From: Sergeia podlipaevii
Taxonomy: Eukaryota; Euglenozoa; Kinetoplastea; Trypanosomatida; Trypanosomatidae
Assembly (NCBI GenBank): GCA_030849805.1
Contig: JASANZ010002257.1
Coordinates: 1-64,000 of the forward strand
Direction: 5' to 3'
Length of the DNA: 64,000 nucleotides
The stretch's first letter is position 1; every line of letters begins with the position of its first letter. The position numbers and the translations under genes are program-made. Shown piece by piece: positions 1 through 64,000 of this stretch. The notes below the pieces were generated by a model. The model was not told the DNA's origin, did not search any database, and saw nothing but the letters and a program-made list of their open reading frames with translations.

Positions 1-1280
1 TTCAAAAGACGTTTGCTAGACATGTGAACGATGAGGTCAGAAATAGGTATGTAGACAAGCTCCCTTATACTTGTTCTTTTTTACTTGTTAATGCATTTTT
101 TTTTTTTTTTTTTTGTTTTACACATTTGGAATTTGGAAAGAAGGAAAAAGAAGGGTGGAGAAAGAAAGAGAGAGAGAGAGAGAGTTTAAGAAAACAAAAA
201 AGAAAAGAAGAAGAAGAAGAAGGATCTCCACTCGCTGTCTTGTATAGTCATGTATATATATTTACGTAAATATACCTACTGCTTTTGTCTTTGTGGCTTT
301 ACACTTTATTTTATTTACTTTGCTTTATTTATTTATTTATTTATTTATTTTTATTTATTTCTTGCGTGATGATGATGCCATTAATCAAGAAGAACAAGAG
401 AGAAGAGATATCTGAGAGCTACTGTTTATTGGCGTGTACACACACACACAGAATGATGTGCTTCTGTTGTGTCTGTTTCTGTGCATCATATTCTTTTTCT
501 TTTGCCACTTACATTTATTCTTTTGTTATTCTAAGCAGAATTTATGTTCTTTTCACGGTTGGCTTCGTGCTTTTTTTTCTTTATGAAAAGAAAAGGAAGT
601 GGAGCATTGATGTTGTGCCTTTACTGTGTTGCTGCCAACCGTATGTTTAGTTAAATCAATTTTTATCAATGCGTTTTTCTTTTCCTTTTTAAGGAATTAA
701 TAAGACGACATCTGAGCTTTAACCGTTTTTTTAAAAATGTATTTTGTTTAGTTGTTTTTTTCTTTCTTCCTGCTAACTAGTATGTCTACTGTCCGCACTC
801 CGATCTACTTTTTTATTTTATTTTCTACTTTGCTGTGCGCGCAATGGCAGAGAAGCAGAAAGATACCTTTTTTTTTTGGTACGTTTCTTTTCGTTGAACT
901 ACTGCAAACTCTTTCTTTCTCCCTTTTTTTCTTCTTTTTTTTTCCCCTTTCTGGTGGCTGTACCAGTAACTGCATCCATTGATCTGGATAGAAGAGAAAC
1001 CAATACTACTCTTTACGTTCACACGTTAAAGAGGAGATATACATACACAAATATTCTACCCCCCTCATCCCTTTTCTTTTTTGACGACCTACTTGAGCCT
1101 CAATAAAACATACGAAATAGCAGAGAGGGTGTACCTATTGGAAAAGAGAAGATCCAAGTAGGCAAAAGAAAGGAAACCAAAGGAAAAGTGTGTATATACC
1201 TTTTTTCTCTCTTGTTCTTTTCGCTAAGTAGAACGATCTGCAAAGCAAAAAAAAAAGTGATAGACAAGATTGACTAGAAA
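1..1280. other. Intergenic flank and 5' leader of the SEY1-like gene
   Basis: This stretch holds no convincing gene. Open frames in it are runs of Phe, Leu, Ser and Lys caused by T-rich and A-rich low complexity. Visible are a T19 run (about 96-114), an (AG)9 run (167-184), an ATTT repeat block (about 327-360) and many pyrimidine tracts. It is probably the 3' UTR of an unseen upstream gene followed by the spacer before the GTPase gene at 1281. Confidence 0.7.
1200..1227 (+). promoter_or_regulatory. Predicted spliced-leader acceptor for the SEY1-like gene
   Basis: A nearly pure pyrimidine tract ends in an AG at 1226-1227, the first AG after the tract. Trans-splicing here would leave a 5' UTR of about 53 nt before the ATG at 1281. 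Assigned by the trypanosomatid polypyrimidine-AG rule, not by transcript data. Confidence 0.6.
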
Positions 1281-3992
1281 ATGAGCTTGCACGTGATTGA
1301 CAATGTTGGCAATCTTGTCCCCGAGCAACAACTGACGCAGTACCTTACCTCAATTATCGCTGCCGGAGAAAAGTCGCCAACATCTCGTGGGGAGTCAGAA
1401 GAACTTCTGCGCTCCGTAGGCGTTAACTACCACGTCGTCGGCGTGTTCGGCGGACAAAGCAGTGGTAAGTCGACGCTGCTCAATCATCTGTTTTCCACTG
1501 ATTTCCAGACTCTCGATGAGACGGTGCGCCGTGGACAGACTACAAAGGGCGCGTTTCTTGCGCGTGCTGACACGTCACTAGACGGCTTTGCGGATGACGC
1601 AGCACACGAGGATAGCAGCGGTGCCTCTTCTGCTCAGGCAGAGGGTACAAGGGACGCCAACAGCAGCCGCGTGAGAGGCGCGGCTGCGGCTAACCATGCA
1701 GCTAGCGCACCGGCGAGGAAACCGCCATTGCTGGTGTTTGATTTTGAAGGTACGGATGGCTTGGAACACGGCGAGGACCAAAGTTTTGAGCGCCATCTCT
1801 CTCTCTTTGGCTTGAGCGTTGCTGACACTCTTATTATCAACATGTGGGCCGTTGACGTGGGCCGCTTTAACGCCGCGAACTTGAGTCTCCTGCGCACCAT
1901 TTTTGAGGTGAATCTGCAGCTCTTTTCACATGACAGCTATGAAAAGGAGGAGAAGCCGACGCTGCTTATCGTGTTGCGTGACTTCACCGAAGACGACCCG
2001 AATCCAAGTCTTGTCACTGTACGCAAGTCTTTTGATACCATCTGGGACAACATCACCCGCCCTGAGCGGTTTGCGCACTCCATGATTGACGAGCTTTTTC
2101 GTCTCAAGTACTATGTGATGCCGCATTACAAACTACAGCGTACTGAGTTCAATCAATCGGTGTGCTCTTTCAGGCACTGGTTTGGAGACCGAAGCAACCC
2201 GGACTATTTGTTTCGCCACAGCGCGATGTTTCGCGGAGTGCCTTTGGAGGGGCTTCCTGCTTACTTATCGAGTTGCTGGGACGCAATTAGGACGAGCAAG
2301 GACCTTGATATTCCCACACAGCGCGAGATGCTGGCGGTGCACAGGTGCAAGGACGCCAGGGATCAGGAGCTGCGCATCTTTTCTGCGTTCTGCCGTCACT
2401 ACGAAGAGCGCATTGGGCGGGGTGAGATGGTGCTGCAACTGTCTGATGCCCTGGATAGCGAGATGGGCACTCGCCTGACCGAATACTTTAAGCAGACTCG
2501 GCTATACAATCGTGACGTGGTGAACGAACAAGGCCGCGAGTTGGAGAAGGCGTTGGTGGACGCCACGATGAGAGTGGTGGATCGCTTTTCCAAGGCGATC
2601 GCAACGGAGGTGCTGAGCGGGCTGGAGGTGCGTGTACAAGGCATGATCGACGACTGCGTGCACAAGGCTCAAAAGTCAGCACAGTGCATCCCGTTTGTGA
2701 CTGCTTCCTCAGCAGCAGCAGGTGCTGTCGCTGCTGAAGAGGATAGCGTCACGGGCGAAGAGGAGTCTACGACACCATCAGAGGGCGCTGAGCGCTATGT
2801 GATGGACAGTGGCGCTTGCCAGAAGGTGGTGGTGAACTTCTGGAAGAGCCTTTGCAACGGAGCCAACGAGCTTCTTGGTGAGCTCTCAGTAAGCCCGTCA
2901 CAAGCCCATCTCTTTGGCCGGTACACGTCTCTTGTGGCTCAGGATATCACGGCACGCGGGAATGTGATTAACATGGTCACCGACTCTGTCTTTGCCAAGA
3001 TCCAGTCTCGTATTTCTTCTATGGCGGATGACGCTTCGGAAGTAATGCACCGCGCGTTTGAGCAGTGCCTGACCCACAACGCAGATGGCACAGTGCGCTT
3101 TTTTTCCACAACGAAAGGACTCCAGAAGGCGGCCCCTAGCGCTCAACAGGTTGGTCTGGTTATAATGGGGAGCTTGCTCTACTTCAGACTGCGGCTTACC
3201 CCTGCCAACCCGGATATGGACTCGGACGATGAAGGTGCTGGATCTGCGGGGCACAAGCACTCGCGATCGGCACGACGGGTAGAGCGAGAGCGGAAGGTGA
3301 TCTTACTGCGTTCCAGCCCTGATGAGCGGCGCTTTATGTTAGACTTTTCCACTCTGGACGCGGCACCGTCGTACCCACTTAGCGTCTCTGTCTCCGCACC
3401 GCGCGTTGGTAAGGTGGGCAGTGTCGAGGTGGAAGAGGTGAAGCAGACCAGTGGGGAGGCTTCCATGGGTGTCACTTTTGAGTGTGTGCTGCTCAGCATG
3501 CAGTCGGCTCAGCGGGCTTATGAACTGTATCGACAGCGGTGTGACTTTACGACGCAGCTGCAGCTGCGCTCCATCGAGTCTGGCACGCAACGTCTGCCGG
3601 CGTGGGTCATTCCTGCCCTTTTTGTATTGGGATGGAACGAGATGTGGTATGTTATCACTTCACCCATCCTTCTTACGTTTGTTATTGTGATTTGCGCCGT
3701 TTTCTTTAAGAATTTCTTTGTTGCCAGGTGGCAGGCTTTTGAGGAGACTGGCCCCGCGTCGATCATTATCCCGCTAAAGGCGTTCATCGCTCATTGCACT
3801 CAGCTATTCCACCAACTTATGCCACAACCCGAGGCGGTAGTCCAGCGGACCACTACTGCTGCCAAGAACCAGACGTCTGCGACTTCTCATGCGTACGGCA
3901 ACACACATTCTGCCGCGCCTTCTTCCACTCGGCGCGCTGACCCAAATGTAGATACAATGCGTCAGCGGAACCACGCCCGTAAAGAGGACTGA
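1281..3992 (+). CDS. SEY1: SEY1/RHD3/atlastin-family ER membrane-fusion GTPase
   Basis: This dynamin-like GTPase family fuses ER tubules and maintains the ER network. The protein is 903 residues. The GTPase motifs are clear: P-loop GGQSSGKST (57-65), switch I threonine within RGQTTKG (84-90), DFEGTDG (154-160) and the RD motif LRDF (232-235). A helical middle domain follows, then a hydrophobic hairpin at about 772-820 (two closely spaced membrane segments) and a short polar, Ser/Thr/Ala-rich tail, the usual RHD3/Sey1 order. It is longer than yeast Sey1 (about 776). Part of the excess is a Ser/Ala/Gly-rich insertion of about 40 residues between switch I and the DFEG motif (about 100-147), where relatives run almost directly from one motif to the other. 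The ATG is the first after a good splice acceptor. The family is certain; the in-cell role is inferred from it. Confidence 0.93.
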
Positions 3993-4687
3993 CACGTTGC
4001 GTGCTACACACAGGATTGAGGAGGGGAGAGAATGGAGAGTGTAGGGGAACACACTTATCTCAGCTGGAGAAGAGAGGTAGAAAACATATCGTGCTTTTTT
4101 TTCCCCTTTTTAATGACAGTGTGATAGTCTGTTGGCATTGTTTCTCAACTTATATTTATACAATGTTTTGACTGCACGTACCTGCCGTCCTTGCAGAGAG
4201 TTACACTTGTCTCGCATTCTATTCCCCCTCCCCCTCCTCCCCCTTTATTTTTGATGGAGTGCGACGATGATCGTGTGAGTAGTCAAACTGCTTTGTGTTG
4301 TGGTTGCGATTGTGTACGTATTGGTTGAGGAATACGTTGATGTGTGCATGCATCATGCATCTGCGCGGTGCTTGCATGAGGTGAATATCGTGCGCGTACG
4401 TGACGGCAAGCTTTAAAATAACAAAAAAAAATACATGAATGAAGGTTTCATGTTCTTTCTTTAAATTTGTCCAACTTTTACATGTGCTATTCCATATTAC
4501 GGATTCGATCATGCTGTTGTGCCTACTGCTGCGTTTGTGGCAACTCGTTCACAGTTTCCCCGCTTTTTACTATCATTTTTTTTTTTTTTGCCGTTGTCTT
4601 CCCTAGTAGAGCTTAGAGAGAAGAATATAAATATAAATATATATATATACATCACACCTTCACCCCTTCTTTTTTCTTGAAGCCATC
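3993..4687. other. Intergenic region, C-rich tract and splice acceptor
   Basis: No gene seen. A C-rich tract at about 4223-4244 (four C-runs of 4-5) could form a G-quadruplex on the opposite DNA strand. A poly-T/pyrimidine tract (about 4576-4604) ends in an AG at 4605-4606, the likely spliced-leader site, giving a leader of about 81 nt. Short AT repeats follow at about 4625-4650. Confidence 0.6.
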
Positions 4688-5794
4688 ATGTCCATCAAGG
4701 TGCCCAAGGAGACTGTGGAGTACCAGTCTCACCACAATTGCCAATGCGACTTTTGCAACAGTCGCCGCAACGTTAATGCAAAGAACTGGACTATCAGCCA
4801 GCGCGCCGCCATGGTGAAGCACGCTAAGCAGCAGAACGGCTGCTGCTGCACTTGCCATGATGCCCTGAACGGAGCTACCTTCGCCAAGGACCGCAGTGGT
4901 TTCTGTAGTGGATATCCCGCCCCTGTTGATCAGACCGCTCTGAATGCGGCAAATGGACGCAACGGCGTCCCTGAGGGCAACCAGTTTACAATCCCCAACT
5001 CCACGACCAGGGGGACGGCTGCTGCGAATGCCGGAGGCCACGCTGACAAGACCCCCGAGGAGGAGGCTCGCGACGCTGCTAAGGACCTTGAGCGCCTTGA
5101 GCGTCTGCTGATTATGGAGCACAAGGCTCGCGTCAAGGCTTCCCTCGAGGCGGACAAGCTTGGCACACTCCGAAACAGCGGAAAGGAAAATCGCCCCCAG
5201 CCTATCCCCGCCGGGTACACCGGCAGCGGCTATGGCAACCCTGACGCAAGCGGTACGGGCAATGCCAATAGCGGCAACACGTATCGCGGCGACAGCATGT
5301 ACCCCGGCGCCAGCTATGACGGCGTAGACGCCGCGACTGTACGTGAGGCGTACCGCCTGGCTCATGAATGCCCTGTGACCCCTCCTCCTCAGTGTCGCGC
5401 GTCGCACCGTCTGCAGGACACGGTGAACGGCATCCGCGGAGTTACGATGGACCCCATCAACCGTGGCAATCGGGCAGCTCTTCAGAACGTCCTAAGCGCC
5501 AACGACGGCGCTGCTATGCCCGGCGAGATTCCATCTTCCGTGCAGCGCGGCAAGGGCGATGACAACGCAGTTGCTGCTGGCCCTGCAGATCAGGAGAACT
5601 ACGAGTTTGGAAACAGTCTTGCTCGCAATGTCAACTCGATGTCCCACCCTGTAGGCGCTGGCGTTGTTTGGACTGACAGCAAGAAGAAAGCCGCCACTGC
5701 GGATCTGACCCCCGGCGCTGCCGCTGCCGTCTCTGTGGCTAACAACAATAACAACAGCGGCAACACGAAGGGGGTGAAATTTGGCACTTTGTAG
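4688..5794 (+). CDS. Cys-motif protein with C-terminal KGVKFGT (paralogue of next gene)
   Basis: Not a family I can name. The 368-residue protein starts with two cysteine clusters: CQCDFC at 18-23 and CCCTC at 52-56. A charged helical stretch with the core MEHKAR follows at about 133-155, then a Gly/Asn/Ala-rich middle. Near the end are HPVGAGVVW and the very C-terminal KGVKFGTL. The next gene (6710-8155) repeats the same set: CQCSYC, LEHKAR, HPYGTGVVF and KGVKFGT. The two are therefore tandem, diverged relatives. Short motifs spaced along disordered sequence are typical of microtubule- or axoneme-associated proteins, but that role is a guess. The cysteines could bind metal or carry lipid; nothing here decides. 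Codon use looks like the neighbouring genes. Confidence 0.85.
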   Translation: MSIKVPKETVEYQSHHNCQCDFCNSRRNVNAKNWTISQRAAMVKHAKQQNGCCCTCHDALNGATFAKDRSGFCSGYPAPVDQTALNAANGRNGVPEGNQFTIPNSTTRGTAAANAGGHADKTPEEEARDAAKDLERLERLLIMEHKARVKASLEADKLGTLRNSGKENRPQPIPAGYTGSGYGNPDASGTGNANSGNTYRGDSMYPGASYDGVDAATVREAYRLAHECPVTPPPQCRASHRLQDTVNGIRGVTMDPINRGNRAALQNVLSANDGAAMPGEIPSSVQRGKGDDNAVAAGPADQENYEFGNSLARNVNSMSHPVGAGVVWTDSKKKAATADLTPGAAAAVSVANNNNNSGNTKGVKFGTL

Positions 5795-5810
5795 AGATGA
5801 GATGTAAGGG

Positions 5811-5830
5811 ATATATATATATATATATAT
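5811..5830. repeat. (AT)10 microsatellite
   Basis: Uninterrupted AT dinucleotides, 17 bases after the stop codon of the first Cys-motif gene, so probably within its 3' UTR. Confidence 0.9.
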
Positions 5831-6042
5831 TCATGTATTGGGTGTTGCAAACTTGCAGCGACGGGAAAAAAAATTATCAACGGCAACAGCGAAAGAAAAT
5901 AAAAACAAAAAACGTTAGCTGGAGGGCAACACTTGTTTCTTCTTTCAGCAAAAATCCGCTTGATGAGTGGCATGCCCTCCAGAATATACTGTAGTATCTG
6001 CTTTTCGCCACATTTCTCTACTGTTCTTTAGATATGTATATG

Positions 6043-6067
6043 CACACACACACACACACACACACAC
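6043..6067. repeat. (CA)12 microsatellite
   Basis: Uninterrupted CA dinucleotides in the spacer between the two paralogues. Confidence 0.9.
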
Positions 6068-6709
6068 GCATGCCCACAGAGTTAAAAGGAAGAAGAGGTA
6101 GGAAGCGGGTGGGAAATGAGGTCTCATATCATGCTATACCTTTCCCCTTTTTCCGTTCTTTCTTTCCTTTAGAGTGGCGTACTTGAGGGGTAGTGAGCTT
6201 CTGCTACTAGACCTTTTTTTTGGCAGTGATGTGTACAACGCTCCCCAATGCTTTTCTTTGTCTTCAAATATTTTCTTGTGTGAATTTCCACAATATATAC
6301 ACGCTGCATGTACAACTTGGAGGGCAATGAAAAATCTGTACCAAGATAAGCTCTATACACACGTTCTTTAGAGAAATGACCATAGTTTGATGGATCGGCT
6401 CTCTTTAACATCTTTTTTTTTATCTTTGTGCGAAGCCGCTTTTTTTTTTCTTTTCTCTTCTGTTCTTGCGACGATGCATAAGAAGAAGTCAGTTTTCTCC
6501 ATTAAAAAAAAAATATATCAATCCTTCCCTTTTTTCTTTTTGCACTTTTCTTGTTTCAATCAAAAGGTCATACATAATTTTCTTTCCTCTACATCCGTGT
6601 GCACAAATTGATCTCCTCCTGTAAATATTATCAAGATAAAACGGGGATATTGTATTCTATCTTTCACCACCGCTTTTTTTTATTATTATTCACTACTTAA
6701 AAGGGAAAT

Positions 6710-8155
6710 ATGCTTCGTGACCAGTGCCGCGCATTCTGCCAGTGCTCCTACTGCCTGGAGAACCCGAAGGACACCACCGGCGCCGCGCCTTCCTTGCGCA
6801 TCACCAAGGCCACCCTTAATGGCGCTGGTGGTGCCTCCAAGGACGAGATTTATATGAAGAGTCTTAACAACGGACTACGCAGTCGCGCCATGCTTGCCAG
6901 CACGAAGAACGCTACCCGCTTTATTCCCGATGAGCAGCTCGTCAGTAGCCAGAAGAAGCGTGATGCAAAGGAGACGGCGGAGGCTTCCGCACTTGTCCCC
7001 CTGCGCCGCCGCGATCGTCTGGAGGAGCTGCTCCTGTTGGAACACAAGGCTCGCCTTCAGGAGGACGCTCGCGTGCGTGCTGAGCGCCGTGCTCTGGGCC
7101 TCCCTGATACTGAGGAGGAGGAGGCTTACCAGGCGATGATGGCTGAGGCAGAGGCCGCTGCGTACGCAAAGTTCCAGGCGGAGTCCCTCGCCACAGAGCA
7201 GCAGCGCCGGCTGAGCAGCGGACGCTCCACCCCGTCTTCCCGCTGCAGCGCTGAGCACGAACTGCACGCCACCATTTGCAGTATCAAGGATATTATGGCG
7301 CTTGAACCTGGCGCTCCGCAGGACCCGCTTACCCGCGAGCAGATCTTCAATTTGCGCAAGCTGGTGCACGATCAGAGCGTCAAGAGCCGCAAGCAGGTGG
7401 AGGAGTGCGAGCAGCAGCCGCACATGTGCAATCACTGCTTCAGCGTGAACGTCCAGGCACGTCACCTCTGCCCACAGATGACCGGCTCCGTCGCTTTTGC
7501 AACAACAGGGAAGGTCATCAACCCCGAGAAGGGGGTGAAGTTTGGCACAGAGAACAAGCGCGGCCTCGATGGCACTTACAACGCCAGTGCGTTGGACACG
7601 ACCGTGGCGAACGGAACGGCCCGTCTGAGGAACTACAACCCCCACCCGTACGGCACTGGTGTCGTCTTTCTGCCTGTGGATGATAAGGGTGAGTTCACGC
7701 GCAGCCGCCCGGCGTACGAGACCACCTTCAACAACAATATTGCTCCTGGTGAGCCTGCAGACGCGGATCTTCAGTATCCAGGCAGTACATACAACGTGTA
7801 TGATGGCCGCATGACCGGCGGCGAGGCGAGCGGGGCTCCTCAAGTCAAGACTCCTCCCTCACGTGACAGCGACTCTGAGGGCGGCGTGGACAGTTTCTAC
7901 CCCTCTAAACAGCGTGGTAGTGCGCAAGCTGGAAAGCCGACCGCCGCCGGCGGGAATGCTGCTGCTGCCGCTACTGGCGGCGCTGCGGCAGACGGTGCCG
8001 TTGCTCCTGTGGGCTCGAGCTCTGCTCTCTGGCTTACCACAAACCAGAGTAGGGAGGCCGATATGAAGCGCTTCTTGGAATTCCAAAAGCATGTCAACAC
8101 CACGGGCAAGAACATGTACGAGGAAACAGCCTCACGCTTCCCTGCTTCTGCGTAG
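6710..8155 (+). CDS. Cys-motif/KGVKFGT protein, larger tandem paralogue
   Basis: No known family recognised. The protein has 481 residues. Residues 10-15 read CQCSYC, matching the CQCDFC of the upstream gene. A charged helical segment around 101-150 contains LEHKAR, Arg/Glu-rich and probably coiled. A second Cys/His group (HMCNHC and a later LCPQ, about 238-258) may correspond to the second Cys cluster of the shorter paralogue. KGVKFGT lies at 274-280, not at the C-terminus as in the shorter protein. HPYGTGVVF follows at about 310. The last third is Gly/Ala/Ser-rich and ends in a short charged helix. A tandem duplication followed by divergence explains the pair. The role is unknown; a cytoskeletal or flagellar structural protein is only a guess. 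Confidence 0.85.
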   Translation: MLRDQCRAFCQCSYCLENPKDTTGAAPSLRITKATLNGAGGASKDEIYMKSLNNGLRSRAMLASTKNATRFIPDEQLVSSQKKRDAKETAEASALVPLRRRDRLEELLLLEHKARLQEDARVRAERRALGLPDTEEEEAYQAMMAEAEAAAYAKFQAESLATEQQRRLSSGRSTPSSRCSAEHELHATICSIKDIMALEPGAPQDPLTREQIFNLRKLVHDQSVKSRKQVEECEQQPHMCNHCFSVNVQARHLCPQMTGSVAFATTGKVINPEKGVKFGTENKRGLDGTYNASALDTTVANGTARLRNYNPHPYGTGVVFLPVDDKGEFTRSRPAYETTFNNNIAPGEPADADLQYPGSTYNVYDGRMTGGEASGAPQVKTPPSRDSDSEGGVDSFYPSKQRGSAQAGKPTAAGGNAAAAATGGAAADGAVAPVGSSSALWLTTNQSREADMKRFLEFQKHVNTTGKNMYEETASRFPASA

Positions 8156-9003
8156 TGTCGTCTTTTTTTTTTTTTCGCTTTCCTCTTCTGTAGGCAGCAT
8201 GCACTATTCATCGCGCTCGTGCATTTTTATCGGTGAACCCCCTCATCTTTTGCCTTTCTTTACGAAGTCTCTCTTTTTCGTTGGAAGAAGAAATTTCTCT
8301 ATGCACGTGGAGTCGTTGTGCTTCGATAATGCAGCATTTCAGTGTGGTGATAGCGCTTAGGAGCTTGAGTGCCCCAAAGGAGGAAACTCTGGTCTCTGCC
8401 TATGTCAATATGGAGGTTGTGAAAGCGAAGAGAGCAAACAAAGCAAGCCCAGCCGATTTTAGACTACAACTATATGCATGCTTTGTTCCATTTTTTTTAT
8501 ATACTATACCGCACTCGTGTAAGCCGATCATTACACTGTTGAGTGTGAGACGACCTGAAAGTTGCCCCCACACCTTTTCTGTTTTTTTTTCTCTTCCAAC
8601 ACCTACTTGTTCTTTCGTGGTTGAGGCATTTTTGTTATTTGCTTTTTGTTTGTTTGTTGATTTTTTTTTTTCCTTCTTGTGTGTAGACACACGGAAATAC
8701 ACGGAGCAAATTTGATATTAATGAATGACAACCATGACTGTGAATAAAAGTAAGGCGTACTGGACGCGCGCTACGCTTCGTGTATTGTGCGTGTGTGATG
8801 CTCTTTGCTGATTATTGAGGGACTATTATCTAGACCACTCACTACTTTATTATTCTCTTCATATTGGCTGCGTCGAGCTAGCACTGCCCCTCTTCTTTAG
8901 AAAATACATGTACTATTCTTTCATGAGTGCTGTGTCTTTTTACTTTATTTCTTTGCTTCACCTTGGCATAGGTACCAGCAAAATATGCCGCGGCACAATA
9001 GAA

Positions 9004-9034
9004 GGGAGGAGGTTGGTGGGGGGAGGGGGAGGGA
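9004..9034 (+). repeat. G-rich run, possible G-quadruplex
   Basis: Multiple runs of 2-6 G separated by single A or T bases on the transcribed (+) sense strand, in the spacer or 3' UTR after the larger Cys-motif gene. G-quadruplex capacity is inferred from base pattern only. Confidence 0.5.
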
Positions 9035-9351
9035 GAGATGAGGAAAGCAATGGCCAGCGATGACGGTGAGAACGGCGCATCTTTATGTTTTATATGTTTA
9101 TTTATTTTCCAAGTGTATATACATCCCTATCTCTCTTTATATATATATGTAGGATTATCTATGCGTTTTAGAAGAGACTACGCTTTGGTAGTTGCACGCT
9201 TGAAATTCAATTGTACTACGAAAAAAACAATACTACTATTAGAAAAATGTACACAAACAGCCGCGCACACACAAGCGCAGAAACCACGAAGCAGAAGTAG
9301 AGGCGAACAAGAATAGAGCTCGAATCAAGTCAAAGGTTGAGGGAGTAAATT

Positions 9352-9373
9352 TATACATATATATATATGTATA
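9352..9373. repeat. Perfect 22-bp AT-rich palindrome
   Basis: The sequence equals its own reverse complement, with an alternating AT core and single C and G flanks. It is most simply an interrupted AT microsatellite. Confidence 0.7.
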
Positions 9374-9550
9374 TGACATTTAAACATGTGCTTGCACATA
9401 TTATAATTATTATTGTGCGCTTCTTGGATCTTGAATAAATTCTGTTGCCCCTCTTTTTTTTTTTCTTTCACACACACACATGTATGTTACAACATGCATC
9501 GTAATTGCACGCTCTTTTAGGAAAAGAAAAAAACCCATATCTTTTTGATA

Positions 9551-9571
9551 TTTTGCCTTTTCTTATTACAG
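9551..9571 (+). promoter_or_regulatory. Predicted spliced-leader acceptor for the BART-domain gene
   Basis: A pyrimidine tract ends in ACAG, with AG at 9570-9571. It gives a 24-nt leader to the ATG at 9596 and argues against any start upstream of the site. Confidence 0.7.
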
Positions 9572-9595
9572 AGCAGTGAGTGGCAGGACACCAGT

Positions 9596-12022
9596 ATGCC
9601 GATCAAATCTCGACCAGTAGACCCCAAGAGGGCAGCAGCAGTAGCACGTGGCCAGATGGGCACTGAGCCGTCGGTGTCTGCAGCACAGAAGAACTACTTC
9701 TATTACGAAGGCGTAAAACGGCAAGAGGAGCGCAATCGCGAAGGCGATGACGAAGTGGACGACAGCAGTTCCCTCTCGTCATCGAGATCTATCTCACTTC
9801 CCCAGTCATCTTCGAGGAAGCCACAGGAGCCTCAGCAGGAGGCAGGCCTGGCGCGCAGTAGACTGGGAACCGCCGTTGTACAAGACGATACTAGTGATGA
9901 TGAGGAGGTGCTAGCGGCGGCGAGGGAGCGTACTCGGCAATTACTGTATCCCGAAAGTGACGCTCGCTATGTACAAAAACCTTACTCTAACGCTCGTCTG
10001 GCAGCGTATGAGCAGAATCGACAGCAGCGAGAGCAGGAGAACGAGACACGGCAACATTTGCAAGAGGCACATCAGTCAGAAACTCGGGAACCAATGCATG
10101 AGCAAGCGGTTGCGGTACCTGAGCCTGAGCTCCACGATCGTTTTGCACGGGACTCTGAAGATATTGTGAGTGAGGCAAGCTCAACGGATGTTGCAGCCGC
10201 ACAACTTCGTCAGCACCAGTTACAACAGGAGCTGCTAGAGAGGCAAAGGGCGACTCGAAGCGCCGCTGAAGCGACCGAGAATGATCCTGTTAAGAGAGAC
10301 TTCTATCGACTGTTGAGCCTGTTGGAAGATGATGTGTTGGCGGACTGGGCTGCTGCGGATGTTCAGTCAGGGCCACTTATAGCGTCTGCGGCAATGCCAT
10401 CTGCCGTTGGCCGTGATGGTGAGGTGACGCAACAACGAGGCACTTATCGGCCCCCAGCACGCACCTTTGCACAGCTTCAAGATGAGGCGCTTCAGCAGCT
10501 CTACGAAGACTGGAACAATAAAGACGAAGGTGGTACTGGGAATGCTAAGCACAGTACTGATGCCTTTATCGCCACGGAGCATGCGGCTACCGCATTTACG
10601 CTTGCCACTGCCATGTGTGAAGCCCAACAAGAGCAGCAGCATTCACTATCTCAGAATGAGGCACCACAGCGTCGTACTAGTAGTGGTGGTGGTGGTGGTG
10701 GTGGATTCGCTTTGATGGATGCACCATTCACTATGGAGGAGATTGCCCTTGCAGAGCGCACGCGCCGTAACGAGGCAGCGGGGTTTACTTCTTCCGCTGG
10801 AGCCTTCTCTTCACCCACGCAGATTGCCTTTGAGGCACAGGAGCAACTCACTCGCTTTTTGCATGCAGTGGAGTGGGTGGAACGTCTGGTGCGAGACTCT
10901 CGGTTCATCCAGTCTATCGCCGCGTTCCTTTATGAGCACCACCGCATATTTATGCGTCATGCGTCGGCAGATGCCAGGGAAAGTGGCGTGGACACTATGG
11001 TGGAGCACAGCCACGAGGAATATGCTGTGTACGAGGAGTTCGGGCGGCGAGTGTCAGACGTTCTTCTGCGCTTACTTCAAGCGAAGGTGCGTGGATTCGA
11101 CGAGACCGAGTTTGTCGAGGCGCTCTACGACACACCTGTTGCAGGTCGTGATGAGTACAATTATCCCAATGCAGAGAGTGATGTGGCGGGCGACCGCGGG
11201 CCGCAGAACGTGCTATCTTATCCATCCTGGCGCATCATCCTCGCGATGAGTCACTTTGAGAGCTTTTCCGCCTGGGTTTTGGAATACATTCAGGAGGAAT
11301 ACCGCGTCGGTGGTGGTGAGCACGGTGCTGTCGCAGTGGCTGGTGCGCGTGGCGTGCGTGCACTCATTCGATCAACCTACTCCAAGCAAGAAACGACACA
11401 GGCGCCTTTTGCGACAGAGGACGAGTTGGAGGAAGCAGCGACGATAATGGATCCACCGCTTGCAGGTATCAGCGGCGCAAACGGAGGCGGTTCTTTTTCT
11501 ACTCCTTCCGCTGCTGTGCAACCACGATTGTCTTGTAGGTCCGAGAGTAGCCCCACTAGTGCTGCGGGAGGTCAAGTACCCCTTTCTCTGTCGCTTGGTG
11601 GATCCACGCAATTAGCTCCTAATCAGTGGTCCTTATCTGCTAGTGGAGTGAGAGAGAGCTCTAGTACGACGCAGAGTGCCAGCTTTGCGTCACCTGGAAA
11701 GTTCTTCCCAACGCCACCAGCTAGTGCGGATGGCCGTTTGGGAAAGAAGAAGCCGGCGGCGAGGGTGGGACGTAACTTGCCACCCATCTCGATGACTCCT
11801 GACGAGCCGTCCATCACTACTAACTCTGTCGAGACGACTGACCTCCTCAAGGCAGAGAAAAGGCCCATTGGTAGGGCGAAGAGACCTACTTTAGCGACCA
11901 AACACACCGTCAAGCGTCAGCAGCAGCAGCCGGCGCAGACGGAAGGGGATGGCGCGCCTGCGAGACGCCGCAGCAGTTCCAGAACTGCCTCCACCAAAAG
12001 GTCGAGGTCGAAGACCAAGTAA
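9596..12022 (+). CDS. BART-like (CFAP36/ARL2BP-type) domain protein
   Basis: The 808-residue protein is mostly polar and disordered, with one folded region at about 424-567. That region starts AVEWVERLV and contains a helix ending FLYEHHRIF, an acidic H-x-EYAVYEEF segment, a leucine-rich helix (VLLRLLQAKVRGF), DETEFVEALY and a final helix with MSHFESFSAWV. This order matches the BART domain of ARL2BP and CFAP36 (CCDC104), which bind the small GTPases ARL2/ARL3 and work in the cilium. About 20 extra residues sit between the first helix and EYAVYEEF. Upstream are Gln/Glu-rich stretches and a Gly run coded by GGT repeats (10685-10704). The C-terminus is basic and Ser/Arg/Lys-rich. The reading frame is open further upstream but only from a TTG ahead of the splice acceptor, so the ATG at 9596 is chosen. 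Domain call by motif pattern, not by search. Confidence 0.75.
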   Translation: MPIKSRPVDPKRAAAVARGQMGTEPSVSAAQKNYFYYEGVKRQEERNREGDDEVDDSSSLSSSRSISLPQSSSRKPQEPQQEAGLARSRLGTAVVQDDTSDDEEVLAAARERTRQLLYPESDARYVQKPYSNARLAAYEQNRQQREQENETRQHLQEAHQSETREPMHEQAVAVPEPELHDRFARDSEDIVSEASSTDVAAAQLRQHQLQQELLERQRATRSAAEATENDPVKRDFYRLLSLLEDDVLADWAAADVQSGPLIASAAMPSAVGRDGEVTQQRGTYRPPARTFAQLQDEALQQLYEDWNNKDEGGTGNAKHSTDAFIATEHAATAFTLATAMCEAQQEQQHSLSQNEAPQRRTSSGGGGGGGFALMDAPFTMEEIALAERTRRNEAAGFTSSAGAFSSPTQIAFEAQEQLTRFLHAVEWVERLVRDSRFIQSIAAFLYEHHRIFMRHASADARESGVDTMVEHSHEEYAVYEEFGRRVSDVLLRLLQAKVRGFDETEFVEALYDTPVAGRDEYNYPNAESDVAGDRGPQNVLSYPSWRIILAMSHFESFSAWVLEYIQEEYRVGGGEHGAVAVAGARGVRALIRSTYSKQETTQAPFATEDELEEAATIMDPPLAGISGANGGGSFSTPSAAVQPRLSCRSESSPTSAAGGQVPLSLSLGGSTQLAPNQWSLSASGVRESSSTTQSASFASPGKFFPTPPASADGRLGKKKPAARVGRNLPPISMTPDEPSITTNSVETTDLLKAEKRPIGRAKRPTLATKHTVKRQQQQPAQTEGDGAPARRRSSSRTASTKRSRSKTK

Positions 12023-12795
12023 GGTACACACACACACACACACACACATGGATACACATTTGTGGCATTCGCCCATCTTACTTATTTCCTTTCATGCACA
12101 GGAAGGGAAAGAGAAGGGAACGAGAGGGGAAAGCTGGGTGCGCTCACTGTTGCATAACGTGTGTATCAGGCTTTCTAAAGGGTTTTTATTTTATTTTGCA
12201 GCTTTTGTGTATGTTGAATACTAATTCTTATCTTTGATGATAGATTAGTTTCATGTATAGTGTTTTTTTTGTTGCCCTCAATGATACCTTTTTGTCTTTA
12301 CGAGTTCTGTGTTGTTGCTAGGTACGCACCTTTGTGCTTATCATTTCTGTAAAGCTGTGGTGATTATTGTTGTTGTTGCTGCTTTTTTGTTGCTGACGCC
12401 ACCACTGCTACTTCTACTCGTTTTATTCTCCGTACTTCAACTGGTTTGCTTTTATTTTTCTTCCTTTGATTTAGCAATAGATTGTAGGTGAAAGACCTAC
12501 CACAGCGAGGTATTTAGTATATACATCCTCCTTCAAGCATTCGTCGATTTTTTTTTCCTATACAAAAAAAAGCTGGTAAAACGCCTACACTCGTGCTGGT
12601 AACGTAGAAGAACGCGAGAGAAATAGATACCCTGGGGCAACATAGGCAACCGAACTTCTGCTACCTACGCGTGCGCGCTAGTGTGTTTGTGTGCATGCAT
12701 GGAGGATAACTCTTTTTTTTTTTTGTATTACTATATTTGTTTAGAGATTATTATTATTATTATTGTTATATCAATCGTCACTTTTCCTTGCTTAC
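12023..12795. other. Intergenic region with CA repeat and splice acceptor
   Basis: No gene seen. A CA repeat (12026-12048) begins just after the stop codon. A T-rich tract at about 12712-12740 precedes an AG at 12743-12744, the likely spliced-leader site, leaving a leader of about 51 nt that includes a short TAT repeat. Confidence 0.65.
12026..12048. repeat. (AC)11 microsatellite
   Basis: Uninterrupted AC dinucleotides starting 4 bases after the stop codon of the BART-domain gene. Confidence 0.9.
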
Positions 12796-15700
12796 ATGAA
12801 GAAACACAGTCGATCTGGCTCGGTTGCGTCGCAAAATTCTGTGAGCTCATCGCATCGCAGTAGTATCGAACCACGCGGCTTGCCTGAGTTTAACCGCGAG
12901 TATGCTCAGCAGCTGAGCTTAGCGAAGTTGGGTCGCCAAAGCCGCCGCACCTCTCCACGTGCTTCCGCGGTGGAGAACTCAACACAATTCGATGACTCAG
13001 CGGCAATCCCGGATCCAGCTCCTCCGCACAGTGCCACAGATCGTTTCAGAGGATTTGTGACTTCCCATTTTTCTTCCAGAATCCCTAGCAGTAGCCGCGC
13101 CACGACGCCACCTCGTTCTCCTGTACTGGACGCACGATCTACGTCTGCGCTACCTCCCATCCTGAAAATACCAGCATCTTCTGGCAACAGTGGCGGTAAC
13201 GGTAGTGTTTTACATCGACTGCAGAACGTTCATGCTTCCTTGACCGAGAGCGTTTCTACAGTACAGAGAGAGTCACCGCTTCTACACAGCCCTACTGTGC
13301 TTAATGCTACACGTCCGCACATCCATAGCCCTACGCTGTCTGCTGCGGACACCCAGAAAGCGCCTTCTGTGGCGGAAGCGACACGCGACGGGTTATGTGC
13401 GATGAAGACCCCTGCTGACTTGCAAGTGATGCAATCCATATTGTACGTTCTCCGCTTGACACTACTGGTGTGGCTTACGCTTTTTGTTGTCTTCACGGCT
13501 TTGTCGTTTGCCGTGTCTAGCGATGATGCGTATGAGCCCACTTACTTTTACCGTGGACGCGCGAAGTCTGTTGAAGCCGCACAAGTGTCTCACACACACA
13601 AAGGTGTGGATCGCTTGATACCTCCGCCTTGTCGACAGCTGGCGTTGCGACTTCGATTTGCCGGCCGTGTGCTCCCCACTGTCTTGGCCAAAAGCGACAG
13701 ACTGCATTTTGTAGGGATGGTACTCGAGGACATCATTTCCGGCGCACGTGCCTCTGTACTGTTTGCGTGGGACTTGTTGCTGCGTCCCATTGTGCACCAG
13801 TGCGTGCGGCTGACTACACTTGCCAGTGATGCCATTGCAAGCAATCTTCTTGACAATAAGGCAACCAACAGCCCATTTAGTATTCGTGGCATGGCAGCTT
13901 CTGTCAGCGGACTCAGTCGCGCTGTTGTGGCACCGGTGCACGGCATTGCTACTAGACTTGCCAAGGCGCCAGGCGCGCTGGTTGGGATGTTGCTGCCCCG
14001 CACTGTAGACCCCAATGTGACGGACGTTGCTGCTGGCATGGGTGTGCAAGGGGACTATGACGATCTTGTAATCCGTATCTGGAGTATGCTGAAGCGGTTA
14101 TGGGACTGGTTGAGCCGTGTAGTGCTTTTGGTAGACCAAGACGAGGGTAACATCACTGCAGCGTATGCCCAATCTTTCGCGAAGCCTCTTCAATTCTTGA
14201 ATTCTACTGCTTCACTCACGAATGGTTCGACATCTGGCGCAGCGGAGCAGCAGCTTCTTGCTGAGGTGGAGATTATCACTCACCACTCGCGTGTTTTTCC
14301 TGGTGATGCATGGGGCAGGTTGCTGGCGCACCGCCAGAAGGAGCTGCGCGATGTGCTTCATGCAGAGCTGATGAGGGCGTTGCGTCTTCCGGAGGGTGCT
14401 GAAGTGCGCCACCTGCGCATGCAGGACGGCAGCTTGATGGTTGACTTTGATCTTTACCATGTTGTTCGTATTCCTGTAGACAGCGGTGCGACGACGCCGA
14501 CAGCAGCGGCAATGGAGGAGGCGAAGCAGAGCATTGTGACCGCCGCGAGCGCCAATTTGGAGACGTATCCCTTTGAAGCTCTCATGAAGTTGTACGGTTC
14601 TGCTGCAGGGAAGCAAAGAGTAGCTGCGGAAAAAGCAAAACAGGCAGAGGATGAGAAACGACTTGCCGCAGAAGCTATCGAGAAACAGCGCGCCAACGAG
14701 GCGGAGAAGAAGCGCCTGGAGGCCGAGCAGAAGCAGAGGACTGAGACGGAGGTGCTTCGCGTAAAGGCTGAGGAGGCGGAGAAGAAGCGCCTGGAAGCCG
14801 AGCAGCAACGCCAAGTTTTGTTGAGCCAAGTAGAAAAAGGCAAGATGGAACTTGCTGCGCTATCCAAGAAGATTAGCGACGTGGAAGTTTGTGAGGAACA
14901 ACTGCGTGTAGCACGTGAGAAGCACAACCAGGAGACAGCAAGTACATTGCACACGCACAAGCGTCAGGTGGAGGAAGCAAAGCTGAGGCATCACCGTGAT
15001 ATGGAGAGACAGATGGCTGAAACTCAAGCGGCGTATGAGATGGTGCAAGAGACACTACAAGACCAACAGGAGGCTGCACGCGTGGCGCTCGCCGCAGCTC
15101 ACTCAGAGTGCAAAGGACATCTAGCAGCCCAGGCAGATGCATTAGCGGGGGCCGCTGCTGTTGATACCCACACGTGTGCCAGCAGTATTGCCGAGCTACG
15201 CGCGAGCCTTGCGGAGGCTACGTACTCTGTCACGGCTGGCGAGCAAACCCTCGCGGAACTGCAAATTGTATCAGCGGAAGCGCAGAAAGCTGCTCAAAAG
15301 AACATGGAAGAGTACCGCACGTGCACGGAGGCGCTTAGCGTCAACCAGCAAGCTGCGGAGGAATGTACCGCAAAGCTTTACACTGCAGTGGAAAACTACA
15401 AGTCGCAGTTGATGGAGGTGGAAGCGACAACGCAGGCGACATGCCAGGCTGAATGCAAACGTGCAATACAGAAGATCGAGGCGCAACTGAAGGCAGAGAA
15501 GGTGGATAGTGCCAGCGCATTGGAGGTTGCCTCGAGCGAACTGCAACGGTCCAGGAAGGATTCGGAAGCTGCCCTCAGCTCTTGCCGTGCCCAAGCTGCG
15601 GAAGAGGCGAGGACCAAGGAAGTCACAAGGAAGCAGCACGAGGACGCCATGAAGGAGGCGCGACACGCTCAGGAAATAGCCTCTGATGCTGCGGCTGCGG

Positions 15701-16947
15701 CGGTCGCAGCACAAGAGGCACTTCTGTCTCGTCTCAGCAAGACGCAGAGTGAGCTCAAGGCACGCGGCAGCTGCAGTGAACACACTACAAGTCGTATCGC
15801 GCGTACTATTCGTCGTTGTGGGCAACTGTTAATTGTATCGGCGCTAGTAGCGTGGGCGGTGATGGAAAAGGTGTCTTGCTACCATCAGGGCAAGCAAGTT
15901 GCTCAGCTGAAAGAGCAACTGAAAGAGCAGGAACGCGTCGACCACGAGCAGTTGTTTCTGGCGCGTGGCGAGTGCGAGGCAGCGTGGCAGGCTCCTACTC
16001 GTGAGTGTGAGGAGCAGTACATGCTTTTGAAGACCGAGTTAGCGTGGCGGCGACAAGCCGTGTCAAATTGCTTTGAACTGCTAGATGCATGGCATCTTAC
16101 ATGCTGCTCGCTACTCTTTGCCCACGAGACACACAGTGATGGCGGCGTTGCTGCAGCTATGAGGAGTCCATCGGACACTGGCTTTGCCCCCTTTGGAGAT
16201 GAAGATATTACAGTTTCAATCAAACCTGCAGGAGATAACCCTTCCTCAGCTATTGATGATTGCTCAACACAACCCTTTTCAAGCGTCACGGCGACGCCGA
16301 CCGACACAGCTCCCTTCTCGTGCACTCAGCGTGAAGGGGACAGTAACGCTCTACGTGATGCGTCAGTGACTACCACGGCTCGTAATTTGGTCTTGTACGC
16401 CCCATCAGAGCGTGGCGTGCTGAACGGCTACTTTGACATGCTGGAGTCCTACTATGTGGATCTGCTCGAAGCCGTCATGAACCGAGAGCTGGTAGAGAGC
16501 CAGCTGGAAGAGATGGAGGAAGTCGCAGCTCGACAGATGGCACTTCTCCGTAAGCAGACCTCCTCTGTAGACACGCTGAGAGTGGCAGCGGCAGAGGCAC
16601 GTGGCGAGCGAGACGCATTTCAAATAGAAGCTGAACGCTCTCGGGAAGAGGCTGCTCAGTCTCAACGCATGACAGAGGTGCAGACTGAAATGGTGAGTGT
16701 ACTTCAGGAGCAGCTTTCCCGTCTGTCACGTGCTCTTAACGCGGACACAGCTGAATATACGGAGCAGCCAACTGCTGTGCAGGCGTCGCCCTCCCTCCCA
16801 TCACCGCCACTTCTTCAAGGAAAGATAGGGACAATGGTGCGCAACCCGGAGCACATACGTCTTTATCGCAAGCTCGACTGGCGCGACGTAAGTGGCGATG
16901 ACGCAGAGAGCCGTGGTGATGGTGATGGTGATGCGAGGAAAGAATAG
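12796..16947 (+). CDS. Two-TM coiled-coil protein with FAZ1-like conserved domain
   Basis: 1383 residues. The N-terminus (1-215) is Ser/Arg/Pro-rich. A membrane segment lies at about 219-241 (VLRLTLLVWLTLFVVF) and a second at about 1011-1027 (LLIVSALVAWAV). Between them, about 493-600, is a segment with the pattern SRVFPGDAW...L..RQKEL, DGSLMVDFDL and YPFEALMKLYG. This resembles the short domain known from FAZ1 and other trypanosomatid coiled-coil proteins (F-G-W, then GSL-V-F, then YPF-LYG). A long coiled coil follows (about 605-985), including a 30-base direct repeat (14701-14730 and 14776-14805, one mismatch) coding EKKRLEAEQ. Further coiled coil lies after the second membrane segment and near 1195-1310. 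A place in the flagellum attachment zone is an inference from domain and shape. An in-frame TTG lies upstream, but ATG 12796 is the first ATG after the acceptor. Confidence 0.7.
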   Translation: MKKHSRSGSVASQNSVSSSHRSSIEPRGLPEFNREYAQQLSLAKLGRQSRRTSPRASAVENSTQFDDSAAIPDPAPPHSATDRFRGFVTSHFSSRIPSSSRATTPPRSPVLDARSTSALPPILKIPASSGNSGGNGSVLHRLQNVHASLTESVSTVQRESPLLHSPTVLNATRPHIHSPTLSAADTQKAPSVAEATRDGLCAMKTPADLQVMQSILYVLRLTLLVWLTLFVVFTALSFAVSSDDAYEPTYFYRGRAKSVEAAQVSHTHKGVDRLIPPPCRQLALRLRFAGRVLPTVLAKSDRLHFVGMVLEDIISGARASVLFAWDLLLRPIVHQCVRLTTLASDAIASNLLDNKATNSPFSIRGMAASVSGLSRAVVAPVHGIATRLAKAPGALVGMLLPRTVDPNVTDVAAGMGVQGDYDDLVIRIWSMLKRLWDWLSRVVLLVDQDEGNITAAYAQSFAKPLQFLNSTASLTNGSTSGAAEQQLLAEVEIITHHSRVFPGDAWGRLLAHRQKELRDVLHAELMRALRLPEGAEVRHLRMQDGSLMVDFDLYHVVRIPVDSGATTPTAAAMEEAKQSIVTAASANLETYPFEALMKLYGSAAGKQRVAAEKAKQAEDEKRLAAEAIEKQRANEAEKKRLEAEQKQRTETEVLRVKAEEAEKKRLEAEQQRQVLLSQVEKGKMELAALSKKISDVEVCEEQLRVAREKHNQETASTLHTHKRQVEEAKLRHHRDMERQMAETQAAYEMVQETLQDQQEAARVALAAAHSECKGHLAAQADALAGAAAVDTHTCASSIAELRASLAEATYSVTAGEQTLAELQIVSAEAQKAAQKNMEEYRTCTEALSVNQQAAEECTAKLYTAVENYKSQLMEVEATTQATCQAECKRAIQKIEAQLKAEKVDSASALEVASSELQRSRKDSEAALSSCRAQAAEEARTKEVTRKQHEDAMKEARHAQEIASDAAAAAVAAQEALLSRLSKTQSELKARGSCSEHTTSRIARTIRRCGQLLIVSALVAWAVMEKVSCYHQGKQVAQLKEQLKEQERVDHEQLFLARGECEAAWQAPTRECEEQYMLLKTELAWRRQAVSNCFELLDAWHLTCCSLLFAHETHSDGGVAAAMRSPSDTGFAPFGDEDITVSIKPAGDNPSSAIDDCSTQPFSSVTATPTDTAPFSCTQREGDSNALRDASVTTTARNLVLYAPSERGVLNGYFDMLESYYVDLLEAVMNRELVESQLEEMEEVAARQMALLRKQTSSVDTLRVAAAEARGERDAFQIEAERSREEAAQSQRMTEVQTEMVSVLQEQLSRLSRALNADTAEYTEQPTAVQASPSLPSPPLLQGKIGTMVRNPEHIRLYRKLDWRDVSGDDAESRGDGDGDARKE

Positions 16948-17705
16948 CGATAAAATTTTTTTTTTTTTTAACGATTGATCGTTCATGGCGGAAAGGGAGA
17001 ATGCCTTTTTTTTTGTATAGTCGTTGATATATATATATATTTTTGCGTGCGTACGTCTTTGCTCTATCTCTATACCTATGCTTACGTTTTCTTTTCTTGC
17101 GCAACAATACCAACATGACCCCAATTTTTGTCTTAAAGAGGTGGAGAAACCATATACGCTCCTGTGAAATAGGATGGCGATACCTTGATAAATGGACATT
17201 CTACCAGAGGTGATGTCGTCAGTATCTTTATTCCCTTTTTTCTGGGAACTCACAAAATGATTTGCTTCTTATTTCCAATTTTTTATTTTCGCTTGTTAGT
17301 CGCCCCTTTATAGGAATTGGTGATAGGGTTGTCATCACAAGTTTTTTTTTTGTATAGAAGTTGGGAAGTTTTTATTGTTATTATCTCCGCCGCATTGTTT
17401 TAGTTTATTCAACTTCGTAGGTTTCTTTTCCTCTTATTCTTTTTTCCCCTCCGCTCTTCGGTTCTTGCACGCGTCCCTCTTCTTGCAATTACTGTTTGTT
17501 TTTCTCTCTGCCAATTGCGCAGTTACACACCACAGAGACTCACGTAGATTGGCGGTTTCTTTCCCGTTTCTCTTTTTTTTTTTTTAAAAAAAAGGAGTAT
17601 AGAAGAAAAAAGGAAAGCGAGCCACACTGTTTTTTCTGTTTTTTTTTTCTGGCTGGGACCTCTCACGTCTGTACTTGTTTTAGGAATTGATCTGCGCTGT
17701 GGACG
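16948..17705. other. Intergenic region with T13A8 tract
   Basis: No gene seen. It holds an AT run near 17027-17040, a T13A8 tract at 17573-17593 and a strong pyrimidine tract before the IFT140 acceptor. Confidence 0.65.
17630..17683 (+). promoter_or_regulatory. Predicted spliced-leader acceptor for IFT140
   Basis: A pyrimidine-rich tract ends in TTTTAG (AG 17682-17683), giving a leader of about 22 nt to the ATG at 17706. Confidence 0.65.
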
Positions 17706-20700
17706 ATGGCACTCTTCTTTGTCAACAAACCGCCTCACGAGGGCACTCTCAAGGAGAACTTAATAGTTACCCACAAAACTCACCCTCTTATCGCCACCGC
17801 TTGGGAAGGACCCACTTCTGTGCTCATTACCGACAACGAGGGCGAGGTGCTTACTGTGGTGCAGGAACCTGCAACCGGGGCAGCTGCCACCAACAAGTCT
17901 CTCACATGCACTTCGTTGACATGGCACCCTACGGAGAAGCTGCTACTTATCGGCTGGAGCAGCGGCAAGCTCACTCTTTGGTCTATGCCAGTGACGAGTT
18001 CTCTAGGCATATCAGACGATCAAGGCGCTAGCTCTGCCGGGTACGCGAACTCGACGCTCCAGGCACTTGCAGCCAAGGCCGCGCTTGTGAGTGACGTGGA
18101 GGGAGCCGTGCGGGAGCACAGCGCCGGGGCGGTGGTGGTAACCGAGTGGACGACAAATGGCCAGTACTTGCTCTCTGCTTCTTCTCAAAAGGCAGTAGTG
18201 GTTTGGGTGCTGGAGCGTACGGTGACAGACCGGGAGACCTCTGGCGTCGCACATACACTCAAGCCGTTGTGGGCCGTCGATTCTGAGGCCTCGATTGTGC
18301 AGGCGATACACGTACCAGACACGAGCAGCGCTGTGGGTGTCAACAAAAGTACCGTCTCTCAAGGTGAAGAAGTCTCAAAGAGAGACGCTGATGAGCAGGC
18401 TGGCACTCCGGGCGACGAAGTTGCCTTTCTTCTGACAGACGGCAGCAATCGCATCTATTACCTCAATGACGAGCAAAAGATAGGTACTTGCGTTGCGCAG
18501 GATGACCGAATCATCGCTATGCTGTATGATAGCCGCCTGCGTCTGATGGTGACACTTAACGCCACATACTTCATCGACGTCAGCCGCCTTGCTGACGACT
18601 TTGTCATTCAGGAATCGTTTCGCCGAAAGTTGTCCACCCCCAGTCCCTCCGCAACTGGGGAGAAATTCACGCTATCAATGGTGTGGGCGAGTTCTGGTGT
18701 GGTTGCATTTGGATGCGGGGATGATCGTGTGCGCATCTTTGACCTCAGTAGTGAATCCATGTACATGGTTCCCTTTCCTGTGTCTAGCGCGCACATCAGC
18801 TACGTCGCCACTGAGGCAAGTAGGGGGATGCTTGCCGTGGGCACCGCTGAGGGTACTCTGGCCATTTTCCAGTCCAGTCACGCTGCCGCAGCTACAGCGA
18901 ATGGCACGAAACAGCGTGGCTCAACCGATGCAACTTCCCGACTTGCAGTAGTTGCGCGTGCGGCGACTCCTGGCAGCGCTGGTGGCGATTTGTCTAGCAA
19001 TTGGGAACCTGTTTCAACCCACGAGCTGGGCGAGCATGTCGATCGCATCGTCTTTACTCCGCTGGGGGACATGGCGGTGTGCATAGGCGGCGGAAAGCTG
19101 CAGGTACTTCACGAGACGGTACGAAAACGTGCGTGGGATGGCGTGGCTGCTGCGACGCAGATTTCAGCGGATATGGTGGTGATTGAGAGTGTCACTGGCT
19201 GCCAGTGTCTTCTTAAGAGCAAGAGCAAAGTGCGTGGACTTTCGGTCTTCTTTCCTACCATTGCTCTATGGAGCGGCTCTCAAATTGACATTTACACCAT
19301 CAACGAAACAACGTCGACCTACACGCTGGTGAACTTTGTGCCTACTACGAGCCCCGCTTTTGCGGTGCACCATGAGGGCCTCTTCTACGTGAAGGATGGC
19401 CGCATTGTATTTGCCACGCTGCAGTTACAGCACATTGCCCAGCTCGCGTTCACTGAGGCAGAAGGTGTGCCAGTACTGATAGATGTAATGAACGATTTCC
19501 TTGTCGCCGTCTCCTCAAAGAACGTGTTGCGTCTGGCGAAGATCTCAACACGCGATCTTCACCCGCTTGGACCTTCTAGGCCTATTCAGCTCGTCCCTGA
19601 CGCGGATACCAACACCACTCAGCGGGCGGGCAAGGGCCCAATCACGATTGCTGCAGCGCGTGTGAACGCGCAAGGTAGGTGTGTAGCGCTCATGACCAAG
19701 GTAGGCACTGTTGGAGAGCCTGATACACGCATCTGGGTGTACAACGCTGATACAGATAAGATCTCTAGCTTTGACTTTGCACCGCGTAATGAACTTCCTG
19801 AGGCAGTATACTGGAACACGCCGGAGCCGAACGCCAATTCGTTTGGGGAGCTTGAGTTTCTTCTTCTTGCCTGTGAAACTCGGCAGCTAAAGAGTGGGCT
19901 GCCTACGGGTACCAGCGCAGTACTTGCCCAGCAGCAGCAGCAGCAGCAGACGAACAGGGAAGGCAGCGGAGCTAATGCCAGTACGACAGAAGCAAAGAAG
20001 CCACCTACTTCGAGAAGGGCAAGTCACCCACATCACGAGGACCTACCGGAGGCCATGCCCGACATGGAGAACTTTGCGGATAAGGAGAAGCAACCTGACA
20101 ACACGTCTCGTCGTGGTTCTCTCGGGGCGACCAACTTCATCGCAGATCGTGCGCACAATATCGTGACGCTCTTTGCCACACGCAGCAGCCTCGTCGTGCA
20201 CAACTCCGTCTCTCTGAAGCGATACCAAATTTGCCTCGTTGGCCTCACTATTCCCGACTTCCTGCTTGCCTCTGTGAAGATCAACGGCAACCCGAGCAAC
20301 GCAGAGGATTACGTGATCGAGCAGAAGCGGCTACGTGACTTTGATGGTCTCAAGTCGGACAAGGACGTCGTGGTGCGCGAGGCGCTTATGAAGTTTAGCT
20401 ACTACTCTACAATTGGAAATATGGATGAAGCGTATCGCTGTATCAAAACCATTAAGAACCCTGCGGCGTGGCAGGGCCTGGCACGCATGTGCGTCACCAA
20501 CGGCCGTCTTGATGTGGCGGCGGTCTGTCTTGCAACCATGCAAGATGGCGTGGCTGCGCGGGCACTGCGAGAGGCGCGTGAGGAGTACCCGAACGACAAG
20601 AATTTACAGCTGGCCACTCTTGCGTGCAGTCTCAACATGATGGGTGACTGTGAAGCCCTGCTGAATCGCTCACAGCGCTACGACATTATCACGGACGTTT

Positions 20701-22754
20701 TTCTTGCCTGTGGCAAGTTTGAGCAGGCGCAGCGCCACTCAGAGTGTTTTGACCGCATGCGCATTCGTGCCGTTGCTTACAAGTACGCACAATTCATGGA
20801 GAGTTTGCAAAACATGGATGCGGCTGTTATGTGGTACTACAACGCTCACTGTGCTGTCGGTGATGTCCCACGGATATACTACCAGACAAACCGCCTTGCG
20901 GAGCTGCGTGACCTTGTGATGCCACCGAACTCCTCGTCGAACGCGAATAGTGCAACGCCAGGATCCAAGGGTGCCGGTGCTTCTACTAACGGCCGTAGCA
21001 CTGATGACGCAGCGGCGCGTAGCACCACGTCTGATGACCCTCGCTCGACCTTCTCGACGCTGTTTGCGAACAACAAGGAGTTGCTGCTGTGGTGGGCTCA
21101 ACATAGCGAGCGGCGCCACAACATCCAAGAGGCGCTTCGCTTCTACCACGCCGGCAACGATGTGTACAACGTAGTGCGTCTGCTATGTTCCTTGAAGCCC
21201 CCTAAGATTGAGAACGCAGTGGAGATTGTGAACGCCGAGGTCGCAAAGGCGAAGGCGAAATTTGACCAACAGCAGTCCATGGCAGCAGCACCAGAGGAGG
21301 TGAGTAGCTCCGTCGCTGAGCCCGCGCGCGTTGGTGCTGCTTTCTTTGTAGGGCAGCATTTTGAGAAGGCCGGCGACGCTGCGATGGGACTGAAGTACTA
21401 CAAATATGCCGGTGCGTATCGAAGCGGAGTTCGGGTTGCCCGTAAGTCTGGCTCTGACGCTGATGTTCTTAGCCTTTCTCTTGCCAGCACAGATCCAAGG
21501 CTGATGTTGGAGAATGCACTATACTTCAGCCGTCGTGGCGCGTATGAAAAGTCCGTGGAGCTGTACCGCAAGGTTGGCGCCACCCAGCTGGCTCTTGACG
21601 ATTGCATCAAAGGAGGACTCTATGACACCCTGCACGACATTAGCACCACTCTCGCAAACTCCTCAACAGACCCAGCAGTGTTCTTAAGCATGGCGATGCA
21701 CTTTCAGTCTTGTAACCAACATCAGAAGGCGGTGGAGATGCTTGTGTTTGCAAAGCACTACAACGAGGCGCTCCAGATGTGCCAAGAACATAACGTCATT
21801 CTTACGGAGGAGATGGCAGAGGCGATGACGGGCGAAAAGAGCGAGTTGCCGCAAGAAGAAAAGACGACACTGCTGAAGCGTGTGGCTCAGATTGCCAAGG
21901 ACCAAGGTAGCTGGAGTTTGGCATGTAAGAAGTACACGCAGGCTGGCGACCGCCTCAAGGCCCTCAAGATGCTCATGCGCGGGGGTGAGACGGAGAAGGT
22001 CATCTTCTTTGCCAATCACTCGCGGAACGTAGAGATCTACACTCTCGCAGCAAACTTTCTGCAGTCACAGAGCTGGAGCACCGACGCAAACGTGTACAAG
22101 CACATTGTTCTCTTCTACACCAAGGCAAAGGTGTTTGATAGTCTCATCTCTTTTGGTGACTCGTGTGCCCAGATGCGCATTGATGAGCACCGCGACTACC
22201 CGGCTGCGCTGAAGGCTGTGGAGGAGTGCATCCGAATTGTGGAGAAGGCGACTGCAGGCAAGGGAGGCGTGAATGAGGGCAAGTTTACTCAGTTCAAGGA
22301 ACGTGCCGACATTCTGCGTGGCTTTGTGAAGGCACAGCAGCTTGTCGATTCACTGAACATCAGTACAAAGGATCTGCCAGAGCAAAGGAAGAAGGCGGAT
22401 GAGGTGATTGCGATCTGCTCTGACTACGTGAAGCGCAGTCGACCCACCAGCCCAGATCACGCTTTGATCGAAGAGGCGATTCGCATCGGTGACGTCTTTG
22501 CGTTGCTTGTCAAATATTATTTTGACAAGCTAGGCGATTCAAAGAATGCACTGAAAGTGTTGGAGAGCATGCCCAGACATGGCGCAGAGGCACAATTGTA
22601 TCTAGAGATGGACTACATTGAGAAGGTCTGCAAGGCTAACGGAAAGCAACTTGCGGACGTTGTGGTGATCAATGCTGGGGGCGATACAGTTATGGTTCAA
22701 GACCGCCGCCGCGGGAGCAACGCTCCCATTGAGGAGGAAATGAGGATTCACTAG
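17706..22754 (+). CDS. IFT140: Intraflagellar transport protein IFT140
   Basis: IFT140 is a core subunit of IFT complex A, which drives retrograde transport in the flagellum and import of membrane proteins. The 1682-residue protein starts MALFFVN and has WD40 propellers over about 1-650 (for example TSLTWHPTEKLLLIGW and VVTEWTTNGQYLLSAS). A TPR-like solenoid spans about 840-1640. Solenoid segments match vertebrate IFT140 closely: GNMDEAYRCIKTIKN, ARMCVTNGRLDVAAVCL, SITEEMAE-type sequence as LTEEMAEAMTG, SLACKKYTQAGDRLKAL, and the end RRGSNAPIEEEM. It is longer than the human protein (about 1460). The excess includes two low-complexity insertions: a Gln-run and polar stretch (about 742-810) and a Ser/Asn/Gly stretch (about 1078-1115). 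They sit between the WD40 and TPR parts and within the TPR part. Assignment is very secure. Confidence 0.96.
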   Translation: MALFFVNKPPHEGTLKENLIVTHKTHPLIATAWEGPTSVLITDNEGEVLTVVQEPATGAAATNKSLTCTSLTWHPTEKLLLIGWSSGKLTLWSMPVTSSLGISDDQGASSAGYANSTLQALAAKAALVSDVEGAVREHSAGAVVVTEWTTNGQYLLSASSQKAVVVWVLERTVTDRETSGVAHTLKPLWAVDSEASIVQAIHVPDTSSAVGVNKSTVSQGEEVSKRDADEQAGTPGDEVAFLLTDGSNRIYYLNDEQKIGTCVAQDDRIIAMLYDSRLRLMVTLNATYFIDVSRLADDFVIQESFRRKLSTPSPSATGEKFTLSMVWASSGVVAFGCGDDRVRIFDLSSESMYMVPFPVSSAHISYVATEASRGMLAVGTAEGTLAIFQSSHAAAATANGTKQRGSTDATSRLAVVARAATPGSAGGDLSSNWEPVSTHELGEHVDRIVFTPLGDMAVCIGGGKLQVLHETVRKRAWDGVAAATQISADMVVIESVTGCQCLLKSKSKVRGLSVFFPTIALWSGSQIDIYTINETTSTYTLVNFVPTTSPAFAVHHEGLFYVKDGRIVFATLQLQHIAQLAFTEAEGVPVLIDVMNDFLVAVSSKNVLRLAKISTRDLHPLGPSRPIQLVPDADTNTTQRAGKGPITIAAARVNAQGRCVALMTKVGTVGEPDTRIWVYNADTDKISSFDFAPRNELPEAVYWNTPEPNANSFGELEFLLLACETRQLKSGLPTGTSAVLAQQQQQQQTNREGSGANASTTEAKKPPTSRRASHPHHEDLPEAMPDMENFADKEKQPDNTSRRGSLGATNFIADRAHNIVTLFATRSSLVVHNSVSLKRYQICLVGLTIPDFLLASVKINGNPSNAEDYVIEQKRLRDFDGLKSDKDVVVREALMKFSYYSTIGNMDEAYRCIKTIKNPAAWQGLARMCVTNGRLDVAAVCLATMQDGVAARALREAREEYPNDKNLQLATLACSLNMMGDCEALLNRSQRYDIITDVFLACGKFEQAQRHSECFDRMRIRAVAYKYAQFMESLQNMDAAVMWYYNAHCAVGDVPRIYYQTNRLAELRDLVMPPNSSSNANSATPGSKGAGASTNGRSTDDAAARSTTSDDPRSTFSTLFANNKELLLWWAQHSERRHNIQEALRFYHAGNDVYNVVRLLCSLKPPKIENAVEIVNAEVAKAKAKFDQQQSMAAAPEEVSSSVAEPARVGAAFFVGQHFEKAGDAAMGLKYYKYAGAYRSGVRVARKSGSDADVLSLSLASTDPRLMLENALYFSRRGAYEKSVELYRKVGATQLALDDCIKGGLYDTLHDISTTLANSSTDPAVFLSMAMHFQSCNQHQKAVEMLVFAKHYNEALQMCQEHNVILTEEMAEAMTGEKSELPQEEKTTLLKRVAQIAKDQGSWSLACKKYTQAGDRLKALKMLMRGGETEKVIFFANHSRNVEIYTLAANFLQSQSWSTDANVYKHIVLFYTKAKVFDSLISFGDSCAQMRIDEHRDYPAALKAVEECIRIVEKATAGKGGVNEGKFTQFKERADILRGFVKAQQLVDSLNISTKDLPEQRKKADEVIAICSDYVKRSRPTSPDHALIEEAIRIGDVFALLVKYYFDKLGDSKNALKVLESMPRHGAEAQLYLEMDYIEKVCKANGKQLADVVVINAGGDTVMVQDRRRGSNAPIEEEMRIH

Positions 22755-23119
22755 GAGTTGAAGAGAAATAGAGTGGCGGTGCGAGCAGCAGAGGAGAGAG
22801 AGAGGGAGATAAAAAGGGGAGACCGATAAAGCGTGACATGTGGAGTGACCACAGCCGTGCCAGAAGCAGTGTATGACCTTAGCGTTTTTCTTGCTGTCGT
22901 TGGCGATCCGCTATTTTTTGGTTGTTTCTGCCTTCCCCCCTTTTTTAGTTTGCATCCGAAGAGCAACCTACTTCATGTTTGTTTACTATTATATTATTGT
23001 TGATGTTGTCTATGTTTGAGATTTTATCCATTTTTTTTTTCTCTTTTTGATGCATGCATAGATGTATATGTCGTGTTGACGACTCTTTTTATTATTATTT
23101 TACATATAAGACGCTGATC

Positions 23120-23144
23120 AGTCGTTTGAGCTTGTCAAACGACT
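23120..23144 (+). repeat. Perfect 10-bp inverted repeat (hairpin)
   Basis: AGTCGTTTGA (23120-23129) is followed by a 5-base loop GCTTG and its exact reverse complement (23135-23144). Unlike the surrounding spacer it has mixed base composition. It lies about 365 bases after the IFT140 stop codon, so it may sit in that gene's 3' UTR. Confidence 0.75.
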
Positions 23145-23850
23145 TGGCATGCGGCGTGTTCTCCGTGTGAAGTAAGCCCCACATTGCAAGTGTAACATAT
23201 GAAGAAGGAGTGGAGAGCTGTTAAAGAATGTACGTTACGGAAGGTCACCATGAAAATATTCACCCCACACGCGCATATCTACTATGTGAATGAAACGAAT
23301 GATCGTGAATGGTGTATATGTCATGTGTACATCAGGAAGCATATCTGTCGCTAAAGAAACACAAACAAACAATATTTATATCGTTCTACTATTTTTGGTG
23401 CTTTCACGTATTTCTTTTCCTTCTTCTTACTGATGTTTACTGTCTTCTTTGCTTTTCTGGCGTTCTCACCACGTACAGTTCTACAGGGCAACAGCAAATT
23501 TTCTTTTTTTTGATATTATGGGGCCTTGAGTAAGGATAAGAAAGTTTGTCTTCAGCCACATTAATATAAAATGGTGTCATACCCCATTTTGCAATTTTGC
23601 GCTATTAGAATGCCTTTTGACGCGCCTAGCTGTGTGAATACTCTTATTTCTTTACTTTTCTTTTGCCCTCCTCCTTCTTTTTTTTTAAAAAAAAAATGCA
23701 TACCCGGCCGAATTTTCAGAACACTAGAGGTGATTTTTTTTTTTTGGCACATAGGAGCATTTTGGTACTATTTCTATTCCCGCCTCTATTTCACTCAGGG
23801 CACGCAAACATCGACATAGGCATACACATACACACATACCCACAAGTACA

Positions 23851-23865
23851 TATTTTTCTTTTCAG
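23851..23865 (+). promoter_or_regulatory. Predicted spliced-leader acceptor for the XRRA1-like gene
   Basis: A short, almost pure pyrimidine tract ends in TTCAG (AG 23864-23865), giving a leader of about 62 nt. A second candidate AG (23923-23924) would leave only 3 nt before the ATG at 23928 and would favour the ATG at 23946. Confidence 0.6.
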
Positions 23866-23927
23866 AGCGATCGCTGTACAATCTCTAGACTGCGTTCTTC
23901 GCGCTTTTTTTCTTTTCTACATAGTGA

Positions 23928-26900
23928 ATGCTGACAGGCGGCAATATGAGAGCTGGCACGCCTGTCTATCGCGAGGATAGCAGTAGCAGCTACCACCACA
24001 ATATCACTCATGTAGAAACCTTTACTCCAGATTATAGCACCAACACCGCACCTGCGGAGAGTAGGAGCCGCTGTACACACAGTGCAAACAGTGTAGAGGA
24101 GCGTGTGCCTCCCTCTCGTGACATTGTACCGATACGCTATTCACAAAGGACATCGGTGAATACGTCGCCAATGGTTCGTCAGCACGCTGGCGGTGCGGTA
24201 ATGCGGCACAGTAGCCGCAGCTCAGCGTCACTGTCTTCTATTGCTCCAGCCACTATCACGACCTCAGCACCAGAGGTAAGGAAGAGCCCTTACTTCAGTG
24301 AAATTGCGTCTACTCCAAACTCCCACACGCTGCGCCACACCCCTCTCCTTTCTTCTATGCCCATTGCAACAAGTAGCGTGGTGCCACTACCGCGACCGCA
24401 ACTACCACCGCACCACACCGCTGGCGGTAGTATGCAGCCCGCAGTGTCGGGCTCACTGGTGCAGCGCCGGGTGATACACCCACAGGGATTTCGCATTCTG
24501 AACGATGGCAGCATAGTGGAGCGGTCCTTGCGTGGGTACTTCCGTCTTCCCCCGGTCCCCAATCGTCACCTCAGAGAGGAAAGAGAGGGCCTTCTTTGCG
24601 CCTTGACTTGCATTGAACGAGATGAACGGCGGGAGGAGCAGCGGCTGGCTGGCGGTAGGCATGACGTACTGCTTGATGGTTTTTTGCTTCTTAGTGCCGG
24701 CGCCGTCGAGAACCCGGAGGACGTGGAGGCGGTGACGCTGCAATCATCGCACCTAGCAGGCTCGGTATTAGAGGACCTTGAGTACTTTCAAAATCTTTAC
24801 TTTCTTGACGTCAGCGAGAACTCCCTTCGGCTGGAGGATGTGCTGCCGCTCTCTGGGCTTGAGACACTTCATCTTGCGTATAACCACATCCATTCTTTGA
24901 TGGGCCTTGAACGTGCAGTGTCGCAACAACAGCAGCAACTGCGGGGGGAGGAGCAACAGCCGGAAGGTGCGGGCAGTGCTATCATAACTGGCAGCCCCGG
25001 CGGCCTAGGAGAGAGTGGCCCCCAGTACATTCCCGGCAGCACTCTCAATGATCTCGCAGCCACCACCAAGAGCTCTGTAATGCACGATGTGCTGCTGCCG
25101 AACTTACTAGCCCTCAATTTGTCTTACAATCACGTACCTGCCCGTGAGCTGGCTCTGTTGTCTTACTTTCCGTGCCTCGAGAAACTGGATCTGAGCGGTA
25201 ACTACCTTCGCTATCTACCCTCCGATCTTTCATGCTTGGCTAGTGTGACACACTTGGCCTTGGAGAACAACTGCTTCACCTCAGGCTCGATAAAGGCGAA
25301 GGGACAACACACAGATGTATTTCTCGCACTCTCAACGATGCCTTCGTTGGTAGAGGTAAACCTCAACCACAATAAGCTGAGCCACGTGCCGCCCATGTCA
25401 GTGGAGGATGGCCACGGACTGTGCTTCCCTTCCATCGTTATTATTGGTCTCAGTGGGAACAAGTTCAAGACTTCTGAGAGCGTTCTTCCACTTGCGCATC
25501 TTCACCGCACACTGCGAAGGGTGGTGCTGTCAGACAACCCAATCTGCAGCGTTCCACGTCAAGTGACCCGCGTGCGGGTGCTCTTCCCCCAGATTGTCGT
25601 GGATGCTTACTATGAGCGCACCACACGTGACACGATACAGCGCACGGTGGGAAGCACGAGCCGTCGGAGTAGTCTTCTTGGCGCCGGCGCCGGCGGTGCA
25701 AACGGAGCTGGTGAGGGCGGTGAAAATGGCGGAGGCCACATGAGAGATGGTGACGACAGCTTATGGCAACAGGACAGCTGGGCACGACTTATTCCTCAGG
25801 ATGACGTCGCAATGAGCTCTAACTACGCAAAGCCGCTGAATGTGTCAGTGGCCGCTGCCGCTGCGGCCGCCGCTGCCGCTGCTGCTGCCGCCGCCGCCGC
25901 AGCTGCTCACGACGATGATGACCATAGCAGGGAGGAAGAGGAGGAAAGCAGGCAAGAGGACAGCAACAACAGTGGTATTGCCCGTGGCGCACGTGTCGAA
26001 GCGACTGAGGTGGCCGACGACGCTTTCTATCCCCCTGATGAAGAATACGTCCGCTGTGATTCCACTGGTTTCTTTGACGACGACAATGAAGAGGACGACG
26101 ACGACGAGGAAGACGAGGTTGAAGCGCGAGGCATAAACACTTCTTCTGCACAAGAGTCTGGTGTTCACAGCGGTGACTACTTTGAGCACTGTGACCGTCA
26201 CAGCACCGGCGAGGACGCTGCAGATGTCGCGGGAGGTTCTTTCGAGGATGCCGCGTTTCACGAGACGGGCCACACAAGCATCAAGGATTTCTTTGCGACT
26301 GCCGAGGAGTACCTTCACCACCACAACATTGAGCTCGTGTTTACCAACGCACATATGCCAAAGCGCGACCTCAGGTACTTCTATGCTACTGGCACTCGTG
26401 AGGGTGGCCAGAGCACTCTCATCACGATTCCCGAGTACAAGGAGTTTATGGACATCTACCGCATTGCTGGCTTAAGTAAGGCCAAGAGCAAGCAGCGGAC
26501 GCATCAGCGTGGTGTTAAGGGCGAGATGCCCAAACCGCGCAAGGGCCCATTGGTGAAGGTGCGCGTGCCTCCCGAGCCCGAGCCCGAGGAAGACAACGAA
26601 GTGGAGGAGCCTGTGGAGAAGGAGGAGATGACAGCAGAAGTGGCAGCTGCGAAACCAGCAGACACAGATGGCGGCAATTTCTTCCTTACTGAGGTAGACG
26701 ATGAGGGTTTTCACGCACCACGACCTCGCAGCGGAACTACCGCAGCAGCTCCAGAAGCGGAAATGGCGTCACACGCTGGCCCCATCCCAACTGCACCAGC
26801 AAAACATGCTGAAAGTGTGAAGAGAGGTCGCAGGGTAGGTGGCGACAGTTGCTCAAACCGGGCACCGCTTCCTCGCTCAGTAGTGTCTCCTGCGACCACA

Positions 26901-27002
26901 AATGTACACGTTGCGCTTAGCGAGCTCCGTGCGATGCTCCGCCGGCCGCTTCCACCGCTGCCATATAATGACATCGCCGGAAGTAGCGCCAAGCGCAGGT
27001 GA
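23928..27002 (+). CDS. XRRA1-like leucine-rich-repeat protein
   Basis: 1024 residues. The N-terminal 200 are Ser/Thr/Pro-rich. Leucine-rich repeats run from about 260 to 545: LYFLDVSENSLRLEDV, LETLHLAYNHIHSL, LALNLSYNHVPARELALL, LEKLDLSGNYLRYLPSDL, LVEVNLNHNKLSHVPP, and IIGLSGNKF. They end with an LRR cap-like LRRVVLSDNPI. Repeat order and spacing, including two long gaps between repeats and the preceding DGFLLL segment, recall vertebrate XRRA1 (X-ray radiation resistance-associated 1). Later come a run of about 20 alanines (641-660), a strongly acidic stretch (about 710-730) and a compact segment with TIPEYKEFMDIYR (about 825-848). The C-terminus is polar. XRRA1's biochemical role is poorly known. 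LRR proteins of this kind are common in trypanosomatid flagella, so a flagellar role is plausible but unproven. Confidence 0.7.
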   Translation: MLTGGNMRAGTPVYREDSSSSYHHNITHVETFTPDYSTNTAPAESRSRCTHSANSVEERVPPSRDIVPIRYSQRTSVNTSPMVRQHAGGAVMRHSSRSSASLSSIAPATITTSAPEVRKSPYFSEIASTPNSHTLRHTPLLSSMPIATSSVVPLPRPQLPPHHTAGGSMQPAVSGSLVQRRVIHPQGFRILNDGSIVERSLRGYFRLPPVPNRHLREEREGLLCALTCIERDERREEQRLAGGRHDVLLDGFLLLSAGAVENPEDVEAVTLQSSHLAGSVLEDLEYFQNLYFLDVSENSLRLEDVLPLSGLETLHLAYNHIHSLMGLERAVSQQQQQLRGEEQQPEGAGSAIITGSPGGLGESGPQYIPGSTLNDLAATTKSSVMHDVLLPNLLALNLSYNHVPARELALLSYFPCLEKLDLSGNYLRYLPSDLSCLASVTHLALENNCFTSGSIKAKGQHTDVFLALSTMPSLVEVNLNHNKLSHVPPMSVEDGHGLCFPSIVIIGLSGNKFKTSESVLPLAHLHRTLRRVVLSDNPICSVPRQVTRVRVLFPQIVVDAYYERTTRDTIQRTVGSTSRRSSLLGAGAGGANGAGEGGENGGGHMRDGDDSLWQQDSWARLIPQDDVAMSSNYAKPLNVSVAAAAAAAAAAAAAAAAAAAHDDDDHSREEEEESRQEDSNNSGIARGARVEATEVADDAFYPPDEEYVRCDSTGFFDDDNEEDDDDEEDEVEARGINTSSAQESGVHSGDYFEHCDRHSTGEDAADVAGGSFEDAAFHETGHTSIKDFFATAEEYLHHHNIELVFTNAHMPKRDLRYFYATGTREGGQSTLITIPEYKEFMDIYRIAGLSKAKSKQRTHQRGVKGEMPKPRKGPLVKVRVPPEPEPEEDNEVEEPVEKEEMTAEVAAAKPADTDGGNFFLTEVDDEGFHAPRPRSGTTAAAPEAEMASHAGPIPTAPAKHAESVKRGRRVGGDSCSNRAPLPRSVVSPATTNVHVALSELRAMLRRPLPPLPYNDIAGSSAKRR

Positions 27003-27596
27003 TGCACACCCATTATAGGTGGAAAGGTTCCTTTTATTAGTGCGTATATGTGTCTGCGTGGTGGTGGTGGGGAAGGGGAGAGGCCGTCTTACCGACGAAT
27101 TTTTTTTTTGCTGACAAGAATTCTTCCTCGTCCACCACTTTTTGGCACTGTGCATGTGTTTGCAATTGTTTTTTTTTTTCTCCTTCTCTTGTATGGATTT
27201 GGATGTAAACAAACTAAAGGAGCGGTAGCGTGTCGATAGGCTTCGCCTCCTGCTCTGTGCGGGCTTTGTCTATAGCCGCCCGTGTATATTGATCTTTGAC
27301 ATCGACAATGGTTCTCATTTCTTTTGCTTTGGGGAAGGACTGAATATGTCTCAGTAGCTTTACTTTTGTATATATAATCTCCGCGAAACGTGCTCACTGT
27401 TTTTAGTGCTTCAGGTGTTGTTGTTTTCTATCTTTTCAATATGTTTGGCATCTTCTTCACATTTTTTCTCTTTTTTTTTTGCGTGCTATCAGCGTGTATC
27501 ACCTCGGTGATCCTTTATCCCTTTTCCTTATTCTTAGATTTTTTTTAGAAAATAGTTTTTTTTCTCTTTATACTTGAAACTATCAGTACGCTGATC
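27003..27596. other. Intergenic region, T-tracts
   Basis: No gene seen. A G-rich patch lies near 27060-27077. T-tracts recur, and the acceptor for the next gene is probably AG 27585-27586 after the pyrimidine tract at 27556-27569. Confidence 0.6.
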
Positions 27597-28655
27597 ATGA
27601 TTGGGGATGGCGGCAGAATGTTTTTTGAGTCCAGAAGACCCCTTGCCCAACGTAACCCCAACGCTGCTACTACAACATGTGGCACGCCTGCTACTATACA
27701 AAGATCTTGTGGCCCTGCGTGCAGGCCATCGCCAATCCCCACTTCCGGTGAGTCTCCACTTTTATATAGCGATGATGCATGGCCAGTCCTCAGCTATGGT
27801 ACATACAGCGCATCTCGCGCCGCACTCGAGCGGTTTGTGCAGCTTTTTGTTGCTGCCACAATTGAACACCGTTGCGGCAAGATAAATGAGGCGACGTTTG
27901 TTGGTATGCTTCTATCTCGATGGGTTCCCATGGCCACGCATCGTCTCAATCTTACCAGCCGCTTCCTTGAGGAGCATCCAACCATAACAAGCCAGATCAG
28001 CCACGAGCATCAAGAGGACGAGGATGCCCTTCAGCGCACGCTCTTGCTGGGTAGTGTGGAGAAGTTGCGCAGCGCGATGAGGGACGCTGAGAAGGAGCTT
28101 GATGCTCACCAGCGCCGCTGCCGGCAGCACCACAAGACTATTTCGTTTGCGCAGCCGGTCGCGAAGCGCCTTGTTCGTGTTAGTGGGGACCGCTTTTCTC
28201 TTCGTCGCTTCTCAGGCATCGAGGACGCGGAACGCCTGGATGCGACTTGGGAAGGAACAGCCGTGCGACCATCAGGCCGTGTAGTGTTCGATGATGCGGT
28301 GGAAGTAGAGGCAGATGAACATTTCACTGGGCGAGCAAGCGGTGTATATTATGGGGGCATCCTACCCCCTTCCCCTTCTCCCCCGCCTTCCATGCCAGAC
28401 CCTTGCGTCGCTGAGCATGAGGAGACATGGGACATTGAAGGTACGTCATCCTATACGTCTCCACGACTAGCAGAGCCTGTTGCATCATTGCGAAGAGAAA
28501 TGGATGCCGTTGCCCGCTGCCTGCATACTCGGCATTCACGCGTTGCAATTTGGCGTACCTACTGGATCACCATTGCTTACACTGTGCTTGGATTAGCTAC
28601 GCTAGCATGTCTGGCTCGCTATCTACTTCTGCGCTTTTCACACGCGGTAGAGTGA
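27597..28655 (+). CDS. Tail-anchored hypothetical protein; 5' frame uncertain
   Basis: No family recognised. In the frame given, the protein has 352 residues: a soluble part with a charged helix (EKLRSAMRDAEKELDAHQRR, about 161-180), a Pro/Ser-rich linker and a C-terminal membrane segment (about 320-345, WITIAYTVLGLATLACLARY) with four residues after it. This is the layout of a tail-anchored protein such as a SNARE or contact-site protein, but no SNARE heptad is clear. The first 50 or so residues look non-coding in this frame (many AGA, Cys, Pro and Thr). The +1 frame from ATG 27607 gives a better-looking helical sequence (TLLLQHVARLLLYKDLVALR) until about 27750. A one-base error or real shift near 27700-27770 is possible; see findings. 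The start is therefore unsure. Confidence 0.6.
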   Translation: MIGDGGRMFFESRRPLAQRNPNAATTTCGTPATIQRSCGPACRPSPIPTSGESPLLYSDDAWPVLSYGTYSASRAALERFVQLFVAATIEHRCGKINEATFVGMLLSRWVPMATHRLNLTSRFLEEHPTITSQISHEHQEDEDALQRTLLLGSVEKLRSAMRDAEKELDAHQRRCRQHHKTISFAQPVAKRLVRVSGDRFSLRRFSGIEDAERLDATWEGTAVRPSGRVVFDDAVEVEADEHFTGRASGVYYGGILPPSPSPPPSMPDPCVAEHEETWDIEGTSSYTSPRLAEPVASLRREMDAVARCLHTRHSRVAIWRTYWITIAYTVLGLATLACLARYLLLRFSHAVE

Positions 28656-29207
28656 GGGGGAGATGTTGCCTGTCTGTCTGGCACAAATGGTATCGCGTAG
28701 TGGGCTGCATGTATCAGGGGTTGGGGGGGGGGGGAGGAGGGGAGTTAAGTGTGGGAATATGGTCAGGTACATATCCCTCTTTATCTCTCTCTCTCTTTCT
28801 TTCTTTCAATTTTTGGAGGGACGAGCGTAATCTTCAAGAGAGATTTCAGCTTGTTTGTAGTTGCGGCTCAGCAAACATATTTTTGACTTGATGCTATTGC
28901 TGAACCACTTTTCTAAAGAGAATAACATAAAATGTCAGGAACGGAAGCCGTAATGATTCTTTCAATGCTTGCTTGGTGCGTTTTCTTTTACTTTTTCTTC
29001 CTCTCCCTTGCCTACAATATATCATTTTTTTATTATATATTTTACTTTTGTACTCTTGTATGTTATAGGTGCTGTTATTTATTTATTTGTTGGTGTATAC
29101 ATATATATTTGCTTGGCAAAGTAGCTGCTTGTTGAGCGGTTTTCCTTCTTTTTGTTGCTGATATTGAAATAGGGGACCCTCTTTTGGCAAGCTCAAAGTT
29201 TTTTTTT
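28656..29207. other. Intergenic region with G-run
   Basis: No gene seen. A long G-run lies at 28717-28742. A pyrimidine tract at about 29137-29158 precedes an AG at 29171-29172, the probable splice acceptor (leader about 36 nt). Confidence 0.65.
28717..28742 (+). repeat. G-run, strong G-quadruplex candidate
   Basis: GGGG, two T, then a run of 12 G, then A-separated G pairs and a final GGGG, on the transcribed strand about 62 bases after the stop codon at 28655. Long homopolymeric G is rare in this AT-rich spacer. Confidence 0.65.
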
Positions 29208-29924
29208 ATGCAACGCAGCACGAGGCTACGCGACGACGCAGAACGTCAGCAACACGAGGTCGTACAGCGTCCTGTGACGAGCCGAGGGTTTCAAGTGCTG
29301 GTGCATGGCGTAGTTGAGAGCGCAGAGTGCTTAGAGGCAGGCACGCTTTTTGCCAGGACACAACTTTTTTTTGGCCCTGATTGGTCCTTTCTAGCAGCTC
29401 CAGAGGCAGCTACCGGGAGTGCTGATGACTTGGTTTACCCGACATATAGCAACAATGCTGAAATTGTTACCCAGTTATCAGAGAGAGCGCAAAGCCCGTT
29501 TGCCACATTTAACTGGGCTGCACCTTTCGAGTTTGCACTGCACAGCACGAACCCTTTTGGATGGCCCCAACTTGTCGTGACACTGCACACCATTACGAAT
29601 GGGAAGCAAAACCGCGACCCTGAAGAGCGTGATGGTAACTTGCTTGGCAGCGGAGAATCTATTATTGGATATGGACGATGCCACGTTCCGATGCGCAGTG
29701 GGTACCACACTTGCAAGGTAGGCATGATGCAGCTGGAAAACGCGACGCGGAAGCAGCATTTTACGAGCATGCTGACTCGAGAGAAACCCGTGCTGCGCGA
29801 CTTATCGTATCTGTGCAGGGGTGATGACCGCATTGTGTTGACTGCTAGACCACTTGCTGGACATGTGAAGATAACTTTTTCTGTCATGGTGAACGGGATG
29901 GAGGCGTGCGGCTTTGAAATGTAG
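29208..29924 (+). CDS. B9D1: B9 domain-containing protein 1 (transition zone)
   Basis: B9D1 is part of the MKS/B9 complex in the ciliary transition zone, where it helps gate membrane proteins. The 238-residue protein is of family size. Its B9 domain covers about 18-200. Landmarks shared with animal B9D1 are a VHGVVESA start (human VNGQVESA), FFGPDWSF (human YGQDWAP), FNWAAPFEFALHSTNPFGWPQLV (in human, NPYGWPQIV), YGRCHVPMRSGYH (human YGAVHVPFSPGRH) and KITFSVMVNGMEACGF at the end. The frame is open upstream only from a TTG; ATG 29208 is the first ATG and lies 36 nt after a good acceptor. Its neighbourhood includes other flagellar genes (IFT140, LC8, BART protein). Assignment is secure. Confidence 0.93.
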   Translation: MQRSTRLRDDAERQQHEVVQRPVTSRGFQVLVHGVVESAECLEAGTLFARTQLFFGPDWSFLAAPEAATGSADDLVYPTYSNNAEIVTQLSERAQSPFATFNWAAPFEFALHSTNPFGWPQLVVTLHTITNGKQNRDPEERDGNLLGSGESIIGYGRCHVPMRSGYHTCKVGMMQLENATRKQHFTSMLTREKPVLRDLSYLCRGDDRIVLTARPLAGHVKITFSVMVNGMEACGFEM

Positions 29925-29934
29925 GCCTAGCGCT

Positions 29935-29966
<32 letters not shown>

Positions 29967-30829
29967 CAGATGAAATAAACAAGAGAGACATGGTCCTCTT
30001 CTCTATAATTTGATTATAGAAATAGACTTGTGGGCTTTCCCTCCCGTGTACTGTTCGTACATGTCTATTCATAGATATCCGAGGGCGTTTTGCCTATACT
30101 CGCAAAGGTATGACTTCGGTGTGTATTTTCAAGCTTGCTAATGCCAATATGCAAAACAATAAAACAACATCAACAAAAACACACACATTATGCTTTGTCA
30201 AAAAAAATTATTATTGGGAATTCATTTGAGTTATCTGATGCACGTTTTTCTGCCTTTCTTTTCAAGCATTTTTTTTTTCTGCACTCCCCACTCTCCTTTG
30301 CTGTTTTTCTTATATTAAAAAAAATGACTTTTTTTTTCCTTGCCGGCTAGTTTATTGCTATTTAAATACTATCCACTCAAACCTCAAGGCGAGAGGGACG
30401 TAATTGTGTTTTTAGGACGATACTTTCCCACATTCTTGTTTAGCAGACCTCGCTTTGACATACCGTATACTTTGTTATTATCTTATTATTGATTAGTTTC
30501 AATATCTCTTTTTTAAATATATATCGACTAGCATTTATCACTATTATCATTATTACTATTTTAAATAGTCGTTTGGACTCACTGATAGAAGAGAGTGGAC
30601 ATTGACCTATATTTTTGTTCCAGCATTATCGGTTACCTATTTCTCTCCGGAAGCTCTTATTTTTTTTAAAAGAAAGTGATTGTGTTTGTTGCGTACAAGT
30701 ACTTACACTCTCTCTCCCTCTCTATAGCACTCCGCATTTTTTTTTTTGTCAAACTCTCGGGTTTCTTCACTAGCATCATCAGAGAGAGAGAGAAGACAAA
30801 AAGGAAAAATAAAGGAAGGATAAAAAAAA
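29925..30829. other. Intergenic region, AG repeat, small hairpin
   Basis: No gene seen. An AC/AG compound repeat (29935-29966) follows the B9D1 stop codon. A perfect 8-bp inverted repeat with a 3-base loop lies at 30002-30020 (AT-rich). The probable splice acceptor is AG 30772-30773, after poly-T at about 30737-30747 and a second pyrimidine patch. The leader ends in an A-rich stretch directly before the ATG. Confidence 0.6.
29935..29966. repeat. AC/AG compound microsatellite
   Basis: About five AC followed by about eleven AG dinucleotides, in the presumed 3' UTR of B9D1. Confidence 0.85.
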
Positions 30830-33800
30830 ATGCGGCGCGAACAGGGTCGGGTGGCGCTTCTACTGCTTGCAGTCTTCACGCTTGCGGCAACGCTGGCGAC
30901 TGCGGAGCTCAACACGTGCGTCTGGGCGTTTCGCGTGACCGAGGGTAAGCAGAGCACGGAAGAACTTGAGCCAAGGTGGAAGCATAACGCGTGCAGTGGC
31001 CGTATCACATACAGCGTCAGCAACGCGCACGGGAATAGCGCGCATTTTGTTGGTTCACAAGCAGTGTTGTTGATGACACCCCCGCTGACTGATCTGGGAT
31101 ATGGAAAGTTTCGCCAGACCACTGTTGATGTCAACGTTCTCTGCAATGGTGTCACACCTTTGTGTAGTGCAGCGACGGTGTATTACGTTGTTGAATCGGC
31201 ACAGGCTCCTCCTACAACAGACACTCCCATTACAACGGAGCCCCCAATCGTGGATCCTATTTGCAAAGACCCTCCCACCGTCACCCTTACACCCGGCACC
31301 ACAGACTCCTTTTATGTGATGAAGTCTGTCCAGGGATGCACCGCCGCCACGATTGCTCTTACCGGCGAGACCAACACGGCTGGCGTAACGGGGCCGTTTT
31401 TTGCTCCCACTATGATCAATGGACAGCCGGTGTTGCAGTTTGGCAAACCCACCCCAGCCACTGCAGAGGGCACCTACACGGCTACCATCCACGTTTCCTG
31501 CGGTGGAATTCCCAGCACAGGGAGCTGCACTATCCATCAGAGCGTCATTGTCTTCAGCGAGGAACCCTCATCATCATCATCATCATCATCATCGGGGTCA
31601 TCAGAATCGACGACGGTTCCCCCGGAGCCCACACCCGCCTGCACTGGCACCTACCAGTATATTGCGTACTTTGACACTGAGCTTAAGGACACTGTTGTGG
31701 TTGATGCGGTGGATGCTGCTTTATGTCCGCATTCTAGCCCTGTCTTTCTGTTTGCTACTGTGGAACCCCCGCACTACAATCCGGGTAGCTTTTCTCTTTC
31801 CAAGTCGACCGGCGCCTTCATCTATGTCGCTCCTGCAGGTCCTACCGTGAAGCGCGACACCTTTGGATTTTCCGTTGGATGTCAGAAAAGTGGTAGTGAG
31901 ATGGGGCCCGTTACGCCGGTGTGTAACGGCGTTGGCGCTGTGCTCATTACCGCAGCTCCCAATCCTCCATCCCCAAATGCGACGTGCCCTGGCGATTTTC
32001 AGTTCGTATTTGCACGCAACAAGGATGGTTCTCTTACGGCTCCCCTTTCCAACCTCATGGCTCGCGCCACCGTTACCCAAAACGGGTTCTGTGACAGCGG
32101 CAAATATGTGAGAGCTTTCATCACACGCAACCCCAACCAGGGCACTCTTGAGATGTTCAATGCTGCAACTGGCACGTTTGTATACACTCGTGCGTTTGGA
32201 CCTGTGCAGAACATCTCTGAAGAGCCAGACTACAGCGAAGAATTCAATTTTCAGCTTCAATGTGCAAGTGGCGATGCGTGTACTGCTAACGCAATCATTA
32301 CAGTTACCCCACCGCTGGACCCCGACGCAGTTTATCATTTGAATAGCAACACAATTGTGTGTCGTGGGTCCTGTGATGCTCGCTCGTGGAAGTCCTCGCC
32401 CAGGTTCCCGGGAGCGGAGTACTTTGACTCTACGGATAGCCCGCTTGGGGCGAAGTACGGACGCAGCGCCACACGCAAGGATGGACGCGGCGTTGATGAG
32501 GTGGAGTTTGGCTTTACAGAGAAAGGTGAACTACTCATCTACGCTTACACAAGCATTGGCAACATGGGGGTGCGCTTTGTGACATTTGAGCCCATCGATG
32601 CCGCAAAGGTGCTTTCTAGTGGCTTTGATTCAGATTCTCTCCCTCCTGACTCACACACTTCCTTTGATGTTATGTGTCTTGACCGCCAGGAAGCGTATGG
32701 GACAGCCGCGAACCTATGGTCTTGGACTGACGAGGATACTCTTCAGGGTCACGTCAACGAAGCCACGGAAAACTATCGACTCGGCGAGAGTTTCTACCAC
32801 AAGTTTGGCGGTAAGCACCGCAACTGCGACGTGTACCGCGCTGATCCCTGCAAGTATGCACCTCTCATGACCCCTACCGTCACATCTATGTCGAGTGCCC
32901 GGAGCGGGGAAGGCGCTATCAGTGCGGATGAGTCTCGTCCAGCTGTGCAGTGGCGCCTCTTTGTGAATGACTGCGATGCCACTTGGGTGGGCCGTGCTTC
33001 TGTGCAGGCTCTGCGAGCCATGCACTTCGCCAACGGCTCATTGACCTTTGCGCTTTCTCGCGATGGTACTCATCTATCTGGCATTGTCTACTCACAGGCT
33101 GTTAAGCCCGCTAGCTGGACAACACCAGAAGAGGGTATCGTGATGATACAGCGCGCGTACAAGCTTGAGGTGGCTATCCGCAACACAATTATTGTCGATG
33201 CCATTGTGGAACTGATTGGCGAGACAGTCGTTTCCTCTGCACCTACTTCCAGCGGCACCGCTAGCGCTGCTGCTGCTGCTGATGCTACTGATGATGAGGG
33301 AGAACTTTTCATTGCCTCTGATGTGCAATTTGCCAGTGCACAAGATCGCCGCACAAATGAACGGCTCTACGCGTATGCTGTGTTGCTCTACCCGTATCAT
33401 ATCACAAAGGACGGCACCGTCAGTATTTCAAACACGTCAAGCGTAACTGTTGTCTCTATAAACATTGTGAACGCCACGTGGACATCACCCAGCCCGCTTG
33501 AGTGCGCTGAGTGCACCGGTACGCGCTCCACTTGCTTTGGTACTGGCACAGGATTTGAGACCGACTGCGGCGCTGACGCTCTCATAAGCTTTGAAGCAAT
33601 TGATCCCAATCTTATCGTGTTTGATCAAGACCCACATAGCGTGGGGGGGAACAATCTGTTTCCCGCTACAAAATTCCCTCACGCCCCGAACTACAACATC
33701 AGCTTTCTTGGCCGTGTCAAGGGAGTGGATTCGACTAACTCCACTGATATCGCACCCGTCGGCGTGTTTTATTTTTCGATTCATCTTTCCAACCACGAAA

Positions 33801-35290
33801 ACGTTATCGTTATGGTGAACCAGAGCGACTACGTTAGCGAGATTAACCCTCAGTTTTCGCAGACTCGAGTGTGCCGGTCGAGTGCGTACTGGCCAGTTGC
33901 CGACTCCCTCGGCATTTCTCTCCCTGTGCAACCCTTTGACGCTTCTACGCTTGCGCATGGCGACATCGATTCCCCCGAGGAGAAAACCTTTTATGGTGCA
34001 CCTGAGAGGTTGACGCCAAGCGACAAGTGCATTGACCCTATTTCTCCCACCAGCCACAGCGTCACTATCGACAGCCTGACCAAAACGTTCAGCGTAGGCG
34101 AAGCGAGTGTGACCGCGTCTATGTGCTCGTTGGAGGATGCTCGTACATACGGTGTTACAGACTGGGTGCTGTTCGCCATCCCTCGAGGCACGTTAGCAAA
34201 CAATTCAAAGACTGATGATGCCTCCTCGTGGAGCTCCTCTACCAATCAGTACACTGTGCCAGAGATGCAGTACGTGGTACTGACAGTAGACGTGTCAGAA
34301 GTGGTGAGCACGGCTACCATGGGCACTGACCCAGCTCTCTTTCGTGCTAGGTACATCAATATCCTGCTTGATGGCACAAAGCCTCCGACGTGGAGCACTG
34401 ACGACGAGACAATTTGGATGCTTCCTGATGGAGGCGCGTCATCAGAGGATCAAAGCAAGATCATATACTACAACTGGGAGAGCTTTGCTTCTTTCGTCAA
34501 CTACCGACGCATCTATGTGAAGCGGAGCGATGACTCGGCGGCGGCGGCAATGCGTGAGCCATTTAGCTTTGCCTTCACCCCAGGCACTCTCCTTCACTCT
34601 GCCAGCAGTGGACGTGTGCCGATGAACCTGCACGCCGGCATCAAATACACGACGTACGAAGAGCAACCCAACGCAGGCACTGTCAAGGTGAGCGATGTCG
34701 AGGAAAAAGTCCTTTTCGTCATAACAATTAGTCGCACTATGTCCGCGGAGATTCGCTTTGATAGTGACGCCTACACTCCTAAACTGATCACTGTGCGCAC
34801 CAACGGTCTTGGCAAGACCACTGCTACTTCACTGCTTATTGTGTTCCTTGTGGCTATTGTGATTGTGCTCGGACTATCCGTTTTTGTTGAGGTGAAGTTC
34901 AAGCGCATCATTCACAACGCCAAGTACCACCCTAAACACCCAGATAGCGCTGTGGGTGTTCGATACGATAGGCATGGACGCCCAATTGCTGGTGCACCTA
35001 CCGTGGAGGCAGCGGAGGCTGAAGACGACGATGCAAGCGGTCGCAGCGGTACGACGCGAGTGAAGATTGGTGGCCAGAAGACCGATAAAATGATTACCAA
35101 GTTTGGTGCCGTAGGCGTGGAGCAGCAGCGCATAGCGGATAGTGAGGGTGAGGACTACACTGAGCGTGAGAAGTCTCGTAAACAGCGCGTGGATCGCGAG
35201 GGCCACGCAGAAAAACTCCCTGATATGGGCACGGAGCAACAGCGCCTTATGGATGACGACGCGGATGAGACGGCTGATTTCTCGGAGTGA
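30830..35290 (+). CDS. Large type I membrane protein with Ig/cadherin-like modules
   Basis: 1486 residues, not a family I can name. A signal peptide is clear (basic start, then VALLLLAVFTLAATLATA, cleavage near 26). The ectodomain starts with four modules of about 100 residues (about 27-500). Modules 3 and 4 read NPGSFSLSKSTGAFIYVAP then DTFGFSVGC, and NQGTLEMFNAATGTFVYT then FNFQLQC. That G-x-F-x-Y...F-x-F-x-V pattern is typical of bacterial Ig-like/cadherin-like tandem repeats. Each module ends with a cysteine pair (C-x6-C, C-x8-C, C-x13-C, C-x5-C). A Ser run coded by TCA repeats (31569-31595) separates modules 2 and 3. About 800 residues of unrecognised, Cys-containing ectodomain follow. 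A membrane segment (about 1333-1354) leads to a cytosolic tail of about 130 residues with a repeated [VT]EQQR motif. A surface or flagellar-membrane protein is inferred. Confidence 0.85.
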   Translation: MRREQGRVALLLLAVFTLAATLATAELNTCVWAFRVTEGKQSTEELEPRWKHNACSGRITYSVSNAHGNSAHFVGSQAVLLMTPPLTDLGYGKFRQTTVDVNVLCNGVTPLCSAATVYYVVESAQAPPTTDTPITTEPPIVDPICKDPPTVTLTPGTTDSFYVMKSVQGCTAATIALTGETNTAGVTGPFFAPTMINGQPVLQFGKPTPATAEGTYTATIHVSCGGIPSTGSCTIHQSVIVFSEEPSSSSSSSSSGSSESTTVPPEPTPACTGTYQYIAYFDTELKDTVVVDAVDAALCPHSSPVFLFATVEPPHYNPGSFSLSKSTGAFIYVAPAGPTVKRDTFGFSVGCQKSGSEMGPVTPVCNGVGAVLITAAPNPPSPNATCPGDFQFVFARNKDGSLTAPLSNLMARATVTQNGFCDSGKYVRAFITRNPNQGTLEMFNAATGTFVYTRAFGPVQNISEEPDYSEEFNFQLQCASGDACTANAIITVTPPLDPDAVYHLNSNTIVCRGSCDARSWKSSPRFPGAEYFDSTDSPLGAKYGRSATRKDGRGVDEVEFGFTEKGELLIYAYTSIGNMGVRFVTFEPIDAAKVLSSGFDSDSLPPDSHTSFDVMCLDRQEAYGTAANLWSWTDEDTLQGHVNEATENYRLGESFYHKFGGKHRNCDVYRADPCKYAPLMTPTVTSMSSARSGEGAISADESRPAVQWRLFVNDCDATWVGRASVQALRAMHFANGSLTFALSRDGTHLSGIVYSQAVKPASWTTPEEGIVMIQRAYKLEVAIRNTIIVDAIVELIGETVVSSAPTSSGTASAAAAADATDDEGELFIASDVQFASAQDRRTNERLYAYAVLLYPYHITKDGTVSISNTSSVTVVSINIVNATWTSPSPLECAECTGTRSTCFGTGTGFETDCGADALISFEAIDPNLIVFDQDPHSVGGNNLFPATKFPHAPNYNISFLGRVKGVDSTNSTDIAPVGVFYFSIHLSNHENVIVMVNQSDYVSEINPQFSQTRVCRSSAYWPVADSLGISLPVQPFDASTLAHGDIDSPEEKTFYGAPERLTPSDKCIDPISPTSHSVTIDSLTKTFSVGEASVTASMCSLEDARTYGVTDWVLFAIPRGTLANNSKTDDASSWSSSTNQYTVPEMQYVVLTVDVSEVVSTATMGTDPALFRARYINILLDGTKPPTWSTDDETIWMLPDGGASSEDQSKIIYYNWESFASFVNYRRIYVKRSDDSAAAAMREPFSFAFTPGTLLHSASSGRVPMNLHAGIKYTTYEEQPNAGTVKVSDVEEKVLFVITISRTMSAEIRFDSDAYTPKLITVRTNGLGKTTATSLLIVFLVAIVIVLGLSVFVEVKFKRIIHNAKYHPKHPDSAVGVRYDRHGRPIAGAPTVEAAEAEDDDASGRSGTTRVKIGGQKTDKMITKFGAVGVEQQRIADSEGEDYTEREKSRKQRVDREGHAEKLPDMGTEQQRLMDDDADETADFSE
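31569..31595 (+). repeat. (TCA)9 repeat coding poly-Ser
   Basis: In-frame TCA repeats code a serine run that links two extracellular modules of the type I membrane protein. Such a run can vary in length between strains. Confidence 0.85.
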
Positions 35291-36831
35291 TGGGTTGCAT
35301 GATTCATTGAAGTGAGTATGGCATATATATTTTTTATGTGCGTTGCTGTACTGTGTTTACATATATACAAGTTATTTATTTACGAAGGTGCTCGTTTCTC
35401 TTTTCCATGCTAGGAAAAGAACACGAGGTTGAAGATTTTCTTTTTAATATAAAAACTGAAAGAAATCTAGCAAGTTGAGTACCATTTGAAATGCTATGGT
35501 AACCTGCGCAATTATGTTGTGGTTTTGTAAGCTACTTTCATTATTCTTCTTATTATTATTATTTGCGATCCTTAATATATACATTTGTTTGTGAATATGA
35601 AAGACATCCAGTGCATCAAATGGCGAATAGAAGTGAGGATTTTGTTTTGTGGGATGGTATGTGTAATGTTGCTGGGCTTTTAAAGAAAGAAATTAAGCAC
35701 TACTATTTAGTGAACGCTGTGGGCAGATATTGGGCGGACGACAAGTAGGTGGCTGGAAGATGTGAAGTTGTTGTTGTTGCCGCAACTTGATATGGTTGTA
35801 TGCGCGAGGGGAGAGGGAAGAAGAAAAAGAAGATGGAGGAGGATTTGATTTAATATAAAAAAAATTCTTCATCACGGCATCACATAGACAAATACAACAC
35901 AAAAACAGAGGGCCGCATGTCTGCGAGGGAAGAACGCTACCCAACAAGCGAACTATTTGTTTGTATGTTTCTTCCTTTTTGTGCCTCCTTTGTGAATCTT
36001 TTTAGACTAATACAGTTTGCTTGGAGTTTGTTGTTGTCGTTGTCTCTTCTCCTTCTTTCTCTCTCTCTATTTTTTTTTTTTTTTGAACGAGGAGTAACTA
36101 AAAGAAACTTAAAAAAAAAGCAGTGGACGTTGTGGAATACTTTCTTCTGTAGTTTTTGTCTTGTAAAGACTTTGAGGAACCGTTGCAGGGCTGGCAGAAC
36201 GTTTTTTTTCTGTTTTGTTTTCTTACATGTTCTATTTGTTCCCTTTCTTCTCCACCATTTTTTACTATTTATTTATTTTTTATCGTCTTTTGTTGTGCTA
36301 TTGCATTTATCTTTCATTTTTTTTTTGCTTCTATGTTTGGCGAGGGATACACAGTAGGTGGTGCAAGTGCCAAACAGAATTTTTAGATTTGATTATACTT
36401 GTGAAAGAAGATTAAAGGTGTGCTTCAACCACCCACGCACACAAACATATATACACGCTAGCGCACCTACTTTGACGAGAAGTTTTTCTCAAAAGGATAT
36501 TTAAAGGTGCATAGTTGTTGTACCGGCTTTTTTTTTCTCTTTTTCTTTTTGCTGCTGGTGCATATTTTCGTATATTTTTGTGGTTCAAAGGACTGCAATA
36601 CCTTCCACCTACTGTGTGTGTCCTACCAATAGGGAGGTGGAGGGCGATCTTCATTCCCCTCTAGACGCAACCTATTCAAGAAGAAAAATTAGTCGTGTGA
36701 GGCAGTAAGATCAGTCATATATATATAGATAGTAGTTCTACGCTGATTTTGAGTGATCTTTTCACTATCTGAAGTGCGAAACAAGAGAGGGGGTCCTTTT
36801 TTTTGAGTATACCTTACTTGCGTTTCTCATT
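35291..36831. other. Long intergenic region before the NEK kinase gene
   Basis: No gene supported over 1.5 kb. Short open frames near 35563-35748 and 35917-36415 are Phe/Leu-rich or lack any recognisable domain. T-tracts recur. The likely splice acceptor for the kinase is AG 36806-36807. Confidence 0.6.
36794..36807 (+). promoter_or_regulatory. Predicted spliced-leader acceptor for the NEK kinase
   Basis: A CCT8 tract is followed by GAG with AG at 36806-36807, giving a 25-nt leader to ATG 36832. Confidence 0.5.
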
Positions 36832-39800
36832 ATGGACAAATACGAGAAGGTTCGTGTGCTCGGCAAAGGCAGCTTTGGTAGTGCTATTCTCATCAAGCGC
36901 AAGTCTGATGGATCGCTTTTTGTTGTAAAGGAGGTGTCGCTTACAAAGATGAGCAAGAAGGAACGCGATGAGGCTAGGCATGAGTGCACGGTGCTACAAC
37001 AATTGAAGCATCCCAATATTGTTCGCTATGTGGAGCAGTTTGAAAATCGGAACAACTTGTATATTGTTATGGAGTATTGCGACGGCGGTGACTTGGCGCA
37101 GAAGGTGAAGCAGAGCCGTGGTCCTATGAAGGAGTCCGTTGTAATGTACTACTTCTCGCAGGTGTGCCTTGCTATGGAGTACCTTCACTCTCGTCACATT
37201 CTACATCGCGACATCAAGACGATGAATGTATTTCTTATGAAAAACGGCGCTGTGAAACTAGGCGATTTTGGCATCTCGACGGTGCTGCGCAACACCATGG
37301 GTATGGCCAACACGGTGTGCGGCACTCCGTACTACTTCTCCCCTGAACTGTGCCGGAACAAACCGTACAACAACAAGAGCGATATATGGGCCATGGGAGT
37401 GCTCTTGTACGAGTGCGCTACAGGCGGGAAGCATCCTTTTGACGGCAACAACATGAACCAGCTAATGCAGCGCATTGTTAAGGGCTCATACTCGCCACTG
37501 TCTAGCCAGTACTCTTCGGAGTTCCGCAAAATGGTGGACTGGTGTCTACAAAAGGATCCATCTAAACGCCCTAGTATCAGACAAACGTTATCATACCCAC
37601 TTGTGCGCTCTTCTCTGGAGCGATTAGAAGAGAATCTTATGCTGGCGACACAGTGCCGAGTGCGCTTGAAAGATATTATTGACTTTGAAAGTGCTATGGA
37701 TAATGATAGTAAGTCACAGCAGCAGCAGCAGCAGCCGCAACAACAAGACAAAGCATGCCCCATTGCCGAAGAGAAGCAGCTGCTTCCTAGCAAGGACTAT
37801 CCGGCTGGCGTGAGCCCTGGACAAGCCGCGGCTATGGCCATGGCCAAGCTTGCGCAACAACAACAACAACAACAGCAGCAGCAGAAGCCACGCAATCCAT
37901 ACGATTTACGGCCGTCTTCCCCTGCGGTTAGTGCCGGAGCGGTTGTTGGGCCCAAACCTGGCGGGCTCGCACACGATCGTTTGGGTGGTGGTGCAGCAGC
38001 AGCAGCCAATAATAACAACAACAGGGCCATCAATAACTTTACCCCTGCTTACTACAACAACCCTACTCACCAACAGCAGGTCTTGCATCGACTACGCCAG
38101 CCAAATGCGGCATTTGTGAATAACCTCAACAACAAACCGATAGAGAGGAAACCACTTGACACACCTGGGCTCCGCTTGGATCGCCCTACAGCCTGTGATC
38201 CACTCGTAGATCCACGCGCTAGAAACATACAGGATAACAACAACAACAATAACGCCATTGAAAATGCGCGCAGGGGCAACAATTTAGAAGTTCAGAACGA
38301 CCGTTTTGGGGACAACATGAATCGTATTAACGCAATTATGGCAAAATACGGCAAGAATGTTGATGAAGAGGCACGCGAGACGATTCATGCCTACATGAAG
38401 CGCAAGCAGGAGGAATACTTGCAGCGTCAGCGTGAAGAAATTGAAAAGCGGGAGCGGCGCAATGACATGCGTCAGAAGGAACTGAAGCGAGTTCTTGAAC
38501 TGCAGCAACATCAGCGAGCCGCCAATGCGGCCAGTCCGCGTCAACGCAGCAACGTCGGGAAGACGGAACAGAACCCCCCACCGTCTGAGCCTAAACAGAA
38601 CAATGACGTAAAGAGCAAGAACATCAGTAGCAGGGCAGTTGATTCCACGCCGCCCGCTTCCCCTGTGAGAGGGCCAGCAACTCCACAGGCAATCAAACCT
38701 GGTTTTGGCCGGGACCCTCGTGGCGTACACGCATCACCGTCAAGCGTCCGCAATCAACGCGGGAGGTTGGGTGGTAAAGCGGCACCAGCTGCTGCCGCTG
38801 CTGGAGTACGACGCCCCGTTTCTCAGCAGCAGAGGAAGGTGGCGGTGGCTGCCAACTCGCCACGGATGAACTTCGATTGTAGGCCTACAGGCCTTGGCTG
38901 CCGGCCCTCTCAGCCTGTGATCCCTAACAGCGCAGCGGCGGTTGCGTCTGGAGGGGCAACACCTGGTCCTAGTCCTCGTGCGCAGCAGCAGGCAGATCGT
39001 CTGGCAGCACAGAAGGAGAGGGAGGAGAAACTGCGCGGGTTGAGGGAAGAGGCGCGATTGCTCGCTGTGAAGGATCAACGAGACAGAATACCACATGGCA
39101 TCAAAGGAGATCTTCCCCTTGAGACTGGCGCTGGTGCCCCTCAAAGTGCTTGTACTCCTTTGAGGCAGCAGAAGCAGCAGCCACAGTCTACTCCTCCTTC
39201 TCGTGATCCCAACCACTACGGCAGACACGGAGGCTTGCTTGCTTCTCCAGGCTCCGGCCCGTCCAAGGCAGGCGGCGGCAATCCCTTCCTCCGGCAGCCT
39301 GGACAGCGTAGGCCATTCAGCACGGAGGAGTCCAACCGTCTCAATGCGCAGTCCCCACGTCGCCTTAAAGCCCCCGGTGCGGGCGACAGCCCTTCACTGT
39401 TCGTCAGCCCGATCCATCCTCAGCGAGGGCTGACTCCCAGCAACGGCAAAAGCAATAAGGAGGCCCGAAGAGAAATAGCGTCACCGCAGAGAGCCGCTCA
39501 GGTGCCTTCATTGGATGCGAAGGATATCCCTGAGCTTGACGTTGGCGGTGCTCCGCTGTGTAGTCATCACTCCCCTGCGCACGTGAGTGGGGATCCACGG
39601 TACCATCGGCCCAAGACCCACAGCCACGGAATTCTCTCCCCACTAGCACCTCCGCAGCCTCCTGCGGTGGTATCTGGCGAGTCCCCACAGCGGCGTGCCA
39701 GCGTGCTGCCGCCTGTCGGAGGTGAATCACATTTAGTAGGAGCTGGTGGCGCTCTAACAGGGCACCAAATACGACCGCAGCCCCAGCCATTGCGCGAGAA

Positions 39801-40989
39801 GGAACGTGTTGCTGATTTAGTGGATGTACCGTACGGGGCAGGGCGTGATATTCCTGACACAAATGCTGCCCCAGTTCAGGATGCCCTCCGCGTGCTACGC
39901 CAACGCTCAGGTCTTCTTGGCGCGCACCGCACAGGAGCAGAGGCGGTGGCTCCTCAGCCGCTGTACATTCCATCCAAGCAGTCTGGCCCTACAGCGCTTC
40001 TCCACCGGCATCTTTCCACGGACGCGGCGCTTTACGGCGGCATGCGGCACGAGGCACATCCGAAGGCAGAAATACAATTCGTACAGGAGCAGAAGCGTCT
40101 GAAACAAGAGGACGAAAGCGCGGTGCCCAGTATGCTAGAGACTCTCCGCGGCCTGCGTCAAGAGGAGAGACGTGTAGAGAGTAGTCAGCTGACGCTACTC
40201 AAGCAACGACACTCGCTGCAGACTGGGTTCGGCTCTGCTTCTGAGAATGGAGGGATAAAGGCAGTGGCGTTGCCCGTAACGGCACTGTCACTTGGCGATC
40301 TTACGGACTTACGCCGTCCTTCTTCGTCATCTGTGGGGAATGCTGCCCCACCGCTCTCTGCTGATGGTGAGCAACGGGGCTCTGTAGATGGCTACTCTGA
40401 GATGCTACAGCACCTTAAGGACCTTCTTCAGAAGAGAAAGGTAAATGTGAAGACTAACACTAGTGATCGAACTGGCGGTGCTGCGCAGGTCTCTTCCAAG
40501 ACGACGTTTTCTCTGCCTTCACCGTGTATGTCTAGGGAGGTCCTCCTGTCTGAAGAGGACTCTGGCGTTTTCGGTCTTGAGTCACCACCAAGGTTGCAGT
40601 GCACTAGGTCCGTTGGTGCGTGTCGTTCTCCTGGACTTTCGGAACACCCCAAGGACGAAGAGAATGCGGCTGAGGAGATAAATGACGACGACGATGGTAA
40701 CGAGGAGGACGAAGACGAGAATGGCACCAACGACGACGATGAGGAGGAGGTGGATGACGACGACGAGGATTTTGAGGATGCAGTTCCACTTTCCCCAGTT
40801 CGTTGTGCGGAGTTGAACGATACGTACGTGCGTGCTCTTCGAGAGGAAGAGCCCAATGCTTCTGCAAATGTGTACTCGGATGACGTATTTCTGAATGGTG
40901 CCTCAAAGGAGATGGAGGAAATTGACGAGGATGGGTACACAGGCTACTATAGACTGCCGTCAGCGGACGCGATTATGAAGAGTGCGTAG
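36832..40989 (+). CDS. NIMA-related (NEK) serine/threonine kinase with long tail
   Basis: The kinase domain is N-terminal (about 4-265) and complete: glycine loop LGKGSFG (10-16), VVK lysine K33, HRDIKTMN with HRD at 125-127, LGDFGIS with DFG at 145-147, GTPYYFSPELC, and SDIWAMGVLLYEC. The HPNIVRY, DGGDL and HRDIKTxN patterns are of NEK type. NEK kinases act in flagellum and basal body maintenance and in the cell cycle; trypanosomatids have many. The remaining 1120 residues are low complexity: Gln runs (about 295-305 and 341-350), Asn runs, a coiled-coil segment with KQEEYLQRQREEIEKRERR, Pro/Ser/Ala-rich stretches and an acidic run (about 1283-1320). The tail has no second domain I recognise. 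The long tail is unusual for the family and may target or scaffold. Confidence 0.9.
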   Translation: MDKYEKVRVLGKGSFGSAILIKRKSDGSLFVVKEVSLTKMSKKERDEARHECTVLQQLKHPNIVRYVEQFENRNNLYIVMEYCDGGDLAQKVKQSRGPMKESVVMYYFSQVCLAMEYLHSRHILHRDIKTMNVFLMKNGAVKLGDFGISTVLRNTMGMANTVCGTPYYFSPELCRNKPYNNKSDIWAMGVLLYECATGGKHPFDGNNMNQLMQRIVKGSYSPLSSQYSSEFRKMVDWCLQKDPSKRPSIRQTLSYPLVRSSLERLEENLMLATQCRVRLKDIIDFESAMDNDSKSQQQQQQPQQQDKACPIAEEKQLLPSKDYPAGVSPGQAAAMAMAKLAQQQQQQQQQQKPRNPYDLRPSSPAVSAGAVVGPKPGGLAHDRLGGGAAAAANNNNNRAINNFTPAYYNNPTHQQQVLHRLRQPNAAFVNNLNNKPIERKPLDTPGLRLDRPTACDPLVDPRARNIQDNNNNNNAIENARRGNNLEVQNDRFGDNMNRINAIMAKYGKNVDEEARETIHAYMKRKQEEYLQRQREEIEKRERRNDMRQKELKRVLELQQHQRAANAASPRQRSNVGKTEQNPPPSEPKQNNDVKSKNISSRAVDSTPPASPVRGPATPQAIKPGFGRDPRGVHASPSSVRNQRGRLGGKAAPAAAAAGVRRPVSQQQRKVAVAANSPRMNFDCRPTGLGCRPSQPVIPNSAAAVASGGATPGPSPRAQQQADRLAAQKEREEKLRGLREEARLLAVKDQRDRIPHGIKGDLPLETGAGAPQSACTPLRQQKQQPQSTPPSRDPNHYGRHGGLLASPGSGPSKAGGGNPFLRQPGQRRPFSTEESNRLNAQSPRRLKAPGAGDSPSLFVSPIHPQRGLTPSNGKSNKEARREIASPQRAAQVPSLDAKDIPELDVGGAPLCSHHSPAHVSGDPRYHRPKTHSHGILSPLAPPQPPAVVSGESPQRRASVLPPVGGESHLVGAGGALTGHQIRPQPQPLREKERVADLVDVPYGAGRDIPDTNAAPVQDALRVLRQRSGLLGAHRTGAEAVAPQPLYIPSKQSGPTALLHRHLSTDAALYGGMRHEAHPKAEIQFVQEQKRLKQEDESAVPSMLETLRGLRQEERRVESSQLTLLKQRHSLQTGFGSASENGGIKAVALPVTALSLGDLTDLRRPSSSSVGNAAPPLSADGEQRGSVDGYSEMLQHLKDLLQKRKVNVKTNTSDRTGGAAQVSSKTTFSLPSPCMSREVLLSEEDSGVFGLESPPRLQCTRSVGACRSPGLSEHPKDEENAAEEINDDDDGNEEDEDENGTNDDDEEEVDDDDEDFEDAVPLSPVRCAELNDTYVRALREEEPNASANVYSDDVFLNGASKEMEEIDEDGYTGYYRLPSADAIMKSA

Positions 40990-41284
40990 CAAGGCACACT
41001 CTCAGCACCACGCTTTCTTCTTTTCACTTTCTTCTTTCCTTTACAAATATGCGTTTCTTGTGCGCATGTGTACGGGTTGAGGGTCCAGAAGCTCTCTCTT
41101 GTTTTCAGTAAGTCTTGTCATGTTAGTGGTGCCACCTGGGTATTATAGCACGCCAAGATAAATGTTGAATTGCGTGCTGCTAGTATTTTTTTTTTCATTT
41201 TGAAGTTTACTTGGTGGTTTACACCTGTTGCGATGTAGATACGCTTTTTTATCATTATTTAAATTTTTGCTGCTTTCAAAACAG

Positions 41285-41310
41285 TATATATATATATATA
41301 TATATATATA
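41285..41310. repeat. (TA)13 microsatellite
   Basis: Uninterrupted TA dinucleotides; first of a close pair. Confidence 0.9.
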
Positions 41311-41348
41311 TTCCTTGGTTGCGTTCTTGGTATTTTCTTTTCTGTCTT

Positions 41349-41374
41349 TATATATATATATATATATATATATA
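41349..41374. repeat. (TA)13 microsatellite
   Basis: Second TA run, separated from the first by under 40 bases. Its equal length may reflect local duplication or chance. Confidence 0.9.
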
Positions 41375-42850
41375 TGCTTGTGTAATATTTAGTGTTTGAA
41401 AGCTAAGCATGAGAGTGCAGGCTAGAACGGGGTGAGGGGGGAGGGGGACAAAGAAACGATAGGGTTGTGGTGTTTTGCTCACCAAAAAAAGGATTTGTAC
41501 TATGACAATTGACAGTGTCTTTGCGAGCTGCTAATATAGAGGTGGACGGCAAACGGGAGGCTATTTGGAAATGTAATGCCTTGCTGTTGCAGCTTGTCCT
41601 ACTACTAGCGTGTTTTTCCATTTGCTGTGGAGCTCCCTGGCATTTTCGACGCATACCTACCGTGAGTGACGAGGTCTATTATGGGATAGCAGTCTGTATA
41701 CGTATATGCGTATGTGCATGTGTGAAGATCAATGCCGAAGTGGTGATGAAGAGAAAGACATGCGTTGTGCGGATGCGCGCCGCTTTGCCAGTCATTTTTT
41801 TTTTCTTCTATGACATTCTTTTATGATTACTTTGATTATTTTCTGCCTTGCTTACTAAAAAAAAAAAAAATAGAAGTGAAAGCGGTTGATTGGCGTAGCG
41901 TGGTTGCTTATCTCCAACTTTCTTATGCTTATGCGTGATTCTTGCAGCAGGCTACCAGTGGCCACATACATTGGGCGGAGCTATGGCGCGAAGAGGATGT
42001 AGGAGAGGTATGCTGACAATGTCTTTTTACAACAAGTAGACACACGGACACACACACACAGGAAAAAAAAGGAGTGTTTGGGCTCGGTCTTTCTCCTTTC
42101 TGGTACATTCGACTACATATATTTTTGATTGCTCCGCTTTACATTAAAATTTTATTTTTTTACTTAATGCCCCCTTTTCTATTTTACATGTACATCATTG
42201 CAAACATGTGTTCATGTTAATGAGTAACGCGAATGATATATCGGGCACATGAGAGGAATATGTGCTTAGACACCATCAATGCTTTTTTTTCTCTTGATGT
42301 GCAAGGCGAAGAAGAGGGGGGTGACACCACACCTATGTGCATTTACCGGGAGTGTGACAAGGTACTTCGCTTTTTTTTTTTTTCTCGCTTGCATCATCAT
42401 ATACATTCTTTTATCTGATGGAGAAAAAAAAAGGAAAAAATAAAGATATGAAAGAGGAACAATTATGCTGTTTTTCCTTTTTCCCTGACTGATTTGTCAT
42501 TGCTGACACGAAGCATATAGCATACAATTTTCATAAATGTATTGGCTCCTATAATTTTCATTTTTTTCTATTTTGAAGTGATCATGCCTTCAACATGTAT
42601 ATCTTTGAGTGCTTTGCTATGGCGCATGCTCTCACTTCGATTGCCTCTTTTTTTTTTGCTTCTATTCTCTTATTTTTCTGCTTCAAGTTGTAGTGTAGCT
42701 ACGTACACGTCAGTAGATACGTTGCATCTTGTGCATTTTTGATTTCTTTTTTTTTCCTTCAATCACATTTGTACTTTTGCTTTGACATCCTTGTATTTTA
42801 TATTCAATAAGTGAGGGGAGGAAGTTTTCATTTTATCATTCTTTTGTAGA

Positions 42851-42883
42851 CATTTTCTTTTTGATCCCCTTTTGACTATATAG
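42851..42883 (+). promoter_or_regulatory. Predicted spliced-leader acceptor for the pseudokinase gene
   Basis: A pyrimidine-rich tract followed by TATATAG, with AG at 42882-42883, giving a leader of about 18 nt to ATG 42902. Confidence 0.55.
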
Positions 42884-42901
42884 CACCCGCGCTTCAGCAC
42901 T

Positions 42902-45900
42902 ATGACCTCCAGGTTTCAACAGTTTGTGATCAGTGATAGCGATGAAGATAGCGCGGACATGGCTGTACAGCAACACCGCGATGGCCGTGCAAACGGCTCG
43001 ACTTTGATTCAAAAGATGGGGTCTACGAGCGCTCACCCCAGCCAGGTACCAAAGCAGACGGCTTCTTCCATGTCGTTTCATACTGCATCCTCTGAGACAC
43101 CTCTTCAGCCAATAGCCCAGGGCGGAGAGTACCCAACTGAGAGCGTGCCATCTCAACGCCACACTCCGCGCGAAAGTGTGCACGAAACTATGAGCGTGCG
43201 CTCCAGCCATTTGAATGCCACTTCCCGTAGATCTGAACAACAGCCTCAGGTCTCCTCCAGCCGCGGAGCCAATATGGCGGATCACGCGTCTGTTTCACCT
43301 GCATCGCTACACCCAAATGCGATGGCAGCTGAGTACCCTGTGGAAGATGGTATTGCTGACGGCGAACATCAACTACCCGCTACGGTACGACCACCTGTGT
43401 CGGCGCCACCAGTGTCCACCAGATCCGCGCAGAGCCTCGCTATGCCACCCTCTTCGCATGCCAGCAACGCACAGCAGCAGCGCCGTTCGAACGGTGGCAC
43501 TCCTCGGCCGAGTGCGCTCGAGTCCAACACGGCTAACACGCTGCGTGCGAGTGAGCTCGGAAGTGAGGTAGAGAGACGTAGCGTGCCTCAGAGCGGTGGC
43601 GTTGTGCGTGGCACTAGCGGTTATGGCGAAGCTTCACAAAGCCCGCAGCAGTTTCCAACCATACTGGCTGCTCGCATCGACAGTAGCGTGTCAAGACCTG
43701 GCGTTACACAGCGTCTCCCTCCGCCACGACGCGTTTCCCCGCAGGCACAACGTGCCGCCGTGAGCCGCTCTGTCAGCAGACGCCACATTACCCCTCGCTC
43801 TGGACACGACGAGGAGATGGATGAGGTACCACCTCAAATTCCCACCCGTGCATATCGACAGCAGGCACCGTCTGCGCAAGGCGACTACTCTATAGAGGAG
43901 AATGATCAGCAAAAAGCGCACACGCAACACAGCCTTCGTGACAGCGCACGACAATCATCACATGCTACAGAGGAGGAGAATCATGCTTTGGTGCCGCATA
44001 GTGTAGGCGCTCACGTAGACAATACCGCTACGGAATCCATTGATTTTCGCATGGACGGGACAAGCGTGTCTCATACCCTCACGATCACTACCCGTGAGGT
44101 CAGCAGAAGTGTGCCTATGTCGACTTGTCGGGCTCGCCCAATTATCCCTTCTCCTTCCGCACTGGAGCCGCTTCCTACTCCGTATAGCATTGACGACGAT
44201 GGCAACATGGTGGCCCACCACCGTGCTGCTGTGCGTCAGACAGTTCTTGAGGACGGGCGCGTTGCGTGGGTGTTTGTCCCACCTCACCGCGAGAACGACG
44301 CAGATGGACTGGAGATGCATGAAATTGCTGCTCCACCGAAGCGCTTGTCACAGCGCGCACAGGATATCATGGCTGCCAAGCGCCGTGCCGTTGAGGAAGA
44401 GGCGCGCCGACGTCATGCAGAGCAGCTGCAGCTGCAACAGCAACAGAAGGCCATCGAGGAGAAGCAGGCAGTCAAGAGGCAGAAGGAGGCCACACATGGC
44501 CAGAGTATCCACCGCCAGTCTGGCACGCTTTACAAATGTACCTTTCCTGTTGAAGCCTTCGCTGGCGAGCATTCAGCCGCTCAGCACCGCGCTCCAGAGC
44601 ACGAGGCAGGATGCGAGGGCTGGAGTGCGCAGCATATGGATCAGCACCCCTCTTACGTCCACGCTCGCGAGGCCGCCGCTGTGCATCAGGACGAAGCGCG
44701 CTGGCGGGCTGAACAGCTTGTGCGCATTATTCAGCCAATTCAGGTGGATGGGTCTGGATTTAAGCAAGTCTGCGCGTGCGCGTCGTATGACTCTACTCGA
44801 AGCGCTGCTCTCAGCGAACTCATCAGCAGCCACCACGCCATGGAGGAGGGCTTCAAGCGATACCTTAACTTGCAACCGATGCAGCTTGCCAATGTGGCCG
44901 TGGAGGATATGGCAGAAGGGGAGCTCATGACTCCATCGTCACGCAACCGTCACCCTTCAGTGCATGATGTGGACTTCACTGCCGGTCCCCGTGGGAGTTC
45001 TCTTCCGCGCGGCATTGCGACTCTTGGCGGCCTTTGGTGCACAGTACAGGCACTTCGTGAAGATGGCAGACCCGCAGCCCGCAGCGCTGCGCAGCGAAGA
45101 GTCATGCGTGTGTGCGGCGGACAGGCGATTGGACTACCACTTCGTGAACACCATCGCACACTGGACGTGCGCTGTTACGAGCTGATTCTCTTTTCCCAAG
45201 AGGCTACTGCGCCGACTGCGGTGAACTACGGCTCCAACAACATTACCCTTGGCCAGCTGGTACCCCCGCAGGCGTCTTCCTTCCCGCTTACCCCTCGAGT
45301 TATCGATACCCCGGCCATGCTGAAGGAGTACAAGAAGAAGCTACTAACCACAAAGTGTTCTGAGGCCATCATTGAGAACAACGAGGATGACAACACCACA
45401 TTTGCTGGGCGAACATACGAGACTGGTGCAACGCCGGCGCGCTACATCACACTCACGCTGGTAACTATTAACACTCATCAGAAGTACACAGTGGACCTCA
45501 CTCTTGTGCTACTCCCGTTTTGCTCAGACAACACGAGTGGCGGCAAAACACTCGCTGAGATCCCGCGTTTTTCGCCAACTTCTGTCGCTGCAAACCGTCG
45601 GTTGCAGAGCGTGTCACTCTCCTTCTCCACCAAGTCCTCATTTATGTCCGCCTACAAGGCACTTTTGTGGGCTGCCGAGTGCAACATTGTGGACATTGAA
45701 CAGCCCAGAACGGACCCCACCAACTACGTAAAGTTGCGCGTCACCGCTACCACATCGCCACTGCTGCCGTGGTCGTCGTCGTTGGGCGCGGCCGATGAGT
45801 CCATGCCAAAGAACGAAACGTTTCGCGGGCACTGCGTCGACTACGCTGTTGTCGCGCACGGAACTTCTCCCAATCCCAGAGAGCCGCTGCGCCTTGATGA

Positions 45901-48900
45901 CTTTGTTATTCACGAGGTTGCGAAGGCAGCTGACGGCGGTGCCGTTGGCGAGGAAGACGCGCTCCGCCAGTCTCCCTCTAGTCGTCAGCAGCAGCGCAGG
46001 CGCAGCTCCATCTTCACCAACACTCTCGTCACACCGAGTGCGCGAGAGCAGGACGTACTTTTTGGGGAGGGTGCGGGAGGCACCACCGCCAGTGCCAACA
46101 CCAACAACGACACTGTGGTGGCTCTCACAGCTTTTGGTGTGGTGCGTCGTGCGGTGAACCAAAAGACAGGAGAAGTGTTTGATGTGCGCGTGCTGCCACG
46201 CTCCCGGACCCGCATGCTTCCGTGGTTTTCTCAAAAGAACGCCGCTGACCGTGGTGGAAAAATGCAAGAGGAGCACGTGTGGGAGGAGGATGTGGAGGCA
46301 GCTATCATGATGGAGTACGTCTCACAGCTACCCTTCTTGGCACGCGTGTATGGTGTCCTTGTGGACGAGCAGCGCTACTACGTTTTCCAAGAGCCATGGA
46401 TGTCAGCAGTTGCGCTGGAGCAGTCGCCGGTGGGCAGCGTGGAGCGTGCGTCGATTGAGTTTAACCCGATGCTGAAGCGGATTTCTGAGAGCACTACTGT
46501 CATGTCTCTGAAGGACTTCATTCACGGCGTGCTTCATGCTCCCGCCCAGAGCCGCTTGCACGTTGCAAAGGAGGAGGCGCGTATTCAGATTGCACACTTA
46601 TTGGCTTCCCAGTTGTTGCTACTGCTCGCTTCTGTTCATGGAAAGGGCATGCTGCTTGGCCCATGCCCACCACAGCGCATTCTTGTGCGTATTGAGTCTG
46701 ATGCTGCTGCTACTGCAGTTTGCATGGAGGATGAAGATCTCGTCAGTGAAGACTGCCAGAGCCCGCAAAGGGAAAATCCAGCCAAGACGCCGGTCGAGTC
46801 TGGCCGCTTGCAGCTCTTTATCCCCGATATTGGCATCAACACAACATCATGGAGTTACGAACGCCAGCAGTGTGGTATCCTCGAGTATCTATCTCCCTCG
46901 TTCATTTTTGAGCATATGCTTGATGAGGACGTTGGCCGTGAGAGCCGTCCGTGGACAGTTCATGATGATTACTGGACGTACCTCTGCGTCTGCTTTGAGC
47001 TTTTTGCCGCAGACGGCACTGCGCTTGTGAAGGCTTCTGCAGGAGCCCCGACTCCGCTACCGATGCTAACCAAGTTCACCTCCCCGGTTGATATCCTTGA
47101 TCTCTGGCGTGAGGTGGTGACGGACGACAGGATCTCCAGGTGTGGCACGGCTCACGCGACGCTTGCGGCACGAGTGCGCGGCTATGTACGGCGGCGCCTG
47201 CTTGAGAGCGTAGCCCCTTCCCTGGATGGATGGATCACCACGAAGGCAGAGGAGATGGAGTACTTTGGGACGACTGCTACACGGCGTAAGAGCGCGCGTG
47301 CTGTGCCACGAGAGGGTGACGAGAGTGGCATGATTGGGGTTTCACTCTCCTCTATGCATCCACGTCTGGCACGCAATGAGGCGACCACGGAAATGTCCAG
47401 TGTGCTCTTCTTTGATGAGGATGAGGAGGGTGGCAGGTCGGTTGGTCGCAGCGTTCGTTCGAACAGCGCAGTGAGGCAGAATATTCTTGAGGAAATGCCG
47501 TGGATATTGAGCTACCGCGACCTCTTTGACTCTATTCTTGACGTCGTCTTCCTTGACAATAACGCCGTAAAGTGTGCCATCCACGGTCCTTCTCTCTTTT
47601 TGTTTTCTCATTCCTTCTTCGGCTCCTTGGACCTTGCTCAAGTCTTTGACGGCTCCTATTCACTGCCACCTGCCGCCTCCGCGTTCTGCCGTCGGTACTT
47701 GAGTAAGTCGAAGGTGCGTGAGGCACTCATGATGTATAGATCTCGCGCCCATCGCGGACCAGTGGCTAAGCGCGCAGACGCTCCGCTCATGATTACTAGC
47801 TCCGCCTTCAACACAGGTGGCGGCAGTGGCGGACCTGCAGCTCTGCTGCTTCTTTCGGCCCGCGAAGGCGGTTTTGGCGATGATGCCAGCCACTTTGACG
47901 AAGACCTCCTGGCTAGCGGTGGCGTCTCCCCATCTTCGGCTGCGCGTGGTCTTTCGCCTCGTGCTCGCTCGGAGTCCCCCGCTGTTCAGCAGAACAAACT
48001 GCGCACAATGTACAAGGGCGAGGAGTTGCAGGAAATCGCAGATCTCGAGAACGACGTTCGTGGAGCTTTGCACGCACACCAGACCCGTGACAACTCGTGC
48101 ACACCACGCACTTCCACAACACATGGAAGCAGCACACGTCACCATGACGGGCACAGTGGTGTAGCACCCAGCGCTGGCTCAGTTCGCAGCAGTCGCGATT
48201 CTCACCGCCATCAGCGTGCTACTGCTCCCTCTATCGATGAGCTACGTGACGACAGGCATTCGGAGCGCACCAGCGGGGGCAGTAGCAGGCGCCATCACGA
48301 CCAGCGACGCGCAGATCCCAACGTTAACTCATACGGTAAGTTGGACACACGCCAATACATTGAGCAACGCCCACGCTCTCACCAGGCCTCTGACTACAAA
48401 GATGTGGGGCGTGACAGTGGCATTGCCTCTGAGTCACATTACGGCGATAGCAACTACGACTCCACCGTTAACACGCATGGTCGCGGGTCGCAGCACGCGC
48501 AACGCTACAGGAATTCCGAGAAGCCGCGTAGCCAGCACTCTGGAGGTATTTCACGTGGTGGCCGCGGTACGCACACAGAATCTTCCAGATACGACGATGG
48601 CCACACAGCTCGCAGCTCGCGCGAGGGTCAACGTGCACACCCTCGCAGTAGCAACGAGAGCTCCGGGGATGCACGCATCAACAAGGGCTCCCAGCACCGC
48701 AGCTCCTCTAACCTCGCAGACCCAATGATATCAAGTTTTGATCGCCCTGTGATTGACCAGACTATATCTGAGGCACGCAGTCGCGCGCGCCATCAGCGCA
48801 CTTCACGTGACCCCGGTGTCGTACATGCTGCGGAGCCTGGGTGTCAGGACAGCGACGACGAATCAGTTGTACTGGTTGCCTCGGACAATGAGCATAGCGA

Positions 48901-49075
48901 CTGTGGCGACGCTGAAGCACGCTCTGCTGCGTCCACTTACAACTCTAACAAGATGCAACGGCGCCACGTAACCTCTCGCAACAAGGACAAGATGCCGAAA
49001 TCTGCTGGGAGTCACACTCCAATGAGCCGTCACACACATAGTACCGCTGCCTCTGACGCATACTTTGAGTTTTAA
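42902..49075 (+). CDS. Giant protein with predicted pseudokinase domain
   Basis: 2057 residues. 1-490 is disordered and Ser/Gln/Arg/Pro-rich. A charged helix follows (about 490-545). A beta-rich folded segment lies at about 705-960, possibly PH-like, but I cannot name it. From about 1070 to 1420 the protein has the outline of a protein kinase with its chemistry lost. TAFGVVRRAVNQKTGEVFDVRV is the small lobe, with R1096 where the VAIK lysine belongs. LHVAKEEARIQIAHLLASQL and HGKGMLLGPCPPQRILV replace the helix and the HRDxKPxN loop; P1254 stands at the catalytic Asp and R1259 at the Asn. PDIG (D1309) stands for DFG. ILEYLSPSF resembles the APE region, and DDYWTYLCVCFEL resembles DxWxxGvxlxEL. 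The last 400 residues are Ser/His/Arg-rich and disordered. A scaffold or allosteric role is inferred; the kinase likeness rests on motif order only. Confidence 0.75.
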   Translation: MTSRFQQFVISDSDEDSADMAVQQHRDGRANGSTLIQKMGSTSAHPSQVPKQTASSMSFHTASSETPLQPIAQGGEYPTESVPSQRHTPRESVHETMSVRSSHLNATSRRSEQQPQVSSSRGANMADHASVSPASLHPNAMAAEYPVEDGIADGEHQLPATVRPPVSAPPVSTRSAQSLAMPPSSHASNAQQQRRSNGGTPRPSALESNTANTLRASELGSEVERRSVPQSGGVVRGTSGYGEASQSPQQFPTILAARIDSSVSRPGVTQRLPPPRRVSPQAQRAAVSRSVSRRHITPRSGHDEEMDEVPPQIPTRAYRQQAPSAQGDYSIEENDQQKAHTQHSLRDSARQSSHATEEENHALVPHSVGAHVDNTATESIDFRMDGTSVSHTLTITTREVSRSVPMSTCRARPIIPSPSALEPLPTPYSIDDDGNMVAHHRAAVRQTVLEDGRVAWVFVPPHRENDADGLEMHEIAAPPKRLSQRAQDIMAAKRRAVEEEARRRHAEQLQLQQQQKAIEEKQAVKRQKEATHGQSIHRQSGTLYKCTFPVEAFAGEHSAAQHRAPEHEAGCEGWSAQHMDQHPSYVHAREAAAVHQDEARWRAEQLVRIIQPIQVDGSGFKQVCACASYDSTRSAALSELISSHHAMEEGFKRYLNLQPMQLANVAVEDMAEGELMTPSSRNRHPSVHDVDFTAGPRGSSLPRGIATLGGLWCTVQALREDGRPAARSAAQRRVMRVCGGQAIGLPLREHHRTLDVRCYELILFSQEATAPTAVNYGSNNITLGQLVPPQASSFPLTPRVIDTPAMLKEYKKKLLTTKCSEAIIENNEDDNTTFAGRTYETGATPARYITLTLVTINTHQKYTVDLTLVLLPFCSDNTSGGKTLAEIPRFSPTSVAANRRLQSVSLSFSTKSSFMSAYKALLWAAECNIVDIEQPRTDPTNYVKLRVTATTSPLLPWSSSLGAADESMPKNETFRGHCVDYAVVAHGTSPNPREPLRLDDFVIHEVAKAADGGAVGEEDALRQSPSSRQQQRRRSSIFTNTLVTPSAREQDVLFGEGAGGTTASANTNNDTVVALTAFGVVRRAVNQKTGEVFDVRVLPRSRTRMLPWFSQKNAADRGGKMQEEHVWEEDVEAAIMMEYVSQLPFLARVYGVLVDEQRYYVFQEPWMSAVALEQSPVGSVERASIEFNPMLKRISESTTVMSLKDFIHGVLHAPAQSRLHVAKEEARIQIAHLLASQLLLLLASVHGKGMLLGPCPPQRILVRIESDAAATAVCMEDEDLVSEDCQSPQRENPAKTPVESGRLQLFIPDIGINTTSWSYERQQCGILEYLSPSFIFEHMLDEDVGRESRPWTVHDDYWTYLCVCFELFAADGTALVKASAGAPTPLPMLTKFTSPVDILDLWREVVTDDRISRCGTAHATLAARVRGYVRRRLLESVAPSLDGWITTKAEEMEYFGTTATRRKSARAVPREGDESGMIGVSLSSMHPRLARNEATTEMSSVLFFDEDEEGGRSVGRSVRSNSAVRQNILEEMPWILSYRDLFDSILDVVFLDNNAVKCAIHGPSLFLFSHSFFGSLDLAQVFDGSYSLPPAASAFCRRYLSKSKVREALMMYRSRAHRGPVAKRADAPLMITSSAFNTGGGSGGPAALLLLSAREGGFGDDASHFDEDLLASGGVSPSSAARGLSPRARSESPAVQQNKLRTMYKGEELQEIADLENDVRGALHAHQTRDNSCTPRTSTTHGSSTRHHDGHSGVAPSAGSVRSSRDSHRHQRATAPSIDELRDDRHSERTSGGSSRRHHDQRRADPNVNSYGKLDTRQYIEQRPRSHQASDYKDVGRDSGIASESHYGDSNYDSTVNTHGRGSQHAQRYRNSEKPRSQHSGGISRGGRGTHTESSRYDDGHTARSSREGQRAHPRSSNESSGDARINKGSQHRSSSNLADPMISSFDRPVIDQTISEARSRARHQRTSRDPGVVHAAEPGCQDSDDESVVLVASDNEHSDCGDAEARSAASTYNSNKMQRRHVTSRNKDKMPKSAGSHTPMSRHTHSTAASDAYFEF

Positions 49076-49120
49076 AATTCAAAAAAAAACATAATAGCGT
49101 GGAAGAAGAGAAACGTCAAG

Positions 49121-49138
49121 ATATATATATATATATAT
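49121..49138. repeat. (AT)9 microsatellite
   Basis: Uninterrupted AT dinucleotides about 45 bases after the pseudokinase stop codon. Confidence 0.85.
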
Positions 49139-49418
49139 CTGATACAAACGAATCTATAGATTGAGTGGATTTCTTTGCGAGAAGTAGTGCTGCTCTGCTA
49201 TGGTGGAGAAAGAGAGGAGAGAAAATTCAAACAAGTGACTCGATGAGATGTTTTTTTTTTTGTGTGTAGTGCGCTTTAATTTTAATGATGGCGTTAAGAT
49301 CGAAGAATGCACTAACACCTTATCTGTGCTGTTACTAATACTGCTTGTAAAATAAGCCCCTTTTCAGATCAGGAGGGGAGCAAAGTTTTGGCAGTACGTA
49401 GAGAACAATATATCTTTC

Positions 49419-49419
<1 letters not shown>

Positions 49420-49449
<30 letters not shown>
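49420..49449. repeat. TA/CA compound microsatellite
   Basis: A TA run passing directly into a CA run of about eleven units. Confidence 0.85.
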
Positions 49450-50862
49450 GCATATATAGTTTCTTTTGTTCTTATTTAATTTTGTATTGTTATTATTACT
49501 GTTTTTGTTTGTGACTGGTTCTCTCTTCCGGGGCAGATGACATTTTTTTTTTCTTTTTTTTTTTAACGTTATATGAATGCTTCCAATCACACTTGCTATA
49601 TACATATTGCATTGAGCCCTTGTTTGCTGTCATTCTTGAACTCTGTGGAGGACCAAGTATGATTCGTAGAGATGGTGAAGCCAAAAAAGTACAGTGGTAG
49701 TAGCCCCAGTAAAAGTGCTTTAAAGAGTGCTACCACACTCGTGCTTCTCGTATGCGAGACAAAGAATATATATTTACAAAGGCAAAAACAGCAACATCAA
49801 TAGAGGTGCCATTTTACATCTCTTTTTCTACACTATGCGTGCCTGAATACACACACGAAGCGGATATGTTGCATAGTACACACCTGAAGAAGAAGAAAAA
49901 AAAAGTAGTCAATAAAGCGAAACGAGTGACCATCTCTGCTACGAAACTGCATTGAGAGAGAGAGGAAGAGAAGCGACGGATGACACATGGCCAATATTTT
50001 TGGAAGTTTTTATTAAACCTCTTTTTTTGTGTGTTTTAGGCGCGATTATACAAGTTGCCTGCGCTTTGCAGGCACACAGTTGTGCTACTTTGCGTACCAG
50101 TGAAGATGCGTCTATCGCGGCCTGTACAGAGAATATTTTAAGAAATAGAGAATACCGTTTTTTTCCTTCTTGTTCCTTCACCCAAATTATCGGAGACTAA
50201 AGAGTTTTTATTTTCAGATATTTCTTATATATATGTTTGTACATTTAGTACTACGATTATTGTTATTATCATTTCATCCATACACTACGCGGTGGAAGAT
50301 GAAACTCAAGTGTCGTAATGCATTACTACTAAGATTTTATTGTTTGTGTTTCAGTTGTCGTTGAAAGAGTCTCTTATGCATAGTTATCTACTTTTTTGAA
50401 AAAATGAAAGTTTTTACACTTCAACAAAGAATTAAAGCATAACTATATTTCTGTTTAATACTTTGTCTACTACTAGACCACGCATTGTGTGAGCTGGCGA
50501 ACAGCCCTTTTCTGCTGTGGTTTGTTGTATGCAATCAAGTGCTTTTTTTTTGCGTTCTAATTATTATTATTATTATTTTTTTAAAAAAAATCTTTTCACA
50601 AGCATCTAGAAGCACATACACTCAATATTTATCCCCCTTCACTGGTGAACTTGCTGCGCAATATTTCTCACTTCTTTGAGTAAAGTCGCTGCAGCTGTGC
50701 TTTTCCATAGATTTGTTCTCCTTTTTATTTTTACCGAACCGCAGAGAACAAGCTATTGTTTATTATTAGTAGCGTTTCTATTGTCACAATATTGTTTTTT
50801 ATACTTCTTTTTTCATGGGTGTGGACAACCATACATATACTTCTTTATTTATAGATAGACAA

Positions 50863-53514
50863 ATGGACATAGACCTGACTGATAAGAACATAGTGGAGCT
50901 CTGCTTTGATGAGCGAGATACCTCTAGCGAAGAGGCTGATGTGGCGCATAGTGTGAGCGTTTTGCGAGCAGCTGGAAATCAAATACATCGTATTGTGGGT
51001 TTAGGCGCCGTGTTTCAGCAACTAGTTGAGCTGCACTTGGCGCATAATGCTCTAGGAGAGGTAACCAATGCATCTCAAAGCACTGCTGCACAGGCCTCCA
51101 TGCAGTGGGCCCAACGCTCTCTGGATCACCTGTGCGATGGCGTAGCCCCATGGCTGAAGGCACTGCCGCCGTCATTACAAGTGTTAGATCTTTCTTACAA
51201 TGCCATTGACAGCTTTGTGCAGTGTACCTGCTCTACGAACACAACAAACAATGCGAGCTCTGGATCGCTTGTGCGCTACCTGCGCCACGCCTGTCCTCTG
51301 TCGCTTGGGCTCTTTTTCGCCAAAGAGCAGTTTCCCAACTTGCACCGTCTCAATCTCTCTCACAACGCCATCGCAGTGACTTTACAGGAAAGTGATGCAA
51401 TGGAAGATGTGTGGCAGTCGGTTGCCGAAGAGCTTCCTGCGTGTTGGGTGTCCACTATTTCCGAACTAGACGTTGCTGGCAATGCAGGCCTTGCTTCAGT
51501 AGGGTGCTTCCTGCTGAGCACCGAAGCTCATGGCGCAATGACCGCTCTGCGCAGACTCTCCATTTCTGAAACTGCTCTAGACGACCTTGCTGCCCTGGCC
51601 CCATTGGGCACGTACGCACCAGCTCTGGAGCGCATCTGCCTGGCGCCGAGCCCGCTTTCAACAGCTCTTCTCAACTCCCCTAGACCAGTACTGGCGTCTC
51701 TACTGGAGGCGCTTCTTTTGCCGATTGTCAGCGCTGGAGGTGCACAGGACGCCATGCTTGTACGGGCCATGGGAGAGCTTACGCGTTGGCATTTAGACGA
51801 TCTTGAAAGGGCGTTACCGCCAGCCAATCCCACAGGAATCTCAAGTGTTTCTCTTCCCCTTGCATGTCGCATGTATGCAGCGCTGGTCCAGGAGGTAGCG
51901 CCATCTGTGGAGATTGTGGACGGTGATTTATGCGTACGTCAGTGTCGGGAAGATATCTTGACTGCTGCTCAGCACGTCCTTCTGGCCCAGACGCAATCCT
52001 CTGGACAGGGTTTCCCCAAAAGACAGAAGGCAACGGAGCCAGGCTTGCGGGGGGCGGCTTCAGCAGTGCCGGAAGGTCTACGCTCGCGCATTGTTGTAGC
52101 GGCACCTGCACCTGATGGACCGATAGTGACCACTGACTCAAAAGGTACGATGATGGAACGAGATTGCTTTACACCTGCTCTTCTGCGCCCTGAGGATGGT
52201 GCCCACTACGAGGCTCTCTGCCGAGAAGCAGCGCTGCTTGAGTCGCAGCTGCTAGAGAGTCAGGAACGGCAGCGAGGTTTGGCAAGTGCAACAGAAGGTC
52301 TCACGCAGCAGCTCAAGAGTGATCGCGAGCTGGTGGCAGACCAAGGACGGGAGCTTGTGCGACTGCGGAAAGCGAGAGATGAATTGCGGACAGAGACGTC
52401 GGCTCAGCGTGCGCGACTGGGGAAGCGACGGCGCGAGGTAGCATATGGAGCAAGTGCTCTTCGCTCTCGCCGGGTAGCCCTGCAAGAGAAGAAAGCTCTT
52501 GCTTGTATTGAGGCAAGGGAACATGCAGTGACGCGGCGCGAGAAAGCCTTGCGTGAACACTCTGCAGGACCGAGTGCTCTTTCTGTCAAGTACAGTCACG
52601 AGGCGCGAAAAAACCGTAGTACACTTTTGCGGGATGCAGCGACTCGCGAGCGACTCGTGGAGCTCGGTGCTCGTGATCCATACGCGTACACACCATCTCG
52701 TTTCAAGAGCGAGGACGGTCATTCACGCGGTACCTCTCCCTTGTCCGCTCCAGAAACTGACGAGGAGCGCTATTTTAGTTTGTATAATGAGGCGGCGGAG
52801 GCGGATATACAGAGAGCCGCGCGAGAGTACTGCGCTCAGATGCCGGAGTCACAGCGGCGGCAGCTGAGCGAGATATTAGGCCCGTCACCAAGGCGAGGAA
52901 AGGAAGCAGCACATAGTGCGACCCCAACTGAGCTGCACCCTCTTCCACCACCCCCACCTCTACCAGTATCTACGCATGGACGAGATGCAGTGCCGTCTGT
53001 ACCCTCAGACCAAGATCTTAGTGCTTTATCCCTTACCGAACTCTTTGAGGCAGCTGCGGCGATACGCAAAAAGCAACTTGCGCTCAAGCGAGCGCAGGAA
53101 AGCTGGCAAGCGCGACCATCACTGATTGACACTGTTAGCCCACCGACCCCACCGACACCCTCCCCTCCACCCATCTCCAGCAGCGCATTGGATGCACCTG
53201 GAACTGCGAAGGTGCTTCCAACTGCGAGCAGTACTGGAACCCCATTCTATTCATCGTCCATTGTCCCGGACGCGAGTCTAGCTGGAGCAAACAGCGCCAA
53301 AACTGCAGTTGCGACTGCTATTCTGCACGTGCATGAGAACGTGGAAACAATCTCCGCACTTGGCGTTGGTAGAACTATAGACGTGGAGGGCGATGCTGAA
53401 GGCCAACACTTGGCAGGCAGTCGCACTATCTCTGCTGTTGGAGAGAGTAGTTCTCTCGAATTACCGCAGCAAGTGATGTCAGTTGCTTCTGTTAACCGAG
53501 CGTTGTTTAGCTGA
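50863..53514 (+). CDS. Leucine-rich-repeat and coiled-coil protein
   Basis: 883 residues from the chosen start. LRR-type units fill about 1-260: VSVLRAAGNQIHRIVGLG, LVELHLAHNALGEV, LQVLDLSYNAIDSF, LHRLNLSHNAIAV, ISELDVAGNAGLASVG and LRRLSISETALDDLAAL. They are SDS22-like in spacing. A coiled coil follows at about 450-565 (REAALLESQLLESQERQR, ELVRLRKARDELRTE and so on), then a Pro-rich segment with PPPPPLP (about 690-705), a short helix and a disordered Ser/Thr/Ala tail. LRR plus coiled coil is common in axonemal and basal-body proteins, so a flagellar role is plausible. An in-frame ATG at 50815 would add 16 residues, but it lies ahead of the first AG after the pyrimidine tract, so the ATG at 50863 is preferred. 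Confidence 0.8.
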   Translation: MDIDLTDKNIVELCFDERDTSSEEADVAHSVSVLRAAGNQIHRIVGLGAVFQQLVELHLAHNALGEVTNASQSTAAQASMQWAQRSLDHLCDGVAPWLKALPPSLQVLDLSYNAIDSFVQCTCSTNTTNNASSGSLVRYLRHACPLSLGLFFAKEQFPNLHRLNLSHNAIAVTLQESDAMEDVWQSVAEELPACWVSTISELDVAGNAGLASVGCFLLSTEAHGAMTALRRLSISETALDDLAALAPLGTYAPALERICLAPSPLSTALLNSPRPVLASLLEALLLPIVSAGGAQDAMLVRAMGELTRWHLDDLERALPPANPTGISSVSLPLACRMYAALVQEVAPSVEIVDGDLCVRQCREDILTAAQHVLLAQTQSSGQGFPKRQKATEPGLRGAASAVPEGLRSRIVVAAPAPDGPIVTTDSKGTMMERDCFTPALLRPEDGAHYEALCREAALLESQLLESQERQRGLASATEGLTQQLKSDRELVADQGRELVRLRKARDELRTETSAQRARLGKRRREVAYGASALRSRRVALQEKKALACIEAREHAVTRREKALREHSAGPSALSVKYSHEARKNRSTLLRDAATRERLVELGARDPYAYTPSRFKSEDGHSRGTSPLSAPETDEERYFSLYNEAAEADIQRAAREYCAQMPESQRRQLSEILGPSPRRGKEAAHSATPTELHPLPPPPPLPVSTHGRDAVPSVPSDQDLSALSLTELFEAAAAIRKKQLALKRAQESWQARPSLIDTVSPPTPPTPSPPPISSSALDAPGTAKVLPTASSTGTPFYSSSIVPDASLAGANSAKTAVATAILHVHENVETISALGVGRTIDVEGDAEGQHLAGSRTISAVGESSSLELPQQVMSVASVNRALFS

Positions 53515-53963
53515 TGTGTTTAAGATAGAGAGGGTGTTAGTTTTTTTTTTTTTTTGAAGGCCAAGAAAATTGAAGTATACCCTTATGGCAACTACTTTTG
53601 TTTGTGGTTCGGCACATTTAAGAAAGGGAACTGGCGATGCATATATACAGAAGGAGACAACAAAAACAACAAAGCGTACTGAGCAATTCATACTCTGTCT
53701 TCTGCTTACATGCGGCGGAATCATGAAGTTGTACAAGGGGCTCGCCAGCGCATAGAGCGGATATTGCAGTTGTGTCTCCGTACCTCTTTTTTTTTTTTGC
53801 TACAACATGTGTGCCACTCCTATCATCATTTTTTTTTTCTTATTTTTTTTTTGTTCGTGTACTTGCTTCACTTGATGCCCGACTCTCTATTAAAAGGTTT
53901 TTCTTGCGATACAAAATAGAGCGCATAAATATTATCTATCCACACAACAATAAAAGAGGAACA
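53515..53963. other. Intergenic region before LC8
   Basis: No gene seen. Several T-tracts (about 53540-53554, 53787-53799, 53830-53852). The likely acceptor is AG 53918-53919, giving a leader of about 44 nt. Confidence 0.6.
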
Positions 53964-54236
53964 ATGTCTACCGACCGCAAGGCTGTAATCAAGAATGCCG
54001 ACATGCCTGAGGACATGCAGGCGGATGCCATCGAGGTGGCCCTGCAGTCAATGGAGAAGTTCAACATTGAGAAGGACATCGCCGCTTTTATTAAGAAGGA
54101 GTTCGACAAGAAGTACCAGCCTACTTGGCACTGCATTGTCGGCCGCAACTTCGGCAGCTACGTGACTCACGAGACGCACTGTTTCTTGTACTTCTACTTT
54201 GGTCAGGTTGCTATCCTTCTGTTCAAGTCCGGTTAA
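53964..54236 (+). CDS. LC8: Dynein light chain LC8 (DYNLL)
   Basis: LC8 is a small dimeric hub bound by cytoplasmic dynein, IFT dynein, axonemal dynein and many other partners. The 90-residue protein is of family size and nearly collinear with animal DYNLL1. It contains [52 protein letters not shown] and [12 protein letters not shown]. The groove residues in the [11 protein letters not shown] segment are intact. The frame stays open for 64 codons upstream, but that part is Phe/Leu-rich spacer containing the poly-T tract, so ATG 53964 is the start. The assignment is certain. Confidence 0.98.
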
Positions 54237-55640
54237 GATGAATAGACCTGGTAATTTTCCTCTTTTCGTTTTCGTTTAGCGCGCGCATTGCCGAACTATA
54301 TCGAGGAATTGGCCATCTTTCGTTTTTTTTTTTTCTTACTTCTGTGGATGAGTGTAGAGTTTGAGCTGAATCTTTGTGAAGGAGACTAATGTGTTATTCT
54401 TGCACGGTATCTGCCGACCCTTTCATAGACGTGTACACACACACACACACACATCCACATCTACAATTATTGCGATGGCTCTTGTGATGCGTAAGAGGGA
54501 GGCGAGGGAAAGAACAACAGATTGCACTGTTGCAGTACATATGCTCGAAATTCTATTTTGTTCTCTCACATAGATGAAAGCGATACGAATGTATGTATGT
54601 AGGGGAGAAAGAATGAGGAAAAATATTATTATAGTTTCAACCTGTGGCGTACTAGCGGTGAGGTTTGGTTAGCATGAGTGAGAGGCACGATGGTACACAA
54701 GACGATGGTGTGAACGCACGGGTCTAGTTATGTAGTCTCTGTGCAGTTCGCATTTTTTTTTTTTTGCGTTCATCCACCTTTCTTTCTTTTGATGCAGCTG
54801 TTCCCTTCCGTGCGTGGTAGTCTCAGAAGCCAAAAAGCAAAAAACAAACAAAAAAAACCAAAATAACAAAGAAAAAAGAACACTGAGGGAGAGAGACCGA
54901 GATGGAAAGAGCGAGCAAACTTAAATCAAGATGAAGGTAGACAGCAAGAACAGAGGGGAAAAAGCATTTACTGAAAGGACAAGCGTTATTGATGTACCTT
55001 GAAGTATATATACTCATTATTTGTGTTGCAATGTTAGCAGACCCTTCCCTTTCTATTTTTCTTTTATACATATCTCTTATTCCTCATCGTGAAACAACGA
55101 GACAGTTTATGTACTTTGACGAAGGTAATGTTCCTTTTGGAGAGGAGGACATTGTCACTTTCTCTCGTCCCCTTTTTATCCCGGTGCGTCATAGTTACAT
55201 ATAGGCGCATTCCGTCGATGACGACATTCGTTTTTTTTTTTTGTTGTTGTTGCTGTGCACTTGCACTCTCATGGTAATTCCAGTACTATTTTTTATTGCT
55301 TTTTTTCTTAATCCATCTTTTTTCCTTTTCTCTCTCTTTCTCTTGTTTTTTCTATACATGTGAACATACACGAGGCGACCGCTTTGGTTTAAACCTTTAT
55401 CGCCACTACCACTACTACTACTACTATTACTACAGCCACCGAAAGCAGAAAGAAAGTAGCGTTACATTTTGCACGTTTGATCATCGCATTGCGTAGCTCT
55501 CTTTCTTTGCTTTAAAGCTAGGTAGCTGTAGAATATTTCTGTTTTTCTTCCTGTGTTTTGATTTGCACACTTTGAAGGCCATTTTTTTTTTTGAAGGACT
55601 TTTTATCATCTTTTTCTTTTCTCTCTTTAAAGTACTTCAA
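54237..55640. other. Long intergenic region before GRAM-like gene
   Basis: No gene supported over 1.4 kb. It holds a CA run near 54434-54452, T-tracts (54751-54764, 55229-55240), ACT triplets near 55407-55433 and a pyrimidine tract ending at AG 55631-55632, the probable acceptor. That leaves a leader of only about 8 nt before ATG 55641. Confidence 0.6.
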
Positions 55641-58637
55641 ATGGACGCTTCAGGCCCATTTAAAATATCATGTACATGCCAAAACTATAACGGGCATTTA
55701 TATTTTTCCAAGGACGAATGCTATTTTTCTTCGCCGCTTTTTCGTGTCGACATTAGGTGGGATAACATAAAAAGCTCGAAACTCGACACAAAGCTTATAA
55801 AAGGAGCGGCCACAAGTGTGCTTGCAATAAAATTGCAAAAGCAGCAGTCATCGTCCGTTCCCGCTGGCGATGCGGCTGAGAATGCGAAACAGAAACGATC
55901 TTCCTCGAAAAAGTACTACTTTTACGGATTTCAAGATTTGCTGAGCGCAGAAGCCCAATTCAAGTCACTCTGGGATGCCTTCAAGGCTAGTCACGATGTC
56001 TCCACCACTGATGCCCCAACCAATCCGGAAGCGCCATCCAATGGGAAAAGCGGACTTCTGGAAGTGCTTAAGGAGGACGTCAGCGCGGCGGACAGCAAGG
56101 CGGTGGGCACTCCTTCAAGTGAGGTCGCTGTCGGTGGTGGTGTTGCAGAAGATGCCGCCTCTACGGCGCTTCGGCCTTTGACCGAGACTGACGACCACAC
56201 TTCACGTACAAGGCGCATCCCTCAAGGGCGACGGCCTTTGCGCCCTCCATCGTCTCAACCGAAAGGACGGAAGGACACGAAGCTGGCGGGTGCTCTTAGG
56301 ACTACAGTAGACAAGGCAGTGAGCGTTCTGGTTGCCTTGCTGTTGCGACGGTGGGTCTTATACTATGTAGTAGTGATGCTTTTTAGTCTTGCTGCTTATG
56401 GCATACGTGACTCGATGCGGGGTCCCTTTAAAGAAACAGAGAGACTCCTTAGCGAGTTACATGCTGGCAAAGAGTACTTTCATAGCCTTCACAACTACGC
56501 AAGTCTTAGTGATTTGCAGGACTTTAAGGCGGTTTCAAACAACGCGGGTGAAAACAGTGGGCAGTGGATCCAGTCACTGGAGGCAGCCACGAAGGAGTTG
56601 TTACAACAATACGTGACACTGCAAGCAGAAATGACTTTACTGCGTAGCAAGCGCGCCGAGAGATTATCTACCGAGGGACCGTATGAGTCACGGTTTATCA
56701 GGACAGAGAGGGGTCACAGCACCTCGGGAAAGTACTATTTGTTTGATCCAACCTCGAAGTCTACCACACAGCACAGCACGGCACGTACTCGCTGGCATGT
56801 CCCATGGCCTTCGCGACGACCAAAGCTGTTTTCAATTTATAGTGTTGCGGCTGATGTGCTTGCGTGGCGGGCACGCGTGTTCAAAACAATAAGCGGTCTA
56901 CTGTTTTCTGCTTTTGGCAAAACACGCTTTAGTAGGTCGCCGTTTTGGCATGGAGCTGCCGAGAGCCCAAAGCAAAATGGGCAGACAGTTCGTTACGCTG
57001 AGGCGTTTCTTGAAGGCTACGATGTGGTAGATTATATACCCCGCCAGGAGGATCGTGATCGTCACGAATGCAAGCGTATCACACGCGATCTTCTTCGCGT
57101 AACACAGCTACTAGAGGACGTGTTCGTTGACTTCACCACTGTTGTAATGAGCAACGCCTATGTGGAACTTGCAGAAGGCCACGTGAAGCCACGAGATTGG
57201 GCACGTGTGCCTACACCACTCACTGTTGGAGCCGCACAGCATGTGCGTCGCGGCAATGGAGTATCTACAGGCTTTGATGGGGAGCAGCTGCTACGTGTGA
57301 TCTTTTTGCGCCGCTACGCTGATGCTCTTGTCCACTTGGACCCGTTAGAAGCCAACGAGCATAAGCGGCACAAGGACGCGGCACAGTACGCCAAGTCGCT
57401 GAGAGAGTTTCGCAAGGTTGAGAATGATCTCACGGTTTATTTGAACCGCACTAACAAGGACGAACTTATTCGTGCATTTGTTGAGATGACGGCGCTGAGA
57501 CCTGCGTTAGGTACACCCGAAGACAGGCTGCGAAACAGCATTGCGGAGTTTAGGTTTTGGGATACTCACGAGGCACTCTGGCGTGAGCACGTTCTTGCCG
57601 TGCTACCACCGAATGAGCAAAACAATATGATGAAGATGTACGTAAATCACGTGCGCACACTCGGTAAGCACATAAACGTTTCCAGTGCCGATTTGGATGC
57701 GATTCATCAGCGCAATCTGCTGCGACTCAAGGGAGTTCCCATTTTTAGAGGTCTTTTATGCTTTACAGCTCCTCCACATGTACCAGTAGAGCCTGCGTCT
57801 GCACAACCAAGTGGGGAGCCTCAGGCGGTTTCGGGAGATGGCCCCGCTGCCGCTTCTGCTCTTGTTGTTGATGCGCAGGCAACTTCAGTTTCGATGGCTG
57901 ACGCGGAGGCCACCGATGCCGCGTCTGTGGGACAGCAACCGCCGCCGCCGCAGCAGCAGCAGCAAGCAAGTGTCCCTGTGGCAGAGCCAAAGGCTGCACC
58001 ACTGCGCAGCGGCAACGAGCGAGCACGGCCTGGTGAGCATGCCAGCGCTTCATTGAAGTCATTGCGCTCGTACACGGAAATGGCGGCGGCAGTGAAGGAG
58101 CGGTGGCTGCATGAGCTGTATCTCTTCACCATGACTCTGGAGGAAACTTCACTGCAGCGAACTTTGCCTCGAAAGCGACGACCACGGGTGTACCACTTGG
58201 AGGTTGAGGATACATACATTGATCCCAAGATTCCACAGACTCGACATCATTTATTTGATATCATTAGTCGTTTGAACAACTTGTACGTTATACCACTTTT
58301 TGCCGATCATGGAGCTGTGCTGCGATGGGCTGGCCGCTACCTTTGGCCTCCTTCTTGGGTAAACGTGCTGCTCTACGGCCGGAGCGAGAACACAGAGGTG
58401 GCAGCATTGCGGCAGATGGGGTCCAGGGACCCTGCCTCCCAGCTCATCTCTGCTCAACTTCTCGAGCTACCATGGGGATCTTTTCAAGATGCTCCTCTGA
58501 TGGTATTCAACAACTTCTTCCTAGTCCCACCTGACTTGCTTAAACTCCAAAACAAGTGCAAGAAGGAAATTTTCCACGCCTGGCTGCTAATGTGTGCTTC
58601 CATCGTATCTTTGATGGCTATACTTATGTTTTGTTGA
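55641..58637 (+). CDS. GRAM-like domain protein with two membrane segments
   Basis: 998 residues. The N-terminal 115 resemble a GRAM/PH-type lipid-binding domain: ISCTCQNYNGHLYFSKDECYF.. shape, an RVDIRWDNIKSSKL turn (typical V-x-I-x-W/Y-x-x-I), then KKYYFYGFQDLLSAEAQF before a helix ending LWDAFK. A membrane segment sits at about 221-250 (VALLLRRWVLYYVVVMLFSLAAYGI) and another at the extreme C-terminus (about 977-998). Between them is an alpha-rich region with a Gln/Pro/Ala-rich linker (about 710-800) that I cannot name. GRAM plus membrane anchor is the plan of ER contact-site proteins (Lam/GRAMD1), but no sterol-binding VASt domain is recognisable. The first 60 codons are richer in A/T than the rest. 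A lipid-sensing membrane protein is inferred. Confidence 0.65.
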   Translation: MDASGPFKISCTCQNYNGHLYFSKDECYFSSPLFRVDIRWDNIKSSKLDTKLIKGAATSVLAIKLQKQQSSSVPAGDAAENAKQKRSSSKKYYFYGFQDLLSAEAQFKSLWDAFKASHDVSTTDAPTNPEAPSNGKSGLLEVLKEDVSAADSKAVGTPSSEVAVGGGVAEDAASTALRPLTETDDHTSRTRRIPQGRRPLRPPSSQPKGRKDTKLAGALRTTVDKAVSVLVALLLRRWVLYYVVVMLFSLAAYGIRDSMRGPFKETERLLSELHAGKEYFHSLHNYASLSDLQDFKAVSNNAGENSGQWIQSLEAATKELLQQYVTLQAEMTLLRSKRAERLSTEGPYESRFIRTERGHSTSGKYYLFDPTSKSTTQHSTARTRWHVPWPSRRPKLFSIYSVAADVLAWRARVFKTISGLLFSAFGKTRFSRSPFWHGAAESPKQNGQTVRYAEAFLEGYDVVDYIPRQEDRDRHECKRITRDLLRVTQLLEDVFVDFTTVVMSNAYVELAEGHVKPRDWARVPTPLTVGAAQHVRRGNGVSTGFDGEQLLRVIFLRRYADALVHLDPLEANEHKRHKDAAQYAKSLREFRKVENDLTVYLNRTNKDELIRAFVEMTALRPALGTPEDRLRNSIAEFRFWDTHEALWREHVLAVLPPNEQNNMMKMYVNHVRTLGKHINVSSADLDAIHQRNLLRLKGVPIFRGLLCFTAPPHVPVEPASAQPSGEPQAVSGDGPAAASALVVDAQATSVSMADAEATDAASVGQQPPPPQQQQQASVPVAEPKAAPLRSGNERARPGEHASASLKSLRSYTEMAAAVKERWLHELYLFTMTLEETSLQRTLPRKRRPRVYHLEVEDTYIDPKIPQTRHHLFDIISRLNNLYVIPLFADHGAVLRWAGRYLWPPSWVNVLLYGRSENTEVAALRQMGSRDPASQLISAQLLELPWGSFQDAPLMVFNNFFLVPPDLLKLQNKCKKEIFHAWLLMCASIVSLMAILMFC

Positions 58638-59306
58638 ATGTGACACTGCTGTGATGGTGAATCCCCCGCGTCTGGCTGCTTTGTCTTCTCTCTTTGTTAC
58701 CACAGAGTGTAGCACATTATGATTTACCGAAAGTGAAAGAGCCTGAGAGAGGTGCGGATGGAAAAGACAAGATAGATACAGAAGCACCGTTGTATGATTA
58801 TCGGATGCGTCAGTATATATTTTTCTTTTTTTTTGTGTGTGTCTGTGCTCAAAGGATGCTGGCATATATGCAACAGCGCGGAAATTTGTAGGCGAAACAA
58901 ACTTGCATTTTTTCTTTTTTTTTCCCCATGTCAACATATACTTTTTTACGCTCGTACATGGACACATATATTTCTGATTATTAGTGATTACTTTTTCTTT
59001 GCTTCCTTTTTCACTTTTTCCCGTTTTTTGTTTTACTACATCTTGATACTTGCTTCATTTCACTCATCTCTCTCCTTCCTTTATGTTCTTTTTATTTGGC
59101 TGTGCGTGCGTGTGTGTATGTGTGCAGCAGTTCACCAGTTTTACCTCAAAATATTCTTTTTTTGAGAGATAAATTCATAGATTATAAAGTAGTGTTACGT
59201 TTCCTACGACTGAAAGCCAGTGGATAGCTTTATATAGAGAACATCAAGAGGATTGCATCAGAGTTTCTTACTTTTTTTCTTTTTTCTTTCTTACGTGCTT
59301 ACACCA
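58638..59306. other. Intergenic region before POB3; no clear acceptor
   Basis: No gene seen. The strong pyrimidine tract (about 59270-59290) is followed by no AG before ATG 59307; the first AG after it lies inside the coding region (59321-59322). The nearest upstream AGs (59261 and 59263) have only a weak tract before them. Confidence 0.6.
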
Positions 59307-60875
59307 ATGCCGCTTCCACTAGAAAATTGGGGGCAACTCAAGGTTGCTTCTGTAAAGAAACATGATGGGAAGTCTGAAGACTGCATTCAGCTAATCTCAC
59401 TTCCGAAGGAGAAGGAGAAGAGCTCCACAAGCTTCGTTCCTACAACGATGCTTAGCGTGCCCGTGCCCTTAATTGCGGCTGCGGCAGCAACCACTAAGAA
59501 TGACATTAGCCTTACGATGCGTCCAAATGTCGCCAAAGCAGAGCATCCGGGATCGGATTTGGAGTTGTCTTCCATTCGTTTTGCGGTCCCCAACGTGTGT
59601 GTTGGCTATGAGCAGACGGAGGAGGCCGGAAAGGTGCTTTTGCAGGAGGTTCAGCAGTCCATGAAGGACTATCAGAAGCAGTTTCTCAGCGCGAATGATC
59701 AGAAATCTGACGACGCCAACTTGCTTCTTTTGGCCACGATGGGCTCGACGAAGCGAGATGATGAAGTTATTGTGGCCACATTTGACGATGTTGCGCTGTC
59801 CTACCCATCTGGTAAGTACAAGATTATCATTTCTAACTACAACGTTGTTCTGGAGGACAAGAAGAAGGGCACGTCGAGTGGGATCATCAGTTTTCCATTG
59901 GAGAATATTCAGAATCTCTTTCTCTGTGACGTGCCAGCCTTTTTTGACCGCAATGGCGATGACGGCAGTGAGCCGCTCGCGCAGTATGTAGTTCTGATTC
60001 TCAAGGCACCTCTCAAGGTGCGCTCAACGTCGTATGCCCATGTGGTGATATCGTGCCCGGCCCATCTTACCCTCACTCATGATCATCCGTGGAACTGTGA
60101 GCTCACAACCCAGGAGGAGATCAACAAAGCAACTCGATTCGCAAAGCAAGAAGATGGCAAGGAATGCCCGCTTACGCCTTCGATGAGTGGTCGCGTAAGC
60201 GACATTCTTCTAAGTGTCTTCAAAGTGACAGCTCATGTTCCCGCCTATGGTGGCGTGAACAAGGATTACAAGAGTGTTCAAACGCAACGCCACTCGTGCA
60301 TACCGTGCTTTTATCATGGCGCTGAGGGCCTCCTCTATATTGTGAGGAAAGGCTTTCTGTTTCTGCACCGCCCTGCCACCAAGATTGACTTTGATGATAT
60401 TGCAAGGGTTGAGGTGGACGAATCAGCGAGTGGCACGGCAACGTTCCAGCTCGTTGTGTACGTGAAGAGTATCAAGGGGGAGGAAAAGATGGTCTTTTCT
60501 GGGATTGATAAAGTTGAGAAGGAGGGGTTACTACAATTCTTGTCAAAAATTGTGAAGGTGGAGCGCCACGGTATGAACAACGATGATGAAGATGAAGAGG
60601 AAGAGGACGACGAGGGTTCCGATGAGGAGGGTGAAATGTCGGGTTCTGACGACGATGACGACTTCTCCAGTGGCGATGAGAATGAGAGCGATGACGCTAT
60701 TGTCAGTGACGCTGAAGAGAAGGGCACCAGTCGCAAGCGCAGCCGTGATGAGAAGAAGCATAAGAAGGACAAGAAGCATAAGAAAGACAAGAAGCACAAG
60801 AAGGAGAAGAAGGACAAGAAGCATAAGAAGGACAAAAAACAAAAGAAGGATAAGAAGCACAAGAAGGATGAATAG
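59307..60875 (+). CDS. POB3: FACT complex subunit POB3/SSRP1
   Basis: FACT (POB3/SSRP1 with SPT16) is a histone chaperone acting in transcription and replication. The 522-residue protein has the SSRP1 middle region: NDISLTMRPN with LELSSIRFAVPN (human NEVTLEF with SLMEVRFYVPP), VIVATFDDVALSYPSGKYKIII (human FRELQCLTPRGRYDIRI), LENIQNLFLCDVP and LAQYVVLILKAPLK. The second PH part follows: CFYHGAEGLLYIVRKGFLFLH then IDFDDIARVEV. After this come an acidic stretch (about 423-465) and a basic tail of KKHKKDKK repeats. No HMG box is present, as in yeast Pob3. The protein begins at a segment (ENWGQLKV) that aligns with about residue 110 of human SSRP1 (WNWGTVKF). The N-terminal PH domain used to dimerise with SPT16 is thus missing from this reading frame. 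The ATG is the first after the upstream stop-free TTG stretch. Confidence 0.92.
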   Translation: MPLPLENWGQLKVASVKKHDGKSEDCIQLISLPKEKEKSSTSFVPTTMLSVPVPLIAAAAATTKNDISLTMRPNVAKAEHPGSDLELSSIRFAVPNVCVGYEQTEEAGKVLLQEVQQSMKDYQKQFLSANDQKSDDANLLLLATMGSTKRDDEVIVATFDDVALSYPSGKYKIIISNYNVVLEDKKKGTSSGIISFPLENIQNLFLCDVPAFFDRNGDDGSEPLAQYVVLILKAPLKVRSTSYAHVVISCPAHLTLTHDHPWNCELTTQEEINKATRFAKQEDGKECPLTPSMSGRVSDILLSVFKVTAHVPAYGGVNKDYKSVQTQRHSCIPCFYHGAEGLLYIVRKGFLFLHRPATKIDFDDIARVEVDESASGTATFQLVVYVKSIKGEEKMVFSGIDKVEKEGLLQFLSKIVKVERHGMNNDDEDEEEEDDEGSDEEGEMSGSDDDDDFSSGDENESDDAIVSDAEEKGTSRKRSRDEKKHKKDKKHKKDKKHKKEKKDKKHKKDKKQKKDKKHKKDE

Positions 60876-61545
60876 ATATCACACATTTGTTTAACTTGAC
60901 GTTGGCTTAGATATCTGTGCTTTTTCTCTTCTTCGTTTTTTTTTTTAATCATTTCCTCTCTGTGTGCATCTGGTAGCCTTTCTATTTCATTTTTTCAGAT
61001 TCATCACAATGGCACAGGAAGTTTTGTCTTGTTTTGTTTGTTTACTGAGTGGCGCATAGTGATGCACAGATATACCACACAAGTTCCGCAAACTTTAGTG
61101 TGAACAATAAATAACTTGCAAGGGACTGATATTTCAACGACCATAATTCCACTAGATAAGAAGTATTCTTTTAGAAACATGTGCGTTGACCGAGACATCT
61201 TATTTTCTCTCACTGTGGTCAGAGCATATAGCAATTAAGACTCTACAATAATTTGATTTTATTTACTAATTGTATCTTTTTTTATTACTATTATGTGTTG
61301 CTTTTCTTACTCCTTCATTTCATTTTTTTTTTTGTGTGTGTGTGTGCTACTCACGCTTTCTAGCGATTAGTTGCACTTTTTAGGTGAGTGCGCCATTTCT
61401 GATTCTTATTATTTTGCTTCTTCTCTCTGTGTGCGTTACATTTTGATGGTGTGGTTGTTCACGAGTCAAAGTGCTCACCTGTAGTTATTTTATAACGGGT
61501 AATTTGTTTTGAAAAAGGATAGTTTACTAGCATCTACTGGCGTTT
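60876..61545. other. Intergenic region
   Basis: No gene seen. It has T-tracts (60939-60948, 61323-61333) and a GT run (about 61333-61345). The probable acceptor is AG 61529-61530, with a weak tract. Confidence 0.55.
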
Positions 61546-62685
61546 ATGCAAACATCAAGGCAGCACGCTGTATATCAGCAGCTTGGATATGCATCGCTTC
61601 AGCGCTCTCCACGCGTAAGGCAGGCTCCTGCTGCTTCAGGCGCCTCGCCGCACTACCGCACATATCACAGTGGATCCCCTAGCCCTCAGCGCCGAGCTCT
61701 TGTGACACCCAGCAGTGAGGATGTGCATTCCATGCTAACTGAGCTTATGGGAATTAGTCAGAGCATTGCGAAATATTTAGAAGCCGGAGCAGTGACACCA
61801 CCAGGAAGTGGCCTTCCGACTCCGCGCACTGGCCGACAGCAATCGATACTGAAGGCACAGGAAATTGAACGTATAGTGAGGCGAGTGGAAGCACACTTTA
61901 CTGCCAAGGTGACTGCATTGACGGACGCCAATCAGGGTCTTGAGAGGCAGGTGCGTGAGCTGTCAGCAGAAATAGCCACACAGCGCGCCTTTCTGGACGG
62001 AAAAACGGTCAGTAACGTCGAAAATTGTCATAGGAGGACATCACAAGGTAATGAACGCACTTGCCAAAGGGAAGGGGAGGCGTCGCGGTGCGAGCTGGAG
62101 GCAGGTCAGTTGAGAGAGGCTCTTCAGGCAGAAAAGCGTCAGCGACTTCTCGTGGAAGAGCAAACCCAACGTCTTACAGAGCAGCACGCCAAGGTAGTGT
62201 CTACACTAGAGCGACGATTGCGTAAGCAGGAGGAGCAACTACGTGATCTTATCGGATCTTTGGACGGAAACCCCACAATTGCTAGTGGTGGCAGTAATGG
62301 GACTGACGCACAGCAGCAGATGCACACACCGCGTCGCTTGCTCCGTCAGCAACTAGCGCAGAATCAGCAAACCCACCACCTTCTGCACGAGTACCAGCGG
62401 CGACTTGACATGGAGAACGACAACGGCGGTGCAACTCCAAATAGTGAAGCCGCGGAAGAAGAACTGCAGCCTACCGGGGAGGTACAAAAAACATTAGTGT
62501 CCATCAAGAATAGACGCCCATCAATTAGTGACGCTTCGGATACTGTTGCAATAGTTCCCCAGTCGAAGGCGCGGGTGGCGCCTGGTCTTTACGGTAGGAA
62601 CTCCAGTGCTCTGCAAGAAGTAGATGATATAAGTGCCTTTCTAGACAACATCACTCGTGAACTTGAAAGTCTTGAAACAGAGTAG
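61546..62685 (+). CDS. Coiled-coil hypothetical protein
   Basis: 379 residues, no family recognised. The first 60 residues are basic and Ser/Pro/Tyr-rich. A short helix follows (SMLTELMGISQSIAKYLEAG), then a Thr/Pro-Gly linker with TPPGSGLPTPRTG. A long coiled coil spans about 104-240 (EIERIVRRVEAHFTAK, LERQVRELSAEIA, EEQTQRLTEQHAK, LERRLRKQEEQLRDLI). A shorter helix lies near 265-290 and the C-terminus is acidic (DDISAFLDNITRELESLE). Such proteins are frequent in the trypanosomatid cytoskeleton. A structural role is a guess. Confidence 0.75.
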   Translation: MQTSRQHAVYQQLGYASLQRSPRVRQAPAASGASPHYRTYHSGSPSPQRRALVTPSSEDVHSMLTELMGISQSIAKYLEAGAVTPPGSGLPTPRTGRQQSILKAQEIERIVRRVEAHFTAKVTALTDANQGLERQVRELSAEIATQRAFLDGKTVSNVENCHRRTSQGNERTCQREGEASRCELEAGQLREALQAEKRQRLLVEEQTQRLTEQHAKVVSTLERRLRKQEEQLRDLIGSLDGNPTIASGGSNGTDAQQQMHTPRRLLRQQLAQNQQTHHLLHEYQRRLDMENDNGGATPNSEAAEEELQPTGEVQKTLVSIKNRRPSISDASDTVAIVPQSKARVAPGLYGRNSSALQEVDDISAFLDNITRELESLETE

Positions 62686-63263
62686 TATGTAACGATACAC
62701 GAGAGACTCCCGCACCGTCTCTTTCTTCTTTTTTTTTTTATTATAGTCTATTGACAGTGATGTTAAATGAGGATGCATTATGCTTTGGATTTTGATTGCG
62801 TTGCCTTTTTTTTTTTGATAAGCAGCAATATTCGGCTTGCTTGAACAATCATGCATTTATAGATTACTCTCTTGCCCTAGTCAAGTTACCTTTTTTTTTG
62901 TATATTACATCCTCCCCCCTCCCTGTGCTTGGATATGGTTTTCAGCAGTTACTTAATAGAAAGAATGCAACCATTTTCCATAATTTACCTCTTACTACAT
63001 GCACCGTGGCACATGATGGTATAATTTTGTTTCGCGCATCTTGCCGTTTTCTTTCTCTATCTTTTTTCTTGTCTTCTCGTTGCATAAGGATTTCATTTGG
63101 TGTACCTTCACATCAACTCTCGTGAACATAGTTATCAACGCGACACTATTTATCTTTTTTTTATATTTTTGATTGGCATCAAGTCTTTAGGTTCTTTGCC
63201 TCTTACTTTTTTTTTTTTCAACCCTTTCGGATTCACAATCTTTGCGGTGGATAGCGTGAAAGA
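62686..63263. other. Intergenic region before the Hsp70-like gene
   Basis: No gene seen. T-tracts recur (62731-62739, 62807-62816, 62890-62898). The T-rich tract at 63204-63227 precedes AG 63253-63254, the likely acceptor, with a leader of about 9 nt. Confidence 0.6.
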
Positions 63264-64000
63264 ATGTTTGCTGTCTCCATATCACTTGGTGCGAGCAATG
63301 CATACGTTGCAGTTGCTCCGCTGCTCCCAGGGGGTCCAGGTTCAGTGTCGCAGCCAGCTGCCATCAAGATTATTGCCAACTCTTCTGGCCATCGCGCGAC
63401 ACCTGTTGCAGCCGCACTGACAGAGCAGGAAATATTGTTCGGTGAGAACGCTCTTCATGCGTTTGCGCGGCAACCCCAAAAAGTGGTCCCAGGCCTCTTT
63501 ACCTACAGCGCAGCTGCTGCTGCTATATCTGACACCGATGAGGAGGCTGGTGCTCTGACCTTCTTTATGCGTGCTGTTGAGCAGGCACTGAAGCGAAAGT
63601 ACAAGGGGCACTGCTCTATTGGCAAGAAGAACGGCGACGAGGTGGCAGCCCATCAGCCTCTTGGGTTCATTTACGACGTTGAGAAGGGCGACGACGTGGT
63701 GGAGGAATTTGTTGCTGCGGAGGATCTCTTTGTGAAGTTTCTGAACTACGTGAAGGAGCATTCTGTAGACGGCGTTTGCGGGCTCACTGCCAGCAGTGAC
63801 GCGCCAAAGATGGGTGTAGAGAAGAAGATCATACTGACAGTGGTGGTTCCTCGCTACGCATTCCCCGCGGCCGTGCTTGGCGGATCCCGAGAGGAGGCGG
63901 TGGAATGGCTTCAAGAAGCAGTTAACCTGTCGAATCTTGGTAGTGTTGCCTTGACTTGCAACATTATCTTTAGTGACGAAGCTTCACTGCTTGCGTTTGA
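63264..64000 (+). CDS. Atypical Hsp70 (Ssz1/HSPA14-like), 5' part only
   Basis: The gene runs off the window; 245 codons are visible with no stop. It is an Hsp70-type nucleotide-binding domain. Residues 1-16 read MFAVSISLGASNAYVA, in place of the DLGTTxS phosphate loop. IKIIANSSGHRATP with LTEQEILFGENA follows (canonical VEIIANDQGNRTTP with ERLIGDAA). Near the end are KKIILTVVVPRYAF (canonical VITVPAYF) and IIFSDEASLLAF (canonical IINEPTAAALAY). The degenerate first loop, like the HLGCTSACVAV of human HSPA14, and the loss of the EPTAA core point to the non-canonical Ssz1/HSPA14 group, which works at the ribosome with a J-protein. Compared with DnaK, the middle of the domain is reorganised. 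The family is solid; the subgroup is tentative. Confidence 0.8.
   Translation, partial: MFAVSISLGASNAYVAVAPLLPGGPGSVSQPAAIKIIANSSGHRATPVAAALTEQEILFGENALHAFARQPQKVVPGLFTYSAAAAAISDTDEEAGALTFFMRAVEQALKRKYKGHCSIGKKNGDEVAAHQPLGFIYDVEKGDDVVEEFVAAEDLFVKFLNYVKEHSVDGVCGLTASSDAPKMGVEKKIILTVVVPRYAFPAAVLGGSREEAVEWLQEAVNLSNLGSVALTCNIIFSDEASLLAF

Follow-up and report, generated by a model that had tools for sequence, protein, structure and literature searches.

The window analysed here comprises 64,000 nucleotides (positions 1 to 64,000 of contig JASANZ010002257.1) of the trypanosomatid Sergeia podlipaevii. The gene of interest is a single uninterrupted frame of 2057 codons, with the extent that the initial annotation had given it (Table 1), and stop codons interrupt the opposite strand in the matching register. 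Residues 560–1640 of its product matched a single locus in the organism's own genome (23.4 Mb, 576 contigs). A forward-strand frame of 243 amino acids lying within the gene in a different frame (44199–44930) is probably due to chance. Directly upstream on the same strand (36832–40989) is the gene for a 1385-amino-acid protein with an NEK1-like kinase domain at its N-terminus, and further neighbours on that strand are an IFT140 gene, a B9-C2 gene and LRR genes. Besides the ciliary genes IFT140 and B9-C2, the window encodes a 1383-amino-acid protein (12796–16947) in which a conserved FAZ1 domain was recognised (E 9.4e-10).

Protein searches, in each of which the best 7988 or 7989 candidates were scored, yielded at least 24 relatives (P0002–P0025), among others from Leishmania, Leptomonas, Porcisia, Angomonas deanei, Trypanosoma melophagium, T. 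conorhini and T. cruzi. Those candidates included no relative from T. brucei. Identity to the S. podlipaevii protein in the kinase region was 0.41–0.56 outside Trypanosoma and 0.27–0.28 within it. The gene product is a conserved, single-copy trypanosomatid protein. Several relatives carry the automatic UniProt name 'Protein kinase domain-containing', so that databases already hint at a kinase domain. No Pfam kinase match at E ≤ 1 was obtained for any family member (22 of 22 and 3 of 3; Pkinase matches 0 of 25), and Pfam yielded only DUF1604, Tup_N and DUF3761 (E 0.11–0.52). NCBIfam gave one chance match (E 0.21) and was otherwise empty, and sequence searches of the PDB gave no significant match, bringing up CASK at E 1.7 and transketolase at E 0.47. 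Pkinase_C matched nowhere, controls included, and is hence uninformative. No paper on the protein, sought by presumed gene numbers or as a pseudokinase, was found among the titles and abstracts listed.

Table 1. Features of the S. podlipaevii gene, in window coordinates
Feature	Residues	Position	Strand	Remarks
Whole ORF	2057 aa	42902..49075	+	Start codon agrees with relatives, e.g. P0015
Probable PH/EVH1-type domain (predicted)	~709-931	45026..45694	+	
Predicted pseudokinase domain	~1072-1616	46115..47749	+	Profile alignments and predicted structure
R1096 in FDVRVLPR, at VAIK-Lys position	1096	46187..46189	+	Arg 25/25
LLGPCPPQR at HRDxKPxN catalytic loop	1251-1259	46652..46678	+	Leu-Gly-Pro at HRD positions 25/25
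DIG at DFG position	1309-1311	46826..46834	+	Asp 21/25, lost in 4 Trypanosoma rows
CGILEYLSP, counterpart of CGTPEYLAP	1324-1332	46871..46897	+	APE Glu absent 25/25
DDYW, counterpart of AGC DWW motif	1355-1358	46964..46975	+	Trp 1358 in 25/25
Low-confidence C-lobe insert	1457-1524	47270..47473	+	pLDDT under 50
C-lobe end HSFFGSLDLAQVFDG	1570-1584	47609..47653	+	HPFFxxIDFAxLF in P0023-P0025

The initial annotation described a kinase-like region whose catalytic residues are replaced, and each landmark it named (R1096, P1254, R1259, DIG, the APE-like and the DxW-like segment) lies where it was placed, with PDIG beginning at residue 1308, the APE-like segment at 1324–1333 and the DxW-like segment at 1355–1358. 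The positions of His, Arg and Asp in HRD are occupied by Leu, Gly and Pro in all 25 rows of the family alignment, the Pro being P1254 in S. podlipaevii. The loop Asn position holds Arg in 22 rows (R1259 in S. podlipaevii), Gln in one and Gly in two. The triad of active kinases (VAIK Lys, HRD Asp, DFG Asp) is thus incomplete, reading Arg (25/25), Pro (25/25) and Asp (21/25), with Gly, Ala, Thr and Thr at the last position in the four Trypanosoma rows. In the S. podlipaevii protein the VAIK Lys, the HRD Asp and the loop Asn are replaced; the DFG Asp is kept. The DFG Gly, the glycine-loop residue G1079 and two Glu in the helix-C stretch are present in every row. HRD is missing from the catalytic-loop position of all 24 relatives, and the comparison of orthologues that the initial annotation had suggested as a check thus revealed no intact HRD there. 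A motif scan found HRD-like strings elsewhere in 5 of the 25 whole proteins, none at the catalytic loop (that of T. melophagium lies within an insertion behind the helix-G stretch), while VAIK-like strings occurred in 10 but never at the beta-3 position, which is Arg in every row.

With the catalytic Asp, the VAIK lysine and the loop Asn all missing, phosphotransfer would not be expected. Judged from these residues the domain is very likely inactive, and its use of ATP would be weak or nil. Most simply, activity would have disappeared before Trypanosoma split from the other lineages, with the replacements maintained ever since. By the general definition, a kinase fold with at least one catalytic residue lost, the protein counts as a pseudokinase. 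The stricter rule given in the accessible part of PMC7902614, with K, D and D all lost, takes in the four Trypanosoma rows and leaves out the S. podlipaevii and Leishmania rows; the Leishmania relatives fall outside it because their DFG Asp is kept, whereas those from T. cruzi would count.

Comparison of profiles, which uses no structure, pointed to protein kinases. The 25-member family was aligned by hhalign to a profile of eight kinases from the same genome with a score of 42.6, compared with 32.6 for the best of 200 column-shuffled profiles and 17.3 for the reversed profile, and to five AGC kinases with a score of 65.9, compared with 25.5 for the best of 100 shuffles. Similarity to kinases is thus detectable at the level of sequence profiles. 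In both alignments R1096 fell on the VAIK lysine, LLGPCPPQR on HRDxKPxN, DIG on DFG and CGILEYLSP on CGTPxYxAP. Residues 600–1000 of the S. podlipaevii protein, used as a negative control against kinases, scored 13.9. When parts of the family were aligned to the eight-kinase profile, the score was 29.6 for the rows from outside Trypanosoma and 28.7 for the Trypanosoma rows, both below the best whole-family shuffle, and cleaner alignments of the region scored 35.7 and 35.4, slightly above it.

The predicted structure contains the kinase succession of N-lobe strands, helix C, and helices E, F and later, and it matched kinases. The bilobal fold that the initial annotation had anticipated is therefore predicted, at moderate confidence (mean pLDDT 63.8) and with low Foldseek TM-scores (0.20–0.28 by query and 0.30–0.58 by target among the 50 matches listed). 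A second structure model was built on an alignment (A3) that ran into the kinase region, and its last residues are possibly affected. Residues ~1072–1616 very likely form a kinase fold; the start agrees with the earlier estimate of ~1070, but the end does not lie at ~1420, since the model extends the fold to ~1616. Landmarks, profile alignments and predicted fold together support the interpretation as a pseudokinase.

Ahead of this domain, the beta-rich segment that had been left unnamed is present, and the structure prediction suggests that it is probably a PH/EVH1-type domain. No sequence likeness to an AKT-like PH domain was found, the PH profile scoring 13.8 against 20.3 for the best of 60 shuffles. 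Hydrophobic residues make up 15–21% of the long arms, compared with 31–40% of the PH-type and pseudokinase domains; this low content fits the earlier description of the flanks as mainly disordered, and from their composition the arms are probably disordered. In the C-tail there is an acidic motif (SSSEESYVLVPSD-like; residues 1983–1995, 48848–48886), in which an aromatic residue precedes a Val by three positions in 17 of the 25 rows. Val takes the place of the aromatic residue in the S. podlipaevii protein, three more rows lack it and four have no sequence there. The motif resembles an LC3-interacting motif, a reading that was set aside because the S. podlipaevii protein has no aromatic residue.

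Because the catalytic residues are replaced, the domain is probably a docking or regulatory platform rather than an enzyme. The account that we consider reasonably likely is that of a PH/EVH1-type domain and an AGC-like pseudokinase domain flanked by disordered arms. In this account the pseudokinase domain would be inactive and would serve for docking or allosteric control, the PH-type domain would provide a tether, and the arms would hold partner motifs. The kinase fold would have been retained as the platform, and the rewritten HGKGxLLGP loop would contribute to a putative binding surface. The PH-type domain would anchor the complex, either through a lipid of the membrane or through a peptide partner, and the arms would bear short motifs for additional partners. 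A scaffold, docking or allosteric role of the predicted pseudokinase may be proposed. Precedents for pseudokinases in this group are NRP1 and KKT14, as described in the accessible parts of PMC9633767 and PMC11286163.

Alternatively, the trypanosomatid AKT/RAC-like kinase might have given rise to this protein as a catalytically dead paralogue, which would still operate alongside that pathway, perhaps as a decoy or an allosteric partner of the active kinase. We regard this as possible but doubtful. The AKT-like gene of the same genome has the identical domain order, PH (C392:19997-20269) and then kinase (C392:20387-21148), and this order and the predicted folds fit an AKT/RAC-like kinase, but the PH-like domains share no sequence similarity. 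Two frames of the genome (C575:136097-137257 and C337:33940-35280) have a kinase domain and then a PH domain; a kinase with a following PH domain has been reported for trypanosomatid NEK kinases (accessible part of PMC1266030). The family was compared with 39 kinase domains from the fetched loci, recut by profile (the whole genome has 135 PF00069 matches). AGC labels were assigned by the motif DWWxxG, presumably characteristic of that group, and this labelling classes L042, which is 39% identical to the AKT-like kinase and ranked 17th, as non-AGC; a looser label marked seven kinases as AGC. The six AGC-labelled kinases outscored the 33 others (Mann-Whitney p 5e-4) and took five of the first eight ranks, but the top-scoring single kinase was the non-AGC L026, and the AGC kinase L044 ranked 12th. 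Moreover, when 80 sets of four non-AGC kinases were drawn at random, 11 reached the AGC set's 65.9 or more (best 93.4), nine of the 11 containing L026, in a comparison that left out kinases with HRD or DFG not fitting the search pattern. The C-lobe end HPFFIGIDFAKLF of P0023 (T. conorhini) resembles HPFFNDIDFAKLF of the AKT-like kinase, the only one of the 39 with HPFF..IDF. However, no more than 3 of the 25 family rows contain IDF, none of the genome's remaining AGC kinases has the string, and VIA-align Z scores were tied for AGC, AMPK and CDK1 chains. An AGC-like descent of the pseudokinase domain is favoured, and an AKT-like descent is possible. A still bolder scenario, which we think unlikely, would have an AKT-derived pseudokinase fused to the PH-type domain lose catalysis before the split of Trypanosoma from Leishmania-type lineages, use its HGKGxLLGP surface to control either an AGC kinase that is active or a complex tethered to the membrane, and be missed by Pfam-based surveys.

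An active kinase working by unconventional means, with residues supplied from elsewhere as the lysine is in WNK kinases, seems highly improbable. The DFG Asp of most rows and the invariant DFG Gly and helix-C Glu residues would suit it, and losing the lysine need not by itself abolish ATP binding (accessible part of PMC7902614), but LLGPCPPQR has no acidic residue, Pro stands for the catalytic Asp and the loop Asn is replaced in every row, and four Trypanosoma rows have lost the DFG Asp as well. Chance resemblance picked up by the model, with no kinase fold behind it, would agree with the lack of significant Pfam and PDB sequence matches, the moderate pLDDT and the low TM-scores, but is scarcely credible when profiles aligned without structure bring the landmarks into register with kinases and shuffled profiles and the negative control fail to do so. 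A docking or allosteric platform is the reading that we prefer.

The L. mexicana kinome was built from earlier orthologues and Pfam kinase matches (accessible part of PMC7902614). Since Pfam is blind to the kinase domain in 25 of 25 members, kinome-wide screens may not include this protein; KKT14 likewise escaped an earlier pseudokinase catalogue (accessible part of PMC11286163). The fixed replacement in the catalytic loop marks a precise spot at which to seek a partner, and since relatives occur in several Leishmania species and in T. cruzi, the role is approachable by ordinary tagging and gene removal in relatives that are harmless.

Known systems were compared through the accessible parts of the papers cited. 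T. brucei is reported to have 12 predicted pseudokinases (PMC3894213), and L. mexicana has 11 (PMC7902614) or 10 (PMC13211308) without all three catalytic residues, which are dispensable in promastigotes (PMC7902614, PMC13211308). The latter are likewise kinase-like with catalytic residues lost, but are defined by loss of K, D and D, whereas this protein's Leishmania relatives retain the DFG Asp. NRP1 of T. brucei is a pseudokinase without HRD and DFG motifs that has a non-catalytic cellular role; unlike the present protein it is recognisable by BLAST, being 30% identical to its relative AAK1, a member of the NAK family (PMC9633767). The RAC/AKT-like kinases of Leishmania and T. cruzi, L013/L038 in the S. 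podlipaevii genome, share the PH-type domain before the kinase domain and the AGC-like activation-segment and C-lobe motifs (PMC5633885), but are ~510–526 amino acids long, with catalytic residues intact and PH domains without sequence similarity to the one found here. KKT14 also has a divergent trypanosomatid pseudokinase domain, missed in earlier surveys and conserved despite loss of catalytic motifs; compared by description, it differs in that its domain most resembles Bub1 and lies at the C-terminus of a kinetochore protein, and no PH-type domain is named for it in the accessible part of that source (PMC11286163). Pseudokinases as a kind are known, and UniProt already flags a kinase domain; this large protein, with a probable PH-type and a probable pseudokinase domain, would be a further member, of possibly unusual ancestry.
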